This document shows positions 1 to 64,000 of a stretch of DNA of 64,000 nucleotides, piece by piece. Location: the NCBI RefSeq assembly GCF_928381405.1, contig NZ_CAKMSB010000001.1, forward strand, positions 1 through 64,000, read 5' to 3'. The notes under the pieces are model-generated. The model saw nothing but the letters and a program-made list of their open reading frames with translations, made no database searches and was not told where the DNA came from. The stretch's first letter is position 1. Every line of letters begins with the position of its first letter. Origin of the DNA: Rothia nasisuis. GTDB lineage: Bacteria > Actinomycetota > Actinomycetes > Actinomycetales > Micrococcaceae. The position numbers and the translations under genes are program-made.

Positions 1-58
1 GGCCAAGGGGGTGGGCTCACTGGGGCTTGTCATAGAAGTGGAATAAAAGGAGGGTTTA

Positions 59-94
59 TTGAACAGTGTTCAAAACCTGTTTATAGTAGTGGGC
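59..94 (+). promoter_or_regulatory. bioY promoter with overlapping BioQ-like palindrome
   Basis: A -35 box TTGAAC (59-64), a 17-base spacer and a -10 box TATAGT (82-87) lie 7 bases upstream of the ATG at 95, which predicts a leaderless bioY transcript. The -35 box is inside the palindrome TTGAACAGTGTTCAA (59-73). Its TGAAC-N3-GTTCA core resembles the operator of BioQ, the TetR-type biotin repressor of Actinobacteria. Repressor binding here would block RNA polymerase. The site is read directly; the regulator assignment is inference, as no bioQ gene is in the window. Confidence 0.7.
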
Positions 95-697
95 ATGACC
101 TCATCACAGACTTCCTCCCGCCCGGCACGCGCCGCTGCTCATCCCGGCCGCGACCTGGCCCTCATCGCTGTTTTTGCCGCTTTTATTGCCGTGTGCGCTC
201 TTCTGCCTGCTATCCCGGTTGGCCCGGCTGCCGTTCCTATTACCCTGCAAACCCTGGCTATCTACATTGCAGCCCTGACCCTGGGCGGCAACCGCGCAGC
301 CCTGGCCGTCACTCTTTACGTCATTGCTGGCCTGATTGGCCTGCCTGTCTTTGCTGGCGGACGCGGCGGGCTAGGAACCATCGCCTCCCCCTCCTTTGGC
401 TACCTGCTGGGCTTCATTCCCGGCGCACTTATCACCGGTAGCCTTGCCTATGCCGCCCTGCGCCGCCGCCTGAGCGGGACTAGTCTTTTTGGTGCTTTTG
501 TCATAGCCGTACTGGCAGGCTTTGCGGTGATTCAGGTCTTCGGTGTTGCCGGCATGATGATTAACGCTGACCTTGAGCTAGGTGCTGCCGTTGCTGCCGC
601 GCTGATCTATGTTCCCGGCGACCTCATCAAGTGCCTGGTTGCCGTGCTGATTGCCCTCGCTGTGCACCGCGCCTTCCCAGCCCTGGCTCGCCGCTAG
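95..697 (+). CDS. bioY: Biotin ECF transporter substrate-binding subunit BioY
   Basis: BioY is the membrane S component that binds biotin and, with the energizing module EcfA/EcfT, imports it. The 200-residue protein has a short polar N-terminus and about six hydrophobic segments. It carries the family's glycine-rich stretch GRGGLGTIASPSFGYLLGF (about 89-107) and a VPGDLIK motif near residue 173. A TTG at 59 with an AAAGGAGG sequence upstream is an alternative start. I prefer ATG 95 because TTG 59 sits in the predicted -35 box and ATG 95 is at the expected transcription start. Two ECF genes follow at once, so this looks like a dedicated bioYMN-type operon. The family call is secure; the start is likely rather than certain. 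Confidence 0.93.
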   Translation: MTSSQTSSRPARAAAHPGRDLALIAVFAAFIAVCALLPAIPVGPAAVPITLQTLAIYIAALTLGGNRAALAVTLYVIAGLIGLPVFAGGRGGLGTIASPSFGYLLGFIPGALITGSLAYAALRRRLSGTSLFGAFVIAVLAGFAVIQVFGVAGMMINADLELGAAVAAALIYVPGDLIKCLVAVLIALAVHRAFPALARR

Positions 698-711
698 GTA
701 CTACAAAACCC

Positions 712-1521
712 GTGTTTTTTTCTCGCTCTTCACGCACAAGCACTGCAAGCCCGTCGGCCCAGTTTACGGACGACGGGCTGCTTGCCGTCCGCTCCGCCAC
801 CGTCACCGTTGATACTGGCGCCAGCGAACGCACCCTCCTGCAAGGCATCACCGCGGAGCTTTCTGCCCCGCGTACCGCCGTACTCGGCCTCAATGGCTCG
901 GGTAAATCCACCTTTCTGCGGCTTTTCAACGGGCTTTCCCCTCTCACATCGGGCGAGGTCACCGTACACGGGGTGAGCATCAGCGAGCATTTATCGGCAG
1001 TGCGCTCGCGGGTGGGTATGCTCTTTTCCGATCCCGGTGCCCAACTGGTGATGCCGACGGGCGTTGAGGATGTTGAGCTGTCTCTCCAGCACATCAAGGG
1101 TAAGGAGGCCCGCCGCGCCGCCGCGCTGGAAGCTCTTGCTGAGCGCGGGGTTGAGCACCGCGCTTTTGACTCTGTCTATAACCTCTCCGGCGGCGAGAAG
1201 CAGCTAACCGCTCTAGCTGCTGTCCTGGCAGTTAACCCTAAGGTTCTCCTTTTAGATGAACCCACCACCCTTTTAGATCTTAAGAACAGGTTGAGACTAT
1301 TTGACCTGCTCGACACCCTTCCCCAGCAGCAGGTTGTCTCTACCCATGATCTTGACCTGGCAGCTACGTGCGATGAGGCCATCGTGATCCACGAGGGTCG
1401 ACTACTGGCACAGGGACCGGCGGCCAGCGTCCTAGCAGACTACCAGCGCTGGTGTGCCACGGACTTCCCCACCCTGCCAGAACCGGCTGGCCCCGGGCGT
1501 CCTGACGGGAGCCGGGCATGA
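712..1521 (+). CDS. ECF transporter ATPase (BioM/EcfA-like)
   Basis: This is the ATPase of the energy-coupling module that powers biotin uptake with BioY. From the GTG at 712 it has 269 residues, with Walker A GLNGSGKST (59-67), signature LSGGE (158-162), Walker B VLLLDEPT (178-185) and H-loop STHD (His 212). The usual Q-loop glutamine is replaced: the local sequence is LFSDPGAQL, with serine where most ABC ATPases have Q and a glutamine four residues on. The open frame extends back to 631 inside bioY, but that N-terminal part is not ABC-like. GTG 712, 15 bases after the bioY stop, is the first sensible start; a CTG/TTG near 778 is also possible. It overlaps ecfT by four bases (ATGA), which indicates translational coupling. 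Confidence 0.9.
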   Translation: MFFSRSSRTSTASPSAQFTDDGLLAVRSATVTVDTGASERTLLQGITAELSAPRTAVLGLNGSGKSTFLRLFNGLSPLTSGEVTVHGVSISEHLSAVRSRVGMLFSDPGAQLVMPTGVEDVELSLQHIKGKEARRAAALEALAERGVEHRAFDSVYNLSGGEKQLTALAAVLAVNPKVLLLDEPTTLLDLKNRLRLFDLLDTLPQQQVVSTHDLDLAATCDEAIVIHEGRLLAQGPAASVLADYQRWCATDFPTLPEPAGPGRPDGSRA

Positions 1522-2135
1522 ACATTGCCAACCAGCTCTTTGGCACCTACCAGCCCCTCAATACTCCGGTGCACCGGGCACCCCTGTGGGCTAAAGGCGT
1601 CTTCATTCTTGTTCTGGGTATGTACCTGGCAGTCACTAGCCACTGGGCTTTCGGCCTTGTAGCCCTCGTGCTGATGCTGGCCCTCGGGGCTCTGGCAAAA
1701 ATTCCGGGGCGCACCTGGTTGCAGGCCCTAACCTCCCTCACCTGGCTACTGGTGATTCTATCGGTCTACTACCTGGTGAGCGGCAAGATAGTGTCGGGGG
1801 CGGACGTCCTGCTGACCCTGCTCACCATGATTGCGGTTTCTAAGGTGCTCCTGTGGTCTACGCCCCTGCCGGTGCTCATTGACGGCTTTATCTGGCTGTG
1901 CGCCCCTCTCAAGTGGGTAGGGGGCTCTCCTGAGCGGGTGGGGCTAGCGCTGGCCCTGATGGTGCGTTCTATTCCGGTGATTATGGATAGCTGGCGGTTG
2001 ATTCAGGCGGCGGTGGTTGCCCGCGGGGTTAAGGTGGCACAGTTTCGGCTCTTTATCCCCCTGGTGATTGCCACGGTGGCCTACGCCCACGAAACCGGCG
2101 ATGCCCTTGCCGCCCGAGGCCTTGATACCCCGTAA
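1518..2135 (+). CDS. ECF transporter transmembrane protein (BioN/EcfT-like)
   Basis: This is the T component that couples ATP hydrolysis to movement of BioY in the membrane. The 205 residues form four to five hydrophobic segments between about 30 and 140, followed by a cytoplasmic stretch with the EcfT-type motif ARGVKV near residue 168. A second A-A-R-G element lies near the C-terminus; such Ala-Arg-Gly motifs contact the ATPase in this family. The length is typical of short BioN-like T proteins. Its start overlaps the ATPase stop by four bases. As the third gene of the biotin operon with a terminator about 100 bases downstream, it is very probably specific for BioY, though shared use with another S component cannot be excluded. 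Confidence 0.88.
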   Translation: MNIANQLFGTYQPLNTPVHRAPLWAKGVFILVLGMYLAVTSHWAFGLVALVLMLALGALAKIPGRTWLQALTSLTWLLVILSVYYLVSGKIVSGADVLLTLLTMIAVSKVLLWSTPLPVLIDGFIWLCAPLKWVGGSPERVGLALALMVRSIPVIMDSWRLIQAAVVARGVKVAQFRLFIPLVIATVAYAHETGDALAARGLDTP

Positions 2136-2233
2136 GTCTTGTAGCCTTTCAACAGAGGTGGCGAAAAGTACAGCCCTAGAGGGCTCTGGCAGACTCCCCG
2201 TACCTGCCGTAGGTGGGCATAATAGAAAGGACG

Positions 2234-2257
2234 AAGGTGCAGAGATGCACCTTTTTT
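2234..2257 (+). terminator. Intrinsic terminator after the biotin operon
   Basis: An 8-base stem AAGGTGCA / TGCACCTT with a GAGA tetraloop is followed by a run of T. It lies between ecfT and the ABC exporter. A CATAAT box just upstream (about 2219) could be a promoter for the exporter genes, in which case the hairpin would sit in their leader. Confidence 0.75.
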
Positions 2258-2283
2258 CTTTGACGAAAACGCCCTAGGATTCC

Positions 2284-4038
2284 ATGAAAATTACCCGCTT
2301 CATTCACCGGCGAGAATGGTTACTCGCCCTGGTGGCGGTGCTGTCTATCGTGGCTCAGGTCTACCTTGACCTCAAGGTTCCCGAGTACATGGAGAACATC
2401 ACCCTCACCATCTCATCCCCCGGGTCAGAACTGAAGGACGTCACCTCAGACGGCACCCTCATGCTGGCTGCAGCGCTGGCCTCCATGGTCTGTGCCATTA
2501 TCACCGGCTACTGCACCGCTATTTTCGGCACAACCCTAGCCCGGCGTATGCGGGCCGGGGTCTATAACAAGACCTTTGACCTCTCCAGCGCTGAGGTCAA
2601 CCAGATCGGCACCGACAGCCTGATTACCCGCTCCACCAACGATGTGACCCAGGTGCAGATGTTTGTGGTGATGGGCTTGCAGATGAGCATCAAGGCCCCC
2701 ATCATGGCGGTGTGGGCCAGCTCCAAGATCGCTACCCAGTCGCTGACCTGGACCATTCCCACCGGCATCGCCGTCCTAGCTACCCTGCTGGTTCTGGGCG
2801 TCGCGATGGGCCTGGCGATTCCCCGCATGATGCGTATGCAGAAAATCACCGACCGCCTCAACCGGGTTACCCGTGAGCACCTGACCGGCCTGCGCGTCAT
2901 TCGGGCCTACACCACCGGGGATTTTCACCAAGAACGCTTTGAAGAGGTCAACACCGACCTGCGTAACACCACCCTCTTCGTCAACTCCACCACGGCCTTC
3001 ATCATGCCCCTGTTGACCGCCATTATGACCGGCCTGTCGCTCTCGATTTACGTGTTGGGTGCTGTGCTCATCAACGGCACCGCCAACCTCACCGACCGCG
3101 TCACCCTCTTTGGGCAGATGGTGGTCTTCTCTACTTATGCTCTGCAGGTGGTCACCAGCTTCATGATGATGACCGTAATCTTTGTGATGGGCCCACGAGC
3201 ACTGGTTGCCTGGCGCCGTATCCGCGAGGTGCTTTCGACTCCGGCTACGATTGTGGACGGCGGGGTCAGCGCTGGTACGGCCCCGGCAGGTTCCCTGGAG
3301 TTTAGGAATGTCAGCTTCCGTTACCCCGAGGCGGACGGGGACGCCCTGCATTCGATTTCCTTTACGGCAGCCCCGGGTGAGACGGTGGCCATTATTGGTT
3401 CAACCGGCTCGGGTAAGTCGACCCTGGTGAATCTGATTCCGCGTTTTGCCGATGTGCGCGAGGGTGCGGTGCTGGTGGACGGTGTTGATGTGCGCAACTG
3501 GAACCAGAAGGACCTGCGGGCCCGCTTAGCCTATGTGCCTCAAAAGAGTGTGCTCTTCTCGGGCTCGGTGGCCTCTAACCTTGCCCTGGGTGAGGGCCTG
3601 CAGGCAGTGACCGCCGAGGACGTGGTGGCGGCAGCTCATGCAGCTGCGGCAGCTGAGTTCGTGGGCAAGAAAGAGGACGGCTATGCCTCGGTGGTTGCCC
3701 AGAACGGTAAGAATTTCTCTGGTGGTCAGAGGCAGCGCCTATCCATGGCCAGGGCCTTTGCCCGTGGCGGGGAGATCATGATTTTTGATGATTCCTTCTC
3801 GGCCCTGGATTATAAGACTGAGCGGGATATCCGCAGTCAGCTCAAGAAGACCGCCAAGGGGGCGACCATCGTGGTGGTGGCCCAGCGTATCGGTACGGTA
3901 CGGGAGGCCGATAAGATTCTGGTGCTTGATAAAGGCCGCCTGGTTGGCTCCGGCACCCACGAGGAACTTTTGGCCAGCAACGAGGTCTACCAGGATATTG
4001 CCCTGTCCCAGCTCTCTGAGGAGGAACTTCGCTCATGA
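2284..4038 (+). CDS. ABC exporter half-transporter with degenerate catalytic site
   Basis: This type IV ABC exporter subunit of 584 residues has a six-helix transmembrane domain (about 10-315) and a nucleotide-binding domain (about 335-584). It shows Walker A GSTGSGKST (372-380) and signature FSGGQ (478-482). Walker B is MIFDDS, with aspartate 503 where the catalytic glutamate belongs, and the switch position is glutamine 534 (VVAQR) instead of histidine. These substitutions are the known pattern of the degenerate site in heterodimeric exporters such as TM287/288. The stop overlaps the start of the next gene by four bases, and that gene supplies the canonical Walker site. The substrate is unknown; multidrug or lipid export is a family-level guess. 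Confidence 0.92.
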   Translation: MKITRFIHRREWLLALVAVLSIVAQVYLDLKVPEYMENITLTISSPGSELKDVTSDGTLMLAAALASMVCAIITGYCTAIFGTTLARRMRAGVYNKTFDLSSAEVNQIGTDSLITRSTNDVTQVQMFVVMGLQMSIKAPIMAVWASSKIATQSLTWTIPTGIAVLATLLVLGVAMGLAIPRMMRMQKITDRLNRVTREHLTGLRVIRAYTTGDFHQERFEEVNTDLRNTTLFVNSTTAFIMPLLTAIMTGLSLSIYVLGAVLINGTANLTDRVTLFGQMVVFSTYALQVVTSFMMMTVIFVMGPRALVAWRRIREVLSTPATIVDGGVSAGTAPAGSLEFRNVSFRYPEADGDALHSISFTAAPGETVAIIGSTGSGKSTLVNLIPRFADVREGAVLVDGVDVRNWNQKDLRARLAYVPQKSVLFSGSVASNLALGEGLQAVTAEDVVAAAHAAAAAEFVGKKEDGYASVVAQNGKNFSGGQRQRLSMARAFARGGEIMIFDDSFSALDYKTERDIRSQLKKTAKGATIVVVAQRIGTVREADKILVLDKGRLVGSGTHEELLASNEVYQDIALSQLSEEELRS

Positions 4039-5957
4039 GCCAGTCACCAGTTTTTACCCCCGAAGAGCTAGAGTCAGCCCGCAGGGGCCTAGAGTCTGCA
4101 GGCCAGCTGCGCGATAGCCAGCTCAAAAGCGATAAGGGCTCCCGCCCCGGTGGCTTCGGTGGCCCCGGTGGTCCGCCGCGCCACACCCTGCCGGGGCAGG
4201 CGTCCGCCCCCTTCAAACAAACTATAGGTAAGTTGCTTGCCTACCTGCGCCCGGTGCTGCCCGGCATGATTGTTGCCATTGTGGCTGCCATTATCGGGGT
4301 TGTTCTTACCATTGTTGCCCCGCAGTTCCTTTCGGCGATCACCGATGAGATTCAGAAGGGCTTCACCGGCCAGCTGGATATGGGCGAAATCTACCGCCTG
4401 ATGTGGATCTCCATCGGCATGTTGGTGGCCTCCCTGCTTCTAAGCCTGGTGGAGGGGCAGATTATGGCCCGCTCAACGGTCTGGGTATCGCGCTCCATGC
4501 GCCACGATTTGGATCGCAAAATTGACCGGCTGCCTCTGGCCTACATGGATAGGGGCTCAACCGGCGATACACTCTCGCGCGTGACCAACGATGTGGATAC
4601 CCTACAGCAGACCCTCAACAACTCCCTGGCCACCACCATCACCGGTGTGGTCACCCTGGTGGGCTCAACCATCATGATGATTGTCACCGACTGGCGCATG
4701 GCCCTGGCTGCCATTGTTGCCTCCCTGCTGGGTATCGTCGCCTCCGGCTTCGTGCTGGCCCGCAGCCAGAAATACTTCGTGGCCCAGCAGCAGCTACTCG
4801 GTAAGCTCAATGGCCACATTGAAGAAACCCTCAGCGGTCACTCCATGATCCGCGCCTACAACGGGGAGGCAGGCGCCCGCGCCGAATTTGCCGACCGCAA
4901 TAGCGACCTCTACCGGGTGGCCTGGAAGTCTATGTTCTTCTCGGGCCTCATGTTCCCCCTCATGGGCTTCATCGGCAACCTGAGCTATGTGGTGGTCTGC
5001 GTGGTTGGTGCTGCCCTGGTTCTGAACAACAGCATCACTTTCGGCGTGATTGTGGCCTTTATCGTCTACGTCCGCCTCTTCACCAATCCCCTGGGCCAGC
5101 TGGCCCAGTCGGCAACCTCCCTCCAGTCGGCGGCAGCTGCGGGTTCTCGCGTCTTTGAGTTCTTAGAGGCAGAGGAGCTGGAGGACGAGTCCGCCAAGAC
5201 CGGCGCTCTGCCCCAGCCGGTGCGCGGGGCAGTGAACTTTGAGGACGTGCGCTTCAGCTACGAGCCGGGCACTGAGATTATCCACGGCTTTACCGCCTCG
5301 GTAGCACCGGGCCAGAAGGTAGCCATTGTAGGCCCGACCGGAGCCGGCAAAACCACCCTGGTCAACCTGCTCATGCGCTTCTACGAGCTGGACTCGGGCC
5401 AGATTCGTATTGACGGGGTGCCCACCACCGACCTGACCCGCGAACAGGTGGACTCCCTCTTTGCCATGGTGCTACAGGATACCTGGCTCTTTGAGGGCAC
5501 CCTGCGGGAGAACGTAGTCTATGGGGCCGGAGAGGTCAGCCAGGAGCGGCTAGATGAGGTGATGGCCTCGGTGGGCCTGGACGAGCTGGTCACCCAGCTG
5601 CACGATGGCTACGACACCGTGTTGACCGATCAGACCCAGCTCTCAGCCGGCCAGAAGCAGCTGGTCACCATTGCCCGGGCTATGGTGGCCAATAAGCCGC
5701 TGCTAATCCTTGATGAGGCAACCTCATCGGTTGATACCCGCACCGAGCTGCTGATTGCCCGAGCCCTGGGCCAGCTGGCGGTTGGCAAGACCTCCTTCGT
5801 GATTGCCCACCGACTCTCCACTATCCGGGACGCCGACGTCATCTTTGCTATGCGCGATGGTGACATCGTCGAATCCGGCTCCCACACCGAGCTGCTGGAG
5901 CGCGGCGGCTTCTACGCTGAGCTCTATAACTCGCAGTTCGCGGGGGCTAACGAGTAG
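4035..5957 (+). CDS. ABC exporter half-transporter, canonical partner
   Basis: This is the 640-residue partner of the preceding gene. A polar, Gly/Pro-rich N-terminal extension of about 60 residues precedes a six-helix membrane domain (about 65-370) and a nucleotide-binding domain. That domain has Walker A GPTGAGKTT (433-441), canonical Walker B LILDEATSSVD (from about 557) and H-loop His 592 (VIAHR). Its signature is LSAGQ (536-540), with alanine replacing the first glycine. That altered signature would face the degenerate Walker site of the partner, so the pair should have one active and one inactive ATP site. Position, overlap and complementary degeneracy all support a heterodimer. The gene ends immediately before a repeat element. 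Confidence 0.92.
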   Translation: MSQSPVFTPEELESARRGLESAGQLRDSQLKSDKGSRPGGFGGPGGPPRHTLPGQASAPFKQTIGKLLAYLRPVLPGMIVAIVAAIIGVVLTIVAPQFLSAITDEIQKGFTGQLDMGEIYRLMWISIGMLVASLLLSLVEGQIMARSTVWVSRSMRHDLDRKIDRLPLAYMDRGSTGDTLSRVTNDVDTLQQTLNNSLATTITGVVTLVGSTIMMIVTDWRMALAAIVASLLGIVASGFVLARSQKYFVAQQQLLGKLNGHIEETLSGHSMIRAYNGEAGARAEFADRNSDLYRVAWKSMFFSGLMFPLMGFIGNLSYVVVCVVGAALVLNNSITFGVIVAFIVYVRLFTNPLGQLAQSATSLQSAAAAGSRVFEFLEAEELEDESAKTGALPQPVRGAVNFEDVRFSYEPGTEIIHGFTASVAPGQKVAIVGPTGAGKTTLVNLLMRFYELDSGQIRIDGVPTTDLTREQVDSLFAMVLQDTWLFEGTLRENVVYGAGEVSQERLDEVMASVGLDELVTQLHDGYDTVLTDQTQLSAGQKQLVTIARAMVANKPLLILDEATSSVDTRTELLIARALGQLAVGKTSFVIAHRLSTIRDADVIFAMRDGDIVESGSHTELLERGGFYAELYNSQFAGANE

Positions 5958-5965
5958 ATCAAGAA

Positions 5966-6191
5966 AGAAGGAGCGGGCTCCAGCGTGTTGTGCCCCTCTC
6001 GCTCGGCTCGCTTCGCTCTCAAAGAGCGATTCACGCCCCGCCTTGCGGCGGATTCCGTGCCCTGAGGGCGTTGCATCTTCGCTTCGCTCAGATGATTCGC
6101 ACCAGTTTCTTTTGTCACCTGGGGGCGGAAACTGGTGCTCATCCGGTCACTCCATCCGAGCCAGCAGCTTCGCTGCGAGCCCGCTCCTTCT
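5966..6191. repeat. Repeat element A with 15-base inverted ends
   Basis: This stretch is bounded by perfect inverted ends AGAAGGAGCGGGCTC (5966-5980) and GAGCCCGCTCCTTCT (6177-6191). Inside, 6037-6183 matches 8838-8984 at 145 of 147 positions by direct alignment. The shared core is packed with small palindromes, including CACCAGTTTC with GAAACTGGTG, CCGCC-TTG-CGGCGG and AGCAGCTTCGCTGC. It begins nine bases after the ABC exporter stop. No convincing coding capacity was seen; the short open frames are by-products of repeat structure. Confidence 0.8.
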
Positions 6192-6284
6192 CTATTGGTT
6201 GCTGAATAAAGGCACCTAAACCTGCTGACCAGGCTAAAATATGTGTGATTGCACCTACACCTTCTCGCACAGTCACGAGGCGCT

Positions 6285-6911
6285 ATGTCTAACTTTGCTT
6301 TTGTTTACCAGGCCCTGCCGGAGCTCTACCAGGATTGCGCCAAGGCTGAGGGTTATTTGGTGACGGACGCACCCACCGCCTGCTTCTACGCCCGGCGGGC
6401 TATCGAGGGCTTGGTGGAGCACATCTACCGAGCGCGGGGCATCTATCGCCCGGAGCAGGCCACTTTGGCAACCCTGACCAGCAATGAGGCTTTCTCGGTA
6501 TATCTCGACAATGACAAGCGTCTGAAGTTCAAGACCATCCGCCATCTGGGAAACGATGCGGCCCATAACTCCCGGAAGGTGCTTTCTGGGCGGGACGCCG
6601 AGCGGGCTGTTACCGACCTGTATCACCTGATGGTCTGGGGTGTGTACAACCATTCGGCGACCCCAGCTCTAGCTCCTATGGGTAGGGCTTTTGACCGCCA
6701 GCTTATTCCCACGCTACGCCGTCAGGCGGAGCAGCGGGCCCTGACCCAGCAGCGCATGGCTGAGGCTGAGTTGGCGCTGAGCTTCATGCGCAAGAAGCTG
6801 CGAAGTGTAACCCACCTGCTCGATAAGGGTCAGAAGAAGCAAAGTTCGCAAAAATTCTTGACACAATTAGATTTTAATACCCCGAGCAATGAATCTTATT
6901 CAGTCGCCTGA
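6285..6911 (+). pseudogene. Truncated type I restriction subunit HsdR, N-terminal part
   Basis: The first roughly 140 residues (MSNFAFVYQALPELYQDCAK, then TACFYARRAIEGLV and a conserved HLGNDAAH) match the DUF4145 domain that starts many HsdR subunits of type I restriction systems. A full HsdR of this kind is about 900-1100 residues; here the frame stops after 208 and lacks the nuclease and helicase domains. The last 22 codons are abruptly AT-rich, marking a junction with foreign DNA at about 6840. GAGG four bases before ATG 6285 supports that start over the TTG at 6249. No hsdM or hsdS is in the window. It is a remnant, or at most a free DUF4145 protein. Confidence 0.75.
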
Positions 6912-6930
6912 TTACTTTTGAATAGACCTC
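6905..6930. repeat. Solo element end, inverted copy of the end at 7966-7992
   Basis: The sequence CTTTTGAATAGACCTC (6915-6930) preceded by GCCTGATTA matches the reverse complement of 7966-7992. Both resemble the terminal repeat of the IS5-type transposase remnant at 8385-8587 (CTTTTGAATAAGCCTC). The two copies face outward around the AT-rich gene at 7028-7906. The base triplet next to this end is AGT and that next to the other is ATT. This may be a decayed element end rather than a complete element. Confidence 0.6.
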
Positions 6931-7027
6931 AGTTACTGTCTTTCCGTGAAACCTGGTTCTGAGTACTCAGGATTGTGAGTAGCGTGAACCCATTACGAAT
7001 AAAATCTAATTGACCTTACAAGTGTTA

Positions 7028-7906
7028 TCAAAATTTATGGGTTTGTGTTCCAACCAAATTTGTGTTCAATGTGTGAAGGTAATAGGTTCCATTCCCTGGG
7101 CTTATAAATTTGCCACTCCACTCTTTAAATTTGTGCTTCTTAAATCTTTTAGTTACTTTCACTGAGTAAAGTGAAGCGTCCCAGAGTGATCGTGCATTTT
7201 TACTGTGCACTATAGGGTCAGCGGAAGGGTTGCCCCAAGGTGTAAAATTAGCAGGTTTTGGCTTTTTGTTATTTTTACTGCCATGCAGTTCCCATCCTAA
7301 GTCATCTTGTGTTTTAGAAGAATCGAAGAGGAATCTGTAGCCATAATGTCGATTTTTCTGATCTATGGGGTGTATATGATACCCGCTGTCTGTGGAATTA
7401 TGGGTTTCGGTGACAGCTTGATGAAATTTTAAGAAAAATTCAATTTTATCATGTCCTGCTATTTTATTTAGTTTTCCCATGCTTTGAAACTCTTCTAAAA
7501 TATCATTTTTTCTTATGATGGTAGTTTCGACAATTTCGATGCCTATGTCGTGTTCTATGTCAGATAGACAATTTTCTCGAATTTCAGAGCTTGAAATTCT
7601 TCTAATTGTTCTCGAAAATCTAAACAATGGGAGGAGGCGTTGTAAGTATTCTTTTTTATCCAAAATCCGTCGAGCATCCTCTGGATTTTCGATTTCTTCT
7701 AGTAGTAAGAAGAGTAAAAGGATTACCTCCCTTTTTTTGGTAGTTTTCCAAGAATCGTCACAGCAAGAAGTTTTGCTTTGTAAATCAAAAATATCGAGCT
7801 GTTGTGATATTTTGCCATATTGAATCGAGAATATACCAATAAGATGGTTTAGGGAAGAAGTAATAGATGGCATGTCTGTCTCGTGGTTAACAATATTTTG
7901 TATCAT
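7028..7906 (-). CDS. AT-rich gene of unknown function
   Basis: I do not recognise this 292-residue protein. Composition differs sharply from all neighbours: the 60 bases at 7441-7500 contain only 17 G or C, and codon use is AT-biased. This indicates recent acquisition from a low-GC source. The N-terminal half (about 1-140) looks helical and acidic, with a leucine-rich hydrophobic segment near 64-70 (ILLLFLLLEE). The C-terminal half is basic and aromatic, with several histidines (GYHIHPIDQKNRHYGYR, about 194-210). There is no signal peptide. A GGAG lies nine bases before ATG 7906. It sits between two inverted element ends and beside HsdR and antitoxin remnants, so a defence or toxin role is conceivable but is only context inference. 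Confidence 0.7.
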   Translation of the reverse strand: MIQNIVNHETDMPSITSSLNHLIGIFSIQYGKISQQLDIFDLQSKTSCCDDSWKTTKKREVILLLFLLLEEIENPEDARRILDKKEYLQRLLPLFRFSRTIRRISSSEIRENCLSDIEHDIGIEIVETTIIRKNDILEEFQSMGKLNKIAGHDKIEFFLKFHQAVTETHNSTDSGYHIHPIDQKNRHYGYRFLFDSSKTQDDLGWELHGSKNNKKPKPANFTPWGNPSADPIVHSKNARSLWDASLYSVKVTKRFKKHKFKEWSGKFISPGNGTYYLHTLNTNLVGTQTHKF

Positions 7907-7965
7907 AAATATTAACTCCGAATTAGGTGGGACTATAAAGCTTGGCTGCTGGTAGAGAGGTGATT

Positions 7966-8095
7966 GAGGTTTTATTCAAAGTAATCAGGCAACCCAGGCT
8001 CGCAGCGAAGCTGCTGGCTCGGATGAAGTGAGCCGCTGGGCTCCATCCAGCGCGAGCCTGGAGAGCTGTAACGAAGGGGCTTTTGAATAAGCTTC
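7966..8095. repeat. Repeat element C, 130 bp, IS5-type ends
   Basis: The ends are GAGGTTTTATTCAAAG (7966-7981) and, read on the minus strand, GAAGCTTATTCAAAAG (8095-8080). Both are close to the IS5-type terminal repeat GAGGCTTATTCAAAAG. Inside, 7997-8030 is the reverse complement of the last 34 bases of the core shared by elements A and B. A GCTCGC / GCGAGC pair also lies just inside the ends. The flanking triplets (ATT left, ACC right) do not match, so the element may have been rearranged after insertion. It truncates the antitoxin gene. Confidence 0.7.
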
Positions 8096-8329
8096 ACCAT
8101 CTGCCTCAGCCAGTGAACCACCCTCAAGTGGTGTGACAGCAATAATCTGAGCTGCAATCGCAAACATATCGCGTCGTTCGTCTGCCTCGCGCTCAGTCAT
8201 CAGCACCAGATTTTCACCATCACGACGGGTCACAAGAACAGGCTGAGACTCAGCCGCTTCAAAAACAGGTTTGAGGTTAAGGCTTAGCTCAAAAGAGTTG
8301 AAAGTTCTAGTATAGGTAAGAGTAGACAT
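7985..8329 (-). pseudogene. Phd/YefM-like antitoxin truncated by element C
   Basis: Residues 1-78 (to 8096) look like a Phd/YefM-type antitoxin domain: a short strand-turn start followed by SQPVLVTRRDGENLVLM and TEREADERRD. In these proteins such a region binds DNA at the toxin-antitoxin promoter while the C-terminus neutralises a toxin. From 8095 on, the frame runs through repeat element C, so the last 36 residues are element-encoded, and the ORF stops at 7985. No toxin gene is recognisable next to it. The product would be chimeric and probably unable to bind a cognate toxin. The family call rests on a short region and is moderately confident. Confidence 0.6.
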
Positions 8330-8384
8330 ATCATCAGCCTATTCAGAAATAGTTCTGAAAACAAGAGTTATCAAAAGCTTCTAA

Positions 8385-8582
8385 ACCCTACTGAATATCA
8401 GCAATATCAGGGAACAGAAACGGAATAATCGGTTGCGGTCGGTAGTGGAGAGGGTTATTGCTCATATCAAGACGTGGCGGGTTTTGCATACTGGGTTCAG
8501 GCGGCCGTTGAGGTTGTATCAGCGGGTGTTCTCGGTGGTGCGGGGGTTGGTGTTTTATGCCGGTGGTAGGACTTTTGAATAA
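8385..8582 (+). pseudogene. C-terminal fragment of an IS5-family transposase
   Basis: Read in frame from 8385, this gives about 65 residues ending NNRLRSVVERVIAHIKTWRV, then HTGFRRPL, YQRVFSVVRGLVFYAGGRTF, E and stop. The pattern (an R-x2-V-E-x-V-I-x-H-I-K motif followed by a short hydrophobic tail) is the C-terminus of IS5-type, DDE_Tnp_4-like transposases. The stop codon lies inside the right terminal repeat GGACTTTTGAATAAGCCTC (8569-8587). The rest of the transposase and the left end are missing; an in-frame stop lies at 8382. The fragment is too short for standard ORF lists. It supplies the reference terminal repeat for the miniature elements nearby. Confidence 0.8.
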
Positions 8583-8655
8583 GCCTCTTTAGTTGCTCAC
8601 TACATGGGAGTCCACAATAGAAGTAGGAAAGACAGGACACCCTACGGAGGACCAC

Positions 8656-9136
8656 ATGGCCCACAAGAAACCCACCCTCACTGAGGCTCATTCATAAGGT
8701 CTTTCTCGAGGCACCCCCGGGCTCGCGCTCGCTGCCGACCTTCTCGCCCGGTTCGCTTCTGGCTGGCAAGCTCGCCAGATGCGCAAGGCTTTCTTTTTCG
8801 CTGCGCGAAAAATCCTTGCTTATCCAGGCGATTGGTGCCCGCCTTGCGGCGGATTCCGTGCCCTGAGGGCGCTGCATCTTCGCTTCGCTCAGATGATTCG
8901 CACCAGTTTCTTTTGTCACCTGGGGGCGGAAACTGGTGCTCATCCGGTCACTTCATCCGAGCCAGCAGCTTCGCTGCGAGCCCGGGGCACCTCTACCCTT
9001 ATGAATAAGTCTCACTGACACCGGCGAAATCCTCGATGACGCCAACTTGGCCGACTACCAGGCCGAAGCAGAACACACCGGGGTAAATCTAGCTAGCCCA
9101 CCAGCTCCCCGAACCGAGCGTGCGTCATATCGCTGA
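8656..9136 (+). pseudogene. Small 48-residue gene split by element B
   Basis: An ATG at 8656 with ACGGAGG five bases upstream begins MAHKKPTLT and runs into element B after nine codons. Removing the element together with one copy of the ACT duplication (8683-9016) joins it in frame to DTGEILDDANLADYQAEAEH (from 9017). That frame continues for 39 codons to TGA at 9134. The reconstructed product is 48 residues, acidic in the middle and basic and proline-rich at the end. I do not recognise the family. That a start with a strong ribosome site and a coding-looking tail rejoin perfectly supports a real gene that was interrupted. The stop lies inside the large inverted repeat at 9116-9180. Confidence 0.65.
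8683..9013. mobile_element. Non-autonomous IS5-related element B (331 bp)
   Basis: The ends are GAGGCTCATTCATAAGG (left) and GAGACTTATTCATAAGG (right, read inward), 15 of 17 positions identical. They resemble the terminal repeat GAGGCTTATTCAAAAG of the transposase remnant just upstream. Perfect ACT triplets flank the element (8680-8682 and 9014-9016), as expected for a three-base ANT target duplication. There is no transposase inside. A further inverted pair, GAGGCACCCCCGGGCTCGC and GCGAGCCCGGGGCACCTC, lies just inside the ends. The 147-base core shared with element A is at 8838-8984. This is a miniature inverted-repeat element probably moved in trans. Confidence 0.82.
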
Positions 9137-9180
9137 GCGTGCGTATGGCGGGTGCACGCTCAGCGATATGACGCACGCTC
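9116..9180. repeat. Perfect 27-base inverted repeat
   Basis: Positions 9116-9142 are the exact reverse complement of 9154-9180, separated by 11 bases. Each arm contains GAGCGTGCGT twice in part, so the structure also has internal direct repeats. The end of the split 48-residue gene overlaps the left arm. The sequence after the right arm is not T-rich, so it is not a classical intrinsic terminator. It could be a protein-binding site or a recombination site, or could act as a transcript-stabilising hairpin. Confidence 0.85.
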
Positions 9181-9193
9181 GTTGTGTCGCCGG

Positions 9194-9199
9194 TAAACT
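9194..9199 (+). promoter_or_regulatory. -10 box for leaderless DinB-like gene
   Basis: TAAACT lies six bases before ATG 9206 with no ribosome-binding site between them, the same spacing seen before the genes at 40655 and 61323. It predicts a leaderless transcript. Confidence 0.55.
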
Positions 9200-9205
9200 G
9201 AGACT

Positions 9206-9730
9206 ATGAAAACCCCTTTCACTGACCCGCCCCTGACCGGCTCCGAAAAGGAGCTGGTGCTTGGCTATATCCGTTTTCAGCAGGAGGTTTTCCTGCGCAA
9301 GCTCCAGGGAGCGGACGGCACCTGGTTGAGCGAGAGCGTCCTTGCTACTCCCCTGCACCCCACCAGCATGACCTTAGCCGGTATGGCCGGGCACCTCTGG
9401 TTCGTTGAGGACTACTGGCGGGAGGAAATCCTGCTCGGCCGCAGCCTGCCTGAGCCGTGGGCGTCCTTCGACTGGCAGCAGGAAGCGGACGCCGACTGGT
9501 ACCTGCCCCTCCCCCTGCCTCAGGTTCTAGAGAACCTGCAAGCCAGTATGGAGGAGACCCGGCAACTCCTGGTGGAGCGCGACTGGGATGATCTCAGTGA
9601 CGGCAGTCTCAAGGACGGCACCCGCTTCAGCTACCGCTGGGTCGCCCTGCACCTGATCGAAGAGTGGGGCAGGCACCTGGGCCACGCTGACCTGCTCCGT
9701 GAAAATATCGACGGAGAACAAGGAGATTAG
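9206..9730 (+). CDS. DinB/DUF664 family protein
   Basis: The 174-residue protein belongs to the DinB-like four-helix bundle superfamily (DUF664 type), common in Actinobacteria and including metal-dependent, mycothiol-linked transferases. The typical pieces are visible: a helix with AGHLWFVEDYW (His 63) and a C-terminal helix HLIEEWGRHLGHADLLRE. Histidines 149, 157 and 160 there, with His 63, could form the metal site. It is cytoplasmic, with no signal peptide. The start is supported by a leaderless-type -10 box. The next gene begins three bases after its stop, so the two are probably co-transcribed. The true substrate is unknown. Confidence 0.85.
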   Translation: MKTPFTDPPLTGSEKELVLGYIRFQQEVFLRKLQGADGTWLSESVLATPLHPTSMTLAGMAGHLWFVEDYWREEILLGRSLPEPWASFDWQQEADADWYLPLPLPQVLENLQASMEETRQLLVERDWDDLSDGSLKDGTRFSYRWVALHLIEEWGRHLGHADLLRENIDGEQGD

Positions 9731-9732
9731 AC

Positions 9733-10338
9733 ATGGATCTCACCACCTTCACCTGGACGCGCCCACCCCGCCACTACACCGTCACCCGCGACCAAGTAGA
9801 AATCACCACCGAACCCGGCACAGATCTGTGGCAACGCACCTACTACCACTTCCGCAACGACAACGCCCCAGTCTTGCAAACCAGAACCCGGGACCAGTAC
9901 TTTTCCTTTATCGTCAAGGCCAGCTTCGATACCGCCCAGCACCGTTTTGACCAGTGCGGTGTAGCTGTCTACCTGGACAGCAACAACTGGATTAAGGGAT
10001 CCATCGAATACGAAAATAAGGACTTCCAGCACCTGGGTTCAGTCGTCACCAACGGCGGCTACTCAGATTGGGCCACCACAGAGATACCGGCAGCAACCGG
10101 CTATATGTGGTACCGGCTCAGCCGCAGGGGCCAGGACTTCCGCATTGAAAACTCTCTCGATGGCACCACCTGGCATCAGATGCGCATCTGCCACCTGGCG
10201 GATGCGGGTGAAGAGATCAGTTTTGGGGTGTACGCCTGCTCCCCCGAAGACTCATCGTTTACCGCTGTCTTCACGAATTTCGAGCTAACAGACTGTGCCT
10301 GGCAGCCCCACGAGGGGCAACAACCTGACAAAAAGTAA
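9733..10338 (+). CDS. DUF1349 domain protein (concanavalin-like fold)
   Basis: The 201-residue protein matches DUF1349 (YesU-like, 'regulation of enolase' annotation in yeast), a beta-sandwich of concanavalin/lectin type thought to bind carbohydrate or act on it. Features seen are an early tryptophan-rich region, FSFIVKASFDTAQHRFDQCG (about 56-75), GVAVYLDSNNWIKGSIEYE (about 75-93) and a C-terminal strand ISFGVYACSPEDSSFTAVF. There is no signal peptide, so it is probably cytoplasmic. It starts three bases after the DinB-like gene, with GGAGAT upstream. The pair ends at a strong hairpin before the convergent suf genes. The biochemical role is not established. Confidence 0.85.
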   Translation: MDLTTFTWTRPPRHYTVTRDQVEITTEPGTDLWQRTYYHFRNDNAPVLQTRTRDQYFSFIVKASFDTAQHRFDQCGVAVYLDSNNWIKGSIEYENKDFQHLGSVVTNGGYSDWATTEIPAATGYMWYRLSRRGQDFRIENSLDGTTWHQMRICHLADAGEEISFGVYACSPEDSSFTAVFTNFELTDCAWQPHEGQQPDKK

Positions 10339-10339
10339 A

Positions 10340-10389
10340 GACGCCCCGCACTCCCCTGCCCCGGGGCAAGGAGGGTGCGAGGCGGCGTC
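10340..10389. terminator. Hairpin between convergent genes
   Basis: A long imperfect stem runs from GACGCC at 10340 to GGCGTC at 10389, with CCGCACTCCC against GGAGGGTGCG inside. It lies two bases after the DUF1349 stop and 20 bases from the sufT stop, and so can end transcription from both sides. Confidence 0.65.
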
Positions 10390-10409
10390 CTTATGTTCTT
10401 ACCCAAAGG

Positions 10410-10739
10410 CTAGATGTTGAAGCCCAGGGCTCGCATCTGGTCGCGTCCGTCCTCGGTAATGCGCTCGGGCCCCCACGGGGGCATCCAAACCCAGTTCACG
10501 TGCCACTCGTCAATCATGTTTTCCAGGTTCTGCTGAACCTGCTCCTCGATGACGTCCTGCAGGGGGCAGGCGGCGGTGGTCAGGGTCATGTCGAGCACGA
10601 GAGCGCCTTCGTCGTTCCAGCGCATACCGTAGAGCAGACCCAGATCAACGATATTGACACCCAGTTCGGGGTCAATCACGTTCATGAGGGCCTCTTCGAT
10701 GGCCTCTTGGCTGGGGGCACCAGCGGGTGCTTCTGCCAT
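10410..10739 (-). CDS. sufT: MIP18/DUF59 Fe-S assembly factor SufT
   Basis: SufT-like proteins help mature or transfer iron-sulfur clusters. The 109-residue protein has the DUF59 core: NVIDPELGVNIVDLGLLYGM (about 20-39) followed by MTLTTAACPL with the conserved Cys 58. The C-terminal motif WVWMPPWGPERITEDGRDQM is typical. It is the last gene of the suf cluster, 35 bases after sufC. In many Actinobacteria sufS and sufU separate sufC from this gene; here they do not. The assignment is firm from motif and context, while its precise role in cluster delivery is inferred from homologues. Confidence 0.93.
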   Translation of the reverse strand: MAEAPAGAPSQEAIEEALMNVIDPELGVNIVDLGLLYGMRWNDEGALVLDMTLTTAACPLQDVIEEQVQQNLENMIDEWHVNWVWMPPWGPERITEDGRDQMRALGFNI

Positions 10740-10774
10740 GGTGGTGTCCGTCCTCTCGGTTGAGACAGCTAGCC

Positions 10775-11533
10775 TTACTTGGCTGCCAGGTAACGCTCGT
10801 AGCCTTCTTCTTCAAGACGGTCAGCGAGCTCGGAGCCGCCCTGATCTACCATCTTGCCGTCCACGAAGACGTGAACAAACTGGGGCTTGATGTAGCGCAG
10901 GATGCGGGTGTAGTGGGTAATCAGCATAACGCCCATGTCGTTAGCCTGGTGGGCGCGGTTAACGCCTTCAGACACAACCTTGAGGGCGTCAACGTCAAGA
11001 CCGGAGTCGGTCTCGTCAAGAATACCGAACTTAGGCTTGAGCAGTTCCAGCTGCAGAATCTCATGGCGCTTCTTCTCGCCGCCTGAGAAGCCTTCGTTGA
11101 CGTTACGTGAGACGAAGGCGGGATCGATGGCCAGGCTCTCCATAGCTTCCTTGACGCCCTTGGTCCAGGTGCGCAGGGCGGGTGCTTCACCGTCAACAGC
11201 GGTCTTGGCTGAGCGTAGGAAGTTGCTCATGGTGACGCCGGGGATTTCAACGGGGTACTGCATGGCCAAAAAGAGACCAGCGCGGGCACGCTCGTCAACG
11301 GACATCTCGGTCACGTCTTCGCCGTCGAGCAGGATCTCGCCAGAGTCGATCTGGTACTTGGGGTGGCCTGCGATGGTAGAAGCCAGGGTTGACTTGCCGG
11401 AGCCGTTGGGGCCCATGATGGCGTGGATTTCACCGGAGTTGATGGTGAGGTTGACGCCCTTGAGGATGGGCTTGGTGTTTTCGTCGTCCAGAATAACGGA
11501 GACGTGGAGGTCCTTGATTTCAAGGGTTGCCAT
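10775..11533 (-). CDS. sufC: Fe-S cluster assembly ATPase SufC
   Basis: SufC is the soluble ABC ATPase of the SufBCD scaffold, where ATP binding drives remodelling so that clusters can be built on SufB-SufD. The 252 residues show Walker A GPNGSGKST (41-49), the SufC-type signature FSGGEKKR (about 147-154), Walker B with the characteristic ILDETDSGLD, and an H-loop HYTR. The length is normal. It follows sufD after 30 bases, with AGGAGA before the start codon. sufB, sufD and sufC lie in the conserved order, and sufR is at the head of the cluster. There is no sign of degeneration. Confidence 0.97.
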   Translation of the reverse strand: MATLEIKDLHVSVILDDENTKPILKGVNLTINSGEIHAIMGPNGSGKSTLASTIAGHPKYQIDSGEILLDGEDVTEMSVDERARAGLFLAMQYPVEIPGVTMSNFLRSAKTAVDGEAPALRTWTKGVKEAMESLAIDPAFVSRNVNEGFSGGEKKRHEILQLELLKPKFGILDETDSGLDVDALKVVSEGVNRAHQANDMGVMLITHYTRILRYIKPQFVHVFVDGKMVDQGGSELADRLEEEGYERYLAAK

Positions 11534-11563
11534 AGTTTGTTTCTCCTGTAAAAAGGTAAAGCT

Positions 11564-12811
11564 TTAGTTGTTGGAAATCGCGAGTTCAGCTTCGAGGGCA
11601 TCGGTGAGCTGCTCTTCGAGCTCGGGGATGCGAATCTGCTGAATAATCTCGTTGAGGAAGCCGCGGACGACCAGGCGGCGGGCTTCAGCCTCGGGAATGC
11701 CGCGAGCCTGCAGGTACCAGAGGTGCTGCTCATCGAGCTGACCGGTGGTGGAAGCATGGCCGGCGCCTTCAATCAGGCCGGTTTCGATTTCCAGGTTGGG
11801 CACGGAGTCGGCACGGGGGCCGTCTTCGAGAATCAGGTTGCGGTTGAGCTCGTAGGTGTCGGTGCCTTCTGCATCCTTACCGATGAGCACATCGCCCACC
11901 CAGACCGAGTGCGCACCCTTGCCCTGCAGGGCACCCTTGTAGGTGACGCGGGACTTGCAGTTGGGTTCGGTGTGGGCCACGAAGAGACGGTTCTCAATGT
12001 GCTGGCCGGCATCGACGAAGTAGAGGCCGTACATCTCGGTTTCAGCGCCGGGGGCGGTGAACTTGGTGGAGGGGGTGACGCGCACCAGGTCGCCACCCAG
12101 GGAGATGTTGACGTGCTTGAACTTAGCGTCCCGTCCCAGAGCAGCGTACTGAGCTGAGGCATGGATTGCGTCATCCTCCCAGAGCTGAACGGTGATGATG
12201 GTCAGGGAGGACGAGTCACCCACCTTGAACTCTACATTCTGGGAAAGCACAGCTGAGCCGGTATGGCGCAGTACAAGCACGGCCTTGGAGAAGGGCTTGG
12301 TTTCGATGAAGAGGTGCTGGGCTGCGGCGTCCTTGTGGGTGCCCTTGATTGCAACCTCAATCTGGCCTTCCAGTTCGGCTTCAGCGGGAACGGTGATGGC
12401 GGTTGCCTCTGAGAAGGCGCTCCAGGCGTTAGCCGCTACACGGTCCTCGGGAATGCCGGCGGAGCCGATGCGGGCGTCGTCGCGGGTGATGGTTTCAACC
12501 TGCACGCCTGCGGGAGCATTGACTTCTACAGCGGGGGCAGTACCGGTGAGTTCATCGGTGTGTAGGCCACCTAGGCGCTTGAGGGGGGTGAAGCGCCAGT
12601 CTTCCTCGCGGCCGGTAAGCTCTTTGAAATCCTCCAGCTTGTAGGAGGTCTTGCGCTCGGCACGGGAGCCGTCGATCTCGACCTTATCAGTGTTGTGTTT
12701 AGAGACACGGATAGTGTCGTCGGTGGCCAGCTCGGTTGCCAGCTTTTCGCCTTCCTGGTCCATACCGGGAATCGCGGGGTTGTTGTGACCCTGGTTTTCT
12801 GTCTTAGCCAT
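11564..12811 (-). CDS. sufD: Fe-S cluster assembly protein SufD
   Basis: SufD pairs with SufB to form the cluster scaffold. The 415-residue protein has a polar N-terminal region and a right-handed beta-helix core with short repeats. Its C-terminal helical region, ATTGQLDEQHLWYLQARGIPEAEARRLVVRGFLNEI (given here only as the segment around 352-387), is shared with SufB; the conserved scaffold histidine is probably in the QLDEQHLWYL part. The start is three bases after the sufB stop, so translation is probably coupled. The length is within the family range. Confidence 0.95.
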   Translation of the reverse strand: MAKTENQGHNNPAIPGMDQEGEKLATELATDDTIRVSKHNTDKVEIDGSRAERKTSYKLEDFKELTGREEDWRFTPLKRLGGLHTDELTGTAPAVEVNAPAGVQVETITRDDARIGSAGIPEDRVAANAWSAFSEATAITVPAEAELEGQIEVAIKGTHKDAAAQHLFIETKPFSKAVLVLRHTGSAVLSQNVEFKVGDSSSLTIITVQLWEDDAIHASAQYAALGRDAKFKHVNISLGGDLVRVTPSTKFTAPGAETEMYGLYFVDAGQHIENRLFVAHTEPNCKSRVTYKGALQGKGAHSVWVGDVLIGKDAEGTDTYELNRNLILEDGPRADSVPNLEIETGLIEGAGHASTTGQLDEQHLWYLQARGIPEAEARRLVVRGFLNEIIQQIRIPELEEQLTDALEAELAISNN

Positions 12812-12814
12812 AAT

Positions 12815-14272
12815 TTAGCCTACGGATCCTTCCATCTGGAGTTCGATCAGGCGGTTGAGTTCAAGGGCGTATTCCATGGGCAGCTCGCGGGCGATGGGCT
12901 CCACGAAGCCGCGCACAATCATGGCCATGGCTTCGTCCTCGGGCAGGCCGCGCTGCTGCAGGTAGAAGAGCTGCTCTTCTGAGACGCGGGAGACGGTTGC
13001 CTCGTGGCCCATAGTGACGTCGTCCTCGCGGATATCTACGTAGGGGTAGGTATCGGAGCGGGAGATAGTGTCGACTAGCAGAGCGTCACAGACGACCGAG
13101 CTCTTAGCGTGGGAAGCGCCCTCGCGTACCTGGACCAGGCCGCGGTAGGCGGCGCGTCCACCGTTACGGGCCACTGACTTGGACACGATGGTGGAAGAGG
13201 TATTGGGGGCGATGTGAACCATCTTGGAGCCGGTGTCCTGGTGCTGGCCCTCGCCAGCGAAAGCGATGGAGAGGGTTTCACCCTTGGCGTGCTCACCGAC
13301 CATGTAGACAGCGGGGTACTTCTGGGTGACTTTGGAGCCGATGTTGCCGTCAATCCATTCCATGGTGGCACCCTCATGAGCGATAGCGCGCTTGGTCACC
13401 AGGTTATAGACGTTGTTGGACCAGTTCTGGATGGTGGTGTAGCGAACGCGGGCGTTCTTCTTGACCACAATTTCAACGACTGCTGAGTGCAGTGAGTCAG
13501 TCTTGTAGATGGGGGCGGTGCAGCCTTCGATGTAGTGAACGTAGGAGCCCTCGTCAGCGATGATGAGGGTACGCTCGAACTGGCCCATGTTCTCGGTGTT
13601 AATGCGGAAGTAGGCCTGCAGGGGGATCTCTACGTGAACTCCCGGGGGGACGTAGACGAAGGAGCCACCTGACCATACGGCGGTGTTGAGGGCTGCGAAC
13701 TTGTTGTCACCTGCGGGGATGACGGAGCCGAAGTATTCTTCGAAGAATTCGGGGTGTTCCTTGAGGGCGGTATCGGTATCTAGGAAGATAACGCCCTGAT
13801 CCTCCAAATCCTCACGGATCTGGTGGTAGACAACCTCTGATTCGTACTGGGCGGCAACGCCGGCGACCAGGCGGTTACGTTCAGCCTCAGGAATACCGAG
13901 CTTCTCGTAGGTGTTGCGGATGTCTTCAGGCAAGTCTTCCCAGGTTTCTGCCTGGCGCTCGGTAGAGCGGACGAAGTACTTGATGTTGTCGAAATCGATA
14001 TCTGAGAGGTCTGCCCCCCAGGTGGGCATGGGCTTGCGGTCAAAGAACTTAAGAGCCTTCAAACGGAGGTTCAGCATCCATTCGGGTTCGCTCTTCTTGG
14101 CTGAAATGTCGCGCACGACATCTTCGTCAAGACCACGCTTTGCAGCCTGGCCTGCTTCGTCGGAGTCAGCCCAGCCGTACTCGTAGGTACCGATACCTTC
14201 AAGTTCGGGGTTTGCCTCCAGAATTTCTGAAATGACGGTGTTGTTGGCGGTGCGCTCAACCTGTTCAGTCAT
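12815..14272 (-). CDS. sufB: Fe-S cluster assembly protein SufB
   Basis: SufB is the scaffold subunit on which nascent clusters form, fed with sulfur by a cysteine desulfurase. From ATG 14272 (AAAGG six bases upstream) it has 485 residues; the frame is open further upstream, but that part is not SufB-like. Recognisable parts are the N-terminal [14 protein letters not shown], the beta-helix core with [13 protein letters not shown] (a conserved Cys in a core strand), [20 protein letters not shown] and the C-terminal [18 protein letters not shown]. The divergent-type regulator sufR is immediately upstream on the same strand. This is a core gene with no anomalies. Confidence 0.97.
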
Positions 14273-14382
14273 TACGGCCTTTCTTGATGGGTTGGGGTTC
14301 ACGGTCCTTCCGTTCACAGGCGGGGCTCGTGAATTCTTCTTCTGTGGTAGCTGCACGGACGGGCTAGCTACCGGTAGAAAAT

Positions 14383-15165
14383 CTAGGGGGTGGCAGGGGC
14401 GTCCTGCTCGGTCACCGGCTCAGCCGTTGCCGCGCCGAACACCTGCGCGGGCGGTGTCTGCCGAGCCAGGGGCACGTGGGTGGTGCACACATGAGCACCG
14501 TTTGCCATGGTTGAAAGCCTGCGCACGTCAACACCAAGCAGATCTGAGATAACCTCGGTTTCTTCATCGCAGAAGACCGTGAAATCCTCGGCAAGGTCAC
14601 GTACGGGGCAGTGGCCCTGGCAGAGCTGAATCGAGGCCAAAAGGTACTCGGGGGTCTTGCCCCGTGAGCGCTCAAGGGTCGGGAGCATCTCGTGGGCGCT
14701 AGCGACGAAGCCGTCCTTATTCATCGCCTCCGCGAGGGCCTCTGCACGGGCGGCGACATCCGAACCTGCCGCCTCAACAACCGGGCGGTAGCGCTCGGCC
14801 ATCTCCTGGGCTCGGGCCGAGGCAAACTGCCTCAGGGCGTCGTCGCCAACTACCTGCTGCAGCATTGTGAGTGCATTACGCGCAATATCGAGGTAATCGT
14901 TCCCCAGCTCACTGTGCCCTTGCGGGGCAATGACGTAGCGACGAGCCGGGCGGCCAGCACCGGCACCGGGCTGACGATGGGAGGCAACCTCAATCAGGTG
15001 CTTCTTTTCAAGTACGTCAAGGTGGCGGCGCACCGCTGCCGGGGTAAGCGAGAGCAGTTCACCGAGTTTGGCCGCAGAAACAGGGCCGTGAGTGAGAACT
15101 CCCTGGAGCACCCGGTCGCGGGTGCGCTCCTCTGTTTCTGCAGAGCGAGCGGTCTTGAGGGACAC
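14383..15165 (-). CDS. sufR: Fe-S cluster-sensing repressor SufR
   Basis: SufR is a DeoR/ArsR-type winged-helix repressor of suf operons that senses cluster status. From GTG 15165 the protein has 260 residues. A winged helix is at about 25-60 ([20 protein letters not shown]), followed by a basic segment GRPARRY. Four cysteines lie near the C-terminus (182, 186, 199, 227); the last three follow the C-x12-C-x27-C spacing of SufR cluster ligands. GTG 15165 has GAAAGG seven bases upstream, which is better than the GTG at 15192. It precedes sufB by 110 bases and probably represses the cluster and itself from a site in the 15166-15304 intergenic region. Confidence 0.93.
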
Positions 15166-15292
15166 TAAGCTACCTTTCTCTGCGGAATACACAAATAAAG
15201 TATGTCGTAATTGTCTCGTGATTGGCTAGTAAGGGCAACCTATATAAACCCGGGTATCGCCCAAACTTTGCCCACAGCGCAACCGAAGGGAC

Positions 15293-15298
15293 TAGAAT
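15293..15298 (+). promoter_or_regulatory. -10 box for leaderless ABC ATPase gene
   Basis: TAGAAT lies six bases before the GTG at 15305, with no ribosome-binding site between. The 139-base gap it lies in also holds the oppositely oriented sufR promoter. An imperfect inverted pair, ACAAAT and AATTGT, about 12 bases apart near 15190-15215, is a possible SufR site, but this is weak. Confidence 0.5.
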
Positions 15299-15304
15299 AG
15301 ACGG

Positions 15305-16339
15305 GTGACTACCGCCCCATCCACACCGCACCTTTCAGGAGAGAACGCCACGTCACCAGTAGCTCCCTACGCTCTGACGATTCGCAACCTGGTGAAGGAT
15401 TTTGCCCCCTCTAAGGACTTTGCACGTAAACACCCAGAAGCCCTGACTGAGGCCGGGCTCAAACGTGCCGTCAACAACCTCTCACTTGATATTGCGGCCG
15501 GCCAGGTTACTGTGTTGCTTGGGGCAAACGGAGCAGGTAAAACCACCACGCTCACACTAGCCCAGGGGCTGCTTAAGCCCGATGCCGGTGAAATCTTCCT
15601 GCTGGGGCATACCCCCTGGGGCGCTGGGCCTGATGTGCGCGCCCGCGTAGGTATTATGTTGCAGGACGGCGGCCTGCCCCCGTCCGTGAGACCCCTCCCC
15701 CTGCTCCGCCACATAGCTAAGATGTACGCCATCCCCCTGGACGTTGATGCGCTGGCTGAGCGGCTGGGAATCCATACCTTTGACAACACTACGATTCGCC
15801 GCCTCTCAGGCGGTCAGAAACAGCGGGTGGCTCTGGCCGCTGCCCTGGTGGGGCAGCCTGACATTCTCTTTTTGGACGAGCCCACCGCCGGGCTTGACCC
15901 TCAATCCCGTGCCGTTGTCTTCGACATCATCAAGGAGCAGCGAGACGCCGGCGTTGCGGTTGTACTCACCACCCATCTACTCGACGACGCCCAGCGTATC
16001 GCCGACTACGTCTACATGATTGAGCGAGGTGCCGTGGTACTCTCAGGCACGATGAGCGAGGTGCTGGCCGCCGGTCAGCGGCCCGAGCGATGCCTCACCT
16101 TCACCGCCCCTGCGGGGCTGGATCTTACCCAGGTTTTTAAGGCAGAGGACGCAGCCCAGCTGGTTCTCAAAGAATTGCAGCCGGGCAGCTACCGACTAGC
16201 CGGTGTCCTTGAGCCCCACCATCTAGCGGCGCTCACCACCCATTGGGCACGGCAGGGCATCATGCCCGGCGAGTTTTCACTTGCCAGCCGCACCCTCGAA
16301 GATATCTTCCTCGACCTAGCAGGACGTGACATCCGATGA
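15305..16339 (+). CDS. ABC-2 type exporter ATPase
   Basis: The 344-residue ATPase belongs to the ABC-2 exporter class. It has an unusual insert after strand 1 (KDFAPSKDFARKHPEALTEA, about 31-50), then Walker A GANGAGKTT (73-81), signature LSGGQKQR, Walker B ILFLDEPTAGLDP and H-loop THLLDD. The C-terminal 100 residues are a regulatory tail. In other Actinobacteria the same pair sits between sufR and the heme A/heme O synthase genes (for example the Rv1458c region of Mycobacterium tuberculosis). A link with heme or oxidase assembly is plausible by context but unproven. It overlaps the permease gene by four bases. Confidence 0.92.
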   Translation: MTTAPSTPHLSGENATSPVAPYALTIRNLVKDFAPSKDFARKHPEALTEAGLKRAVNNLSLDIAAGQVTVLLGANGAGKTTTLTLAQGLLKPDAGEIFLLGHTPWGAGPDVRARVGIMLQDGGLPPSVRPLPLLRHIAKMYAIPLDVDALAERLGIHTFDNTTIRRLSGGQKQRVALAAALVGQPDILFLDEPTAGLDPQSRAVVFDIIKEQRDAGVAVVLTTHLLDDAQRIADYVYMIERGAVVLSGTMSEVLAAGQRPERCLTFTAPAGLDLTQVFKAEDAAQLVLKELQPGSYRLAGVLEPHHLAALTTHWARQGIMPGEFSLASRTLEDIFLDLAGRDIR

Positions 16340-17121
16340 CCGCAACCCAACCCCGCGAATACCGGTCAGCCGCAGCGTCACCGCTCACCCGCGTCCTGGC
16401 GCAGGGCATTTTCGAAACCGTCACCATGCTCAAGAACGGCGAGCAACTTATGCTCAACATCGCCTTTCCGGTGATGGGTTTACTGGCCCTGTGCTTCACC
16501 GGGTTTCTCGACCCCTGGGCACAGCAACACGGGGTCTCTCGCGTGGATATTGCTGTACCCGGCGTGCTCGCTCTCTGCGTGCTCTCAACGGCCCTATCTG
16601 GCCAGGGTATCGCCACCGGCTTTGACCGCCGTTACGGGGTGCTGCGTTTCATCTCAACAACCCCTCTCGGCAAGAGTGGGCTGATTGCCGGCAAAGTGTT
16701 GGCAGTTCTCTCCGTCCTGCTCATTCAGTACCTTCTTGTTGGGGCCCTCGGGCAGTTACTGGGTTGGACGGCCACCGTGCCCGGCGTGCTCATGTCACTA
16801 CCCACACTTGTGTTGGGAGCAGCCTGCTTTACCTCCCTCGGGCTTCTTATCGCGGGAACCGTGCGGGCTGAGGCAACCCTGGCTATAGTCAACATGGCCT
16901 GGGTGGTTCTTGCTGCGGCCGGCGGAATTTTACTCCCCACCGACCGGTACCCCACATGGCTGGCCCAACTAGTTGATATGCTACCCTCCGCTGCCCTAGG
17001 CAACGCCCTGCGCGGGGACTTCATCGACCACACCTTCCTCCTGATTCCACATCTGATTCTTGTCATCTCAACTGCCCTCTTTGGCAGCCTGGCACTCAAA
17101 TTTTTCAAGTGGTCAGCATAG
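16336..17121 (+). CDS. ABC-2 type exporter permease
   Basis: The 261-residue membrane protein has about six transmembrane segments and the ABC-2 permease pattern. A cytoplasmic N-terminal helix is followed by a coupling region with RRYGVLRFISTTPLGKSGLI (about 97-116), then membrane segments at about 120-145, 150-175, 180-200 and 235-255. It partners the preceding ATPase, with which it overlaps by ATGA. ctaA starts 24 bases downstream, so the three genes may form one transcript. The substrate is unknown; conserved linkage to heme A synthase is the main clue. Confidence 0.9.
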   Translation: MTATQPREYRSAAASPLTRVLAQGIFETVTMLKNGEQLMLNIAFPVMGLLALCFTGFLDPWAQQHGVSRVDIAVPGVLALCVLSTALSGQGIATGFDRRYGVLRFISTTPLGKSGLIAGKVLAVLSVLLIQYLLVGALGQLLGWTATVPGVLMSLPTLVLGAACFTSLGLLIAGTVRAEATLAIVNMAWVVLAAAGGILLPTDRYPTWLAQLVDMLPSAALGNALRGDFIDHTFLLIPHLILVISTALFGSLALKFFKWSA

Positions 17122-17145
17122 GCTGGCTCGCACCTGACAGACACC

Positions 17146-18309
17146 ATGAAAGATAGCACCGTGAAGGAAAGTCCAATTCCAGCAAACGCCGCACCACACT
17201 CCCCTCAGCCTCATGACGAGGCCCACAGGCAGGCGTCCTCCTCCGGAAAAAAGCTGATGCCACGCCGCTACACCCCCTGGATTAAGAGGACCGCGTGGGC
17301 CGTAGCGATTGCCAATATCTTTTTGATTATCTCCGGCGGCATCGTTCGCCTCACCGGCTCAGGGCTTGGTTGTGATTCCTGGCCGCGCTGCACTTCAGAC
17401 GGCTCCTGGACCACCACCCCCGAAATGGGTATTCATGGCCTGGTGGAGTTCGGCAACCGTCTGCTCACTTTCGTACTGGTTGCCGTCACCGTCACCGCCT
17501 TTCTGGCAGTACTGCGGGTGGTCTTCCCGCAGCGGGTGCCAGCAGGTTTCTTTTTTAAAAAACTCCTTGTGGGCGCACGAGCGAACGAAACCCGTTACGC
17601 CGACCTTTTTAATCTAACCCTGCTACTACTTTGGGGGATTCCCGTGCAGGCAGTGGTTGGCGGTATTTCGGTCTGGCAGAAGCTCAACCCTTGGATGATC
17701 ACCGCCCACTACATGCTCTCGGCCCTCATGATTATGATTGCTGGCATCTACCTGAACCGCGTCTACCGCTACTTTGAGGGCACAGCCGAGCGTGAGGGGC
17801 TAGTGACGGCAGCCCAGTCAGCAGACCTCAAGGACGCTATCGCCCCCGCGTCCGCACACCTGATGCGGGTGCTCGGTTGGGTTGGTGCGGCACTGGTCAT
17901 TGCACTGATGTTCATGGGTACAGTAACCACCGGCACCGGCCCCCACGCTGGCGACGCCGAAACCCACAGGCATGCCTTCAACCCTGTGTGGGTGACCCGT
18001 ATACACGGTACCCTGGTGTGGGTCTACTGTGCCTCGGTACTGGGCTTCTTCCTGGCCTGGCGGTCTAAGGGCTGGGCTCCAATCTTCGGCAAGTCAATGG
18101 TTTTTGTGTTGATTGTGCTGACCTACCAGGCCGTGGTCGGTTATACCCAGTACTTCAACGGCCTGCCCATCTGGCTGGTAGAAATGCACCTGATTGGGTC
18201 GGGCGTCTTCGCCCTGGCGGCTTCCTCACTGTTTGAGAGGCAGCTGACGCTCAGCTCACCGTCAGCCCGCGCCAAAGCGACCCCCCGCGTCCTTGCACCT
18301 CAGCCCTAG
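17146..18309 (+). CDS. ctaA: Heme A synthase (COX15/CtaA)
   Basis: CtaA oxidises the C8 methyl of heme O to give heme A for aa3-type cytochrome oxidase. The 387-residue protein has an extended polar N-terminus (about 45 residues) and eight membrane segments in two four-helix repeats. Conserved features are VRLTGSGLGCDSWPRC with its paired cysteines, and histidines in HGLVEFGNR, HYMLSALM, RIHGTLVW and EMHLIGSG that ligate heme in the two repeats. The gene points toward ctaB, which makes its heme O substrate. A large palindrome lies 16 bases after the stop. The assignment is secure. Confidence 0.96.
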   Translation: MKDSTVKESPIPANAAPHSPQPHDEAHRQASSSGKKLMPRRYTPWIKRTAWAVAIANIFLIISGGIVRLTGSGLGCDSWPRCTSDGSWTTTPEMGIHGLVEFGNRLLTFVLVAVTVTAFLAVLRVVFPQRVPAGFFFKKLLVGARANETRYADLFNLTLLLLWGIPVQAVVGGISVWQKLNPWMITAHYMLSALMIMIAGIYLNRVYRYFEGTAEREGLVTAAQSADLKDAIAPASAHLMRVLGWVGAALVIALMFMGTVTTGTGPHAGDAETHRHAFNPVWVTRIHGTLVWVYCASVLGFFLAWRSKGWAPIFGKSMVFVLIVLTYQAVVGYTQYFNGLPIWLVEMHLIGSGVFALAASSLFERQLTLSSPSARAKATPRVLAPQP

Positions 18310-18324
18310 CCCCCTGCAGTAGGT

Positions 18325-18379
18325 ACCATCTAAATCAGAATTACCCACCTAGTTCGTGGGTAATTCTGATTTAAATGGT
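18325..18379. repeat. Palindromic hairpin H1 (24-base arms)
   Basis: Arms 18325-18348 and 18356-18379 pair at 23 of 24 positions around a CTAGTTC loop, with ACCCAC / GTGGGT next to the loop. It is an inverted copy of H2 at 19462-19516 and a relative of H3 at 48285-48347. It lies 15 bases after ctaA and can serve as its terminator (TCTTTT follows). No gene occupies the next 170 bases, up to the AbiEi-like gene at 18548. Confidence 0.85.
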
Positions 18380-18547
18380 CTTTTCCACAAGCTCGCACAA
18401 GGGCTTCATATAAGCGTTATCGCTGCACCAATTTTCTGCTGAGTCGGGCCACAACCTCATGAATTTTCTCACCTCATACGCTCTCTAGTTATCCACAGGC
18501 TACTCTTGCTCTAGAAAAACTAAGGTTGCATCGATAAGTCTAGAGCC

Positions 18548-19446
18548 ATGTCAATGCATGAATACACCAACTCAATCTACACAACCCGGCAGCTTCTGAA
18601 CCAGGGCTACACCTTTGACCGAATCAATCGAGACGTGAAAGCTCAAAAACTCACACGTATCAGAAAGGGTATCTACTGCCCAACAGCCTGGTGGGGCTCC
18701 CTGAAGCCCCACGAAATCTACCGAGCCCAAATTGCCGCAGTGCACGTAGCAGAACCGTCTACCACCTTTTCACATGCCGCAGCTGCCTGCCTACACGGGT
18801 TAGCTCTAGCAAAAACCCCGCCCTCAGTCGATATTGTTGGTCCGCCAGATTCACGCGGACGGGCTGCCGGAACACGCAAACATTACACCTATAAGCCCAT
18901 AGAAGAGCACAGGACGCTTGTGGGCGGTTTTAGCGTGACGGGCTTGGTCCAGACGGTTGTAGATTGCGCACGTTATCTTCCCATAGAAGAGGCAACTGTG
19001 ATCGCAGATAGTGCCTTGAATCAGAAGCTGGTCGGTGTAGAGGAACTCTCGCATGAACTTTCCCAGATAGCTGGGTGGGGTTCCCAAAAATGCCGCAGGG
19101 TTGCAATAAGTATGAGCCCCTTTGCCGAAAGCCCGGGCGAAACCTTGCTTCGCCTCATCCTCATCGATGCGGGCCTGCCAGCACCGGCAGAGCAGGTAGA
19201 AGTAACTGCTGGTGGGCTGCGGTTCAGACTTGATTTGGCCTACCCTGATCGGATGATTGCCCTTGAGTTTGATGGCGAAGTGAAGTACGAGAATTCGGCC
19301 CGCGGTATGAGGCTGAATGGTCCGAACGCAGGCGGGAGTCACTTCTCCAAAATTTGGGGTGGACAGTACGCCGGTATCGGTGGGTAGACCTTGTAACGCG
19401 CCGGGCAGAAATCGCTGCAGAGATCCGTTACCTTCTAAACCGCTAG
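18548..19446 (+). pseudogene. AbiEi-like/DUF559 protein, frameshifted
   Basis: The first 250 residues combine an N-terminal winged-helix region with TRQLLNQGYTFDRINRDV (as in AbiEi-type antitoxins of type IV toxin-antitoxin systems) and a C-terminal DUF559/Vsr-like fold with LDLAYPDRMIALEFDGEVKY. The frame then shifts. As read it ends at 19387 (279 residues), with a tail that is not family-like. In the +1 frame from about 19310 the expected tail appears: EAEWSERRRESLLQNLGWTV, RRYRWVDL and so on to TAG at 19446. One base appears to be missing near 19301-19310. Such proteins are widespread in Actinobacteria; their function is poorly known. The gene is bracketed by inverted copies H1 and H2. Confidence 0.75.
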
Positions 19447-19461
19447 CATCCAGAAGAAAAG

Positions 19462-19516
19462 ACCATTTAAATCAGAAATACCCACCTAATTAGTGGGTAT
19501 TTCCGATTTAGATGGT
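19462..19516. repeat. Palindromic hairpin H2 (24-base arms)
   Basis: Arms 19462-19485 and 19493-19516 pair at 22 of 24 positions around CTAATTA. Compared with the reverse complement of H1, the arms differ at only a few positions, and the flanking GAAAAGACC and GGTACCTAC also match. It lies between the stops of the AbiEi-like gene and ctaB, so it probably acts as a two-way terminator. Confidence 0.85.
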
Positions 19517-19526
19517 ACCTACCTGT

Positions 19527-20510
19527 TTAGAGCGGGAGTACCGGGCCACCCACGAAGGGGTCTATCGCCAACGCAATGAACAGCACGGTCAGGTAGGTGA
19601 TGGAGCCGTGGAAGACCACCATAGCGGTGCGGCTGGTTGCCTGCTCGGCCAGGGCCAGGTGGTGTAGCTTGTGGCAGTGGTAGAGGAACCAGGACCCGAT
19701 TAGCATAGCGGTCGCGGTATAGACCCAGCCAGCCCCGCCAAGCGGCACCAGTAGTAGCGAACACATCACCATAGCCCAGCCGTAGAGAACCACCTGAACG
19801 GAAACCGACTTTGCTGAGTCGGTCGCACCCAGCATGGGAATGCCCGCTGCCCGGTAGTCTTCGGCGTATTTCATAGATAGGGGCCAGTAGTGGGGCGGGG
19901 TCCACAGGAAGATCACTACAAAGAGCACTACAGCGGCCCAGGAGATGGTGTTCTCAACGGCAGCCCAAGCGATAAGGACGGGCATGCAGCCAGCCAGGCC
20001 ACCCCAAACAATGTTCTGCTTGGTGCGCTTTTTAAGCCAGAGGGAGTAGAAGACCACGTACAGGAAGATGGCCACGACGCCTAGGCCAGCAGCCAGCGGG
20101 TTAACCAGGAAGTAGAAATAGATAATCGAGATGACCGCCAGCGCCCAGGCAAAGATCAGGGCTTCACGGTCAGTCAGCTCACCGGTGACCAGCGGGCGCT
20201 TCTCTGTGCGCTTCATGAGACGGTCAGCTTCGCGGTCAATATAGCAGTTGAAGGCACCAGAGGCACCCGCAGCCAGAGAGCCACCAATCATGGTGTGAAG
20301 TACCAGCCAAAAGTTGGGGAAACCTCCGGCCGCAAAAATCATAGTGGGCGCAGTAGTGACCAGTAGCAGTTCGATAATTTGCGGCTTGGTCAGGTGAATG
20401 TAGGCCTTGATTTTGCGTACCAGATTCATACGCTCCGGGGCGGACGGCTCAGGGGTGCGCGAACCCGGCTCGCTACGGTCAATCACGGTGCTGATGCCAT
20501 GGCCCTTCAC
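19527..20510 (-). CDS. ctaB: Protoheme IX farnesyltransferase (heme O synthase)
   Basis: CtaB joins farnesyl diphosphate to heme b to make heme O, the substrate of CtaA. It is a polytopic prenyltransferase of the UbiA superfamily. From GTG 20510 it has 327 residues with about nine membrane segments. The first aspartate-rich motif is [20 protein letters not shown], and a loop after [14 protein letters not shown] corresponds to the second. The open frame starts at 20660, but the extra 50 residues are not family-like. GTG 20510 has AAGGGAAG nine bases upstream, and a later start at the MNLVRK segment is also possible. It is convergent with ctaA and divergent from tkt. Confidence 0.93.
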
Positions 20511-20945
20511 GTATGCTGACTTCCCTTGACTGTTGTGTGTGAGGCTCTTAAGGCTGGCTCCCGGCGATTCACTATGTGAAATTGCAGGATTTTTAATGAT
20601 TTTATCTGGGGCAGGACGCCGGCGGGCAACGCACCCCAGAGCACACCATTTTTGTGCCAACAGTCACAATTTTGTGAGTTAAATTGGTATGAAAGCACGC
20701 CAAAAGAGCTTTTGGTCAAATTACATCATATATCGCCAGCTGTACCCCCGCCAATACGTTAAGCAGGCTCATCTGCTGTGAGACAAAGTAGGGGCCACGC
20801 GGGCGCAGGTGAACTATCCTTGAAAGTAGCGTCTTGTGCCGCAGCGTCCTTGTGCCTACGTGGGGTTACCACGTTAGCCAACGCACCGTGCAGGGCAGTT
20901 TTGTTGCGAATATTTCTGGGTAGCCAGATTGAGAGAGGATGGCTG
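20511..20945. other. 435-base divergent intergenic region, ctaB/tkt
   Basis: No gene is convincing here; the tkt frame is open from 20778, but that part does not look like transketolase. Small palindromes are CACAATTTTGTG (20666-20677), CAAAAG-AG-CTTTTG (20701-20714) and ACGTGG-ggtta-CCACGT near 20859-20875. On the minus strand TTGACC about 18 bases before CTTTCA could be a weak ctaB promoter, with CAAAAG-AG-CTTTTG between the boxes. The long untranslated leader before tkt is unexplained. Confidence 0.5.
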
Positions 20946-23057
20946 ATGCCTAACCTGAATCAGAAGCTTGAATGGACCGAGAAAGATCAGCGGGCGGTAG
21001 ACACAGCGCGTGTTCTTGCCGCGGACGCCGTTGAAAAGGTTGGCTCGGGCCACCCCGGTACCGCGATGAGCCTGGCTCCAGTAGCTTACTTGCTCTTCCA
21101 GAAGATTATGCGACACGATCCTTCAGATGACCGCTGGGCTGGCCGTGACCGCTTTATTCTTTCTCCGGGTCACACGTCTATGACTCTGTATAACCAGCTT
21201 TTCTTGGGTGGTTTTGGCCTGGAGCTTGACGATATCAAATCGCTCCGTACTGCTGGCGCCAAGACTGCCGGGCACCCTGAATACGGTCACGCCAAGGGCA
21301 TCGAAATCACCACCGGCCCTCTGGGCCAGGGCCTGGCCTCGGCCGTGGGTTTCGCCTACGCCCAGCGCCGCATGCGCGGACTCTTCGACCCTGAGGCCGC
21401 TCCCGGAACCTCACCCTTTGACCACACTATTTTCACTATCGCCTCGGAGGGTGACGTGCAGGAGGGCGTCACCGCTGAGGCCTCCGCCCTTGCCGGCCAC
21501 CAGCAGCTGGGCAACCTGGTGGTTATTTACGACCGCAACCACATCTCTATTGAAGATGACACCGACGTAGCCTTCACTGAGGACGTCGCTGCCCGCTACG
21601 AGGCTTACGGTTGGGACGTCACCAAGATAGACTGGACCGCCACCGGTGAGTACGTTGAAGATATTGAAGCTCTCTACGAGGCTATCGTTGCGGCAACCAA
21701 GGTCACCGATAAGCCCTCCTTCATCGAGCTTCGCACCATCATCGGCTACCCTGCCCCCACCAAACAAAACACCGGAGGTATTCACGGTTCCAAGCTGGGC
21801 GCTGAAGAAGTAGCTGCTACCAAGAAGGTTCTAGGTTTTGACCCCGAGCAGCACTTCGTGGTGGAACCCGAGATTCTTGAGCACACCCGAGAGCTGGTGG
21901 AACGAGGTGCAGCTGAGCGCGATGAGTGGCAGAAGTCCTTCGACGCCTGGGCAGCGGCCAACCCCGAGCAGGCCAAGCTCTATGAGCGCCTGGTAGCGGG
22001 TGAACTGCCCGAGAATCTCGATGCGGCCCTCCCGGTTTTTGAGGCCGACTCCTCGATTGCGACCCGTGCAGCGTCTGGTAAGGTCATCAACGCGCTCGCC
22101 CCCCTGCTACCCGAACTCTGGGGTGGTTCAGCTGACCTGGCTGGCTCAAATAACACTACTATCGACACCGAGAAATCCTTTAACCCCGTCTCCCGCTCCA
22201 CCAAGAACTGGGCGGCCCACCCCTACGGGCGGGTTCTCCACTTTGGTATCCGAGAGCACGCGGCAGCGGCCATCACCAACGGTATTGCGCTCTCTTCTCC
22301 CACCCGCCCCTTCTCTGGCACCTTCTTTGTCTTTACCGACTATCAGCGCCCGGCCGTCCGCCTGGCAGCGCTCATGGGTGTGCCCAATATTTTTGTCTGG
22401 ACCCACGACTCTATCGGTCTGGGAGAGGACGGCCCCACCCACCAGCCCGTTGAGCACCTGACTGCCATGCGCGCGATTCCCAATCTGGACGTGGTGCGAC
22501 CTGCAGACGGTAACGAGACCGCCGTTGCTTGGCGCAGGATTCTGGATATCAAGGATCACCCCGCTGGCCTGGTGCTTTCACGCCAGAACCTGACCAACGT
22601 AGCTCGTGAGGATCTGCACCCCGACTACGAGGGCGAGAAGTTTGCCTCTGCCACCGGTGCCGCACGCGGCGGCTATGTGCTCGCTGATACCGAAGGTGCC
22701 CCCGACGTCATTTTGATTGCCACCGGCTCCGAGGTTGAGGTTGCCCTGGCCGCCCGTACCCAGCTTGCGCAGGACGGCGTCGCTGCTCGTGTGGTCTCTA
22801 TGCCCTGCCGCGAGTGGTTCGCCGCCGAGTCTGACGAGTACCGTGAGTCGGTCATCCCCTCGTCTGTCAAAGCCCGTGTGACCGTTGAGGCCGGCTTGGC
22901 CATGCCCTGGATGGACATTCTGGGTGAAGCTGGCCGCGCCGTTTCGCTGGAGCACTACGGTGCCTCAGCATCTGCCGAAGAGCTTTTTGCTGACTACGGT
23001 TTCACCGCCGAAAATGTTGCAGCCAAGGCTCTCGAATCCATCGAAGCTACCCGCTAA
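20946..23057 (+). CDS. tkt: Transketolase
   Basis: Transketolase moves two-carbon units between sugar phosphates in the pentose phosphate pathway, using thiamine diphosphate. The protein from ATG 20946 (GAGAGGAT upstream) has 703 residues, the normal size. It shows the N-terminal KVGSGHPGTAMSLAP, the cofactor region SEGDVQEGVTAEASALAGHQ with the ISIEDDT element, the central GIREHAAAAITNGIAL with catalytic glutamate, and the GLGEDGPTHQPVEHL motif. It heads a co-directional run tkt-tal-zwf-opcA-pgl covering both pathway branches. This is the conserved actinobacterial arrangement. Confidence 0.97.
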   Translation: MPNLNQKLEWTEKDQRAVDTARVLAADAVEKVGSGHPGTAMSLAPVAYLLFQKIMRHDPSDDRWAGRDRFILSPGHTSMTLYNQLFLGGFGLELDDIKSLRTAGAKTAGHPEYGHAKGIEITTGPLGQGLASAVGFAYAQRRMRGLFDPEAAPGTSPFDHTIFTIASEGDVQEGVTAEASALAGHQQLGNLVVIYDRNHISIEDDTDVAFTEDVAARYEAYGWDVTKIDWTATGEYVEDIEALYEAIVAATKVTDKPSFIELRTIIGYPAPTKQNTGGIHGSKLGAEEVAATKKVLGFDPEQHFVVEPEILEHTRELVERGAAERDEWQKSFDAWAAANPEQAKLYERLVAGELPENLDAALPVFEADSSIATRAASGKVINALAPLLPELWGGSADLAGSNNTTIDTEKSFNPVSRSTKNWAAHPYGRVLHFGIREHAAAAITNGIALSSPTRPFSGTFFVFTDYQRPAVRLAALMGVPNIFVWTHDSIGLGEDGPTHQPVEHLTAMRAIPNLDVVRPADGNETAVAWRRILDIKDHPAGLVLSRQNLTNVAREDLHPDYEGEKFASATGAARGGYVLADTEGAPDVILIATGSEVEVALAARTQLAQDGVAARVVSMPCREWFAAESDEYRESVIPSSVKARVTVEAGLAMPWMDILGEAGRAVSLEHYGASASAEELFADYGFTAENVAAKALESIEATR

Positions 23058-23082
23058 CCGCACCTGACTAAAGGAAAACACT

Positions 23083-24189
23083 ATGACTACCCCTACCCAG
23101 AAACTCTCAGACGCAGGAGTTTCCATCTGGCTTGATGACCTCTCCCGTGAGCGTTTGACCAGCGGCAACCTGCAAGAACTCATTGACACCAAGAACGTGG
23201 TCGGTGTGACCACCAATCCCAGCATTTTTGCCGCTGCCCTAAGCAATGGTGCCGCATACGCCCAGCAGATGAAGGAACTTGCCGCTACCGGTGAAAGCGC
23301 CGAAAGCGCCGGTTTTGCCGCCATGATTGATGATGTGCGTGATGCCTGCGATGTTTTTGCCCCTATCTACGAGGCAAGTCAGGGCTTCGACGGTCGTGTA
23401 TCCATTGAGGTTTCTCCCCTACTTGCGCACAGGGCTCAAGAAACCTTGGCTCAGGCCAAGGAACTCCACTCCATCGTGGGCCGTGAGAATGTCATGATTA
23501 AGATTCCCGCCACCGAAGAGGGCCTGGAGCCCATTGCGGACGCCTTAGCTGAAGGGATCTCGGTGAACGTCACCCTGATCTTCTCGCTGGAGCGCTACCG
23601 CGCTGTCATCAACGCCTACATGCTGGGACTTGAGAAAGCTCTAGAAAACGGCAAGGACCTATCAAAGATTCACTCCGTCGCCTCCTTCTTCGTCTCCCGC
23701 GTAGACACCGAGATTGACGCCCGCCTTGAGGCTGTGGGCACCGATGAGGCGCTTGCTCTTCGAGGTAAGGCCGGTGTAGCCAACGCCCGCCTGGCCTTTG
23801 AGGTCTACGAACAGGCTTTTGCTTCTGAGCGCTGGGCCCGCCTTGAAGCAGCTGGAGCCAACCGCCAGCGTCCGCTCTGGGCATCAACCGGCGTCAAGAA
23901 CCCAAACTACCCAGACACTCTCTACGTCACCGAGATTGCGGCTCCTGGCACCGTCAACACCATGCCAGAGGCGACCCTGAACGCAACCTTCGACCACGCA
24001 GAAGTAACTGGTAACGCCATTGCAGGGACCTACGAGGAAGCCAACGAGACTCTCAATCAGCTTGAAGCGGTGGGTATCTCCTACAAGGACGTGGTTGAAA
24101 AGCTCGAAACCGAGGGCGTTGAGAAGTTTGAGGTTTCCTGGAAGGAGCTACTCGAAACCGTCAACACCGCTCTGGCTGAGAATAAGTAG
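23083..24189 (+). CDS. tal: Transaldolase
   Basis: Transaldolase transfers a dihydroxyacetone unit from sedoheptulose 7-phosphate to glyceraldehyde 3-phosphate. The 368-residue length matches the actinobacterial Tal subfamily. Motifs seen are [13 protein letters not shown] (about 45-57), the Schiff-base lysine region [14 protein letters not shown] (about 133-146) and [15 protein letters not shown] (about 197-211). An AAAGGA site precedes the ATG by eight bases. It follows tkt after 25 bases. A GTGAGGG/CCCTCAC hairpin lies just downstream. Confidence 0.97.
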
Positions 24190-24201
24190 AACCAGTCAGT
24201 T

Positions 24202-24234
24202 GTGAGGGTGGGGGCATTTCTTCCCTGCCCTCAC
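24202..24234 (+). terminator. Possible hairpin between tal and zwf
   Basis: GTGAGGG (24202-24208) pairs with CCCTCAC (24228-24234), with GGG/CCC pairs possible inside. No clear T tract follows, so it may only reduce read-through or stabilise the upstream message. Confidence 0.35.
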
Positions 24235-24361
24235 TGCACCCTAGCGCACGGTGAAGGCGCCTTCTTCCCCTGCCAGCACGAGTACACTAGACAAGAGAAC
24301 CGCGGCAGCCCATGAGACCTTGAGAGCTGCCGCCCAACCAATCTGTGAAGGATTCACGGCG

Positions 24362-25897
24362 GTGGCCAACACTCACGAATCAAATCCCCTGCGAGACCCT
24401 CGCGACCGCAGACTCACCCGCGTGGCAGGCCCGTCCTCGCTGGTCTTCTTCGGCGTGACCGGTGACCTTGCCCGTAAGAAACTACTCCCTGCCGTCTACG
24501 ACCTGGTGAATCGCGGTCTGCTCCCCCCTAGCTTTGGCCTGGTGGGGTTTGGGCGCCGCGAATGGAGTCATGAGGACTTTCGCACTGAGGTTCGCGGGCA
24601 CGTTGAAGCTCACGCCCGCACTCCTTTCCGTGAGGACGTCTGGAACCAGTTTGCTGCCGGTATCCGTTTTGTCACCGGCACTTTTGACTCTGACGAGTCT
24701 TTCGAAAAGCTCAAAGCGACGCTGACCGAACTTGATGAGACCCGCGGTACTCGTGGCAACCATGCCTTCTACCTGTCGATTCCGCCCAAGGACTTTGATC
24801 AGGTTCTGCAGAAGCTAGCCGACCATGACCTAGCCAACCATAACCAGCACGAGGGCTGGCGCCGTGTGGTCATTGAAAAGCCCTTCGGCCACAACCTAGA
24901 GTCAGCACGCGAACTCAACGCTATCGTTGAGCGTGTTTTTCCGGCTGACTCGGTCTTCCGCATTGACCACTATTTGGGCAAAGAGACCGTTCAGAATATC
25001 TTGGCTATGCGCTTTGCCAACCAGATGTTTGAGCCACTATGGAATGCCACCAACGTAGATCACGTACAGATCACTATGGCTGAAGATATTGGCATCGGCA
25101 CCCGAGCTGGCTACTACGACGGTGTGGGTGCAGCCCGTGACATTATTCAGAACCATCTGCTGCAGCTGCTGGCTCTCACCGCTATGGAAGAGCCGATTAG
25201 TTTTAACGCAGACCACCTGCGCGCTGAGAAAGCTAAGGTGCTTGAAGCGGTCAGGGTGCCGGACGACATCGCATCCGCTTTCGCTATTGGCCAGTACTCT
25301 GCCGGCAACCAGGGCGGTGAAGAGGTCAACGGCTTCTTGGATGAGAACGATATTCCAGCAGATTCACGCACTGAGACCTTCGCTGCGCTTAAGCTGAACA
25401 TCAATACCCGCCGTTGGTCCGGCGTCCCCTTCTACCTGCGCGCGGGCAAGCGCCTGGGCCGCAGAGTTACAGAGATTGCTGTGGTCTTCAAGAAGTCACC
25501 CAATCTGCTCTTTGGAGGTAAAACTGACCAGGCTGGCCAGAACTCCATCGTGATTCGTGTTCAGCCCGATGAGGGTATGACCCTGCGTTTCGCGTCCAAG
25601 GTTCCCGGCACCCAGATGGAAATTCGCGATGTCAACATGGACTTTGGCTACTCACATTCCTTTACCGAGGAATCCCCCGAAGCCTACGAGCGTCTTATCC
25701 TCGATGTACTCCTGGGCGAGCCCCCGCTGTTCCCCCGACACGAGGAGGTTGAGCTTTCCTGGAAGATTCTAGACCCCTTCGAGGAGTACTGGGAGGAACA
25801 CAAGATTCAGCCCGAAGCCTACGCCCCCGGCTCCTGGGGCCCGGTTTCTTCCCATGAGATGCTAGAACGTGACGGCCGTGCTTGGAGACGCCCATGA
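24362..25897 (+). CDS. zwf: Glucose-6-phosphate 1-dehydrogenase
   Basis: Zwf oxidises glucose 6-phosphate to 6-phosphogluconolactone, making NADPH, at the entry of the oxidative pentose phosphate branch. From GTG 24362 (GAAGGA nine bases upstream) the protein has 511 residues, the family norm. The frame is open from 24251, but the extra 37 residues are not conserved. It shows the nucleotide-binding FFGVTGDLARKKLLPA, the substrate site RVVIEKPFGHNL, and RIDHYLGKETVQN with the catalytic His region. Its stop overlaps the opcA start by four bases. OpcA is needed for full activity in Corynebacterineae and relatives, which fits the coupling. Confidence 0.95.
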   Translation: MANTHESNPLRDPRDRRLTRVAGPSSLVFFGVTGDLARKKLLPAVYDLVNRGLLPPSFGLVGFGRREWSHEDFRTEVRGHVEAHARTPFREDVWNQFAAGIRFVTGTFDSDESFEKLKATLTELDETRGTRGNHAFYLSIPPKDFDQVLQKLADHDLANHNQHEGWRRVVIEKPFGHNLESARELNAIVERVFPADSVFRIDHYLGKETVQNILAMRFANQMFEPLWNATNVDHVQITMAEDIGIGTRAGYYDGVGAARDIIQNHLLQLLALTAMEEPISFNADHLRAEKAKVLEAVRVPDDIASAFAIGQYSAGNQGGEEVNGFLDENDIPADSRTETFAALKLNINTRRWSGVPFYLRAGKRLGRRVTEIAVVFKKSPNLLFGGKTDQAGQNSIVIRVQPDEGMTLRFASKVPGTQMEIRDVNMDFGYSHSFTEESPEAYERLILDVLLGEPPLFPRHEEVELSWKILDPFEEYWEEHKIQPEAYAPGSWGPVSSHEMLERDGRAWRRP

Positions 25898-26877
25898 TAA
25901 AGAAACTTAAAGATACCACCGTTGGCGAAGTCGCCAAGGAACTGTCTCGCCTGCGCAACGAAGAAGGTGCGACCACGTCCTCACGAGTACTGACCCTGGT
26001 GATTCTAGCAGAGAAGGGCCATTCAAAGACCGCGGTTGAAGCTGCTCTCAAGGCCTCCTACGAGCACCCCTCCCGCATCATCGTTCATATTGACTACGGT
26101 CGGGATGCCGGTGATCGGTTGGACGCTCACATCTACGTGGGTGGCGACGCAGGTGCCTCAGAACTCATCATTCTGCGCGGTTACGGTTCCGCTGCGATTG
26201 CTACCGAATCCCTCATTTCTGGCCTGTTGCTACCGGACTCCCCCATTGTGGCCTGGTGGCCTCATTCGGTTCCCGAGAACCCTGCTGAACACTCAATCGG
26301 TAAGATTGCCCAGCGCCGCATCACCGACTCAGCTCGCGCCTACGATCCGCTCGGGGTCTTAGAGAAACTAGCTACCAGCTACCGTGACGGTGACACCGAC
26401 CTGGCCTGGATTCGGCTGACGCTTTGGCGTATTCAGCTCGCGGCCGTCTTTGACCAGATTGAGCCGGCACCGGTTACCAAGGTAGTTGTCTCCGGTTCAT
26501 CTATGAGCCCATCGGTGGTCCTCCTTGGTGCCTGGCTGGGCGACCGGCTGGGAGCAGAGGTGCACCTTCGCACCACTCGCGTGCAGCGTGGCCTTTACCG
26601 TGTTGAGCTCGTCCGGGAAGATGGTTCAATCGTCATCCACCGCCCCGGCCGCTCAATCGCCACGGTCTCTTCCCCTGGCGTTCCCGATCAGCAGCTTTCT
26701 CTACCTGCACGGTCGCTGGCAGACTGCCTGGCCGAAGAGCTGCGCCGCCTTGACCCTGATGAGGTCTACGGCGAAGTGCTACAGTCTGTGGTCACCAGCG
26801 GCAACATCGTCGTTGACATTAATTCAGACGATACCGCCAATGAAAAAGCCGACTACACGGAGGTCTACGATGCCTAA
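25894..26877 (+). CDS. opcA: Glucose-6-phosphate dehydrogenase assembly protein OpcA
   Basis: OpcA is an allosteric or assembly partner of Zwf, restricted largely to Actinobacteria and Cyanobacteria. The start ATG 25894 overlaps the zwf stop (ATGA). The 327-residue protein has the conserved IAQRRITDS element (about 148-156), LLLPDSPIVAWWPH (about 109-122) and the C-terminal region SVVTSGN. It is cytoplasmic, with no catalytic motif of its own. Its end overlaps pgl by eight bases. The family is confidently recognised from sequence and from its fixed place between zwf and pgl. Confidence 0.95.
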   Translation: MIKKLKDTTVGEVAKELSRLRNEEGATTSSRVLTLVILAEKGHSKTAVEAALKASYEHPSRIIVHIDYGRDAGDRLDAHIYVGGDAGASELIILRGYGSAAIATESLISGLLLPDSPIVAWWPHSVPENPAEHSIGKIAQRRITDSARAYDPLGVLEKLATSYRDGDTDLAWIRLTLWRIQLAAVFDQIEPAPVTKVVVSGSSMSPSVVLLGAWLGDRLGAEVHLRTTRVQRGLYRVELVREDGSIVIHRPGRSIATVSSPGVPDQQLSLPARSLADCLAEELRRLDPDEVYGEVLQSVVTSGNIVVDINSDDTANEKADYTEVYDA

Positions 26878-27634
26878 ACCCGTCCTTGTGCCCCATCACG
26901 ATAAGGCCCAGCTGCGGCTGGCCGGTGCAACCCGTATCATCAATGTGGCTGCCACCGCTGTTGCTGCCCGGGGTATCGCCCATATTTCTCTGACCGGCGG
27001 CACTATGGGTATTGCTGTACTCGCCGGTATTGCTGAGCACCCCCTGGCTGAAACCGTGGATTGGTCTAGGGTTCACTTCTGGTGGTCTGATGAACGCTTT
27101 GTGGCAGCTGGCCACGCTGACCGGAATGAGCAGCAGGCACGGGATGCCTGGCTCACCTCCCTGAGATTACCCGAGGGTAACCTGCATGTGATGGGCGCTA
27201 CGGACGTCTTTGATACGGCTGAGGCAGCTGCAGCGGCCTACAGCCAGGAGCTGGCCCGCTTCGCGCCAGCCGGTGAGCTCAGCCCGCTCTTTACCCTAAC
27301 CCTGCTGGGTATGGGCCCAGATGGCCATATTGCTTCGCTCTTCCCAGCTCGCGATGAGATTCTACACGCCGAAGGGGTTGCTCTTGCGATTCATGATTCG
27401 CCCAAGCCCCCGCCCACCCGTGTGACCCTGACCCTGCCCGTGATTAATTTTTCGGAGCGTATCTGGTTCCTGGTTGCTGGCTCGGATAAGGCCGAGGCAA
27501 CCTCTCGGCTACGGGCAGCGGCCGCTCTACCCGAAAGCGAGCTGACCGCGCAGATTCTGACCGAGACTCCGGCGGCCGGTGCACGAGGGCTACTCGAAAC
27601 CCTGGTACTCGTCACCGACGATGCACTGGGCTAA
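26870..27634 (+). CDS. pgl: 6-phosphogluconolactonase
   Basis: Pgl hydrolyses 6-phosphogluconolactone, the Zwf product. It is a 254-residue protein of the DevB/SOL family with LTGGTMGIAVL (about 42-52), WSRVHFWWSDERFVAAGHADRN (about 64-85, the conserved D-E-R-x-V motif) and TLLGMGPDGHIASLFP (about 143-158). ACGGAGG lies six bases before ATG 26870. The longer open frame, starting at 26525, is out of register with opcA and is not real upstream. It ends the pentose phosphate run, with a strong terminator 37 bases downstream. Confidence 0.95.
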   Translation: MPKPVLVPHHDKAQLRLAGATRIINVAATAVAARGIAHISLTGGTMGIAVLAGIAEHPLAETVDWSRVHFWWSDERFVAAGHADRNEQQARDAWLTSLRLPEGNLHVMGATDVFDTAEAAAAAYSQELARFAPAGELSPLFTLTLLGMGPDGHIASLFPARDEILHAEGVALAIHDSPKPPPTRVTLTLPVINFSERIWFLVAGSDKAEATSRLRAAAALPESELTAQILTETPAAGARGLLETLVLVTDDALG

Positions 27635-27670
27635 CATCCAACTGCCTCCCGCGAACTATCGCTGAACACT

Positions 27671-27706
27671 AAAATCCCGCCTCATCATGGTGATGGGCGG
27701 GATTTT
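27671..27706. terminator. Two-way intrinsic terminator pgl/secG
   Basis: AAAATCCCGCC (27671-27681) pairs perfectly with GGCGGGATTTT (27696-27706), and an inner CATCA/TGATG stem fills the loop. A/T tracts on both sides suit both converging genes. Confidence 0.9.
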
Positions 27707-27735
27707 TGGGTTTCCTATCGCTCTAGGTGAGCTGA

Positions 27736-27993
27736 TTAGATGACTGCTACCTCAGAGAAGCGCATCACCAGTGCATAGCCGATAATGGCAAAGACCCACA
27801 GCAAAATCACCGTTACGGTCAAACGAATCAGGTTTTTAGAGGCCATACCCGATGAGCTCAGTGAGGTGGTCATGCCACCACCGAACATATCTGAAAGGCC
27901 GCCGCCCTTACCGCGGTTCAGTAGAACCAGCAGAATAGCAAGAACGCTAGTAATGGCGATGACGACCATCAGGATTATCTTGAGGGTTTCCAC
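27736..27993 (-). CDS. secG: Preprotein translocase subunit SecG
   Basis: SecG is a small subunit of the SecYEG channel that aids protein export. The 85-residue protein has two transmembrane segments (about 4-25 and 56-80). Between them is the characteristic cytoplasmic loop NRGKGGGLSDMFGGGMTTSL. It lies downstream of tpiA on the same strand, the usual linkage in Actinobacteria, with a 99-base gap. The assignment is secure for a protein this short because the loop motif is nearly invariant. Confidence 0.95.
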   Translation of the reverse strand: METLKIILMVVIAITSVLAILLVLLNRGKGGGLSDMFGGGMTTSLSSSGMASKNLIRLTVTVILLWVFAIIGYALVMRFSEVAVI

Positions 27994-28092
27994 GCAAAAC
28001 CTTTCAACGGGGGTTGGTATGGTGCTCCGGGCACGCTACCTATCAACTATACGCGCAACTCAGCCGGTAAGCACAATGGGCTGGCCCACAGG

Positions 28093-28869
28093 TTAGGCAT
28101 CGAAGCGTGCAATGTTCGCGAATTCAGCAGCATCAAGTGAGGCGCCACCCACGAGCACGCCGTCAACGTCTGCTTCTGCCATGATTTCAGGGGCAGATGC
28201 TGCCTTGACGGAGCCTCCGTAAAGTACGCGTACCTTATCTGCTACCTCTGCGGAGTAGAGTTTGGTCAGTTCCTCGCGAATGGCCTTGCTCATCTCCTGG
28301 GCATCAGCGGCAGTTGCGACCTTACCGGTGCCGATAGCCCAGACGGGTTCGTAGGCAACGACCAGGGATTCGGCCTGCTCGGCGCTGAGGCCCTCGATGG
28401 AGCCGCGCAGCTGTTCCAGGGTGAAGTCAACGTGCTGGCCTGCTTCACGCTTGTCGAGGCCCTCACCCACGCAGAGTACGGGGGTCAGTTCGTTACGGTA
28501 GGCAGCCTGTACCTTAGCGGCGCAAACCGCGTCAGTTTCACCGTGGATGGTGCGGCGCTCTGAGTGACCAACCAGAACGTAGGTAGCGCCTAGCTTCTTG
28601 AGGAAGGCACCGGAGATGTCGCCGGTGTAGGCACCGGAATCCTGGTCAGAAAGATCCTGGCCGCCGTAAACAATGTTGAGCTTATCGCCGTCGACCAGGG
28701 TCTGCACGGAGCGGATGTCGGTGAAGGGCGGAAAGACTGCCACTTCGGCTTTGTCGTAGTCGAAGTTGGTGTCGTCCAAGGTCCAGGCTAGCTTTTGGAG
28801 CAGGGTCACGCCTTCGGTGTGATCCATATTCATCTTCCAGTTGCCTGCGATGAGGGGCTTGCGAGTCAT
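28093..28869 (-). CDS. tpiA: Triose-phosphate isomerase
   Basis: TpiA interconverts dihydroxyacetone phosphate and glyceraldehyde 3-phosphate. From ATG 28869 (AAAGGA upstream) the protein has 258 residues. The start [17 protein letters not shown], the catalytic His in [10 protein letters not shown], the catalytic Glu in [14 protein letters not shown], and the phosphate-binding [10 protein letters not shown] are all present. The frame runs open to 29124 across the pgk end, but that part is not coding. It is third in the gap-pgk-tpiA-secG series, all on the minus strand. Confidence 0.97.
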
Positions 28870-28966
28870 GGGCTCGTTCCTTTCGCTGAAGTTGAGGGCA
28901 GGCAGGACGCTGTGACTCGGCGTCCTGCCCATTGGTGGCACCTGCGCGGCGCCGTTGAATCTGTGT

Positions 28967-30190
28967 TTAGGCTCCGAGTGCTTCGAGGCCGGGCAGGGTC
29001 TTGCCCTCCATGTATTCGAGAGAGGCACCGCCGCCGGTGGAGATGTGGCCGAATTGGTCATCGGAGAAGCCCAGGTTGCGCACGGCACTGGCTGAATCGC
29101 CACCACCGATAATAGAGAAAGCATCCGACTCCACGAGAGCTTCTGCTACTGCCTTGGTACCTCCTGCGAAAGCTTCGATTTCAAAGACACCAACAGGGCC
29201 GTTCCAGAAGACCAGCTTGGCCTCCTTAATTTTCTGAGCAAAAAGTTGGCAGGTAGCTGGGCCGATGTCGAGGCCCTCCCCCTTGGCGCCCAGCCTACCG
29301 CCGGCCAGATCCTCGACGGGGCGAATCTCGGTGTTAGCGTCGTTAGAGAAATCATCAGCCCAGATAATGTCTGAGGCGATGATGAGTTCGGTGCCTTTCT
29401 TGGGAGCTTCTTCCATGTAGCGCTTGCAGTTCTCAACCTGATCTTCTTCAAGCAGAGACTGGCCAACCTCGTACCCAAGGGCTTTGGCGAAGGTGTAACC
29501 CATACCGCCACCAATGAGCAGGGCATCTGCCTTGCCGATAAGGTTATCGATAACCGCCAGCTTGTCTGAAACCTTAGCACCGCCCATGACAACAACAAAG
29601 GGGCGGTCGGGGTTCTTGATGACCTTCTGCAGAACATCAACTTCAGTCTTAACCAGGTCGCCCAGGTAGGCGGGCAATTCCTTGGCGATGTCATAGACCG
29701 AGGCGTGCTTGCGGTGAACGGCACCGAATGCGTCATTGACGTAGGCACCGTTCTCGCCGGTCAGGGCTGCTAGCTCTGCTGCAAATTCGGCACGCTCGGC
29801 GTCGTCCTTGGAGGTTTCGCGGGCGTCGTAGCGTACGTTTTCAACGACCAGCAGTTCGCCGTCTTTCAGGGCCTCTGCCTTAGCCTTAGCGTCGTCGCCA
29901 ACCAGGTCGGTTGCGATGACAACGGGGAAGTCTGCCAGTTCAGCCAGGCGCTCAGCGGCGGGTTTAATGGAGTATTGGGGGTCAACCTGCCCCTTGGGGC
30001 GGCCCAGGTGGGCGGTGACGATGACGCGGGCACCTGCCTCGGTCAGCTTCTTGAGCACGGGCAGGGAGGCACGGACGCGGCCGTCATCGGTGACGACGCC
30101 GTCCTTGAGAGGTACGTTCAGGTCTGAGCGGACGAGGACGCGGCGGCCTGCTACGCCACCGTCGATGAGCTCTGCGAGAGTCTTAGCCAT
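28967..30190 (-). CDS. pgk: Phosphoglycerate kinase
   Basis: Pgk transfers phosphate from 1,3-bisphosphoglycerate to ADP. From ATG 30190 (GGAGAGAAG upstream) the protein has 407 residues. Conserved segments are [24 protein letters not shown], the nucleotide-binding hinge [18 protein letters not shown], and the C-terminal [12 protein letters not shown] with [15 protein letters not shown]. The upstream part of the open frame (to 30235) is not needed. It sits between gap and tpiA with normal spacing. Confidence 0.97.
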
Positions 30191-30332
30191 GGGAGTCTTC
30201 TCTCCATTGTTTGTCAGGGTGGATGGGGTGGGCACCTGATGAGTGCTGGGTATAGGTAAGGGTTAGCGAATCGCGCGTGAATCCGCTAACCCTATCCTAT
30301 TGCTGTCTCATGAAAGACCGGTGGATGTCAGC

Positions 30333-31654
<1,322 letters not shown>

Positions 31655-32632
31655 TCAGTTAAGACCAGCAGAGCTGATACCGGCGTCAGTTCCGGGGATA
31701 CCGCGCTCAGCTGCGCGCTTATCAGCCATGGCAATAAGGCGACGAATACGGCCAGCAATGGCATCCTTGGTCATAGGCGGCTCAGCCAGTCGGCCCAGCT
31801 CATCTAGCGAAGCCTGCTTGTGAGCCACGCGCAGTTCACCAGCGTAACGTAAATGTTCAGGGACCTTGTCGCCGAGAATTTCCAGCGCCCGCTCCACGCG
31901 GGCACCGGCAGCGACCGCCGCCTGGGCAGATCGACGCAGATTAGCGTCGTCAAAATTGGCCATACGATTGGCAGTGGCACGCACCTCTTTACGGGCCCGG
32001 CTCTCGCGCCAGTGGCCCAGGGCCTCCACAGCTCCCATGCGTTCCAGAAGCAGTGAGATAGTTTCACCGTCGCGCACAACCACACGATCCACTCCACGTA
32101 CCTCGCGAGCTTTAGCGATAATGTCTAAACGGCGGGCCGCACCGACTAAAGCCAGCGCGGCTTCGGGTCCGGGGCACGTAAACTCGAGGGCGGACGAACG
32201 GCCTGGCTCAGTTAAAGACCCGTGCGCCAAAAAAGCGCCGCGCATGACCGCTTCAGCATCAGCCAAAGAACCATTCACGACCGCCGGGGGCAGACCGCGC
32301 ACGGGGCGGCCACGCCCGTCCAACAAGCCGGTCTGACGAGCTAGCGCCTCACCCCCCTGGTCGATACGCACCACAAAACGCCCACCGCGCCGTAGCCCAC
32401 CACCCGATATAGAGGTAATCGAAGCCTCATGACCGTACATCTCTGCAATGTTAAAGCGTAAACGCTCTGCTGTGGATTCGAGGTCAACCTCGGCCTCCAC
32501 CACGATACGGCCCTGCACCAGGTGCAGGCCGTTGGTGAAACGCAGAATCGTAGCAACCTCAGCTTTGCGCACCGACGAACGGGTTGCCTCGAACTGAGCC
32601 AGTTCTTCTTTGACCGATGCCGTCAGGGCCAT
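31655..32632 (-). CDS. whiA: Sporulation-type regulator WhiA
   Basis: WhiA is a bipartite protein with a degenerate LAGLIDADG endonuclease-like domain followed by a helix-turn-helix domain. It controls division and, in Streptomyces, sporulation genes with WhiB. From ATG 32632 (GGAGGAAG seven bases upstream) it has 325 residues. The N-terminus starts [10 protein letters not shown], and the C-terminal HTH region contains [20 protein letters not shown]. In a non-sporing actinobacterium its role is probably division control. It is last in the uvrC-rapZ-yvcK-whiA block, the standard order across Gram-positives. Confidence 0.95.
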
Positions 32633-32695
32633 GCGGGTCTTCCTCCAAATATATGTGGTCACGTAGTGCGTGATGTGGCCGGCGATACGGCCGGG

Positions 32696-33721
32696 CTATC
32701 CCTTGAAAACCTGCTTGTAAGCGGCAGCCAGTTTGAGCGGGTCATGTACGCCGGGTTGGTCGCTTTCTGCAACGCTAGCCCAGAGCACGGTGGCACCGAG
32801 CTGCGCAGCTACGTCTTCAAAGGTGCCTCGCTCCCCCACCGCGGTGGGGTCAGCAATGACTGTATTAACCCTAATTTCTGGAACGTAATCACGCAAAACG
32901 AGCAGGTGGTCTGCAGCACTCATGCCCCGAGTTTCATTGCCATCAAGCTCTAGATTCATGACCAGGCAGGTTTGAGCGGTGGTAGCCAACACGGCATCTC
33001 TCAAACCGGGTAGCAGAAGATGCGGGAGCAGGGAGGTGAAGAAGGAGCCTGGGCCTAGCACCACCCAGTCCGCCTCATGAACTGCGCGTACGGCGTCCGG
33101 GCAAGCCACCACGTCTTCTGGGAGCAGTCGCACCTTGTCAACCCGCCCTGCCTGAGCTAGGCGGGCCTGGCCCTGCACGGTATCACGAAAGGTAACACCG
33201 TGTTCATTCTTGCTTACAATATCGCCCTCAATGATGAGGGGGTCAGTTGCCATGGGGAGCACACGGCCGCGGGCATTGAGTAGGGCCCCGGCCCAGTCGA
33301 GCCCCGCGATGGGGTCTTGGAGCAGCTCCCAAAGGGTCACAATCAACAGGTTGCCCAGAGCGTGGTTTTCTAGAGCGGTGGGGCGATCTGCGCTGCTTGA
33401 GGTGAAGCGGTGCTGCATGACATCGCGCCAGGTACGGCCCCAGTCGGTATCGTCGCACAAGGCCGAAAGAGCCATGCGCAGGTCACCGGGTGGCAGTACG
33501 TCTAGTTCTTCGCGGAGCTTACCCGAGGAACCGCCGTCGTCTGCCACGGTCACAACTGCGGTGAGGGCGGTAGTGATGAGCTTGAGCGCCGAAAGCGACC
33601 CATAGAGCCCGTGACCGCCACCCAGGGCGGTCACACGAACAGGCCGTCTCTCGTGGCCCTGCGCCACAAGAGGTAGCAGGCCGGTTTCTGGAAAGCGGCT
33701 CATACGCGAAGTCTCACTCAT
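32696..33721 (-). CDS. YvcK/CofD-like gluconeogenesis factor
   Basis: YvcK-family proteins bind UDP-sugars and affect cell-wall precursor balance and growth on gluconeogenic carbon. The 341-residue protein shows the CofD-like fold with VTALGGGHGLYGSLSALK (about 30-47), a VVTVADDGGSSGKLREELD motif (about 55-73) and VVLGPGSFFTSLLPHLLLP. It is cytoplasmic. Its ATG overlaps the rapZ stop by one base (TAATG), so translation should be coupled. It precedes whiA by 63 bases, matching the conserved cluster. Confidence 0.93.
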   Translation of the reverse strand: MSETSRMSRFPETGLLPLVAQGHERRPVRVTALGGGHGLYGSLSALKLITTALTAVVTVADDGGSSGKLREELDVLPPGDLRMALSALCDDTDWGRTWRDVMQHRFTSSSADRPTALENHALGNLLIVTLWELLQDPIAGLDWAGALLNARGRVLPMATDPLIIEGDIVSKNEHGVTFRDTVQGQARLAQAGRVDKVRLLPEDVVACPDAVRAVHEADWVVLGPGSFFTSLLPHLLLPGLRDAVLATTAQTCLVMNLELDGNETRGMSAADHLLVLRDYVPEIRVNTVIADPTAVGERGTFEDVAAQLGATVLWASVAESDQPGVHDPLKLAAAYKQVFKG

Positions 33722-34611
33722 TATTCACGCCCCATGTCACGGTGATGAACCGAGATGGTGACGTCCTCAAGTTCTGCTAGCCGTTGGGCAATTTCTTCAG
33801 TCACAGCAACCGAGCGATGTTTACCACCGGTACAACCAATAGCGAAGGTTGCATACAGCTTACCCTCACGACGGTAGCCCTCAATGACAGGTTTGAGAGC
33901 CTCAATAAAATTGGCGATAAACAGCTCTGTTCCCTGCTGCGCGAAGACGAAGTCTCGCACACCGGCGTCCTGCCCAGTTAGAGGGCGAAGCTCAGGAACC
34001 CAGTGAGGGTTAGGGATAAAACGCATATCAGCCATGAAATGCGCGTCGGAGGGAGTGCCGTACTTGAAGCCAAAACTCATGAGAGTGATATTGACAACTC
34101 GCTCCCTGCCCGGGGCGTAGGTTTCACGCACCTTCTTGGCCAGCTGATGAACGTTCATACCGGTGGTATCGATGATGTGGTCAGCGGTATCGCGTAGCTC
34201 AGCAAAAATTCGGCGTTCCTGGGCAATGGCCTCGGCAACCTGACCCCCCTGTTGCAGAGGGTGTGGGCGCCGCTGAGCCTCATACCGGGCGATGATGTCC
34301 CTATCAGAGGCATCCATAAAAAGAATGGAGAAGTCAACATCAGATGCTCGAAGCTCATTAATGGCTTCGGGCAGATTCTGCAGCTGGCGGCGGGCCCTAA
34401 TGTCAATACCCACAGCAACCTTAGGGAGGGTTGCAGGTGACTCTTTGACTAGTTGGGCCAGAGCACCGAACATCTGCGGCGGAATATTATCGACCACGTA
34501 CCAGCCCTCATCTTCGAGGGTATTAGCAGCAGTGGAACGCCCGGCACCTGAGATGCCGGTAATTACCAGAATTTGGGGTCGGGCGGCCTGTTCAACGGTG
34601 TGAGGTGACAT
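33721..34611 (-). CDS. rapZ: RNase adapter RapZ-family nucleotide-binding protein
   Basis: RapZ-family proteins bind nucleotides and, in enterobacteria, guide RNase E to small RNAs; in Gram-positives they (YvcJ) are less well defined. The 296-residue protein has Walker A GISGAGRST (about 19-27) and DNIPPQMFGAL. The C-terminal domain contains MSFGFKYGTPSDAHFMADMR, TFAIGCTGGKHRSVAVTEEI and the final histidine-rich SVHHRDM. It is the second gene after uvrC on the minus strand, with 45 bases between. Function in RNA turnover here is inferred, not shown. Confidence 0.92.
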   Translation of the reverse strand: MSPHTVEQAARPQILVITGISGAGRSTAANTLEDEGWYVVDNIPPQMFGALAQLVKESPATLPKVAVGIDIRARRQLQNLPEAINELRASDVDFSILFMDASDRDIIARYEAQRRPHPLQQGGQVAEAIAQERRIFAELRDTADHIIDTTGMNVHQLAKKVRETYAPGRERVVNITLMSFGFKYGTPSDAHFMADMRFIPNPHWVPELRPLTGQDAGVRDFVFAQQGTELFIANFIEALKPVIEGYRREGKLYATFAIGCTGGKHRSVAVTEEIAQRLAELEDVTISVHHRDMGRE

Positions 34612-34656
34612 GGGTGGGGGCTCTCACTTCTGATAGGTCTACGTGTTACCTCTAGC

Positions 34657-36693
34657 TTAGTCCACCCCGGCGGAGTCAGCACTGGCTTTTGTGTGGCTGG
34701 ACTCATTTGCTTTTTCTCGCGGCGCAGCCACCGGAGTGGAACCTGCGGCAAAGTGCTCTTGAATTTTCATGGCCATGGCCAGGCCAATGCCGGGAACCTC
34801 AAGTAACTCTTCTTGGCTGGCCTCGGTCAGGCGCTTAAGAGAACCGAAATGCTTGATCAGCGCCTCACGTTTGGCTGGCCCTAGCCCGGGCACGGAATCG
34901 AGAGCTGACTTGACCATCTCCTTGCCCCGCTTTGAACGGTGAAAGGTGATAGCAAAACGGTGGGCTTCGTCTCGAATACGCTGAATCAGATAGAGCGCAT
35001 TTGAGGTACGGGGCAAAATCAGAGGGAAGTCCTCTCCCGGTAGCCACACCTCTTCGAGTCGTTTAGCGATACCAACCACATAAATATCGGTAATTCCTAA
35101 ATCCTCCAGGGCGCGGCTAGCGGCGCTCACCTGGGGCTGGCCACCGTCAACCACCACCAGGTTGGGTGGGTAGGCAAATTTAGCGGGCACCTTAGCTTCT
35201 ACCTCTTGAGCCGGGATTTGCCCGGACGCTAGGGGCTGCGCCCCGGGGGCCTCGTCAGTGAGGTAGCGGCGGAAGCGCCGGTAGATGACGTCGTACATGC
35301 TGGCAGTGTCATCGCGGGCAGCATCACCCGTAATGGAGAACTTGCGGTAGTCACTCTTCTTGGGCAGGCCGTCCTCAAAAACCACCATGGAGGCCACCAC
35401 ATTGGTTCCCTGCACATGCGAGATGTCGTAGCATTCGATGCGCATAAGAGGCTCAGGAAGTTCAAGAGTTTCTTGTAGCTCTACCAGGGAGGCAGAGCGA
35501 GTGGTGAGGTCACCCGCCCGGCGAGTTTTATGGAGGGCCAGGGCTTGTTTGGCATTTTCTGCTACGGTGGCCATCAGCTCAACCCTATCCCCGCGCTGAG
35601 GCACCGAGATGGTGACCTTGGCTCCGCGCACGCCGCTGAGCCACTCTTCAAGTTTCCGGTGATTCTCTGGGAGCACAGGGACGTTGATATGGCGGGGAAT
35701 CTCGTTGAGGTTGTGGTTGATTTCCTCTTCGGTGACACCCGCAGCGAGAGCTGCAACTGACTCACCGTAGACCTGCACCAGCAAGTGATCCATGAACGAC
35801 TCGGGGCTAGAATCTTCCACCTTTTCAACAATCCAGCCACGCTGGCCCCGGATACGCCCTCCGCGCACATAAAAAACCTGCACAGCAGCTTCAAGATCGT
35901 CTTCAACAAAGTTAAACATATCGGCGTTAACAGAATCAGGAAGAACCACGGTGTTGCGTTCAAAGGCCTTAGTCAGGGCTTCGATGTCATCGCGCAACCG
36001 AGCCGCCTTTTCAAAGTCAAAGCTGGCAGCGGCGTCCTGCATCTGCCGGGTAAGATCAGCGATAAATTTATCAGCCCCTCCTGCCATAAAGGAGCAGAGA
36101 TCTTCTGCCATTTTATGGTGCTCCTCGCGGCTGACGCGCTCCACGCACGGGGCTGAGCACTTGTCGATATAGCCCAGCAGGCAGGGCCGGTCAGAGGCCT
36201 GTGCCCGATTAAAAACGCCCGTGGAACAGGTACGTACCGGGAAGACCCGCAGCAGGGCATCCAAGGTTTCACGGATTGCCCAGGCCTGAGAATAGGGCCC
36301 AAAGTAGCGCACCCCTTTCTTCTTCTCACCGCGCATCACCTGGGCACGGGGGAAGCGGTCCTTGAGGGTCACAGCCAGGTAGGGGTAAGACTTATCATCG
36401 CGGAAGGCAATATTGAAACGCGGCTTGAACTCCTTAATCCAGGTGTACTCCAGCTGGAGTGATTCCAGCTCACTGCCGACCACCGTCCACTCCACCGACG
36501 CCGCCGTATGAACCATGGCATAGGTCTTGGGGCTGAGCGAATCCACTGTAGCGAAGTAGGAGTTCAGGCGGTTGCGTAGGTTCTTGGCTTTACCCACATA
36601 GATAATGCGCCCCACCTCGTCACGGAAACGATATACGCCCGGACTAGTAGGGATTTCACCGGATGTGGGGCGGTAAGAAGCGGGGTTAGCCAA
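34657..36693 (-). CDS. uvrC: Excinuclease ABC subunit C
   Basis: UvrC makes both incisions in nucleotide excision repair. The 678-residue protein has the N-terminal GIY-YIG nuclease (GVYRFRDEVGRIIYVGKAKN, about 19-38), a cysteine region (CLLGYIDKCSAPC), a UVR domain near 220 (FEKAARLRDDIEAL), an RNase H-like C-terminal nuclease (VVVDGGQPQVSAA, with the IECYDISHVQG motif before it) and a terminal helix-hairpin-helix (VPGLGPAKREALIKHFGS). A 35-residue charged tail follows. It begins the conserved uvrC-rapZ-yvcK-whiA cluster; uvrA lies 1 kb upstream on the same strand. Confidence 0.97.
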   Translation of the reverse strand: MANPASYRPTSGEIPTSPGVYRFRDEVGRIIYVGKAKNLRNRLNSYFATVDSLSPKTYAMVHTAASVEWTVVGSELESLQLEYTWIKEFKPRFNIAFRDDKSYPYLAVTLKDRFPRAQVMRGEKKKGVRYFGPYSQAWAIRETLDALLRVFPVRTCSTGVFNRAQASDRPCLLGYIDKCSAPCVERVSREEHHKMAEDLCSFMAGGADKFIADLTRQMQDAAASFDFEKAARLRDDIEALTKAFERNTVVLPDSVNADMFNFVEDDLEAAVQVFYVRGGRIRGQRGWIVEKVEDSSPESFMDHLLVQVYGESVAALAAGVTEEEINHNLNEIPRHINVPVLPENHRKLEEWLSGVRGAKVTISVPQRGDRVELMATVAENAKQALALHKTRRAGDLTTRSASLVELQETLELPEPLMRIECYDISHVQGTNVVASMVVFEDGLPKKSDYRKFSITGDAARDDTASMYDVIYRRFRRYLTDEAPGAQPLASGQIPAQEVEAKVPAKFAYPPNLVVVDGGQPQVSAASRALEDLGITDIYVVGIAKRLEEVWLPGEDFPLILPRTSNALYLIQRIRDEAHRFAITFHRSKRGKEMVKSALDSVPGLGPAKREALIKHFGSLKRLTEASQEELLEVPGIGLAMAMKIQEHFAAGSTPVAAPREKANESSHTKASADSAGVD

Positions 36694-36775
36694 GACTGGT
36701 CATCCTTTGTAGATAGAACTGAACACCAGGCCCAAAACCAAGCAAGCAGAAGGCACGGGGTGTCACGTCAAATTG

Positions 36776-37462
36776 CTACGCTCCCCCATCACGATCTGCC
36801 GACGGGGAGACGTTATATTCGTTTTTGCGGGGCTGGCCAGAGAGCTGGGCAATAGCATTCATAATCCGGTCAGTAGTTTCACGGCGCTGCTTACCGCTCA
36901 TCTTCTCTCCCAGCTTTTCAAAGGTCATGGGTTCACCCACGCGCACGGTGAAGCGGTGGGGGTAGACCATGTTCGAGCCGGGCTTTTGCAGCCTATCTGT
37001 GCCGATAAGTCCGACGGGAACCACCGTTGCACCGGTCATATGCGCTAGCCAGGCGACTCCAATTTTCCCCTTATACAGATGGCCATCACGGGAGCGCGTA
37101 CCCTCGGGGTAAATACCGAAAACCTGACCGGCATTAAGGTGTTTGAGAGCAACGTCAAGGGCCTTTATCGATTCTTTTTTATCGGTACGATTGACCGGAA
37201 TAATGTCGATAGCCTGAAAGAGAGCCCTCATCGCCCTGCCCTTAAAACCGGGTGAGTTCACGTACTCACTCTTAGCGAGGAAGGCAACCCGGCGGGGCAT
37301 GAGGGCTGAGATAATCACAGAGTCAAGGAAGGCCAGATGATTGGAGGCCACAATAACGGGACCTTCAGCGGGAAAGTTTTCAAGGCCGGTGACTCGTGCG
37401 CGAAAGACGGTCCGAAGCAGAGCTTCGACAGCTTTCTGGGTAGCCTTGTACTGCAGTGACAT
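36776..37462 (-). CDS. 1-acyl-sn-glycerol-3-phosphate acyltransferase (PlsC family)
   Basis: PlsC-type enzymes add the second acyl chain to lysophosphatidate in phospholipid synthesis. The 228-residue protein has the catalytic NHLAFLD (H-x4-D, about 42-48), the FLAKSEYVNSPGFKGR block and YPEGTRSRDG (about 120-129), all in the acyltransferase order. It is membrane-associated but has no clear transmembrane anchor. It lies between uvrA and uvrC, on the same strand as both. Lysophospholipid specificity is inferred; related lipid acyltransferases share these motifs. Confidence 0.88.
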   Translation of the reverse strand: MSLQYKATQKAVEALLRTVFRARVTGLENFPAEGPVIVASNHLAFLDSVIISALMPRRVAFLAKSEYVNSPGFKGRAMRALFQAIDIIPVNRTDKKESIKALDVALKHLNAGQVFGIYPEGTRSRDGHLYKGKIGVAWLAHMTGATVVPVGLIGTDRLQKPGSNMVYPHRFTVRVGEPMTFEKLGEKMSGKQRRETTDRIMNAIAQLSGQPRKNEYNVSPSADRDGGA

Positions 37463-37583
37463 GCTGACTCCTGACCGGGGTGGGACCCGAGAGTATGGGA
37501 TATGAGGTTATTGACCTACTTTTTACCTAAAAATCATACCCCCGGGTACGGGTTCCCTGTGGGTTTCGGCATGAGATGAGAGG

Positions 37584-40460
<2,877 letters not shown>

Positions 40461-40563
40461 GAGTCACCTATCTACGAAGAAGTTTCGAAGATATATTCTA
40501 TCGGTTTTGGGCGTGAGGTGAAAGCGTGCCACCGGGCGGGTCAGTTCATCACCCATCACACTA

Positions 40564-40625
40564 TGGACCACTCCATTCTCATGTTGTGGGTAAATTAACA
40601 CGCACAATGAGAATGGGGTGGTCCA
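40564..40625. repeat. Large inverted repeat between uvrA and the metallo-hydrolase
   Basis: TGGACCACTCCATTCTCAT (40564-40582), continuing to TTGTG at 40588, pairs with 40603-40625. There is one mismatch and one extra base over about 24 positions, around a 14-base AT-rich spacer. It lies in a divergent promoter region just before the -10 box of the next gene, so an operator role is more likely than termination. Confidence 0.75.
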
Positions 40626-40642
40626 TGCAAAGGGCTGAACAG

Positions 40643-40648
40643 TAAACT
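40643..40648 (+). promoter_or_regulatory. -10 box for leaderless metallo-hydrolase gene
   Basis: TAAACT lies six bases before ATG 40655, with no ribosome-binding site. It is the same arrangement as at 9194 and 61311. Confidence 0.55.
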
Positions 40649-40654
40649 GGGCTT

Positions 40655-41365
40655 ATGTTTTCCCTGGCCGACACCCTAATATTTGAGTCTGATACCCTGA
40701 CTGTCCGATCAATTTCAGTCTCTGACATGGCGAATAACGTCTACCTCCTGACCAACCGCGCCACCGGCGAGCAGGTGCTGATTGACGCAGCCTACGGCTT
40801 CCCCGCTATCAGACGGTTCGCGGAGGCGGCCCTGGCAGCAGACTCCCCCGCCAATACCGACCGGGCGGGGGCAGGCGTCCTCGCAATCATTACCACCCAC
40901 GCCCACTGGGACCACATTCGTGCCCTACCCGATGCGATAGAAACTTGGGATCCGGTTACCTACTGCGGAGCACCCGATGCTGCCGCCATTGCCGAGCAAG
41001 AAGGTGTGAGAATCGAAGAGCACCTGACTGGCGGTGAGCACCTCACCCTGGCCGGTATTGAGCTGGAGGTCATCACCCTGCGCGGGCATACGCCCGGCTC
41101 GGTGGCGCTAGCTCTGCGGGTTCCTACTGATGAGGGCGCGGACGCTGGTGAGCGGGTTTCGCTCTTCACCGGGGATTCGCTCTTTCCTGGCGGGGTGGGC
41201 AAGACCAACTCTTCCCGGGACTTTGAGCAACTCTTTACCGATGTGTCTGAGCGGATCTTCGACCGCTTCGACGATAACACCCTGGTGCTACCGGGCCACG
41301 GGGATTCCACCACCCTGGGCAAGGAACGCCCCCACTTACCAGAGTGGAAGGAGCGGGGCTGGTAA
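40655..41365 (+). CDS. Metallo-beta-lactamase fold hydrolase (glyoxalase II-like)
   Basis: The 236-residue protein has the metallo-beta-lactamase fold with the metal-binding THAHWDH motif (about 88-94), a second ligand in LRGHTPGSVALAL, the bridging aspartate in FTGDSLFPGGVGKTN, and a final histidine in LVLPGHGDST. This order matches hydroxyacylglutathione-hydrolase-like enzymes. In a mycothiol-using actinobacterium the thiol ester substrate could be a mycothiol adduct, but that is speculation. It is cytoplasmic. The gene appears leaderless and is the only plus-strand gene between uvrA and the thiamine operon. Confidence 0.88.
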   Translation: MFSLADTLIFESDTLTVRSISVSDMANNVYLLTNRATGEQVLIDAAYGFPAIRRFAEAALAADSPANTDRAGAGVLAIITTHAHWDHIRALPDAIETWDPVTYCGAPDAAAIAEQEGVRIEEHLTGGEHLTLAGIELEVITLRGHTPGSVALALRVPTDEGADAGERVSLFTGDSLFPGGVGKTNSSRDFEQLFTDVSERIFDRFDDNTLVLPGHGDSTTLGKERPHLPEWKERGW

Positions 41366-41401
41366 AAGCCCCCACTAGTAAAACCGGTGGGAATGTAATA
41401 C

Positions 41402-41417
41402 ACAAGGTATACCTTGT
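41402..41417. promoter_or_regulatory. Perfect 16-base palindrome at the thiM promoter
   Basis: ACAAGGTATACCTTGT is a perfect palindrome whose right end overlaps the -35 box at 41414. It is a candidate repressor site for the thiamine operon, acting in addition to the downstream riboswitch. The regulator is unknown. Confidence 0.6.
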
Positions 41418-41442
41418 CGCTCACCGGTCAACTTGTTAGCAT
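41414..41442 (+). promoter_or_regulatory. Promoter of the thiamine operon
   Basis: TTGTCG (41414-41419), a 17-base spacer and TAGCAT (41437-41442) predict a start near 41450, just before the riboswitch begins. Confidence 0.6.
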
Positions 41443-41455
41443 GAACCTTACAACT

Positions 41456-41551
41456 GGTTTGGGGTGCTTCTACTCCCGATTCTTTTCGGGCGTACGGGGC
41501 TGAGAACACACCCACTGAACCTGCTCTAGTTAGAACTAGCGAAGGGAAACC
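41456..41551 (+). promoter_or_regulatory. TPP (THI-box) riboswitch
   Basis: The conserved THI-box blocks are present in order: GGGGTGC, a variable stem with CCCGA/TCGGG, GGGGCTGAGAACACACCC, ACTGAACCTG, and AACTAGCGAAGGGAAA. P1 is GGTTT (41456-41460) pairing with AAACC (41547-41551). The ribosome-binding GAAGGG (41541-41546) lies inside the conserved aptamer, six bases before thiM ATG. Ligand binding should therefore hide it and block translation directly. Confidence 0.95.
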
Positions 41552-41552
41552 C

Positions 41553-42428
41553 ATGCAGGAGCATGCCTCTATTTCCGCGCGCCTCAACGCGCCCTCTGAC
41601 TCAACCACCGACGTCCTTGCAGCAATTACAGCGGTGCGAACCGGCACTCCTTTGGTCCAGTGCCTGACCAACGCTGTCGTCAGTAACATCACGGCCAACG
41701 CCCTGCTGGCAGCGGGTGCAACCCCGGCTATGTGCGATACACCGGCAGAATCCTATGATTTTGCTCGGATTGCCACCGGTGTGCTGGTGAACGGTGGCAC
41801 CCCCAGCGCCGAACAGTACGAGGGAATGCGCCGAGCCATTGCCGGAGCCAACGACGCGGGAACCCCCTGGGTGCTGGACCCCGTTGCAGCCGGGGCCCTC
41901 ACGGCCCGCACCGACTTCTACCGGGAGGTAGTGCACCTCTCCCCCGCCGTGATTCGAGGCAATGCTTCAGAGATTGGGGTGCTGGCAGGTAGCAGTACGG
42001 GCGGACGCGGGGTAGACGCAACCGATAAGGCTGAGGACGTACTCGCCGCCGCTCGCGCGCTGAGCAAGCAGAACGGTGCTACGGTTGCTATCAGCGGGGA
42101 GGTTGACTATGTCGTCACCGGTGACCGGGTGACGGCTGTGGAGGGCGGCCACCCCACCATGGCGCAGGTCATTGGAACCGGTTGCTTCTTAGGGGCCTTG
42201 GTCGCCGCCTATGCCGGGGCGGCACAGGCAGAGGGTCTAGAGCGCCACGATGCTGTGGTCGCAGCCCACGCCCATACGGCAGCTGCCGGTTCAGTTGCCG
42301 GCGGTCTCTACCCCGCCAAACCAGGCTCCTTCGCGCTAGCCTGGCTAGATGCCCTGGCAGAACTGAGTGCTGAGCACATTCTTGAGCGGGTCAGCCTGCG
42401 GGAACTAAAGGCAGGTGGGCAGGCATGA
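41553..42428 (+). CDS. thiM: Hydroxyethylthiazole kinase ThiM
   Basis: ThiM phosphorylates 4-methyl-5-(2-hydroxyethyl)thiazole, salvaging the thiazole half of thiamine. The 291-residue protein shows the family blocks QCLTNAVVSNITANALLAAG (about 33-52), PAMCDTPAE, WVLDPVAAGALTARTDF, IRGNASEIGVLAG (about 134-146) and the ribokinase-like GTGCFLGALVAAY anion hole (about 209-221). It is directly preceded by the TPP riboswitch and overlaps the next gene by four bases (ATGA). With ThiE, ThiD and TenA in the next protein, the operon covers salvage of both thiamine halves rather than full synthesis. Confidence 0.96.
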   Translation: MQEHASISARLNAPSDSTTDVLAAITAVRTGTPLVQCLTNAVVSNITANALLAAGATPAMCDTPAESYDFARIATGVLVNGGTPSAEQYEGMRRAIAGANDAGTPWVLDPVAAGALTARTDFYREVVHLSPAVIRGNASEIGVLAGSSTGGRGVDATDKAEDVLAAARALSKQNGATVAISGEVDYVVTGDRVTAVEGGHPTMAQVIGTGCFLGALVAAYAGAAQAEGLERHDAVVAAHAHTAAAGSVAGGLYPAKPGSFALAWLDALAELSAEHILERVSLRELKAGGQA

Positions 42429-44635
42429 CGGTTCCCCCTACCGACCGCGCATCTGTTGACTGGTCACTCTACCTGGTCACAGACCCGTCCTTCCACCCTG
42501 CCGAACACCTGACCAACCACGTTCTGCGGGCCATCAAGGGTGGGGTAAGCGTGGTGCAGCTTCGCGATAAGCAGGCCAGTGACGAGCAGCTGGAAGTTCA
42601 GGCCCGTGCTCTAGCCCGCGCTGTGGGCGGACGGGTGCCGATTTTCGTGAACGACCGGGTGCAGCTTGCTCACACGCTGGGTCTGCACCTGCATATTGGG
42701 CAGTCCGATATGCCCTATGTTCAGGCCCGTCAGCTCCTACCGGAGTATCTGATGATTGGTCTGTCAATTGAGAACCTCGACCAGCTAGAGCGCTGTATCG
42801 CCCAGTGCGCAGCGGCCGGGGTGCGGCTACCCGATGTTGTGGGCCTTGGCCCGTTGGCAGAGACACCCACCAAACCCAATGCCGCACCGGCTCTGGGAAT
42901 CTCGGGTATCACCGAACTGGCCCAACGGGCGTCCGAAGCGGGCATCGCAAGCGTAGCTATCGGCGGTATTCAGGTTGAAAATGCGGCCGAACTTGCTGCC
43001 ACCGGGGTGAACGGAATCTGCGTGGTCTCTGCCCTTATGGGAGCATCTGATCCAGAGCAGACAGCTGCTCGGTTGCGCAGGCTCTTTACGGGGGTAAGTT
43101 CCCAGCACTCCCGCCCCGTTCCCAATATTCTTTCTATCGCCGGTACCGACCCCAGCGGCGGGGCAGGTGCATCAGCCGACCTGAAATCCATTGCAGCAGC
43201 AGGTGGCTATGGAATGAGCGCTATTACCGCCCTAGTGGCCCAAAATACCGTGGGGGTCCGAGTCATTGAGGTTCCGCCCACTGACTTTTTACGGGCCCAG
43301 CTTGATGCGGTAAGTGACGATGTGCGCATTGACGCCGTCAAAATTGGCATGCTGGGGTCGGTGGACATTATTGATACGGTAGCCGCCTGGCTCGACGATA
43401 ACCCCCAGCAGGCTGTGGTCCTTGATCCGGTGATGATTGCTACCAGCGGCGACCGACTTCTTGAGACCGCCGCAGAACAGGCCCTGCGTGACTTCTCCCA
43501 CCGGGCCACGGTGCTCACCCCTAATACCCCGGAGCTTGCGATCCTGGCTCAGGAGCAGCCACCGGCCACCTGGGATGAAGCCTGCCACATGGCTCGGCGG
43601 GTTGCTGCCCGGTATGGGGCTGCCCTTATCGTCAAGAGCGGGCATTTAACCGGTTCTGAGGCCGGGAACGCGGTGGTCACAGCTGACGGGGTACAGGCGG
43701 TCTTTAGCAGGCAACGCCTTGCCACCGCTAACACGCACGGCACGGGCTGCTCCCTATCGTCCGCGTTGGCCACTCGCCTGGGGGCGGGTGACACCCTCGA
43801 AGAAGCGCTCTCCTGGGTCACTGCCTGGTTACACGGGGCTATCGCTACCAGCGACCGCTTGCAGGTGGGGGCCGGTCACGGCCCGGTCAACCACTTCTGG
43901 AACCTGTGGGCAGGCTCCGCTGCCGATACCACCCCGGTTCCTCTGGGTGCTTTTGCGGACGCCACCGCCCCGGCTCCCCTGATTCCGGCAGCTGGCCCGC
44001 ACACCGCAGCCCTCTGGGAACTGACCGGCGGCATCTGGGAGCGCATCACGGCCTTTCCCTTTATCCGCCAGCTAGCCGATGGAACGCTATCGGCTGAAGA
44101 TTTCACCTTCTATCAGGATCAAGATGCCCTCTATCTGCGGGAATACTCAAGGGCCCTGGCCCTCCTGAGCGCCAAAGCTCCCACCTCCGAGCAGCAGGTC
44201 TTCTGGGCGCGCGGGGCAGCAGAATGTATCACGGTCGAATCCCTGCTCCACGGGGACTGGCTGGGCGCTGACTACGTTTCTGCAGGCCCGTCCCCGGTCA
44301 CGCGAGCCTACACCGACTTTCTTACAGCCGCTGCCGGGGTACAGGACTATGCTATCGCAGCAGCAGCCGTCCTACCCTGCTACTGGCTCTATGCAGAAAT
44401 CGGTGAACTTCTCGCAGCTGCCAACACACCCAACCACCCCTACACTGCCTGGTTAAGCATGTACGGGTCAGCAGACTTTAGGGCCTCGGTCGAACAGGCC
44501 CTAGCCTACATAGAGGCAGCTCTCGAAGTAGCATCACCACAGGTCCGTTCTCTCGCTACGCAGGCCTACCAGCAGGCGTCCGCCCACGAACTGCATTTCT
44601 TCGACCAGGCACACCGCCGCACACTTTCTGTTTGA
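42425..44635 (+). CDS. Trifunctional ThiE-ThiD-TenA fusion
   Basis: The 736-residue protein joins three thiamine enzymes. Residues about 1-220 are ThiE (thiamine-phosphate synthase), with VVQLRDKQASD, the diphosphate-binding VGLGPLAETPTKPNA and AIGGIQVENA. Residues about 232-495 are ThiD (HMP/HMP-P kinase), with SIAGTDPSGGAGASADLKS, LDPVMIATSG and the NTHGTGCSLSSALA anion hole. Residues about 520-736 are TenA (aminopyrimidine aminohydrolase), with FTFYQDQDALYLREYSRAL, a cysteine in VLPCYWLYAEIGE and a C-terminal HELHFFDQAHRR supplying the glutamate. It overlaps thiM by four bases and is under the TPP riboswitch. ThiE-ThiD and ThiD-TenA fusions are known; the triple form is less common. Confidence 0.95.
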   Translation: MTVPPTDRASVDWSLYLVTDPSFHPAEHLTNHVLRAIKGGVSVVQLRDKQASDEQLEVQARALARAVGGRVPIFVNDRVQLAHTLGLHLHIGQSDMPYVQARQLLPEYLMIGLSIENLDQLERCIAQCAAAGVRLPDVVGLGPLAETPTKPNAAPALGISGITELAQRASEAGIASVAIGGIQVENAAELAATGVNGICVVSALMGASDPEQTAARLRRLFTGVSSQHSRPVPNILSIAGTDPSGGAGASADLKSIAAAGGYGMSAITALVAQNTVGVRVIEVPPTDFLRAQLDAVSDDVRIDAVKIGMLGSVDIIDTVAAWLDDNPQQAVVLDPVMIATSGDRLLETAAEQALRDFSHRATVLTPNTPELAILAQEQPPATWDEACHMARRVAARYGAALIVKSGHLTGSEAGNAVVTADGVQAVFSRQRLATANTHGTGCSLSSALATRLGAGDTLEEALSWVTAWLHGAIATSDRLQVGAGHGPVNHFWNLWAGSAADTTPVPLGAFADATAPAPLIPAAGPHTAALWELTGGIWERITAFPFIRQLADGTLSAEDFTFYQDQDALYLREYSRALALLSAKAPTSEQQVFWARGAAECITVESLLHGDWLGADYVSAGPSPVTRAYTDFLTAAAGVQDYAIAAAAVLPCYWLYAEIGELLAAANTPNHPYTAWLSMYGSADFRASVEQALAYIEAALEVASPQVRSLATQAYQQASAHELHFFDQAHRRTLSV

Positions 44636-44750
44636 CAGCTCTAGGTCAGCGACGGATGATGACTATGGGCCCTACCACGGGGCGCGGCCCCTCCCGCACC
44701 TTGCAGTTTTGCCGCTGGGCGGGAGTACGAAACCGACAGAAAGATGTGAG

Positions 44751-46463
44751 ATGACCTCCCCAGCAAACCCAGGAGCCCACCAGCAGGCCCTCGATGCTTT
44801 CAAAGGCATTGTGGGGGCAGACAACGTGCTGACTTCAGAACGCGCCACCATGCCCTACAGCAAGGGCTACCGCTTTGGCGGCGGGCCTCTCCTTGCGGTG
44901 CTACGCCCCACAACCCTGGTGCAGATGTGGAAGGCTCTACAGGTCTGCGTCAATCACAACTTTATGGTGATTCCCCAGGCCTCCAACACCGGTCTAACCG
45001 GCGGGTCTGGCCCGGGCTTCCAGGACTACGATCGCCCTATCGTCCTGATGTCCACCCATCTCATCAACCAGGTTCACCTGATTAATGACGCCTACGAGGC
45101 TATATCCCTAGCCGGTGCTACCCTGACCCACTTGACTGAAGAACTCACCCCGCACGGCCGTGAGCCACACTCAGTCATCGGGTCAACCTCCATCGGTGCT
45201 TCGGTCATCGGCGGCATCGCCAACAACTCCGGTGGCAGCCAAATCCGTAAGGGCCCGGCCTTCACTCGCGAAGCCATCTACGCCCGCGTCACCGTAGAGG
45301 GTAAGGTCGAACTGGTCAACTATCTGGGGATTGCCCTGGGCGATGACCCGGAGGTAGCCCTCGATAAGCTACAGCGCGGCGACTGGTCACCGGCGGACGT
45401 CACCCCCGCCCCAGAAGACACCAGCGAGACCGAATACGCTGAGCACCTGCGGAAGGTTGAGCCCACCCCGGCCCGGTACAACGCAAACCCCAAGTACCTT
45501 TTCGAAGCCTCCGGATCAGCAGGTAAGATCCTTATTTTTGCAGTCCGAACCCGCACCTACCCGCTGGAGAAGAATCCCACCACCTTCTATATCGGTACCC
45601 ATACCCCGCAGGAACTTGAGGGAATCCGCCGCCTCTTCCTGAGCGCTGATATGCCCCTGCCGATTGCCGCTGAATACATGGGTCGCACCGCCTTTGACCT
45701 GGCAGAAAAGTACGGCAAGGACACCTACGTCTTCCTCAAGCATCTGAGCCCTAAGGTTCAGACCCGCATGTTTGCCTTCAAGACCTGGGCCAACGGGGTC
45801 TTTGGAAAGGTTCCAGGCCTCGGCCCCACCTTTGCCGATACCGTCTCACAAAGAGCTTTTGATCTGGTCCCCAGTCAGCTACCCCAACGCCTGTTGGACT
45901 ACCGCAACCGCTTTGAGCACCACCTCCAGCTCACGGTGAGCGCCGCTCAGGCAGCCGAGAGTGAGGCCATGCTCAAGGCCTTCTTCGGCCAGGAAGGCCA
46001 CACCGGCGATTTCTTCATCTGCACCGCGGACGAGGCCAAGAGCGCTACCCTCAACCGTTTTGGTGCTGCCAGTGCCGCCACCCGCTACGCCAGCATGAAG
46101 CGCAAGGAGCTGGGCGAGTTGATTCCCATCGACGTTGCCCTGCGCCGGGACGACTGGGATTGGCTGGAAGTCCTGCCCCCAGAGATCGCTGACCAGCTCG
46201 ATACCGCAGCCTACTACGGTCATTTCTTCTGCCACGTCATGCACCAGGACTACGTTGCGAAAAAGGGCGTTGACCCCCATAAGCTGCACGATGACATCCA
46301 AGAACTGCTCGAGACTCGCGGTGCCAAGCTACCGGCTGAGCACAACTACGGGCGTCTCTACCGCATGCCCGAGGCCATGGTGGAGCACTTTAAGGAGCTT
46401 GACCCCACCAACACCTTCAACGCCGGTATCGGTGGCACCTCCCCCAAGAGGGACTGGGCCTAG
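44751..46463 (+). CDS. dld: Quinone-dependent D-lactate dehydrogenase
   Basis: Dld is a peripheral membrane FAD enzyme that oxidises D-lactate to pyruvate and passes electrons to quinone. The 570-residue length fits the Dld family. The N-terminal FAD domain has PQASNTGLTGGSGP (about 79-92), STHLINQVHLIND and EPHSVIGSTSIGASVIGGIA. A catalytic-type domain follows, and the C-terminal part contains HNYGRLYRMPEAM and NTFNAGIGG. The frame is open from 44709, but ATG 44751 is the conserved-looking start. It stands alone on its strand between the thiamine genes and a peptidase. An imperfect stem around GTGGTTTTT/AAAAACCA near 46538-46570 follows it. Confidence 0.93.
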   Translation: MTSPANPGAHQQALDAFKGIVGADNVLTSERATMPYSKGYRFGGGPLLAVLRPTTLVQMWKALQVCVNHNFMVIPQASNTGLTGGSGPGFQDYDRPIVLMSTHLINQVHLINDAYEAISLAGATLTHLTEELTPHGREPHSVIGSTSIGASVIGGIANNSGGSQIRKGPAFTREAIYARVTVEGKVELVNYLGIALGDDPEVALDKLQRGDWSPADVTPAPEDTSETEYAEHLRKVEPTPARYNANPKYLFEASGSAGKILIFAVRTRTYPLEKNPTTFYIGTHTPQELEGIRRLFLSADMPLPIAAEYMGRTAFDLAEKYGKDTYVFLKHLSPKVQTRMFAFKTWANGVFGKVPGLGPTFADTVSQRAFDLVPSQLPQRLLDYRNRFEHHLQLTVSAAQAAESEAMLKAFFGQEGHTGDFFICTADEAKSATLNRFGAASAATRYASMKRKELGELIPIDVALRRDDWDWLEVLPPEIADQLDTAAYYGHFFCHVMHQDYVAKKGVDPHKLHDDIQELLETRGAKLPAEHNYGRLYRMPEAMVEHFKELDPTNTFNAGIGGTSPKRDWA

Positions 46464-46642
46464 CAGCCTCGTATCCGCCTGTAGGAGGTGGCAGGTTCAC
46501 CCTGACGGCTGATTTCTTAAGACAGGTGTGAGACTACAGTGGTTTTTACAGACACATAAAAACCATTCTCACCTAATCGGTTGGTGAGCCTGCGTTTGTT
46601 ACAGCGCAGGCCCGCACAACCGGTCACAGAAAGAAGACAACC

Positions 46643-48265
46643 GTGACCACCCTAATCCCCCGCTCCGGCCGCCGTCGTTCCATCTACCTGACCACGGCCG
46701 TCCTCACCACCAGCGCCCTGGCACTGGCAGGCTGTAGCCTCAGCGTCCCTTCAGACCAGCAACCCTCAGACCAGGTTATCGCCCCAGCCTCTGATCGTGC
46801 CCACGGGGCCACCTGGCAGCGGGAAAACTTTGAGAACTTCTACGAGCAGACCATCAGCTGGGGTGAATGCACAGCCGAGCACAGCGGATTCTCACCCGAG
46901 AACGAAGAGTTACTGAAAGAAACCGGCTTTGACTACGCCAACTACCAGTGCGGTACCGTCACTGCTCCACTGAACTGGGGAGAGCCCGACGATAACCGCA
47001 CCGTCGAGCTGGCCGTCAGCCGTACTGTGTCAACAGGCGGCCAGCAGATGCCCCTCTTTACCAATCCCGGCGGGCCCGGCATCGGTGGAATTCAGCACGC
47101 TATGTCGCTGGCAACCGACCCCTCCTTTGCCCCCGTGCTGGAAAGCCACCAACTCTGGGGTTTTGACCCCCGCGGTATAGGGGCCTCCTCCCCCGTCACC
47201 TGTGAGTCTGATTCTGAGGTGGCTGCTGTGCAGCTAGCCGAGTGCGCCGCCAGTTCGGAGGTTGCCAACTACATGGGCACCTCCCAGGTGGCCCGCGACA
47301 TGGAACTTCTGCGCTCCCTGGCCGGTGGTGAGCGCCTTGACTATCTGGGCTATTCCTACGGAACCATGCTGGGGGCCACCTACGCTACTCTCTTCCCCGA
47401 GAAGGCCGGACGCATGGTGCTCGACTCGGCTGAAAACGCCCAGTGGGGAGCTCTGACCCACAACTACGACCAGATGGTGGCCGTGTCTAAAGCTGTGGGC
47501 GCTCTAGCAGACCGTTGCTCTGAGCTCACCACCGCAGAGGGGCAAGCGGTGACCTGCCCCTTCACCAGCGAGCGCCAGATGCTGGACTATCAAAAGTCCC
47601 TGACTGATAAGCCCCTGGTCGCCAGTGACGGCACCGAGATTGCCGGTTCTGAGCTGCGGGACTACCTGACCAGCCAGCTCTACGGGCCGGACGTAATGCA
47701 GGGTGACGGCCTGGACCTGCTGGGTAAGGCTAAGGCTGGGGACAAAGAGTCCATTGATACCCTGGCTGAAATGATTGCCTCTAATAGCGCTGAGATTGAT
47801 ACAGCGGGTCAGCTGGTGGTCTGCCCTTCTAAGCCCAAGACCCCCGATGTGCAGGCCCTGCTCGCCCACATGAAGGAGGTGGGCGTACCCGAGTTCATCG
47901 GCGGCCCCGAGATCACCGATGAGGTGCTAACTGAGTTGACCGAGTTCGACTGCGCGGTTTTGCCCGCGACCGGCACCGATATTACGACCTCTTTTGATGC
48001 TTCCAAGGTGTCAACCGACCTGCTGGTCATTGGTATTACCGGCGATCACGCCACCCCCTACCAGCACGGCAAGGAGCTGGCCCGTCAGCTGGGGAAGGCG
48101 TCCTTCGTAACGTTAGAGGGAGCGGGGCACGGGGCGTCCTTCTCGGGTCGCTCTACCTGCGTCGATGAGCTGGCAACCGCCTACCTGGTGGAGGGCACCG
48201 TACCCAAGGACGGGACGGTGTGCCAGCCCGATGAGTTCGGGGCTGAAGGTTCTGAACAAGAGTAA
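46643..48265 (+). CDS. Secreted alpha/beta-hydrolase lipoprotein (tripeptidyl aminopeptidase type)
   Basis: The 540-residue protein has an N-terminal arginine-rich signal peptide ending in the lipobox LALAGC (Cys 31), so it should be a lipoprotein on the outer face of the membrane. The hydrolase domain follows the SlpD/SlpE and tripeptidyl-aminopeptidase pattern. It shows FTNPGGPGIGG (oxyanion region, about 139-149), the nucleophile in LGYSYGTMLG (Ser 238), and a TAP-like C-terminal domain with GDHATPYQHG and EGAGHGASFSG supplying the acid and histidine. The GTG start has AGAAAGAAG upstream. It probably trims peptides for uptake. It converges on fhs through hairpin H3. Confidence 0.88.
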   Translation: MTTLIPRSGRRRSIYLTTAVLTTSALALAGCSLSVPSDQQPSDQVIAPASDRAHGATWQRENFENFYEQTISWGECTAEHSGFSPENEELLKETGFDYANYQCGTVTAPLNWGEPDDNRTVELAVSRTVSTGGQQMPLFTNPGGPGIGGIQHAMSLATDPSFAPVLESHQLWGFDPRGIGASSPVTCESDSEVAAVQLAECAASSEVANYMGTSQVARDMELLRSLAGGERLDYLGYSYGTMLGATYATLFPEKAGRMVLDSAENAQWGALTHNYDQMVAVSKAVGALADRCSELTTAEGQAVTCPFTSERQMLDYQKSLTDKPLVASDGTEIAGSELRDYLTSQLYGPDVMQGDGLDLLGKAKAGDKESIDTLAEMIASNSAEIDTAGQLVVCPSKPKTPDVQALLAHMKEVGVPEFIGGPEITDEVLTELTEFDCAVLPATGTDITTSFDASKVSTDLLVIGITGDHATPYQHGKELARQLGKASFVTLEGAGHGASFSGRSTCVDELATAYLVEGTVPKDGTVCQPDEFGAEGSEQE

Positions 48266-48284
48266 ATAAAGCCCTCAACAGGAA

Positions 48285-48347
48285 AGGTACCAGCTAACTC
48301 GGTTATACCCACCTAGTTCGTGGGTATAACCGATGTAGCTGGTACCT
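48285..48347. repeat. Palindromic hairpin H3 (28-base arms)
   Basis: Arms 48285-48312 and 48320-48347 pair at 26 of 28 positions around CTAGTTC, with the same ACCCAC/GTGGGT closing block as H1 and H2, but mostly different outer stem bases. It lies between the convergent peptidase and fhs stops and probably ends both transcripts. Confidence 0.85.
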
Positions 48348-48364
48348 ACCTCTTTAAGACCGGG

Positions 48365-50074
48365 TTAGAAGAGGCCGACCATGGTTCCGTTTTCGTCAAA
48401 ACCGATACGCTCGGCAGCCGGAGACTTAGCCAGGCCCGGCATGGTGCGCATGGTGCCGCAAATAGCGTAGGCGTAACCAGCACCAGCTGCCAGGCGCACC
48501 TCGCGCACGGGCAGGGTCCAGCCGGTAGGGGCCCCCTTGAGCGACGCGTCAGCCGAGATGGACAGGTGGGTCTTGGCAATGACTACCGGCAGGTTACCGT
48601 AGCCCAGTTCCTCGTAGCGGGCCAGTTGCTTGGCAGCTGCCGGAGCGACCTCGATGCCGTCAGCCCCGTAGACCTTAGTTGCGACCTTCTCGATCTTGGT
48701 GGTCAGACTGTCCGTATCCTCGTAGGTGTAGGTCAGCTCACTGACGTCATCGCAGGCAGCGGCTACGGCGTCCGCCAGCTCGGTCACGCCAGCCCCGCCC
48801 TCAGCGACGCCGCGGTGAATTGCAACGCGGGCGCCTGCCTCCTCGGCAATACGACGGATGGTCTCGTGCTCTGATTCAAAGTCGGTCGGGAAGGCGTTAA
48901 TAGCAACGACCGGCTGCACGCCGAAGGAGCGCACAATGTCGATGTGCTTGAGCAGGTTGGCTGCACCTGCCTCTACGTCCTCGGTGTTCTCGGCCAGCAG
49001 ACCCTCGGGCAGGGGCTTGCCGGGCACGATCTTGTAGCGACCCGAGTGAGACTTGAGGGAGCGGACGGTGACCACCAGGACGGCGGCGTCCGGCTTCAGA
49101 CCGGAGACGCGGCACTTGACGTTGAAGAAGCGCTCCGCACCCATATCAGCACCGAAGCCGGCCTCGGTAATGACGTAGTCAGCGTGCTCCAGGCCAACGT
49201 AGTCAGCCACAACCGATGAGTTGCCGGTGGCGATATTACCGAAGGGACCGGCATGGATCAGGGCGGGGGTCTTTTCCAGGGTCTGCAGGAGGTTGGGGTT
49301 GATGGCGTCCGCCAGTATGACGGCCATGGCCCCGTCAGCCTTGAGGTCAGCGGCGGTGACGGGGTCCCCGTCCACGTTGAGGCCAATCACGATCTTAGCC
49401 AGGCGTTCCTGCAGGTCGGCGAAGCTGGTGGAGAGGGAGAGAATCACCATGATTTCGCTAGCTGAGGTGATGTCGAAGCCGGTTTCACGGGGGACGCCGT
49501 CCATGCGCTCGCCCAGGCCAACCACGATGTTGCGCAGGGCCCGGTCGTTCATATCGATGACCCGGCGCCAGGTGATGGCACGGGTATCGATACGCAGTTC
49601 GTTGCCGTGATGCAGGTGGTTGTCAATCATGGCAGCGAGCAGGTTGTGGGCTGCCGTGACAGCGTGGAAGTCACCGGTCAGGTGCAGGTTGAGCTTCTCC
49701 ATGGGGACGATCTGGGAGTAGCCGCCGCCCGCTGCTCCACCCTTGATACCGAAGGTGGGCCCCATGGAGGGCTGGCGCAGGGTCAGCATGGCCTTACGTC
49801 CGGTAGCCGCCATGCCCTGAGCCAGGGAGACCGAGGTAGCGGTCTTGCCTTCACCCAGCGGGGTGGGGGTCACTGCGGTGACCACTATGTACTTGGAACC
49901 ACGGGCCAGGGCTTTTTCTGCGGTGGTATCGTCGGTCAGCTGTACCTTTGCAACATACTTGCCGTAAGGTTCAAGGCGATCTTCGTTGATGCCTGACGCT
50001 GCGGCGATCTCAGTAATCGGTTGCAGGGTCGCTGCTTGGGCGATTTCGAGGTCAGAAGGGAAGGGCTGGTTCAT
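48365..50074 (-). CDS. fhs: Formate-tetrahydrofolate ligase
   Basis: Fhs makes 10-formyl-tetrahydrofolate from formate, THF and ATP, feeding one-carbon units to purine and formyl-Met synthesis. The 569-residue protein shows the P-loop-like TPTPLGEGKTATSVSLAQGM (about 70-89), RQPSMGPTFGIKGGAAGGGY (about 99-118), the FHAVTAAHNLLAAMIDNHLH segment and AGFGADMGAERFFNVKCR. The length is typical. AAAAGGA precedes the ATG by eight bases. No ZTP riboswitch was seen in the leader. It is isolated between hairpins on both sides. Confidence 0.97.
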   Translation of the reverse strand: MNQPFPSDLEIAQAATLQPITEIAAASGINEDRLEPYGKYVAKVQLTDDTTAEKALARGSKYIVVTAVTPTPLGEGKTATSVSLAQGMAATGRKAMLTLRQPSMGPTFGIKGGAAGGGYSQIVPMEKLNLHLTGDFHAVTAAHNLLAAMIDNHLHHGNELRIDTRAITWRRVIDMNDRALRNIVVGLGERMDGVPRETGFDITSASEIMVILSLSTSFADLQERLAKIVIGLNVDGDPVTAADLKADGAMAVILADAINPNLLQTLEKTPALIHAGPFGNIATGNSSVVADYVGLEHADYVITEAGFGADMGAERFFNVKCRVSGLKPDAAVLVVTVRSLKSHSGRYKIVPGKPLPEGLLAENTEDVEAGAANLLKHIDIVRSFGVQPVVAINAFPTDFESEHETIRRIAEEAGARVAIHRGVAEGGAGVTELADAVAAACDDVSELTYTYEDTDSLTTKIEKVATKVYGADGIEVAPAAAKQLARYEELGYGNLPVVIAKTHLSISADASLKGAPTGWTLPVREVRLAAGAGYAYAICGTMRTMPGLAKSPAAERIGFDENGTMVGLF

Positions 50075-50222
50075 GGTTTCATTCCTTTTATATAGGCAAG
50101 ATGAAGGCCGTTTTATAGTTTATCTCTTTCTAGCCTCACTGAATCCAGCACGGCGGGTTAGCCGGTAACCCCTCAAGAATAAGGGCTTGAGAGGGGAACC
50201 ATCTATGAGGAGCATAGAAAGA

Positions 50223-50245
50223 GAGGGGAGGGTAACCCTCCCCTC
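50223..50245 (-). terminator. Terminator of the glycine-rich protein gene
   Basis: GAGGGGAGGGT and ACCCTCCCCTC form a nearly perfect palindrome. On the minus strand it is followed by a pyrimidine run TCTCTTTCT. A second hairpin, CCCCTCAAG with CTTGAGAGGGG, lies just to the left (about 50169-50196). The remaining bases between the fhs start and 50297 hold no gene. Confidence 0.75.
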
Positions 50246-50296
50246 TTCAGCTATGAAAATTTAACCTCGGGGTTACCCCGGGTTGCAGTGTTTACC

Positions 50297-51400
50297 CTAG
50301 TAGAGAATGGAAATAGCCCCGTGGTTTCGGACACTGCGAGCAGTACCGCCGTTGCTTCCTAGGGCGATGGTTGCCCCCAGAACCTGGCTGGAAACATAGT
50401 TTCCACCGCCACCACCAGAGGCTCCCACCTGGCCGGTGGACTTTGATTGTTCAGAAATACTAGCAGCACCAACAATCCCGCCAGAGCCGCCACCGCCGTA
50501 GCCGCCACCGCCAGCTCCTGAGCGCATAGCGTTGGTGTAGCCAGAGTTGTGGATGTAACTGATGTTGCCATCTGCCCCCTTAGCCTTGAAGCCGTCCTGC
50601 CCAGGGTTACCTGGTAGCTGAGCAAATTCAAGAATTTGGACTGAATCAATCTGGTTGGTCATTGTCCCGTTGGCTCCACCAGCGCCTCCCTTACCGCCTG
50701 TAGCTCCACCGCCGCCATAGGTAGTGGCAGTGACCCGCTCAATGGACATGTAGACAGAGTTCAGCCCTACGCTTTGACCGGCACCACCTGCTGAGGGTCG
50801 GCTACCCACAGTCCATTGGCGGGGGGTGATGCCTGGCTCCCTGAGGGTCCACCAGCCTGCAAAGCCACCGCCTCCACCACCACCTGCCACCACGAGAGGG
50901 GTAGCGGAGTCTCCGGCCCCTAGGAGGATAGCGGAGCCACCGCCACCGCTTGCTGCGTAAGAGTTCAAGCCGCCATTGATGGTTTCAGTCTCTGGGGCCA
51001 GGACGCTACCGCCGTCCCCGTAGCCACCACCGCCTGTTGCTGGCAGGCCGGGGGAACCAATGCCGCCGGCTGCTACTACAAGGGTCAGTTGCTGGCCGGG
51101 GGTAACCATAAGTTCTCCGGTAATGATTCCGCCTGCCCCACCTTGCATGTAGGAAAGGTAGCTTCGGCCACCACCGCCCCCTAATACGCTGAAGCAGATC
51201 TTTGAGACCCCTTCTGGAACAGTCCAGGTGGTGGTGACGGCCTGGTCTGAATCTGCAGCTGGTGCTGGTGCAACGAAGGTCCCATTAGCGCAGGTCTGAG
51301 AGGCGGCATAGCTTGGAACCATACTGGTTCCTAGAATGACAGGCACGGACCAGCTCGCCCCCTGGACTAGATGGCGGCGGGTCATCTGATTACTGGGCAT
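50297..51400 (-). CDS. Tat-exported glycine-rich protein
   Basis: From ATG 51400 (AAGAAAG upstream) the 367-residue protein begins MPSNQMTRRHLVQGASW, followed by a hydrophobic stretch and SYAAS. This looks like a short twin-arginine signal with cleavage near residue 35. The mature part starts with a beta-rich segment (TTTWTVPEGVSKICFSVLGG), then many GGGG and GGGGG runs separated by polar strands. This layout resembles glycine-rich domains that fold into packed polyglycine helices, as in phage adhesins and the ALK receptor. It is probably secreted and may be an adhesin or matrix protein. TATACT at 51493-51488 may be its own -10 box. It lies downstream of the unusual ABC pair. Confidence 0.8.
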   Translation of the reverse strand: MPSNQMTRRHLVQGASWSVPVILGTSMVPSYAASQTCANGTFVAPAPAADSDQAVTTTWTVPEGVSKICFSVLGGGGGRSYLSYMQGGAGGIITGELMVTPGQQLTLVVAAGGIGSPGLPATGGGGYGDGGSVLAPETETINGGLNSYAASGGGGSAILLGAGDSATPLVVAGGGGGGGFAGWWTLREPGITPRQWTVGSRPSAGGAGQSVGLNSVYMSIERVTATTYGGGGATGGKGGAGGANGTMTNQIDSVQILEFAQLPGNPGQDGFKAKGADGNISYIHNSGYTNAMRSGAGGGGYGGGGSGGIVGAASISEQSKSTGQVGASGGGGGNYVSSQVLGATIALGSNGGTARSVRNHGAISILY

Positions 51401-51584
51401 AAATATCTTTCTTGTCCCTGTTGATTCTGGTTCAAATCGGACATTTGCCACCTTTTATGGGGTCATTTGTCCTCTATTGTTCCCATAAGTATAGAGTGAC
51501 ACACATCAAGGAGGCGAAAGGGGGTGATGTAAGAATCGTCACATATCTTGTAGCTTCTTAGCTCAGGGCAGACCGGCACCCAGC

Positions 51585-53336
51585 TTAGCTTTTGGCAAAG
51601 ATATCGGCCGGGCTTGCTTCTGCCACCAGTTCACCGTTTTCCAGGAGCACGGCCCGGTCTGCCAGAGAGGCAATACGGGCATCATGGGAGATGATGATGA
51701 CAGCCCGCCCCTGCATCACGGCAGCCAGAGATTGGCGGGCATCGGCCAGTTCAAGCTGGGTGGTTGATTCGTCCAGAATCACTGCGTGAGGATTAGCTAC
51801 CACAATGCGGGCTAGACCCAGCTGCTGAATCTGGTCGCGGGTGAGCTCTGTGCTACCGCCGCCGACCCGGCTCTCCAGCCCCTCGGGCAGGTCATCGACC
51901 CAGGTCGCGCCGACCGCCCGTAAGGCGGTGAGCATCTGCTCGGTGCTAGCGTCGGGGGCTGCCACGGTCATGTTCTCGGCCAGGGAGCCGACAAAGACGT
52001 GGGCCTCCTGGGTGCAGATGAGCAGGGCGGGGCGTCCGCTGGCATCGGGCTGGGTGGGGTACAAACCGTTGCCCACTAGCTGACTGCCGACCTGCACGGT
52101 GCCGCTATCTGCGGTGAGCGACCCGGCAATCAGGCGGGCAAGGGTGGTCTTACCCGAGCCGGAGCGCCCTACCAGGGCAAGGCTCTCCCCCGCCGCCAGC
52201 TGCAGGTCAACCCCCTTAATCACGGGGGCGTCCGGGTCGTACCCGTAGGTCACGCCCTGCAGACTAATGACCGGGGCGGACGCGCCCTGCCCGGGCAGGT
52301 GCGCCGGGGCAGATACCTGCCCGGCGGCACGGCGGGCCTGCTGCTGGTTCGACAGGTCAATAACACCAAAGACACGCCCCATGGTGACGGTCATTTCGCG
52401 CAGGCGGTCGAGCCAGAAGGTGAAGATATCCGAGTTGTCGCGCATAGTGAAGAGCATGATAGAGGCGGTTGCAACGTCGCCCCAGGTAGCCCACCCCTGC
52501 TCCACGCAGTAGGCGCCCCAGACCATGGAGAGCACCAGGGGTAGGAAGGAGTTGAAGGCGTCCACGGCCCAGAAGATGGAGCGCACCACAACCATGCGAT
52601 CGCTGACCTCAAAGGTTTTCCAGATGCGCTCATCCTGCACCCGGGCACGGGCCTCACTGATCCCCAGCTCTTCAACGGTCCCAGCACCGCGAATGTTTTC
52701 GGTTGCTACCACGGTCAGGTCGCTGACCGCCTCGGTCTTTTCCCGGGTGAGCTTGGCAATCCGGGGTAGGAAAATCGAAAGCACGATGGTCATCACGATA
52801 AACATGGGCACGGTCACCAGGCCGATGGCCGGGTTGACGGTGAAGATGGTAGCTGCGGTAATCAGCATGTAGATGCTGATATGGGCGAATTCCGGCAGGC
52901 CGGTGGCCAGCACCTGGCGCACGCTATCGACGTCGTCGGTCAGGCGGGCTACCAGGTCGCCGGAGCCGGCATCCTCAACGGTTTGGGCATCCAGCTGCAG
53001 GGAGGCCCCAACCAGGTCTATGCCCAAATCGCGGTTGAGCCGCACGCCCATTTTCTGGCCCTGGAAGGTCCAGGCACGGGCCAGCAGGGCCCCGGCCAGC
53101 ACAGCAACACCAATGATTGCTAGCTCTGCCCAGGGGTAGCCGGTCAGCTGCCCGGTGGTGGCCCGGTCAATGAGCTGCCCCACCATAATAGGGGTCACCA
53201 GGGTAGCCACGGAGCTAGCCACAAACAGAACCACCAGCCAAATCAGCTGCCAGGGGGTTTTGAGAATCGAGCGGGCCAGTAGCCTCCAGGTAGTCTTACC
53301 GTCAGTAATGGGGAGGAGGTTAGCCACGGGCCTCAC
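51585..53336 (-). CDS. ABC half-transporter with canonical Walker site but lost signature
   Basis: The 583-residue type IV exporter subunit has a six-helix membrane domain (about 20-325) and a nucleotide-binding domain. Walker A GRSGSGKTT (390-398), Q-loop Gln 443, Walker B AVILDES (Asp 522, Glu 523) and H-loop His 551 are all present. The signature is LTRDQ (498-502) instead of LSGGQ, so it cannot complete a second ATP site. Its partner, the preceding gene, has the opposite defect: a good signature and no Walker A. The two genes overlap by 17 bases. Together they should form exactly one working ATP site. The substrate is unknown; export of a peptide or surface component is possible from the downstream Tat protein. 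Confidence 0.9.
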   Translation of the reverse strand: MRPVANLLPITDGKTTWRLLARSILKTPWQLIWLVVLFVASSVATLVTPIMVGQLIDRATTGQLTGYPWAELAIIGVAVLAGALLARAWTFQGQKMGVRLNRDLGIDLVGASLQLDAQTVEDAGSGDLVARLTDDVDSVRQVLATGLPEFAHISIYMLITAATIFTVNPAIGLVTVPMFIVMTIVLSIFLPRIAKLTREKTEAVSDLTVVATENIRGAGTVEELGISEARARVQDERIWKTFEVSDRMVVVRSIFWAVDAFNSFLPLVLSMVWGAYCVEQGWATWGDVATASIMLFTMRDNSDIFTFWLDRLREMTVTMGRVFGVIDLSNQQQARRAAGQVSAPAHLPGQGASAPVISLQGVTYGYDPDAPVIKGVDLQLAAGESLALVGRSGSGKTTLARLIAGSLTADSGTVQVGSQLVGNGLYPTQPDASGRPALLICTQEAHVFVGSLAENMTVAAPDASTEQMLTALRAVGATWVDDLPEGLESRVGGGSTELTRDQIQQLGLARIVVANPHAVILDESTTQLELADARQSLAAVMQGRAVIIISHDARIASLADRAVLLENGELVAEASPADIFAKS

Positions 53337-54975
53337 CTGCTTTCAGTCGTCGCTCAACCTCCATGGTGGTTGAGACCAGGTAAATCTGGCGGATATGTTC
53401 GAGGGGGCCGGGTTTGCCCGTCAACGCTTCGAGCTGGTTGAGGATGAACTTCTGGCTGGGTTCGTCCACCGAGTTCAGCGGTTCGGTGAGCACCAGCACG
53501 GACGCCGGCTGGGCTAGTGCCCGGGCTAGGGCAAGGCGCTGCCGCTGGCCGCCAGAGAGGTTGGTGCCTTCTGAGGCCAGGGTGCTGGCCAGGTACTTTT
53601 CGGGGTCGCGGCCACCGAGTCGGAAGGCGATTTCTTCGGAGTCGGTGAGCTTCAACAGCTCAATCATGCGCTCCCGGCTCAGCCCCTCGGTGCCCATCTG
53701 CAGGTGGTCAGCCAGGGAGCCGGCAAAAATCATGGGGTTGGGTTCCGAAAGAAGCACACGCTCACCCCCGGCGAGGACGCCCGCCGCCTGCTCCCTGCCC
53801 GGGGCAGGTTGAGTTTGGCGTAGGGCTTCGGTCAGAGCTTCGGCGTAGTCCTGGGCTGGCAACCCGGCTTCGCGCGGGTTGATGTAGTGAACCGGGGTGC
53901 TGGCCCGGGGAACCTCAACCAGCGCCTGCCCTGCTGCGGCGCTGGTCGCCGGGGCGGGGGCGTCCTTACCCTCTACCTGAGAGTTACCCTCAACCTCAGC
54001 CGCAAGTCTATCTACACGCTTGAGGGCAACACGGGCATTGCGCCAGTCAAAGAGCAGCATCTCCACCGACCAGATGGGGCCGGTTAGGGTGTTAATCAGA
54101 CCAACCACTGTGACCAGCTGACCCGCGGGTACCTCTGTTATCCAGGTGCCCTCAGGGGCAGCCCCACGCAGGGCCAGGGCGATTACTACCCAGGTTACGG
54201 TACCTACCAGAAAATTACGCACTGCATAAGACCAGGTCTGCACGCTCTCCAGGCGGATCTGGGAGGTGTAGACATCCTGGGCCGTTGCCCCGTAGCGGTC
54301 CATCATGCGGCGCTGGGCGCCCAAGCCCAAAATAGTGCGAATCGAAGAGGCAATATCTGAAGCCCGGGAGGTAGACACCCCCACCTTGTCACGGAAAATA
54401 TCCGCGTGCTTTTCCAAGAGTTTGGAAATCCAGGTGAGGGTCAGCATGGTGAGAATCAGCCCGCCCAGAGCCACCACCGCAATCGCCGGGCTAATGCGCC
54501 AGAGCTGCCAGGTGCCCAGGGCGGTCACGCCCACCGCAGAAAAAGCCATAATCATGGGCTCCCACATCTCGGCCATTGCCCGGGCGTCCTTATTCAAAAT
54601 CGCAATGAGGGCACCGGTATCGCGGTTGGGGCTGCGGGAGATTAGGTGGGCGATGTAGAGCCGCCAGTCCCTCTCGATGCGGGCTACTACCCTAAAGGTG
54701 ATGCCCCAGCCCACGAACTCGACGACCGACAGGTAAACCACCACACCCACTAACAGCCAGACCAGCCGCCAGGCAGCAGCCTCATCACCAGAGGTGTGCA
54801 GGTCGATAATCGTGCCCACCAGAACCGGCAGAAAGACGAGGGCTAGAGAGGTCAGAATATCGAGGGGGAAGGGCAGAAAAAAGAGGGGACGCCAGCGGAA
54901 GCCCGGCGGTGCGATACGGAACTTAACTTTTTCTTTCGGTGTTTTCGTCTTTTTCTCGTCAGCGTTCTCAGCCAT
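53320..54975 (-). CDS. ABC half-transporter lacking a Walker A motif
   Basis: This 551-residue protein has a normal-looking six-helix exporter domain (about 35-315), but a reduced nucleotide-binding domain. No P-loop occurs anywhere between the membrane domain and the signature: the expected region is a proline/alanine-rich linker and LVEVPRASTPVHYINPREAG (about 352-371). The Q-loop is replaced by LLSEPNPMIFAGSL, Walker B has Thr 497 in place of Asp (VLVLTEPLNSVD), and the switch histidine is serine (LVSTT). Only the signature LSGGQRQRLALARAL (473-487) is canonical. The protein could serve as a signature donor to its partner. It is the first gene of the pair, behind an attenuator-like leader. 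Confidence 0.88.
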   Translation of the reverse strand: MAENADEKKTKTPKEKVKFRIAPPGFRWRPLFFLPFPLDILTSLALVFLPVLVGTIIDLHTSGDEAAAWRLVWLLVGVVVYLSVVEFVGWGITFRVVARIERDWRLYIAHLISRSPNRDTGALIAILNKDARAMAEMWEPMIMAFSAVGVTALGTWQLWRISPAIAVVALGGLILTMLTLTWISKLLEKHADIFRDKVGVSTSRASDIASSIRTILGLGAQRRMMDRYGATAQDVYTSQIRLESVQTWSYAVRNFLVGTVTWVVIALALRGAAPEGTWITEVPAGQLVTVVGLINTLTGPIWSVEMLLFDWRNARVALKRVDRLAAEVEGNSQVEGKDAPAPATSAAAGQALVEVPRASTPVHYINPREAGLPAQDYAEALTEALRQTQPAPGREQAAGVLAGGERVLLSEPNPMIFAGSLADHLQMGTEGLSRERMIELLKLTDSEEIAFRLGGRDPEKYLASTLASEGTNLSGGQRQRLALARALAQPASVLVLTEPLNSVDEPSQKFILNQLEALTGKPGPLEHIRQIYLVSTTMEVERRLKAGEARG

Positions 54976-55025
54976 CTGGCTACTCTTTCAGCGTGTGTGC
55001 GTGCAAGTGTGAGGGTTGTACGTCG

Positions 55026-55075
55026 AACCCGCAGGGGCATAAAAATACCTACCGGGTTTGTAAGCCCCAGTAGGT
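55026..55075 (-). promoter_or_regulatory. Attenuator-like leader of the ABC pair
   Basis: On the minus strand ACCTACTGGG (55075-55066) pairs with CCCGGTAGGT (55056-55047), one pair being G-T. The 10-base stem has a nine-base loop and is followed by ATTTTTAT, an intrinsic terminator 50-100 bases before the ABC start codon. Competing pairings exist: GGGGC (55068-55064) with GCCCC (55038-55034), and AACCCG (55058-55053) with CGGGTT (55031-55026), which would break the terminator. This arrangement suggests conditional termination. The ligand or leader peptide is unknown. Confidence 0.55.
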
Positions 55076-55316
55076 CGATAGAAAGGTTAGGTTGCCGGTC
55101 TCGGCCAACCAGCTAAAGAGCTAGCGGCGAGCACACCATTGAGCATCTACCCACGGGAGGCTATTGAAGGGAATAGGGTGGTTATTTATTTCAGGGCCTC
55201 CTTTCGCGAGATAGATATACGGTTAATTTCTGCCCTTTACCTTAGAACATTCTAACCGTGCTTGACAAGAGTCACACCCGCCTCTGTCTTGACCGGTCTA
55301 TTAAACTAGAAGGATC
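55076..55316. promoter_or_regulatory. Divergent control region with TTAGAA palindrome
   Basis: No solid gene lies here. TTAGAACATTCTAA (55242-55255) is a two-armed palindrome between the divergent ABC and helicase genes, and a GGTTG/CAACC stem lies near 55089-55112. On the minus strand an ATG near 55145 opens a 19-codon frame ending shortly before the attenuator; it could be a leader peptide, but its ribosome site is poor. AGAAGGA lies just before the helicase ATG. Confidence 0.4.
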
Positions 55317-57920
55317 ATGAAGATTCTTCCCTTTCTTTCCCCCTCTTTAGCCGATAAGGCCAAGCCCTATTTCCGCGGCGATTTTGCCTCAAACCCGCTC
55401 ACCGGCGACGAAGCCTACGAAGCATTTACTGACTGGATTACCAGCCGCGGCATGGAGCTCTACCCAGCCCAGGACGAGGCTGTGCTGGAGCTGGCAGCGG
55501 GCAACAACGTCATTCTGGCTACTCCCACCGGCTCCGGCAAGTCGACCGTGGCAGTTGCCGCCCACTTTATGGGGCTGGCTGCTGGCCAGCGCTCCTACTA
55601 CACCGCACCTATCAAGGCCCTGGTCTCTGAGAAGTTCTTCGATCTCTGTGAGATTTTTGGGGCTGAGAACGTGGGGATGGTGACCGGCGATTCCTCTATC
55701 AACGCCGGTGCGCCTATTGTCTGCTGTACCGCCGAAATTTTGGCTAACATCGTACTACGCGAGGGTGAGGGAGCCGACCTAACCCAGGTCATCATGGATG
55801 AGTTTCACTTCTACTCTGACCCCCAGCGCGGCTGGGCTTGGCAGGTGCCCCTGCTGGATCTACCCCAGGCCCAGTTCCTGCTCATGAGCGCGACCCTGGG
55901 CGACACCAGCCGGTTTGAACGCGAGCTGACGGAACTGACCGGGCGCGGCACGGCCCTGGTCACCAGCGAGACCCGCCCGATTCCGCTGAACTACACCTAC
56001 TCCCGGGAGCCCCTGGTCGAGAAGGTGGACGAGCTGGTGTCCACCCACCAGGCCCCGGTCTATATTGTGCACTTTTCACAGTTGCAGGCTATCGATACGG
56101 CCGCGGCCCTGATGAGCCTGGCTATTGCGTCCAAGGAGGATAAGGCCCGCATCAACGAGCTGACCGCGGGCTTCCGCTACTCAGCGGGCTTCGGCAAGCA
56201 GCTGCAAAAGTACATCAAGAATGGCATCGGTATTCACCATGCCGGCATGCTGCCCAAGTACCGCCGCCTGGTGGAGCAGCTAGCCCAGGCGGGCCTGCTC
56301 AAGGTTATTTGTGGCACCGATACGCTGGGTGTGGGTATCAACGTCCCCATCCGTACTGTGCTGGTGACCGCCCTGTCAAAGTTTGACGGGCAGCGCACCC
56401 GCCGCCTCAAGTCCCGTGAGTTCCACCAGATTGCTGGACGCGCGGGCCGAGCCGGCTTTGATACCGCCGGTTACGTGGTGGTCCAGGCCCCCGAACACGA
56501 CATTGAGAACAACCGGCTTGAAGCCAAGGCCAGGGAGAAGTTCAATGGGGATGAGAAGAAGATAGCCCAGTCTCTACGCGGTAAAAAGAAGAAGCCTCCG
56601 CAGGGTTTTGTGGCCTGGAGTGAGAAGACCTTCGAGCAGATTATTGCCGCTGAGCCTGAGCCGTTGACCTCCTCCTTCCAGATGACCCACTCTATGATGC
56701 TCAATATGTTGCAGCGCGAGGCTGACCCCTTTGAGACCGTCATGCTTTTCTTGACCGCCAACCACGAGCCACCTATTAAGCAGCGGGCCCTCAAGCGCAA
56801 GGCGCTCGGTATCTACCGGGAGCTTCTGAACGGGGGTGTGGTAGAGCGTCTGCCAGAGCCCGACGAGTTTGGTCGCACCGTGCGTCTGACTGTCTCATTG
56901 CAGGAGAATTTCGCCCTGAACCAGCCTCTCTCCCCCTTCGCTCTGGCTTCGCTGTCTCTGCTCGATCAGGAGTCAGAGTCCTACGCCCTGGATGCCGTTT
57001 CGGTCATTGAGGCTACCCTAGAGCGCCCCCGACAGGTATTAATCGGGCAGGAGAAGCGAGCCAAAACCGAGGCCCTGGCTGAGATGAAGGCCGAGGGGAT
57101 GGACTACAACGAGCGCATGGCTGAACTCGATACCATCACCTACCCGCAACCCTTGGCCGACCTGCTGGAACAGGCCTTTGAAACCTACTCTGCCAGTGCC
57201 CCTTTCATGAAGGAGTTTGAGGTTGAGCCCAAGAGCGTGGTACGCGATATGTACGAGCGGGCTATGGGCTTTGGCGACTACATCAAATATTACGGACTAG
57301 AGCGCTCCGAGGGTATTTTGCTGCGCTACCTTTCGGATGCTTATAAGGCCCTGCGCCAGACTGTGCCACTGTCTGCTCTGACCGATGAGCTCACCGATGT
57401 AATCGAGTGGCTGGGCGAGGTTATCCGGCAGACCGATTCCTCCCTGGTGGATGAGTGGGAGCGTCTGGCCGCAGGTGAAGAGGGAGCTCCGGTGCAAGAC
57501 TCTCTCGAGGAGCTCGTTGCCGAGTCGGCACCCAAGGTGACGCGCAACGTCCGTGCCTTTAAGGTGATGGTACGCAATGCCCTCTTCCGCCGGGTGGAGC
57601 TGTTTGCGGACGAGCGGGACCGCCTGCTGGGCGAGCTGGACGGCGAGCGCTCGGGCTGGGACGCTGACCGCTGGGGGCAGGCCTTGGATGACTACTTCGA
57701 TGAGTACGAGGATATCTATACGGACGCGGACGCCCGCTCCCCGCGTCTGATTGAGATTGATGATGATGTGGCGGCCCACCCCGGTTTTTGGTTGGTGCGC
57801 CAGGTCTTTGCTGACCCGGAGGATAACCATGACTTCGGCATCAGGGCCAGGGTCGATTTGGATGCCTCGGATGAGGAGGGCGCGCCCGTGGTGCTGATTG
57901 AGAGTGTAGGGGCCTTCTAA
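55317..57920 (+). CDS. SKI2-like DEAD/DEAH helicase with DUF3516
   Basis: The 867-residue protein is an ATP-dependent helicase of the Ski2-like group, with a DUF3516 C-terminal half typical of Actinobacteria. The helicase core has Walker A ATPTGSGKST (68-77), motif II DEFH (161-164), motif III SAT (191-193), the HHAGMLPKYRR segment and motif VI HQIAGRAGRAGFD. The C-terminal part is mostly helical and acidic. It is cytoplasmic. It probably unwinds RNA or nucleoprotein; the exact substrate is unknown. AGAAGGA precedes ATG 55317. Its stop overlaps the stop of the convergent gene, with no room for a terminator. Confidence 0.93.
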   Translation: MKILPFLSPSLADKAKPYFRGDFASNPLTGDEAYEAFTDWITSRGMELYPAQDEAVLELAAGNNVILATPTGSGKSTVAVAAHFMGLAAGQRSYYTAPIKALVSEKFFDLCEIFGAENVGMVTGDSSINAGAPIVCCTAEILANIVLREGEGADLTQVIMDEFHFYSDPQRGWAWQVPLLDLPQAQFLLMSATLGDTSRFERELTELTGRGTALVTSETRPIPLNYTYSREPLVEKVDELVSTHQAPVYIVHFSQLQAIDTAAALMSLAIASKEDKARINELTAGFRYSAGFGKQLQKYIKNGIGIHHAGMLPKYRRLVEQLAQAGLLKVICGTDTLGVGINVPIRTVLVTALSKFDGQRTRRLKSREFHQIAGRAGRAGFDTAGYVVVQAPEHDIENNRLEAKAREKFNGDEKKIAQSLRGKKKKPPQGFVAWSEKTFEQIIAAEPEPLTSSFQMTHSMMLNMLQREADPFETVMLFLTANHEPPIKQRALKRKALGIYRELLNGGVVERLPEPDEFGRTVRLTVSLQENFALNQPLSPFALASLSLLDQESESYALDAVSVIEATLERPRQVLIGQEKRAKTEALAEMKAEGMDYNERMAELDTITYPQPLADLLEQAFETYSASAPFMKEFEVEPKSVVRDMYERAMGFGDYIKYYGLERSEGILLRYLSDAYKALRQTVPLSALTDELTDVIEWLGEVIRQTDSSLVDEWERLAAGEEGAPVQDSLEELVAESAPKVTRNVRAFKVMVRNALFRRVELFADERDRLLGELDGERSGWDADRWGQALDDYFDEYEDIYTDADARSPRLIEIDDDVAAHPGFWLVRQVFADPEDNHDFGIRARVDLDASDEEGAPVVLIESVGAF

Positions 57921-58492
57921 CGCAGGTTGATTGCTATCAGGGCGCACCCCGCAGCCCAAAGTAAGGATACGAAGGTACCGACAATAAATTTCTCAGCTGT
58001 CAGATGCCCAGCTTTAATATCTGGGTAACGGGCCAGGCCCTTGACCGCGACAATCACTGCCAACAGGTTTACCTGTGATGTCATCAGGCAGAGTATGACG
58101 GCAAGGCGTTCGCAGATGCCGATGAGGCGGCCTCCACCGGCCACTCCAACTTGCTCTGGAGATTTCATTATTTTCGCCTTGAATCGAAATGGCCCGATTC
58201 TACCTTTCACAAGTTGGTGTGTTGGATCTGCGCCTCCTGGCTGGGCCCCCAGCAGTCCTACGCAGTATGCTGCGGGTACAGAGCCGCCTAGCCCCCCAGC
58301 CAAGAGAGCTACCGGGCCAAGATATTCTATTGCCGGTGATTCCACCGGCGGTAAAAGGGTTGCGCTAAACACCGTAGCAACGAGTAGAGTCACCAGAAGA
58401 TAAACTTTGACACGGCTAGGCCTGGGTGTCTTGAACCAGCTAAGAGATAAGACCACCAGCAATCCCAGTAGGCTATACACTACAAACGCCAT
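57917..58492 (-). CDS. Membrane protein, partner of SatD-like regulator
   Basis: The 191-residue protein has membrane segments at about 3-19, 29-47, 57-85, 128-150 and 168-188. The C-terminal stretch VAVKGLARYPDIKAGHLTAEKFIVGTFVSLLWA is a recognisable conserved segment of small actinobacterial membrane proteins found next to SatD genes. Streptococcal satD is likewise followed by a membrane-protein gene. It starts immediately after the SatD-like stop, so the two are translationally linked. Its own stop overlaps the helicase stop by four bases. The function is unknown; a stress- or transport-related role under SatD control is inferred from context. Confidence 0.75.
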   Translation of the reverse strand: MAFVVYSLLGLLVVLSLSWFKTPRPSRVKVYLLVTLLVATVFSATLLPPVESPAIEYLGPVALLAGGLGGSVPAAYCVGLLGAQPGGADPTHQLVKGRIGPFRFKAKIMKSPEQVGVAGGGRLIGICERLAVILCLMTSQVNLLAVIVAVKGLARYPDIKAGHLTAEKFIVGTFVSLLWAAGCALIAINLR

Positions 58493-59083
58493 TTATAGCT
58501 CCTCCTCTAACAGGTGTGCCAGCTCTTTGAGGATTTTTCGTGTTTCATGCCAGCGCCCCCGCTTGAGCGCCCGGCTTACTGCGGACTGGTATGTTCCACA
58601 TTGTTCTGCAATAGCCTGTTGAGACAGGCCCCGATCGTATAGTTCACCCATGCTTTGCCAGGTATCGTTGCGATCTTCTTCAAGTCCCATGACCAGCTGG
58701 AGGCTGGCTTCGATGAGCGGAGCAAAGCGGCTTCTTCCTTCGAAAGCGATGTGTCCGGGCGACTTTTTAGATCGCTCAACTGCGTACCTTGCGTTTCTAT
58801 AAGCCTGACCGCTACCGGCACGGGCCTCGCTGGGCAGGGGCTGATTGACTATACCTGAACCGATGCCTATATGCCAGCTACCCTGGCGGGCCAGTACCCG
58901 GGTGGTTGTGAGTAGGTTATGTGGGTTATCAAATACAGCCTGCACTTCATCGCCGGCAGTTCTCTGAAATTCTCTGAGCGGAGCGGTGATTGAGCTGTTG
59001 TTTGAAAGGTCTCGGTGCAGCTGAGGGATGAGGTCAATCCCTGTCTGCGTTGAGTTGCGCTGGTCTACGGTCATCACAAACAT
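58493..59083 (-). CDS. SatD-family DNA-binding protein
   Basis: SatD-family proteins are small cytoplasmic regulators with an N-terminal alpha/beta domain and a C-terminal helix-turn-helix. From ATG 59083 the protein has 196 residues. It begins MFVMTVDQRNSTQTG (the conserved D-x-R-x-S start of the family) and has AGDEVQAVF, GIGSGIVNQPLP and AYRNARYAVERSKKSP in the middle. The C-terminal HTH is GLSQQAIAEQCGTYQSAVSR. The frame is open to 59173, but that part spans the operator. Two tandem palindromes at 59084-59133 abut the start codon, so the transcript is probably leaderless and autoregulated. It pairs with the membrane protein downstream. Confidence 0.85.
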   Translation of the reverse strand: MFVMTVDQRNSTQTGIDLIPQLHRDLSNNSSITAPLREFQRTAGDEVQAVFDNPHNLLTTTRVLARQGSWHIGIGSGIVNQPLPSEARAGSGQAYRNARYAVERSKKSPGHIAFEGRSRFAPLIEASLQLVMGLEEDRNDTWQSMGELYDRGLSQQAIAEQCGTYQSAVSRALKRGRWHETRKILKELAHLLEEEL

Positions 59084-59133
59084 ATATAACACTATACCGT
59101 TATATTTATAGATATAACAATATAGTGTTATAT
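59084..59133. promoter_or_regulatory. Tandem TATAAC-N8-GTTATA operators of the SatD-like gene
   Basis: Site 1 is TATAAC-ACTATACC-GTTATA (59085-59104) and site 2 is TATAAC-AATATAGT-GTTATA (59113-59132), 28 bases apart, about 2.7 helical turns. The outer halves also form a perfect 13-base inverted repeat (59084-59096 with 59121-59133). The sites directly abut the start codon at 59083, in the core promoter position. Binding by the SatD-like protein itself is the simplest hypothesis. Confidence 0.75.
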
Positions 59134-59329
59134 CCTTCGGTTGGGCTTTAGCCTGCCCAGTCAGGGCGGTCACCGCCCACCACTAGGTTACTCTGCCAGG
59201 CTAGCAGTGCCACATGCTGAAGTTACCCACCCGCTTAAGCAGGTCTAATCAAAGACGGCCAACCAAAGATGAGGCGGTGCGGTAGCGTTAATCCAAAATG
59301 CATCAACCTGTAACGAAAGATTGAAGCTT

Positions 59330-60742
59330 ATGCCTGCCCACCCTCAGCTCCCCGCGCCAGCCTATCGAGTCGGGGCCACTCACACCATCGGTTCTCTCAC
59401 GCTCATCGATCACTGGTTTACCGTGCCCCTCACCCACGGCCTGATTTTTGGTAAGGATGAGCGAGCTGCCCTTGATTCCCGCTTCGCTTCTGAGACCATC
59501 ACAATCTTTGCCCGGGAGGTCATCGATACCTCTGACGCGCTGACGAGCTCCGTCGATGAGCGCCCCTACATGGTCTACCTTCAGGGTGGCCCCGGCGGTA
59601 AGAGCCCCCGCCCTATCTCTGAAGGTGGTTGGGTGCAGGAGCTGGCCAAGACCCACCGCCTGATACTGCTGGATCAGCGCGGCACCGGCAATTCCACCCC
59701 GCTCTCTGCCCGCGTCATCACATCCCAGGGCACCCCCGAGGTGCAGGCTGAGTTCTGTGAGCTCTTCCGTGCCGATTCCATCATTGCCGACGCCGAGGTC
59801 GTCCGTGAATTCCTGCTCGCTGATCGTACAGACAAGCGCTGGTCGACCATGGGCCAGAGCTTCGGCGGCTTTTTAACCCTGGCCTATCTCTCCTTTGCCC
59901 CCGAGTCCGTCAAGGACTCCCGCATGACCGCCGGGCTCGCCCCCGTCCGCGCCCACGTGGACGAGGTCTACCGCTCCACCCTCGACCGCATGAAGGAGCG
60001 CACCGAAGAATACTACGGTTGGTACCCCGAAGATAAGGGCCTGGCCGTCCGTATCTGCGAGCACCTGACCAAAAACGAGGAATACCTGCCCACCGGCGAA
60101 CGCCTGACCCCGCACCGTTTTCAGATGCTGGGCAATATTCTGGGAGGCAACTCCTATAAGCATTCCCTGCACTTCATCTTGGAATCAGCTTTTGCTGAGT
60201 CTGAGCGGTGGCTGTCAGATCAGTTCCTGGCTGCCGTGGGTGGGCAGGTGAGCTTTCAGGCTGGCCCTCTCTATGGCCTGTTGCACGAGACGATTTATGC
60301 GGACGGCCCCGCCCAGGAGCTGGGGGGCACCTCGCCGTCTGCGTCGCCGACTAACTGGTCTGCTGCCCGCATGTACGCTGAGCGCCCGGATTTTGCCGAG
60401 GACGCCTCTCCCCTGCTGCTGACCGGCGAGCATATCTTCCCCTGGTACTACGAGGAGGACCCGGCCCTGCGCCCGCTGGCTGAGGTTGCCCAGCTGCTGG
60501 CTGAGAAAAAGGACTGGGGCCGCCTGTATGATCACGATCAGCTGGCCCGCAACGAGGTTCCCCTGGTTGCAGCGGCCTACGTGCCTGATGTGTACGTGGA
60601 TTATGCCCACTCCATGAAGACAGCCGAGTTTGTGGGGAACACCTGCGTGTGGACGTCCATGACCCACCACCACGACGGCCTGGGCGCTGACGGTCCCCTG
60701 ATCCTGGGCCACCTGAAGAATCTGCTGGCTGATATGCGCTAA
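59330..60742 (+). CDS. Alpha/beta hydrolase, proline iminopeptidase-like (S33)
   Basis: The 470-residue protein is of the S33 peptidase type. It shows MVYLQGGPGGKSP (oxyanion region, about 84-96), LILLDQRGTGNSTPL (about 115-129), the nucleophile in TMGQSFGGFLTL (about 177-188, Ser after GQ), and a late histidine in SMTHHHDGLG near 450. There is no signal peptide, so it is cytoplasmic. The family releases N-terminal proline or other residues from peptides. ATG 59330 is chosen over TTG 59321, with GAAAGA upstream. A strong terminator follows 20 bases after the stop. Confidence 0.9.
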   Translation: MPAHPQLPAPAYRVGATHTIGSLTLIDHWFTVPLTHGLIFGKDERAALDSRFASETITIFAREVIDTSDALTSSVDERPYMVYLQGGPGGKSPRPISEGGWVQELAKTHRLILLDQRGTGNSTPLSARVITSQGTPEVQAEFCELFRADSIIADAEVVREFLLADRTDKRWSTMGQSFGGFLTLAYLSFAPESVKDSRMTAGLAPVRAHVDEVYRSTLDRMKERTEEYYGWYPEDKGLAVRICEHLTKNEEYLPTGERLTPHRFQMLGNILGGNSYKHSLHFILESAFAESERWLSDQFLAAVGGQVSFQAGPLYGLLHETIYADGPAQELGGTSPSASPTNWSAARMYAERPDFAEDASPLLLTGEHIFPWYYEEDPALRPLAEVAQLLAEKKDWGRLYDHDQLARNEVPLVAAAYVPDVYVDYAHSMKTAEFVGNTCVWTSMTHHHDGLGADGPLILGHLKNLLADMR

Positions 60743-60760
60743 CGGGGTCTGCTCAGACAA

Positions 60761-60798
60761 AAAAGGCCGAGGGGTGCGGGTGCACCTCTCGGCCTTTT
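60761..60798. terminator. Two-way intrinsic terminator
   Basis: AAAAGGCCGAGGGGTGC (60761-60777) pairs with GCACCTCTCGGCCTTTT (60782-60798), with one mismatch. A tracts on the left and T tracts on the right suit both the peptidase and the convergent SdpI-like gene. Confidence 0.9.
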
Positions 60799-60821
60799 GT
60801 TCAGGTATGGGCTGGGGAAAC

Positions 60822-61205
60822 CTACTGTTCCTGTTCCCAGGCCAGGTGGGCTTCATTGGCCGCGGACTTACCTCTTGTCATGGCGACTACCACCATAGCT
60901 ATAGTGGGAAGAATCAAAAAGGCTAGACCAACCGGAATCACGAAAGCAGTTGGAGCAGCCAGCGCAAGGCCAAGAACGATAACCGCCCCAGCCATGTAAC
61001 CCCAGGCGCAGGCCCGCAGGCTGGGAGCAATCGCCCTATGGGCCGCATACCAGGCGGCATCCGACTGCATGGTTGCATTGGTACGAATCCCTATGAGCCC
61101 ATTACGGCTCAGGGTACCGGCTCGCCCCATACGCGCTATGATCAGGAAAAGACCGCCTACAATGAGAAGGCTCACGGATAAGGGCAAAAGAGCAAGAGGA
61201 CTCAC
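60822..61205 (-). CDS. SdpI family membrane protein
   Basis: The 127-residue protein has three membrane segments (about 4-26, 70-88 and 89-112). Between the first and second is the conserved SdpI block LSRNGLIGIRTNATMQSDAAWYAAHR (about 32-57), containing the R-T-x-T-x-x-x-x-x-x-W pattern. SdpI of Bacillus gives immunity to the SdpC toxin; most actinobacterial members have no known toxin partner. It ends in a charged tail. It stands alone, divergent from the GntR regulator gene, with a 117-base gap. Confidence 0.88.
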   Translation of the reverse strand: MSPLALLPLSVSLLIVGGLFLIIARMGRAGTLSRNGLIGIRTNATMQSDAAWYAAHRAIAPSLRACAWGYMAGAVIVLGLALAAPTAFVIPVGLAFLILPTIAMVVVAMTRGKSAANEAHLAWEQEQ

Positions 61206-61310
61206 GGGACTCCTTGATTAAACATTCAAGATAAGGTCAACTTTACATAAACCCTTGAAGGAGCGGAAGCTGCGGGCATAAAACCGGCAGGTTTTCCCGC
61301 TATTCCTCGG

Positions 61311-61316
61311 TAAAAT
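61311..61316 (+). promoter_or_regulatory. -10 box for leaderless GntR regulator gene
   Basis: TAAAAT lies six bases before ATG 61323, with no ribosome-binding site. No good -35 box was found at the usual distance. Confidence 0.55.
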
Positions 61317-61322
61317 AGCCTT

Positions 61323-62039
61323 ATGGCTCTGACTGATGAAGCAATCCTGACCATCAAACAGATGATTATTGATGGTGAACTCAAGCCCGGCGATAGGCTC
61401 CCCCCTGAGAAAGAACTCGGGGTGCACCTAGGGCTCTCCCGCAACTCCCTGCGCGAGGCAGTCAAGGCCCTCGAAGTTATCGGAGTTCTGGACGTCCGCC
61501 GGGGCGACGGCACCTACGTGACCGACCTGGGCACCGACTACCTGACCGACGCCGTCTCCTTCATTCTTGACCTGCATCAAGAATCGTCCCTACTTGAGCT
61601 CTTTGAAGTTAGAAGAATACTTGAGGCCGCCGCCGTCGAGAAAGCCGCTGCCCGCATAACCGACCAAGACATCCTTGAGCTCGAAGAACAGATGCAGACC
61701 ATCCGCCAGGCCCTTCAACAGGGTGGGGCCACCGATACAGATGTTTCAACTATCAACACTCTCGTTGAGCACGATATCGCCTTTCACCAATTCGTCCTGA
61801 ATCTAGCCGATAACTCCTATTTGGCGAGTCTGACTGACAGCCTAGCTTCCCACACCACACGAGTTCGTATCTGGCGTGGCCTCACAGATTCACAAGCGGT
61901 AGAACGCACCCTTATTGAGCACCAGGCCATTGTTGATGCCCTAACTGAGCGAAACCCGGCTCTTGCCCGAGCCGTAATGACACACCATATCTGCGGGGTT
62001 GAACGGTTTATCAAAGAAACCTCTAGCCTCTGGGCATAG
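61323..62039 (+). CDS. FadR/GntR-family transcriptional regulator
   Basis: The 238-residue protein has a GntR winged-helix N-terminus (about 5-70, with LKPGDRLPPEKELGVHLGLS and the recognition helix NSLREAVKALEVIGVLDVRR). It has an FCD-type helical effector domain (about 90-235) with FEVRRILEAAAVEKAAARIT, HDIAFHQFVLNLADN and a histidine in MTHHICGVE that may bind a metal. It converges on the sugar catabolic genes at 62092-64000, whose expression it probably controls through a sugar-acid effector. The start is leaderless. A shared terminator separates it from the SDR gene. Confidence 0.92.
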   Translation: MALTDEAILTIKQMIIDGELKPGDRLPPEKELGVHLGLSRNSLREAVKALEVIGVLDVRRGDGTYVTDLGTDYLTDAVSFILDLHQESSLLELFEVRRILEAAAVEKAAARITDQDILELEEQMQTIRQALQQGGATDTDVSTINTLVEHDIAFHQFVLNLADNSYLASLTDSLASHTTRVRIWRGLTDSQAVERTLIEHQAIVDALTERNPALARAVMTHHICGVERFIKETSSLWA

Positions 62040-62040
62040 C

Positions 62041-62083
62041 AGAAGGCGGAGCAGCCCACGCAGGTCTCTTCCGCCTTCTTTTT
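62041..62083. terminator. Terminator after the GntR gene
   Basis: AGAAGGCGGA (62041-62050) pairs exactly with TCCGCCTTCT (62070-62079), followed by TTTTT. It can also end the converging SDR transcript. Confidence 0.9.
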
Positions 62084-62091
62084 GTAAACCA

Positions 62092-62841
62092 TTACTGGGG
62101 CCGCAGTCGTAGCCCCTGCATACCGCCGTCGACGGCCAGGGCTACGCCTGTGGTGGAGCCGCTGAGGGGGCTAGCCAGGTAGCAGACTGCCTGGGCAATT
62201 TCTGAGGGTTCAACCAAACGGCCGTGGGGTTGCCGGGCGTTGAGGGCTGCCCGCTCAGCGTCCGGGTCGTCGGCCTTGGCTAGGAGGTTAGCAATCCAGG
62301 GGGTGTTGGCTGTACCGGGGTTCACACAGTTGACCCTGATACCTTCACGAATATGGTCTGCCGCCATAGCCAGAGTCAGGGAGTAGATGGCTCCCTTACT
62401 GGCTGAGTAGAGGGCGCGCTGGGGAAGACCTGCGGTAGCTGCTATGGATGAGGTGTTTACTACCGCAGCGTGCTCTGACTGCCGCAGGTAGGGCAGGGCT
62501 TCGCGGGTCACGCGGGCTACCGAGGTGACGTTGATGCTCAGCACCCGCGCCCACTCGTCATCGTCGTTAGCGGCAATATCGCCCTGGGCACCAATGCCGG
62601 CATTGTTGACCACAATATCAATACCGCCCAGCTCACTCGCTGCCTGCTGTACGGCGGTAGCTACGGCCGTAGCATCCGAAACGTCGCACTGAATTCCCAG
62701 CGCTCCTTCGGGTGCCCCCTCAGGCCGCAAATCCAGTACAGCAACAGCTGCACCGCGGCTCAAAAGCTCCTGGGCTGTAGCCTGCCCCAAGCCAGATGCA
62801 CCGCCAGTCACAATAGCTTTGAGTCCGGTAAATTCACCCAT
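62092..62841 (-). CDS. SDR-family oxidoreductase (deoxy-keto sugar acid type)
   Basis: The 249-residue classical short-chain dehydrogenase has the dinucleotide motif TGGASGLGQATAQE (about 12-25), NNAGIGAQG, catalytic Ser in NTSSIAAT, YSASKGAIYSL (Tyr and Lys), and CVNPGTANTPW. It starts three bases after the FAH-family gene stop. With a fumarylacetoacetate-hydrolase-like enzyme and an aldo/keto reductase, this fits 2-keto-3-deoxy-L-fuconate dehydrogenase of the non-phosphorylative L-fucose route. That pathway assignment is inference from gene neighbourhood, and related L-rhamnose or other deoxysugar acids are possible. Confidence 0.9.
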   Translation of the reverse strand: MGEFTGLKAIVTGGASGLGQATAQELLSRGAAVAVLDLRPEGAPEGALGIQCDVSDATAVATAVQQAASELGGIDIVVNNAGIGAQGDIAANDDDEWARVLSINVTSVARVTREALPYLRQSEHAAVVNTSSIAATAGLPQRALYSASKGAIYSLTLAMAADHIREGIRVNCVNPGTANTPWIANLLAKADDPDAERAALNARQPHGRLVEPSEIAQAVCYLASPLSGSTTGVALAVDGGMQGLRLRPQ

Positions 62842-62844
62842 GAC

Positions 62845-63723
62845 TTAGGCTCCTCGGCTCTCAAGACGGCTACCTTCAACTTCAACCTGGTAGTAGGTCT
62901 GCTTCTGGGCACCCAGGCCCTCAATTTCAAGGTCGGTGGTGTCCCCCGCAGTCAGGTAGGGGAAGCGGCCCGAGAAGGCCACCCCCTCAGGGGTGCCGGT
63001 GGAGATAATGTCACCGGGTTCCAGACGCATGAACCAGGAGAGTTCGCGCACAATGTCTTCGACCGAGAAAATCATGTCTGAGGTATTGGAGTCCTGGCGG
63101 GCTTCACCGTTGACCCAGCTACGCAGGTTCACGGCGCGAGGGTCAAAGTCGTCGGCGGTGCGCAGAACCGGCCCCAGGGGCATGGATTCGGGGAAGCACT
63201 TACCCTTAGACCACTGGCCGCCTGAGAGCTCAATCTGGTATTCACGCTCTGAGAGGTCGTTGGCTACCATGTAGCCGCCGATGCAGGCAGCGGCTTCTTC
63301 GTTGGACTTCAGGTAGGCGGCAGGCTTGCTGATTACCAGAGCCAGCTCAACCTCCCAGTCAGTCTTGAGTGACTGCGGCGGAATACCCACCTCATCATAG
63401 GGGCCGGTGATGGTGTTGGGGCTCTTGAAGAAGACCACCGGCTCGGTAGGCGGTTCAGCTCCCGACTCAGCAGCGTGGGCGGCATAGTTCTGGCCGATGC
63501 AGATAATCGAACCGGCTGCGGCGACGGGTGAACCCACACGCAGGTCTTTTGCCCCTGCCAGCTCCTTCAGCTCACCGGCGTCCGCAGCCTGCCGAATAGC
63601 ATCGAGCTTGCCCCAAATTTTCTGATCAATATCCCCCACCAGCTCGGTGAGATCGTAGTAGGTCTCCCCTCGTTTGAGAACGGGGGTTTCTGAGCCCTTG
63701 GCTCCTAGACGCAGTAGTTCCAT
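62845..63723 (-). CDS. Fumarylacetoacetate hydrolase family protein
   Basis: The 292-residue protein from ATG 63723 (AGGAAAA upstream) has the FAH fold: IICIGQNYAAHAAESG (about 75-90), the metal-binding DWEVELALVI with Glu pair, YMVANDLSEREYQ, and the C-terminal SWFMRLEPGDIISTGTPEGV. Enzymes of this kind cleave beta-diketo or acylpyruvate sugar acids; in L-fucose catabolism the one acting on 2,4-diketo-3-deoxy-L-fuconate yields pyruvate and lactate. The frame is open to 63858, but the extra part is not family-like. It lies between the SDR and the aldo/keto reductase on one strand. Confidence 0.9.
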   Translation of the reverse strand: MELLRLGAKGSETPVLKRGETYYDLTELVGDIDQKIWGKLDAIRQAADAGELKELAGAKDLRVGSPVAAAGSIICIGQNYAAHAAESGAEPPTEPVVFFKSPNTITGPYDEVGIPPQSLKTDWEVELALVISKPAAYLKSNEEAAACIGGYMVANDLSEREYQIELSGGQWSKGKCFPESMPLGPVLRTADDFDPRAVNLRSWVNGEARQDSNTSDMIFSVEDIVRELSWFMRLEPGDIISTGTPEGVAFSGRFPYLTAGDTTDLEIEGLGAQKQTYYQVEVEGSRLESRGA

Positions 63724-63736
63724 GGTGTTTTCCTTC

Positions 63737-64000
63737 CTACCGGTGTGAGGTGATGTAGCCAAGCTCGTGGGCTTCTTCCCAGAGCTCGGCGGGGACGTTC
63801 TGGGCTTGGGTGTGCATCTGCACGTTGGAGGTGACCTGCTCGGCGGTACGCATGCCAATCACGACGCTGCACACAGCCGGATGCTGGTAGGGAAAGGCCA
63901 GGGCCGCCTCGGGCAAAGTAACCCCGTGCTTCTCTGCCAAATCTGCCAGCTGGTTGGCGCGGTCAATGAGCTGGGCAGGTGCAGGCTCATAGTTGTAGGT
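63737..64000 (-). CDS. Aldo/keto reductase, C-terminal part (cut by window end)
   Basis: The last 87 codons of a minus-strand gene are present, running from the window edge to 63737. The sequence ANQLADLAEKHGVTLPEAAL, then AFPYQHPAVCSVVIGMRTAEQ, is the C-terminal cofactor-binding region of aldo/keto reductases, with the S-V-V-I-G-x-R motif. A member of the D-threo-aldose 1-dehydrogenase (L-fucose dehydrogenase) subfamily would fit the next two genes. The gap to the FAH gene is 13 bases. The true start is beyond base 64000; an internal ATG at 63940 is not the start. Confidence 0.85.
   Translation of the reverse strand, partial: TYNYEPAPAQLIDRANQLADLAEKHGVTLPEAALAFPYQHPAVCSVVIGMRTAEQVTSNVQMHTQAQNVPAELWEEAHELGYITSHR

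Follow-up and report, generated by a model that had tools for sequence, protein, structure and literature searches.

Two overlapping genes of Rothia nasisuis probably encode (we put the probability at about 0.75) the two halves, A and B, of a heterodimeric type IV ABC exporter that has one working ATP site and whose opposite interface would serve as a hinge or scaffold. The same division of motifs recurs across actinobacterial relatives, and such pairs therefore constitute a natural test of the purpose of the second site. The window, i.e. the whole stretch of DNA that was analyzed, is 64,000 nucleotides long (assembly GCF_928381405.1, contig NZ_CAKMSB010000001.1, positions 1 to 64,000 of the forward strand). 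The features of the gene pair are listed below, with the basis of each assignment given in brackets.

53320..54975, minus strand: half-transporter A, TMD and a reduced nucleotide-binding domain (NBD) predicted to donate only the signature and D-loop (ORF, Pfam, AlphaFold model, motifs)
53818..53892, minus strand: A, strand-loop-helix VHYINPREAGLPAQDYAEALTEALR replacing the P-loop, residues 362-386 (alignment, AlphaFold model)
53719..53757, minus strand: A, Q-loop region VLLSEPNPMIFAG, without Gln (alignment, motifs)
53536..53562, minus strand: A, intact signature NLSGGQRQR (motifs)
53464..53499, minus strand: A, Walker B remnant VLVLTEP, with Thr for Asp and the Glu retained, and D-loop NSVD (motifs)
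53347..53382, minus strand: A, switch region YLVSTTMEVERR, with Thr instead of His (motifs)
53320..53336, minus strand: overlap of the A end and the B start, 17 nt (ORF coordinates)
51585..53336, minus strand: half-transporter B, TMD and full NBD without the ABC signature (ORF, Pfam, motifs)
52143..52169, minus strand: B, Walker A GRSGSGKTT (motifs)
51999..52019, minus strand: B, Q-loop ICTQEAH (motifs)
51807..51845, minus strand: B, signature position LTRDQIQQLGLAR (LTRDQIQQ) (alignment, motifs)
51750..51785, minus strand: B, Walker B AVILDES, and TTQLE as an altered D-loop (motifs)
51675..51695, minus strand: B, switch IISHDAR (motifs)

Division of motifs between the two halves

The open reading frames lie where the preliminary description placed them and encode proteins of 551 aa (half A) and 583 aa (half B), and the overlap of the two genes suggests translational coupling. 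Fusion of an ABC_membrane domain to an ABC NBD is characteristic of type IV ABC exporters (ABCB-like half-transporters), and both proteins pass the cut-offs for this architecture. Half B matched ABC_membrane and ABC_tran in full. Half A also has a full match to ABC_membrane (PF00664; 51.9 bits), while its NBD matched only the C-terminal part of ABC_tran (PF00005; profile positions 96-137 of 137, 31.1 bits, cut-off 25).

Our reading of the motifs agrees with the preliminary description, according to which half A lacks Walker A, the Q-loop Gln, the Walker B Asp and the switch His, and carries LSGGQRQR as its signature. The Walker A columns of this protein contain NPREAG.., its Q-loop region reads LSEPNPM and its switch region STTM. 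In the segment comprising Walker B and the D-loop (LVLTEPLNSVD), the catalytic Glu position (TEP) and the D-loop Asp are kept. Half B had been described as complementary, and indeed the residues of a working site (Walker A, Q-loop Gln, Walker B Asp-Glu and switch His) are all present, with LTRDQ in place of the signature. Half B has no SGGQ, so a standard homodimer site is impossible for this protein. The division of motifs supports the claim that exactly one standard composite ATP site can form. The companion claim, that the second site is wholly absent, was not supported in this form: the part contributed by A is a conserved remnant (the strand-loop-helix and the catalytic Glu position) and is not simply gone. 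Residues N366, P367, R368, L372, Q375, L381, L385 and R386 of A were invariant in 11/11 aligned Rothia rows, and a further Rothia locus (L100) has Lys instead of R368. In B, L498, R500, D501 and Q502 were invariant in 10/10 aligned Rothia rows.

Neither an A-loop nor a beta-subdomain could be detected in Rothia half A, in its sequence or in the AlphaFold model, which is of moderate quality (pLDDT 72.7, pTM 0.49, 11 sequences). The model keeps the TMD helices and the core strands (residues 362-365, 407-409, 493-496 and 530-534); no beta-subdomain is predicted, and confidence is low at residues 333-351 and 389-404, where this subdomain would lie. The best Foldseek matches of the model were TmrAB, MsRv1273c/72c and MsbA, with TM287/288 at rank 7 and whole-chain TM-scores of only 0.37-0.44.

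Conservation of the pair within Rothia

The closest named genome is that of Rothia nasimurium (98% identity over A). The orthologue scan yielded 16 loci, comprising 15 orthologous ones and a generic NBD match (L024). In all 15 orthologues, which span 41-98% identity and have open reading frames, half A has no P-loop and keeps LSGGQ. Half B has a P-loop and the signature LTRDQ or LSRDQ in 14/14 readable orthologues; this count excludes one locus (L020) in which B is masked beyond its P-loop. The question raised in the preliminary description, whether the two losses go together, can thus be answered in the affirmative for every readable orthologue.

A was carried by 25 of the 35 Rothia genomes in a second search of the genus, and the other 10 gave no A match. 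Among the newly fetched loci, 23/23 readable ones had the same kind of A/B pair and one further locus was a fragment at a contig end; the genomes of this search largely overlap those of the first, so it is not independent. Nine of the ten A-less genomes have the helicase gene that neighbours the pair, and its flanks (about 1.5 kb in each direction) contained neither an A-like nor a B-like gene; the tenth had no helicase match.

Both LSGGQ and NSVDEPSQ of half A were invariant in 11/11 aligned Rothia rows. For nine R. nasimurium-like sequences, dN/dS was about 0.10 in A and about 0.10 in B. Values of 0.13 for the NBD remnant of A and 0.71 for its linker (0.12 for the NBD of B) indicate that selection keeps the remnant, while the linker is nearly free. 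The pattern exceeds chance, because none of the readable orthologues, even at 41% identity, departs from it and both genes are under purifying selection. A half A with an intact Walker A, named in the preliminary description as a sign of local decay, was not encountered in the 15/15 orthologues, the 23/23 loci of the second search or the 83/83 A-type halves described below. Local decay of A was rejected on the basis of the fixed motifs in the Rothia orthologues and the dN/dS of about 0.10.

Actinomycete relatives

The preliminary description took the pair to isolate the minimal single-site exporter. The pair is no isolated case, as 83 A-type and 78 B-type actinomycete halves split their motifs alike. 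This non-redundant set was left after near-duplicates and low-scoring halves had been discarded, along with frames shorter than 480 or longer than 760 residues. The A3 profile (14 rows) gave A-type matches in 92/197 sampled Actinomycetes genomes and 40/91 genera at 1e-108, a threshold which, in the loci examined, divides unsplit A-type from ordinary halves and misses A-type matches in two pieces (e.g. locus L169). At 1e-60 ordinary exporters also match this profile (376/394). A distant match in another Micrococcaceae genus (L049) has an eroded P-loop; used as a query at 1e-40, it matched 41/197 Micrococcaceae genomes and 12/32 genera, some only of which were inspected.

Walker A and the switch His are each found in 0/83 A-type halves, SGG[QE] and a D-loop of the form [STN][AS][VLI]D in 83/83, the Walker B Asp in 6/83, and an acidic catalytic residue (E or D) in 82/83. 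All B-type halves have Walker A and the Q-loop Gln (78/78 for both), and their D-loop is variable. Twenty-five of them end with the fetched stretch before the signature; those readable past it have SGGQ in 0/53 cases, and Asp, Glu and His in 53/53. These counts indicate that A retains what the partner site needs and B what its own site needs. For 14/83 A-type loci, no B-type half passing the filters was present in the fetched stretch. Weak-scoring B halves were left uncounted as B, and one of them, the partner of A in locus L164, was placed in the ordinary group. As members of this kind went into the classifying profiles, there is some circularity in the zero counts. Two results speak against this being their whole cause, namely the TMD-only tree and the gap in scores that separates A-type from ordinary halves. 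A match from Rhizobium phaseoli (H20, locus L193) was rejected as A-type, being an ordinary half with both motifs. None of the sequences of solved structures was recognisable as A-type among the best 60 of 569 matches to the A3 profile, the top ones being P-glycoproteins, scored across two halves.

Trees were constructed with 34 of the 83 A rows, 22 B rows and the third group in its entirety (23 rows, including the low-scoring B of locus L164). The full tree separates the A-type halves from the other rows by a single branch (SH-aLRT 98). In the TMD-only tree, calculated with a mixture model, 34/34 sampled A rows also lie on one side of a branch (SH-aLRT 97), so this grouping is independent of the NBD remnant. 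Rothia A is nested within the A-type on a long stem branch (1.53, full tree) and Rothia B adjoins the B of a neighbouring subclade. The correlation of A and B distances (Mantel r 0.97 for 69 loci; 0.96 for the 60 that remain when Rothia is left out) fits joint inheritance and is no proof of contact, since shared descent predicts correlated trees too.

Streptomyces A-type halves have, for example, VVATDPAHAADLL in the P-loop column and retain the preceding strands. The first strands are shortened in other Micrococcaceae relatives, and a longer loop has taken the place of the P-loop in Rothia A (INPREAGLPAQDYAEAL for the protein of the window). Within a widespread actinomycete family that shares this division of motifs, Rothia A seems to be the branch with the most erosion, and the apparent series from Streptomyces through other Micrococcaceae to Rothia supplies natural intermediates. 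Position 4 of the P-loop column is Pro in 59/83 A-type sequences. Candidate hinge elements are the loop of A, with [DE]-Pro in many relatives and Asn-Pro-(Arg/Lys) in Rothia, and a conserved LT..Q.Q helix of B.

The distance from the TMD end to the signature is 134-169 residues in Rothia A, compared with medians of 152 in other A-type and 165 in ordinary halves. The Rothia stretch is not notably short, because a variable linker and the longer loop occupy the space. With a length this close to the ordinary one, the “deleted” part could also be one that has “diverged beyond recognition”, and since the length does not fall steadily, the loss is visible in the sequence and not in length.

Comparison with known exporters

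Another exporter pair in the window (2284-5957) has both Walker A motifs intact; one of its halves carries MIFDD and has Gln instead of His, and the other carries LSAGQ. It had been described as a TM287/288-like heterodimer, less asymmetric than A/B, and the two intact P-loops confirm this. The A/B pair is itself like TM287/288-type heterodimers, but the P-loop of their degenerate site is gone in A. Both P-loops are generally kept in other named degenerate-site heterodimeric pumps. Of the hallmarks of such heterodimers, A/B have one composite site with all consensus residues (the cis motifs of B with the signature and D-loop of A), whereas Walker A at the degenerate site is found neither in A of the window nor in the A-type halves (0/83). 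As regards a further hallmark, association of the two halves, the observations are the adjacency of the genes, their overlap and the correlated trees. MsRv1273c/72c likewise consists of two half-transporters, of the fold class of A/B, with one consensus and one degenerate site; the latter has a Walker A and nucleotide, according to the accessible part of its description (PMC12038006), whereas half A has no P-loop. Judged from its motifs, the family lies beyond the known degenerate sites, sharing the fold and logic of heterodimeric exporters and missing the degenerate-site P-loop.

In Pdr5 and fungal PDR transporters, every motif of one site is altered, including the Walker A Lys and the opposite signature, and Pdr5, in which this Lys is a Cys, is ranked among the largest deviations (excerpts of PMC7756269). 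Pdr5 is a single chain of reverse topology with an exchanged Walker A Lys, whereas in A/B the P-loop sequence is wholly replaced and no beta-subdomain is detectable. Membership in the Pdr5-like group (NBD before TMD, one long chain) was rejected, as A and B are separate TMD-NBD halves.

The best NCBIfam match of A was NF000506, representing TetA of the Corynebacterium striatum TetAB system (NF000506/NF000103), and membership was rejected (84.6 bits versus a cut-off of 1025 bits). CydC (TIGR02868), the second-best match of A and the best of B, gave 83.5 and 186 bits, respectively, against a cut-off of 329.05 bits, and CydC/CydDC membership was also rejected. The NF000506 profile has about 22 positions between the TMD end (353) and the Q-loop region (376), compared with 61 residues in A, which would leave no room for a P-loop in TetA. 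These profile coordinates suggest that C. striatum TetA probably also lacks Walker A. The tetA/B genes of C. striatum are listed as an ABC transporter for tetracyclines and beta-lactams in the excerpted text of PMC8304765, and TetAB is, by analogy, a possible working precedent for the function of A/B. One search of plasmid records for Corynebacterium TetA gave three records, all of Streptomyces, and broader searches gave none among the matches listed (60 of 618 and 60 of 3224). A search with NF000506 at 1e-60 matched 0/149 Actinomycetota genomes; in the control it matched 1/14 control genomes (Corynebacterium glutamicum), below its cut-off.

In TetAB(60), tetracycline resistance was lost when either half had its Walker A region deleted (PMC5138185, in the part available), hence a Walker A-less half is not tolerated in that ordinary heterodimer; the deletions, of 57-69 bp, may additionally have harmed folding. 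Among the open-licence papers listed in literature searches, none pointed to a Walker A-less or single-site exporter in its title or abstract opening.

Proposed mechanism and alternative explanations

In the proposed heterodimer, B would supply Walker A, the Q-loop, the Walker B Asp and Glu and the switch His, and A would reach across the interface with its signature LSGGQ and its D-loop. Binding of ATP to this single site would close the NBDs and switch the pump, and the hydrolysis and release of one ATP per cycle would reset it. On the other side, the NP(R/K) loop and remnant core of A would face the LTRDQ helix of B, an arrangement expected to make the usual ATP binding impossible, so that this interface would most likely be a protein-only hinge or scaffold. 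We infer the heterodimer, the single ATP per cycle and the role of the hinge from the motif anatomy. The acidic residue at the catalytic position of A (82/83) counts against this reading, as a dead site should not need it.

Loss of most NBD motifs, the long stem branch of Rothia A (1.53) and the 10/35 Rothia genomes without an A match would suit a decaying, pseudogene-like A, with B acting alone or with another partner. We consider this very unlikely, given the dN/dS of 0.10, reading frames that stay open at 41-98% identity and the invariant LSGGQ and NSVDEPSQ (11/11 aligned rows); moreover, B has no SGGQ of its own, hence no standard homodimer site, and no lone B was seen beside the helicase in 9/10 A-less Rothia genomes (flanks of about 1.5 kb). 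The remnant site might instead bind ATP or another ligand in an unusual manner, like the degenerate site of MsRv1273c/72c or MRP1, and the pair would then be an ordinary two-nucleotide asymmetric exporter. Conservation of the strand-loop-helix, of the acidic catalytic position and of LTRDQ in B speaks for such binding, which is nevertheless unlikely, since the Walker A Lys is missing in 83/83 A-type halves, the A-loop and beta-subdomain are undetectable in Rothia A, and A of the window has neither the Q-loop Gln nor the Walker B Asp.

CFTR and SUR show an extreme asymmetry of sites comparable to that of A/B, and one site can still gate. That A/B form a regulated channel or receptor of this type, no longer an ATP-driven pump, seems very unlikely, as the working site has every catalytic residue and the siderophore genes around three named relatives would lead one to expect export. 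A broader extension of the single-site exporter reading is tentative, and we rate it somewhat below an even chance: a large actinomycete exporter clade would use one ATP and one site per cycle, the second nucleotide being replaced by a protein-only hinge in which the A loop docks onto the B helix.

Degenerate sites are described as nucleotide-binding in the excerpts of a review (PMC7756269), where their advantage is called unclear and the bound ATP is proposed to be a stationary hinge; the degenerate site is regarded as essential in a structure paper of 2025 (PMC12038006, in the accessible part). A natural family with a P-loop-less second site makes the role of the degenerate site directly testable. 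Transport by A/B-type pumps would mean that no second bound ATP is needed, and if the single-site clade is real, the stationary ATP of current degenerate-site models would be unnecessary in principle.

Genomic neighbours and possible cargo

Genes encoding a DEAD-box/DUF3516 helicase and a formate-tetrahydrofolate ligase (Pfam) neighbour the pair in the window and in one other locus (L102), and a thiamine-type kinase lies at this position in locus L105 instead. The helicase and ligase are uninformative, and the assignment of a substrate from the Rothia neighbourhood was abandoned. In another subclade SURF1 occurs nearby in 10/13 Micrococcaceae stretches (L082-L094), and it is found in 4/20 others (L138-L157); it is present in 0/9 Rothia stretches and is thus no explanation for the Rothia pair.

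By analogy with the neighbours of distant relatives, our guess at the cargo would be iron chelators or another envelope compound. The relative in Streptomyces sp. NBC_01558 adjoins a SidA-type monooxygenase and an annotated methionyl-tRNA formyltransferase, while those in Tsukamurella tyrosinosolvens and Rhodococcus sp. 2G adjoin isochorismate synthase and isochorismatase genes; all three have the identical A/B motif split. As neighbourhoods differ across subclades, the members of the family are most likely exporters that differ in their cargo.

Genomic neighbourhood of the exporter pair

Two genes of the window lie beside the pair formed by half-transporter A, which has no Walker A motif, and half-transporter B, which retains it:

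50297-51451, protein with a weak match to the glycine-rich Pfam domain Gly_rich_2, located after B
55317-57920, DEAD-box helicase with a DUF3516 domain, divergent from A

At the helicase position, an ORF that is similar as judged by length only was found at 14 of the 15 orthologous Rothia loci, the exception being L105. The helicase gene is also present in nine of ten Rothia genomes that do not carry A.

Of 13 Micrococcaceae genomic stretches (L082-L094) with relatives of the pair that show less erosion, 10 have a SURF1 gene in the vicinity, which hints at a role close to cytochrome oxidase assembly in this subclade. Other relatives, encoded on actinomycete plasmids (L051, L190 and L191), are located amid siderophore genes of the hydroxamate or catecholate type.

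Related exporter halves

The window contains a further exporter:

2284-5957, ordinary TM287/288-like heterodimer with intact P-loops in both halves

One of its halves carries MIFDD and a Gln switch, and the other LSAGQ. In the TMD tree, the clade of actinomycete A-type halves devoid of Walker A is adjoined by a half from another genome (L187, 1468-3909, minus strand), in which the P-loop is intact and SGGQ was not found by pattern. Judging from the profile, the TetA subunit of the tetracycline pump TetAB (NF000506) appears to have a TMD-to-Q-loop interval too short to accommodate a Walker A motif.
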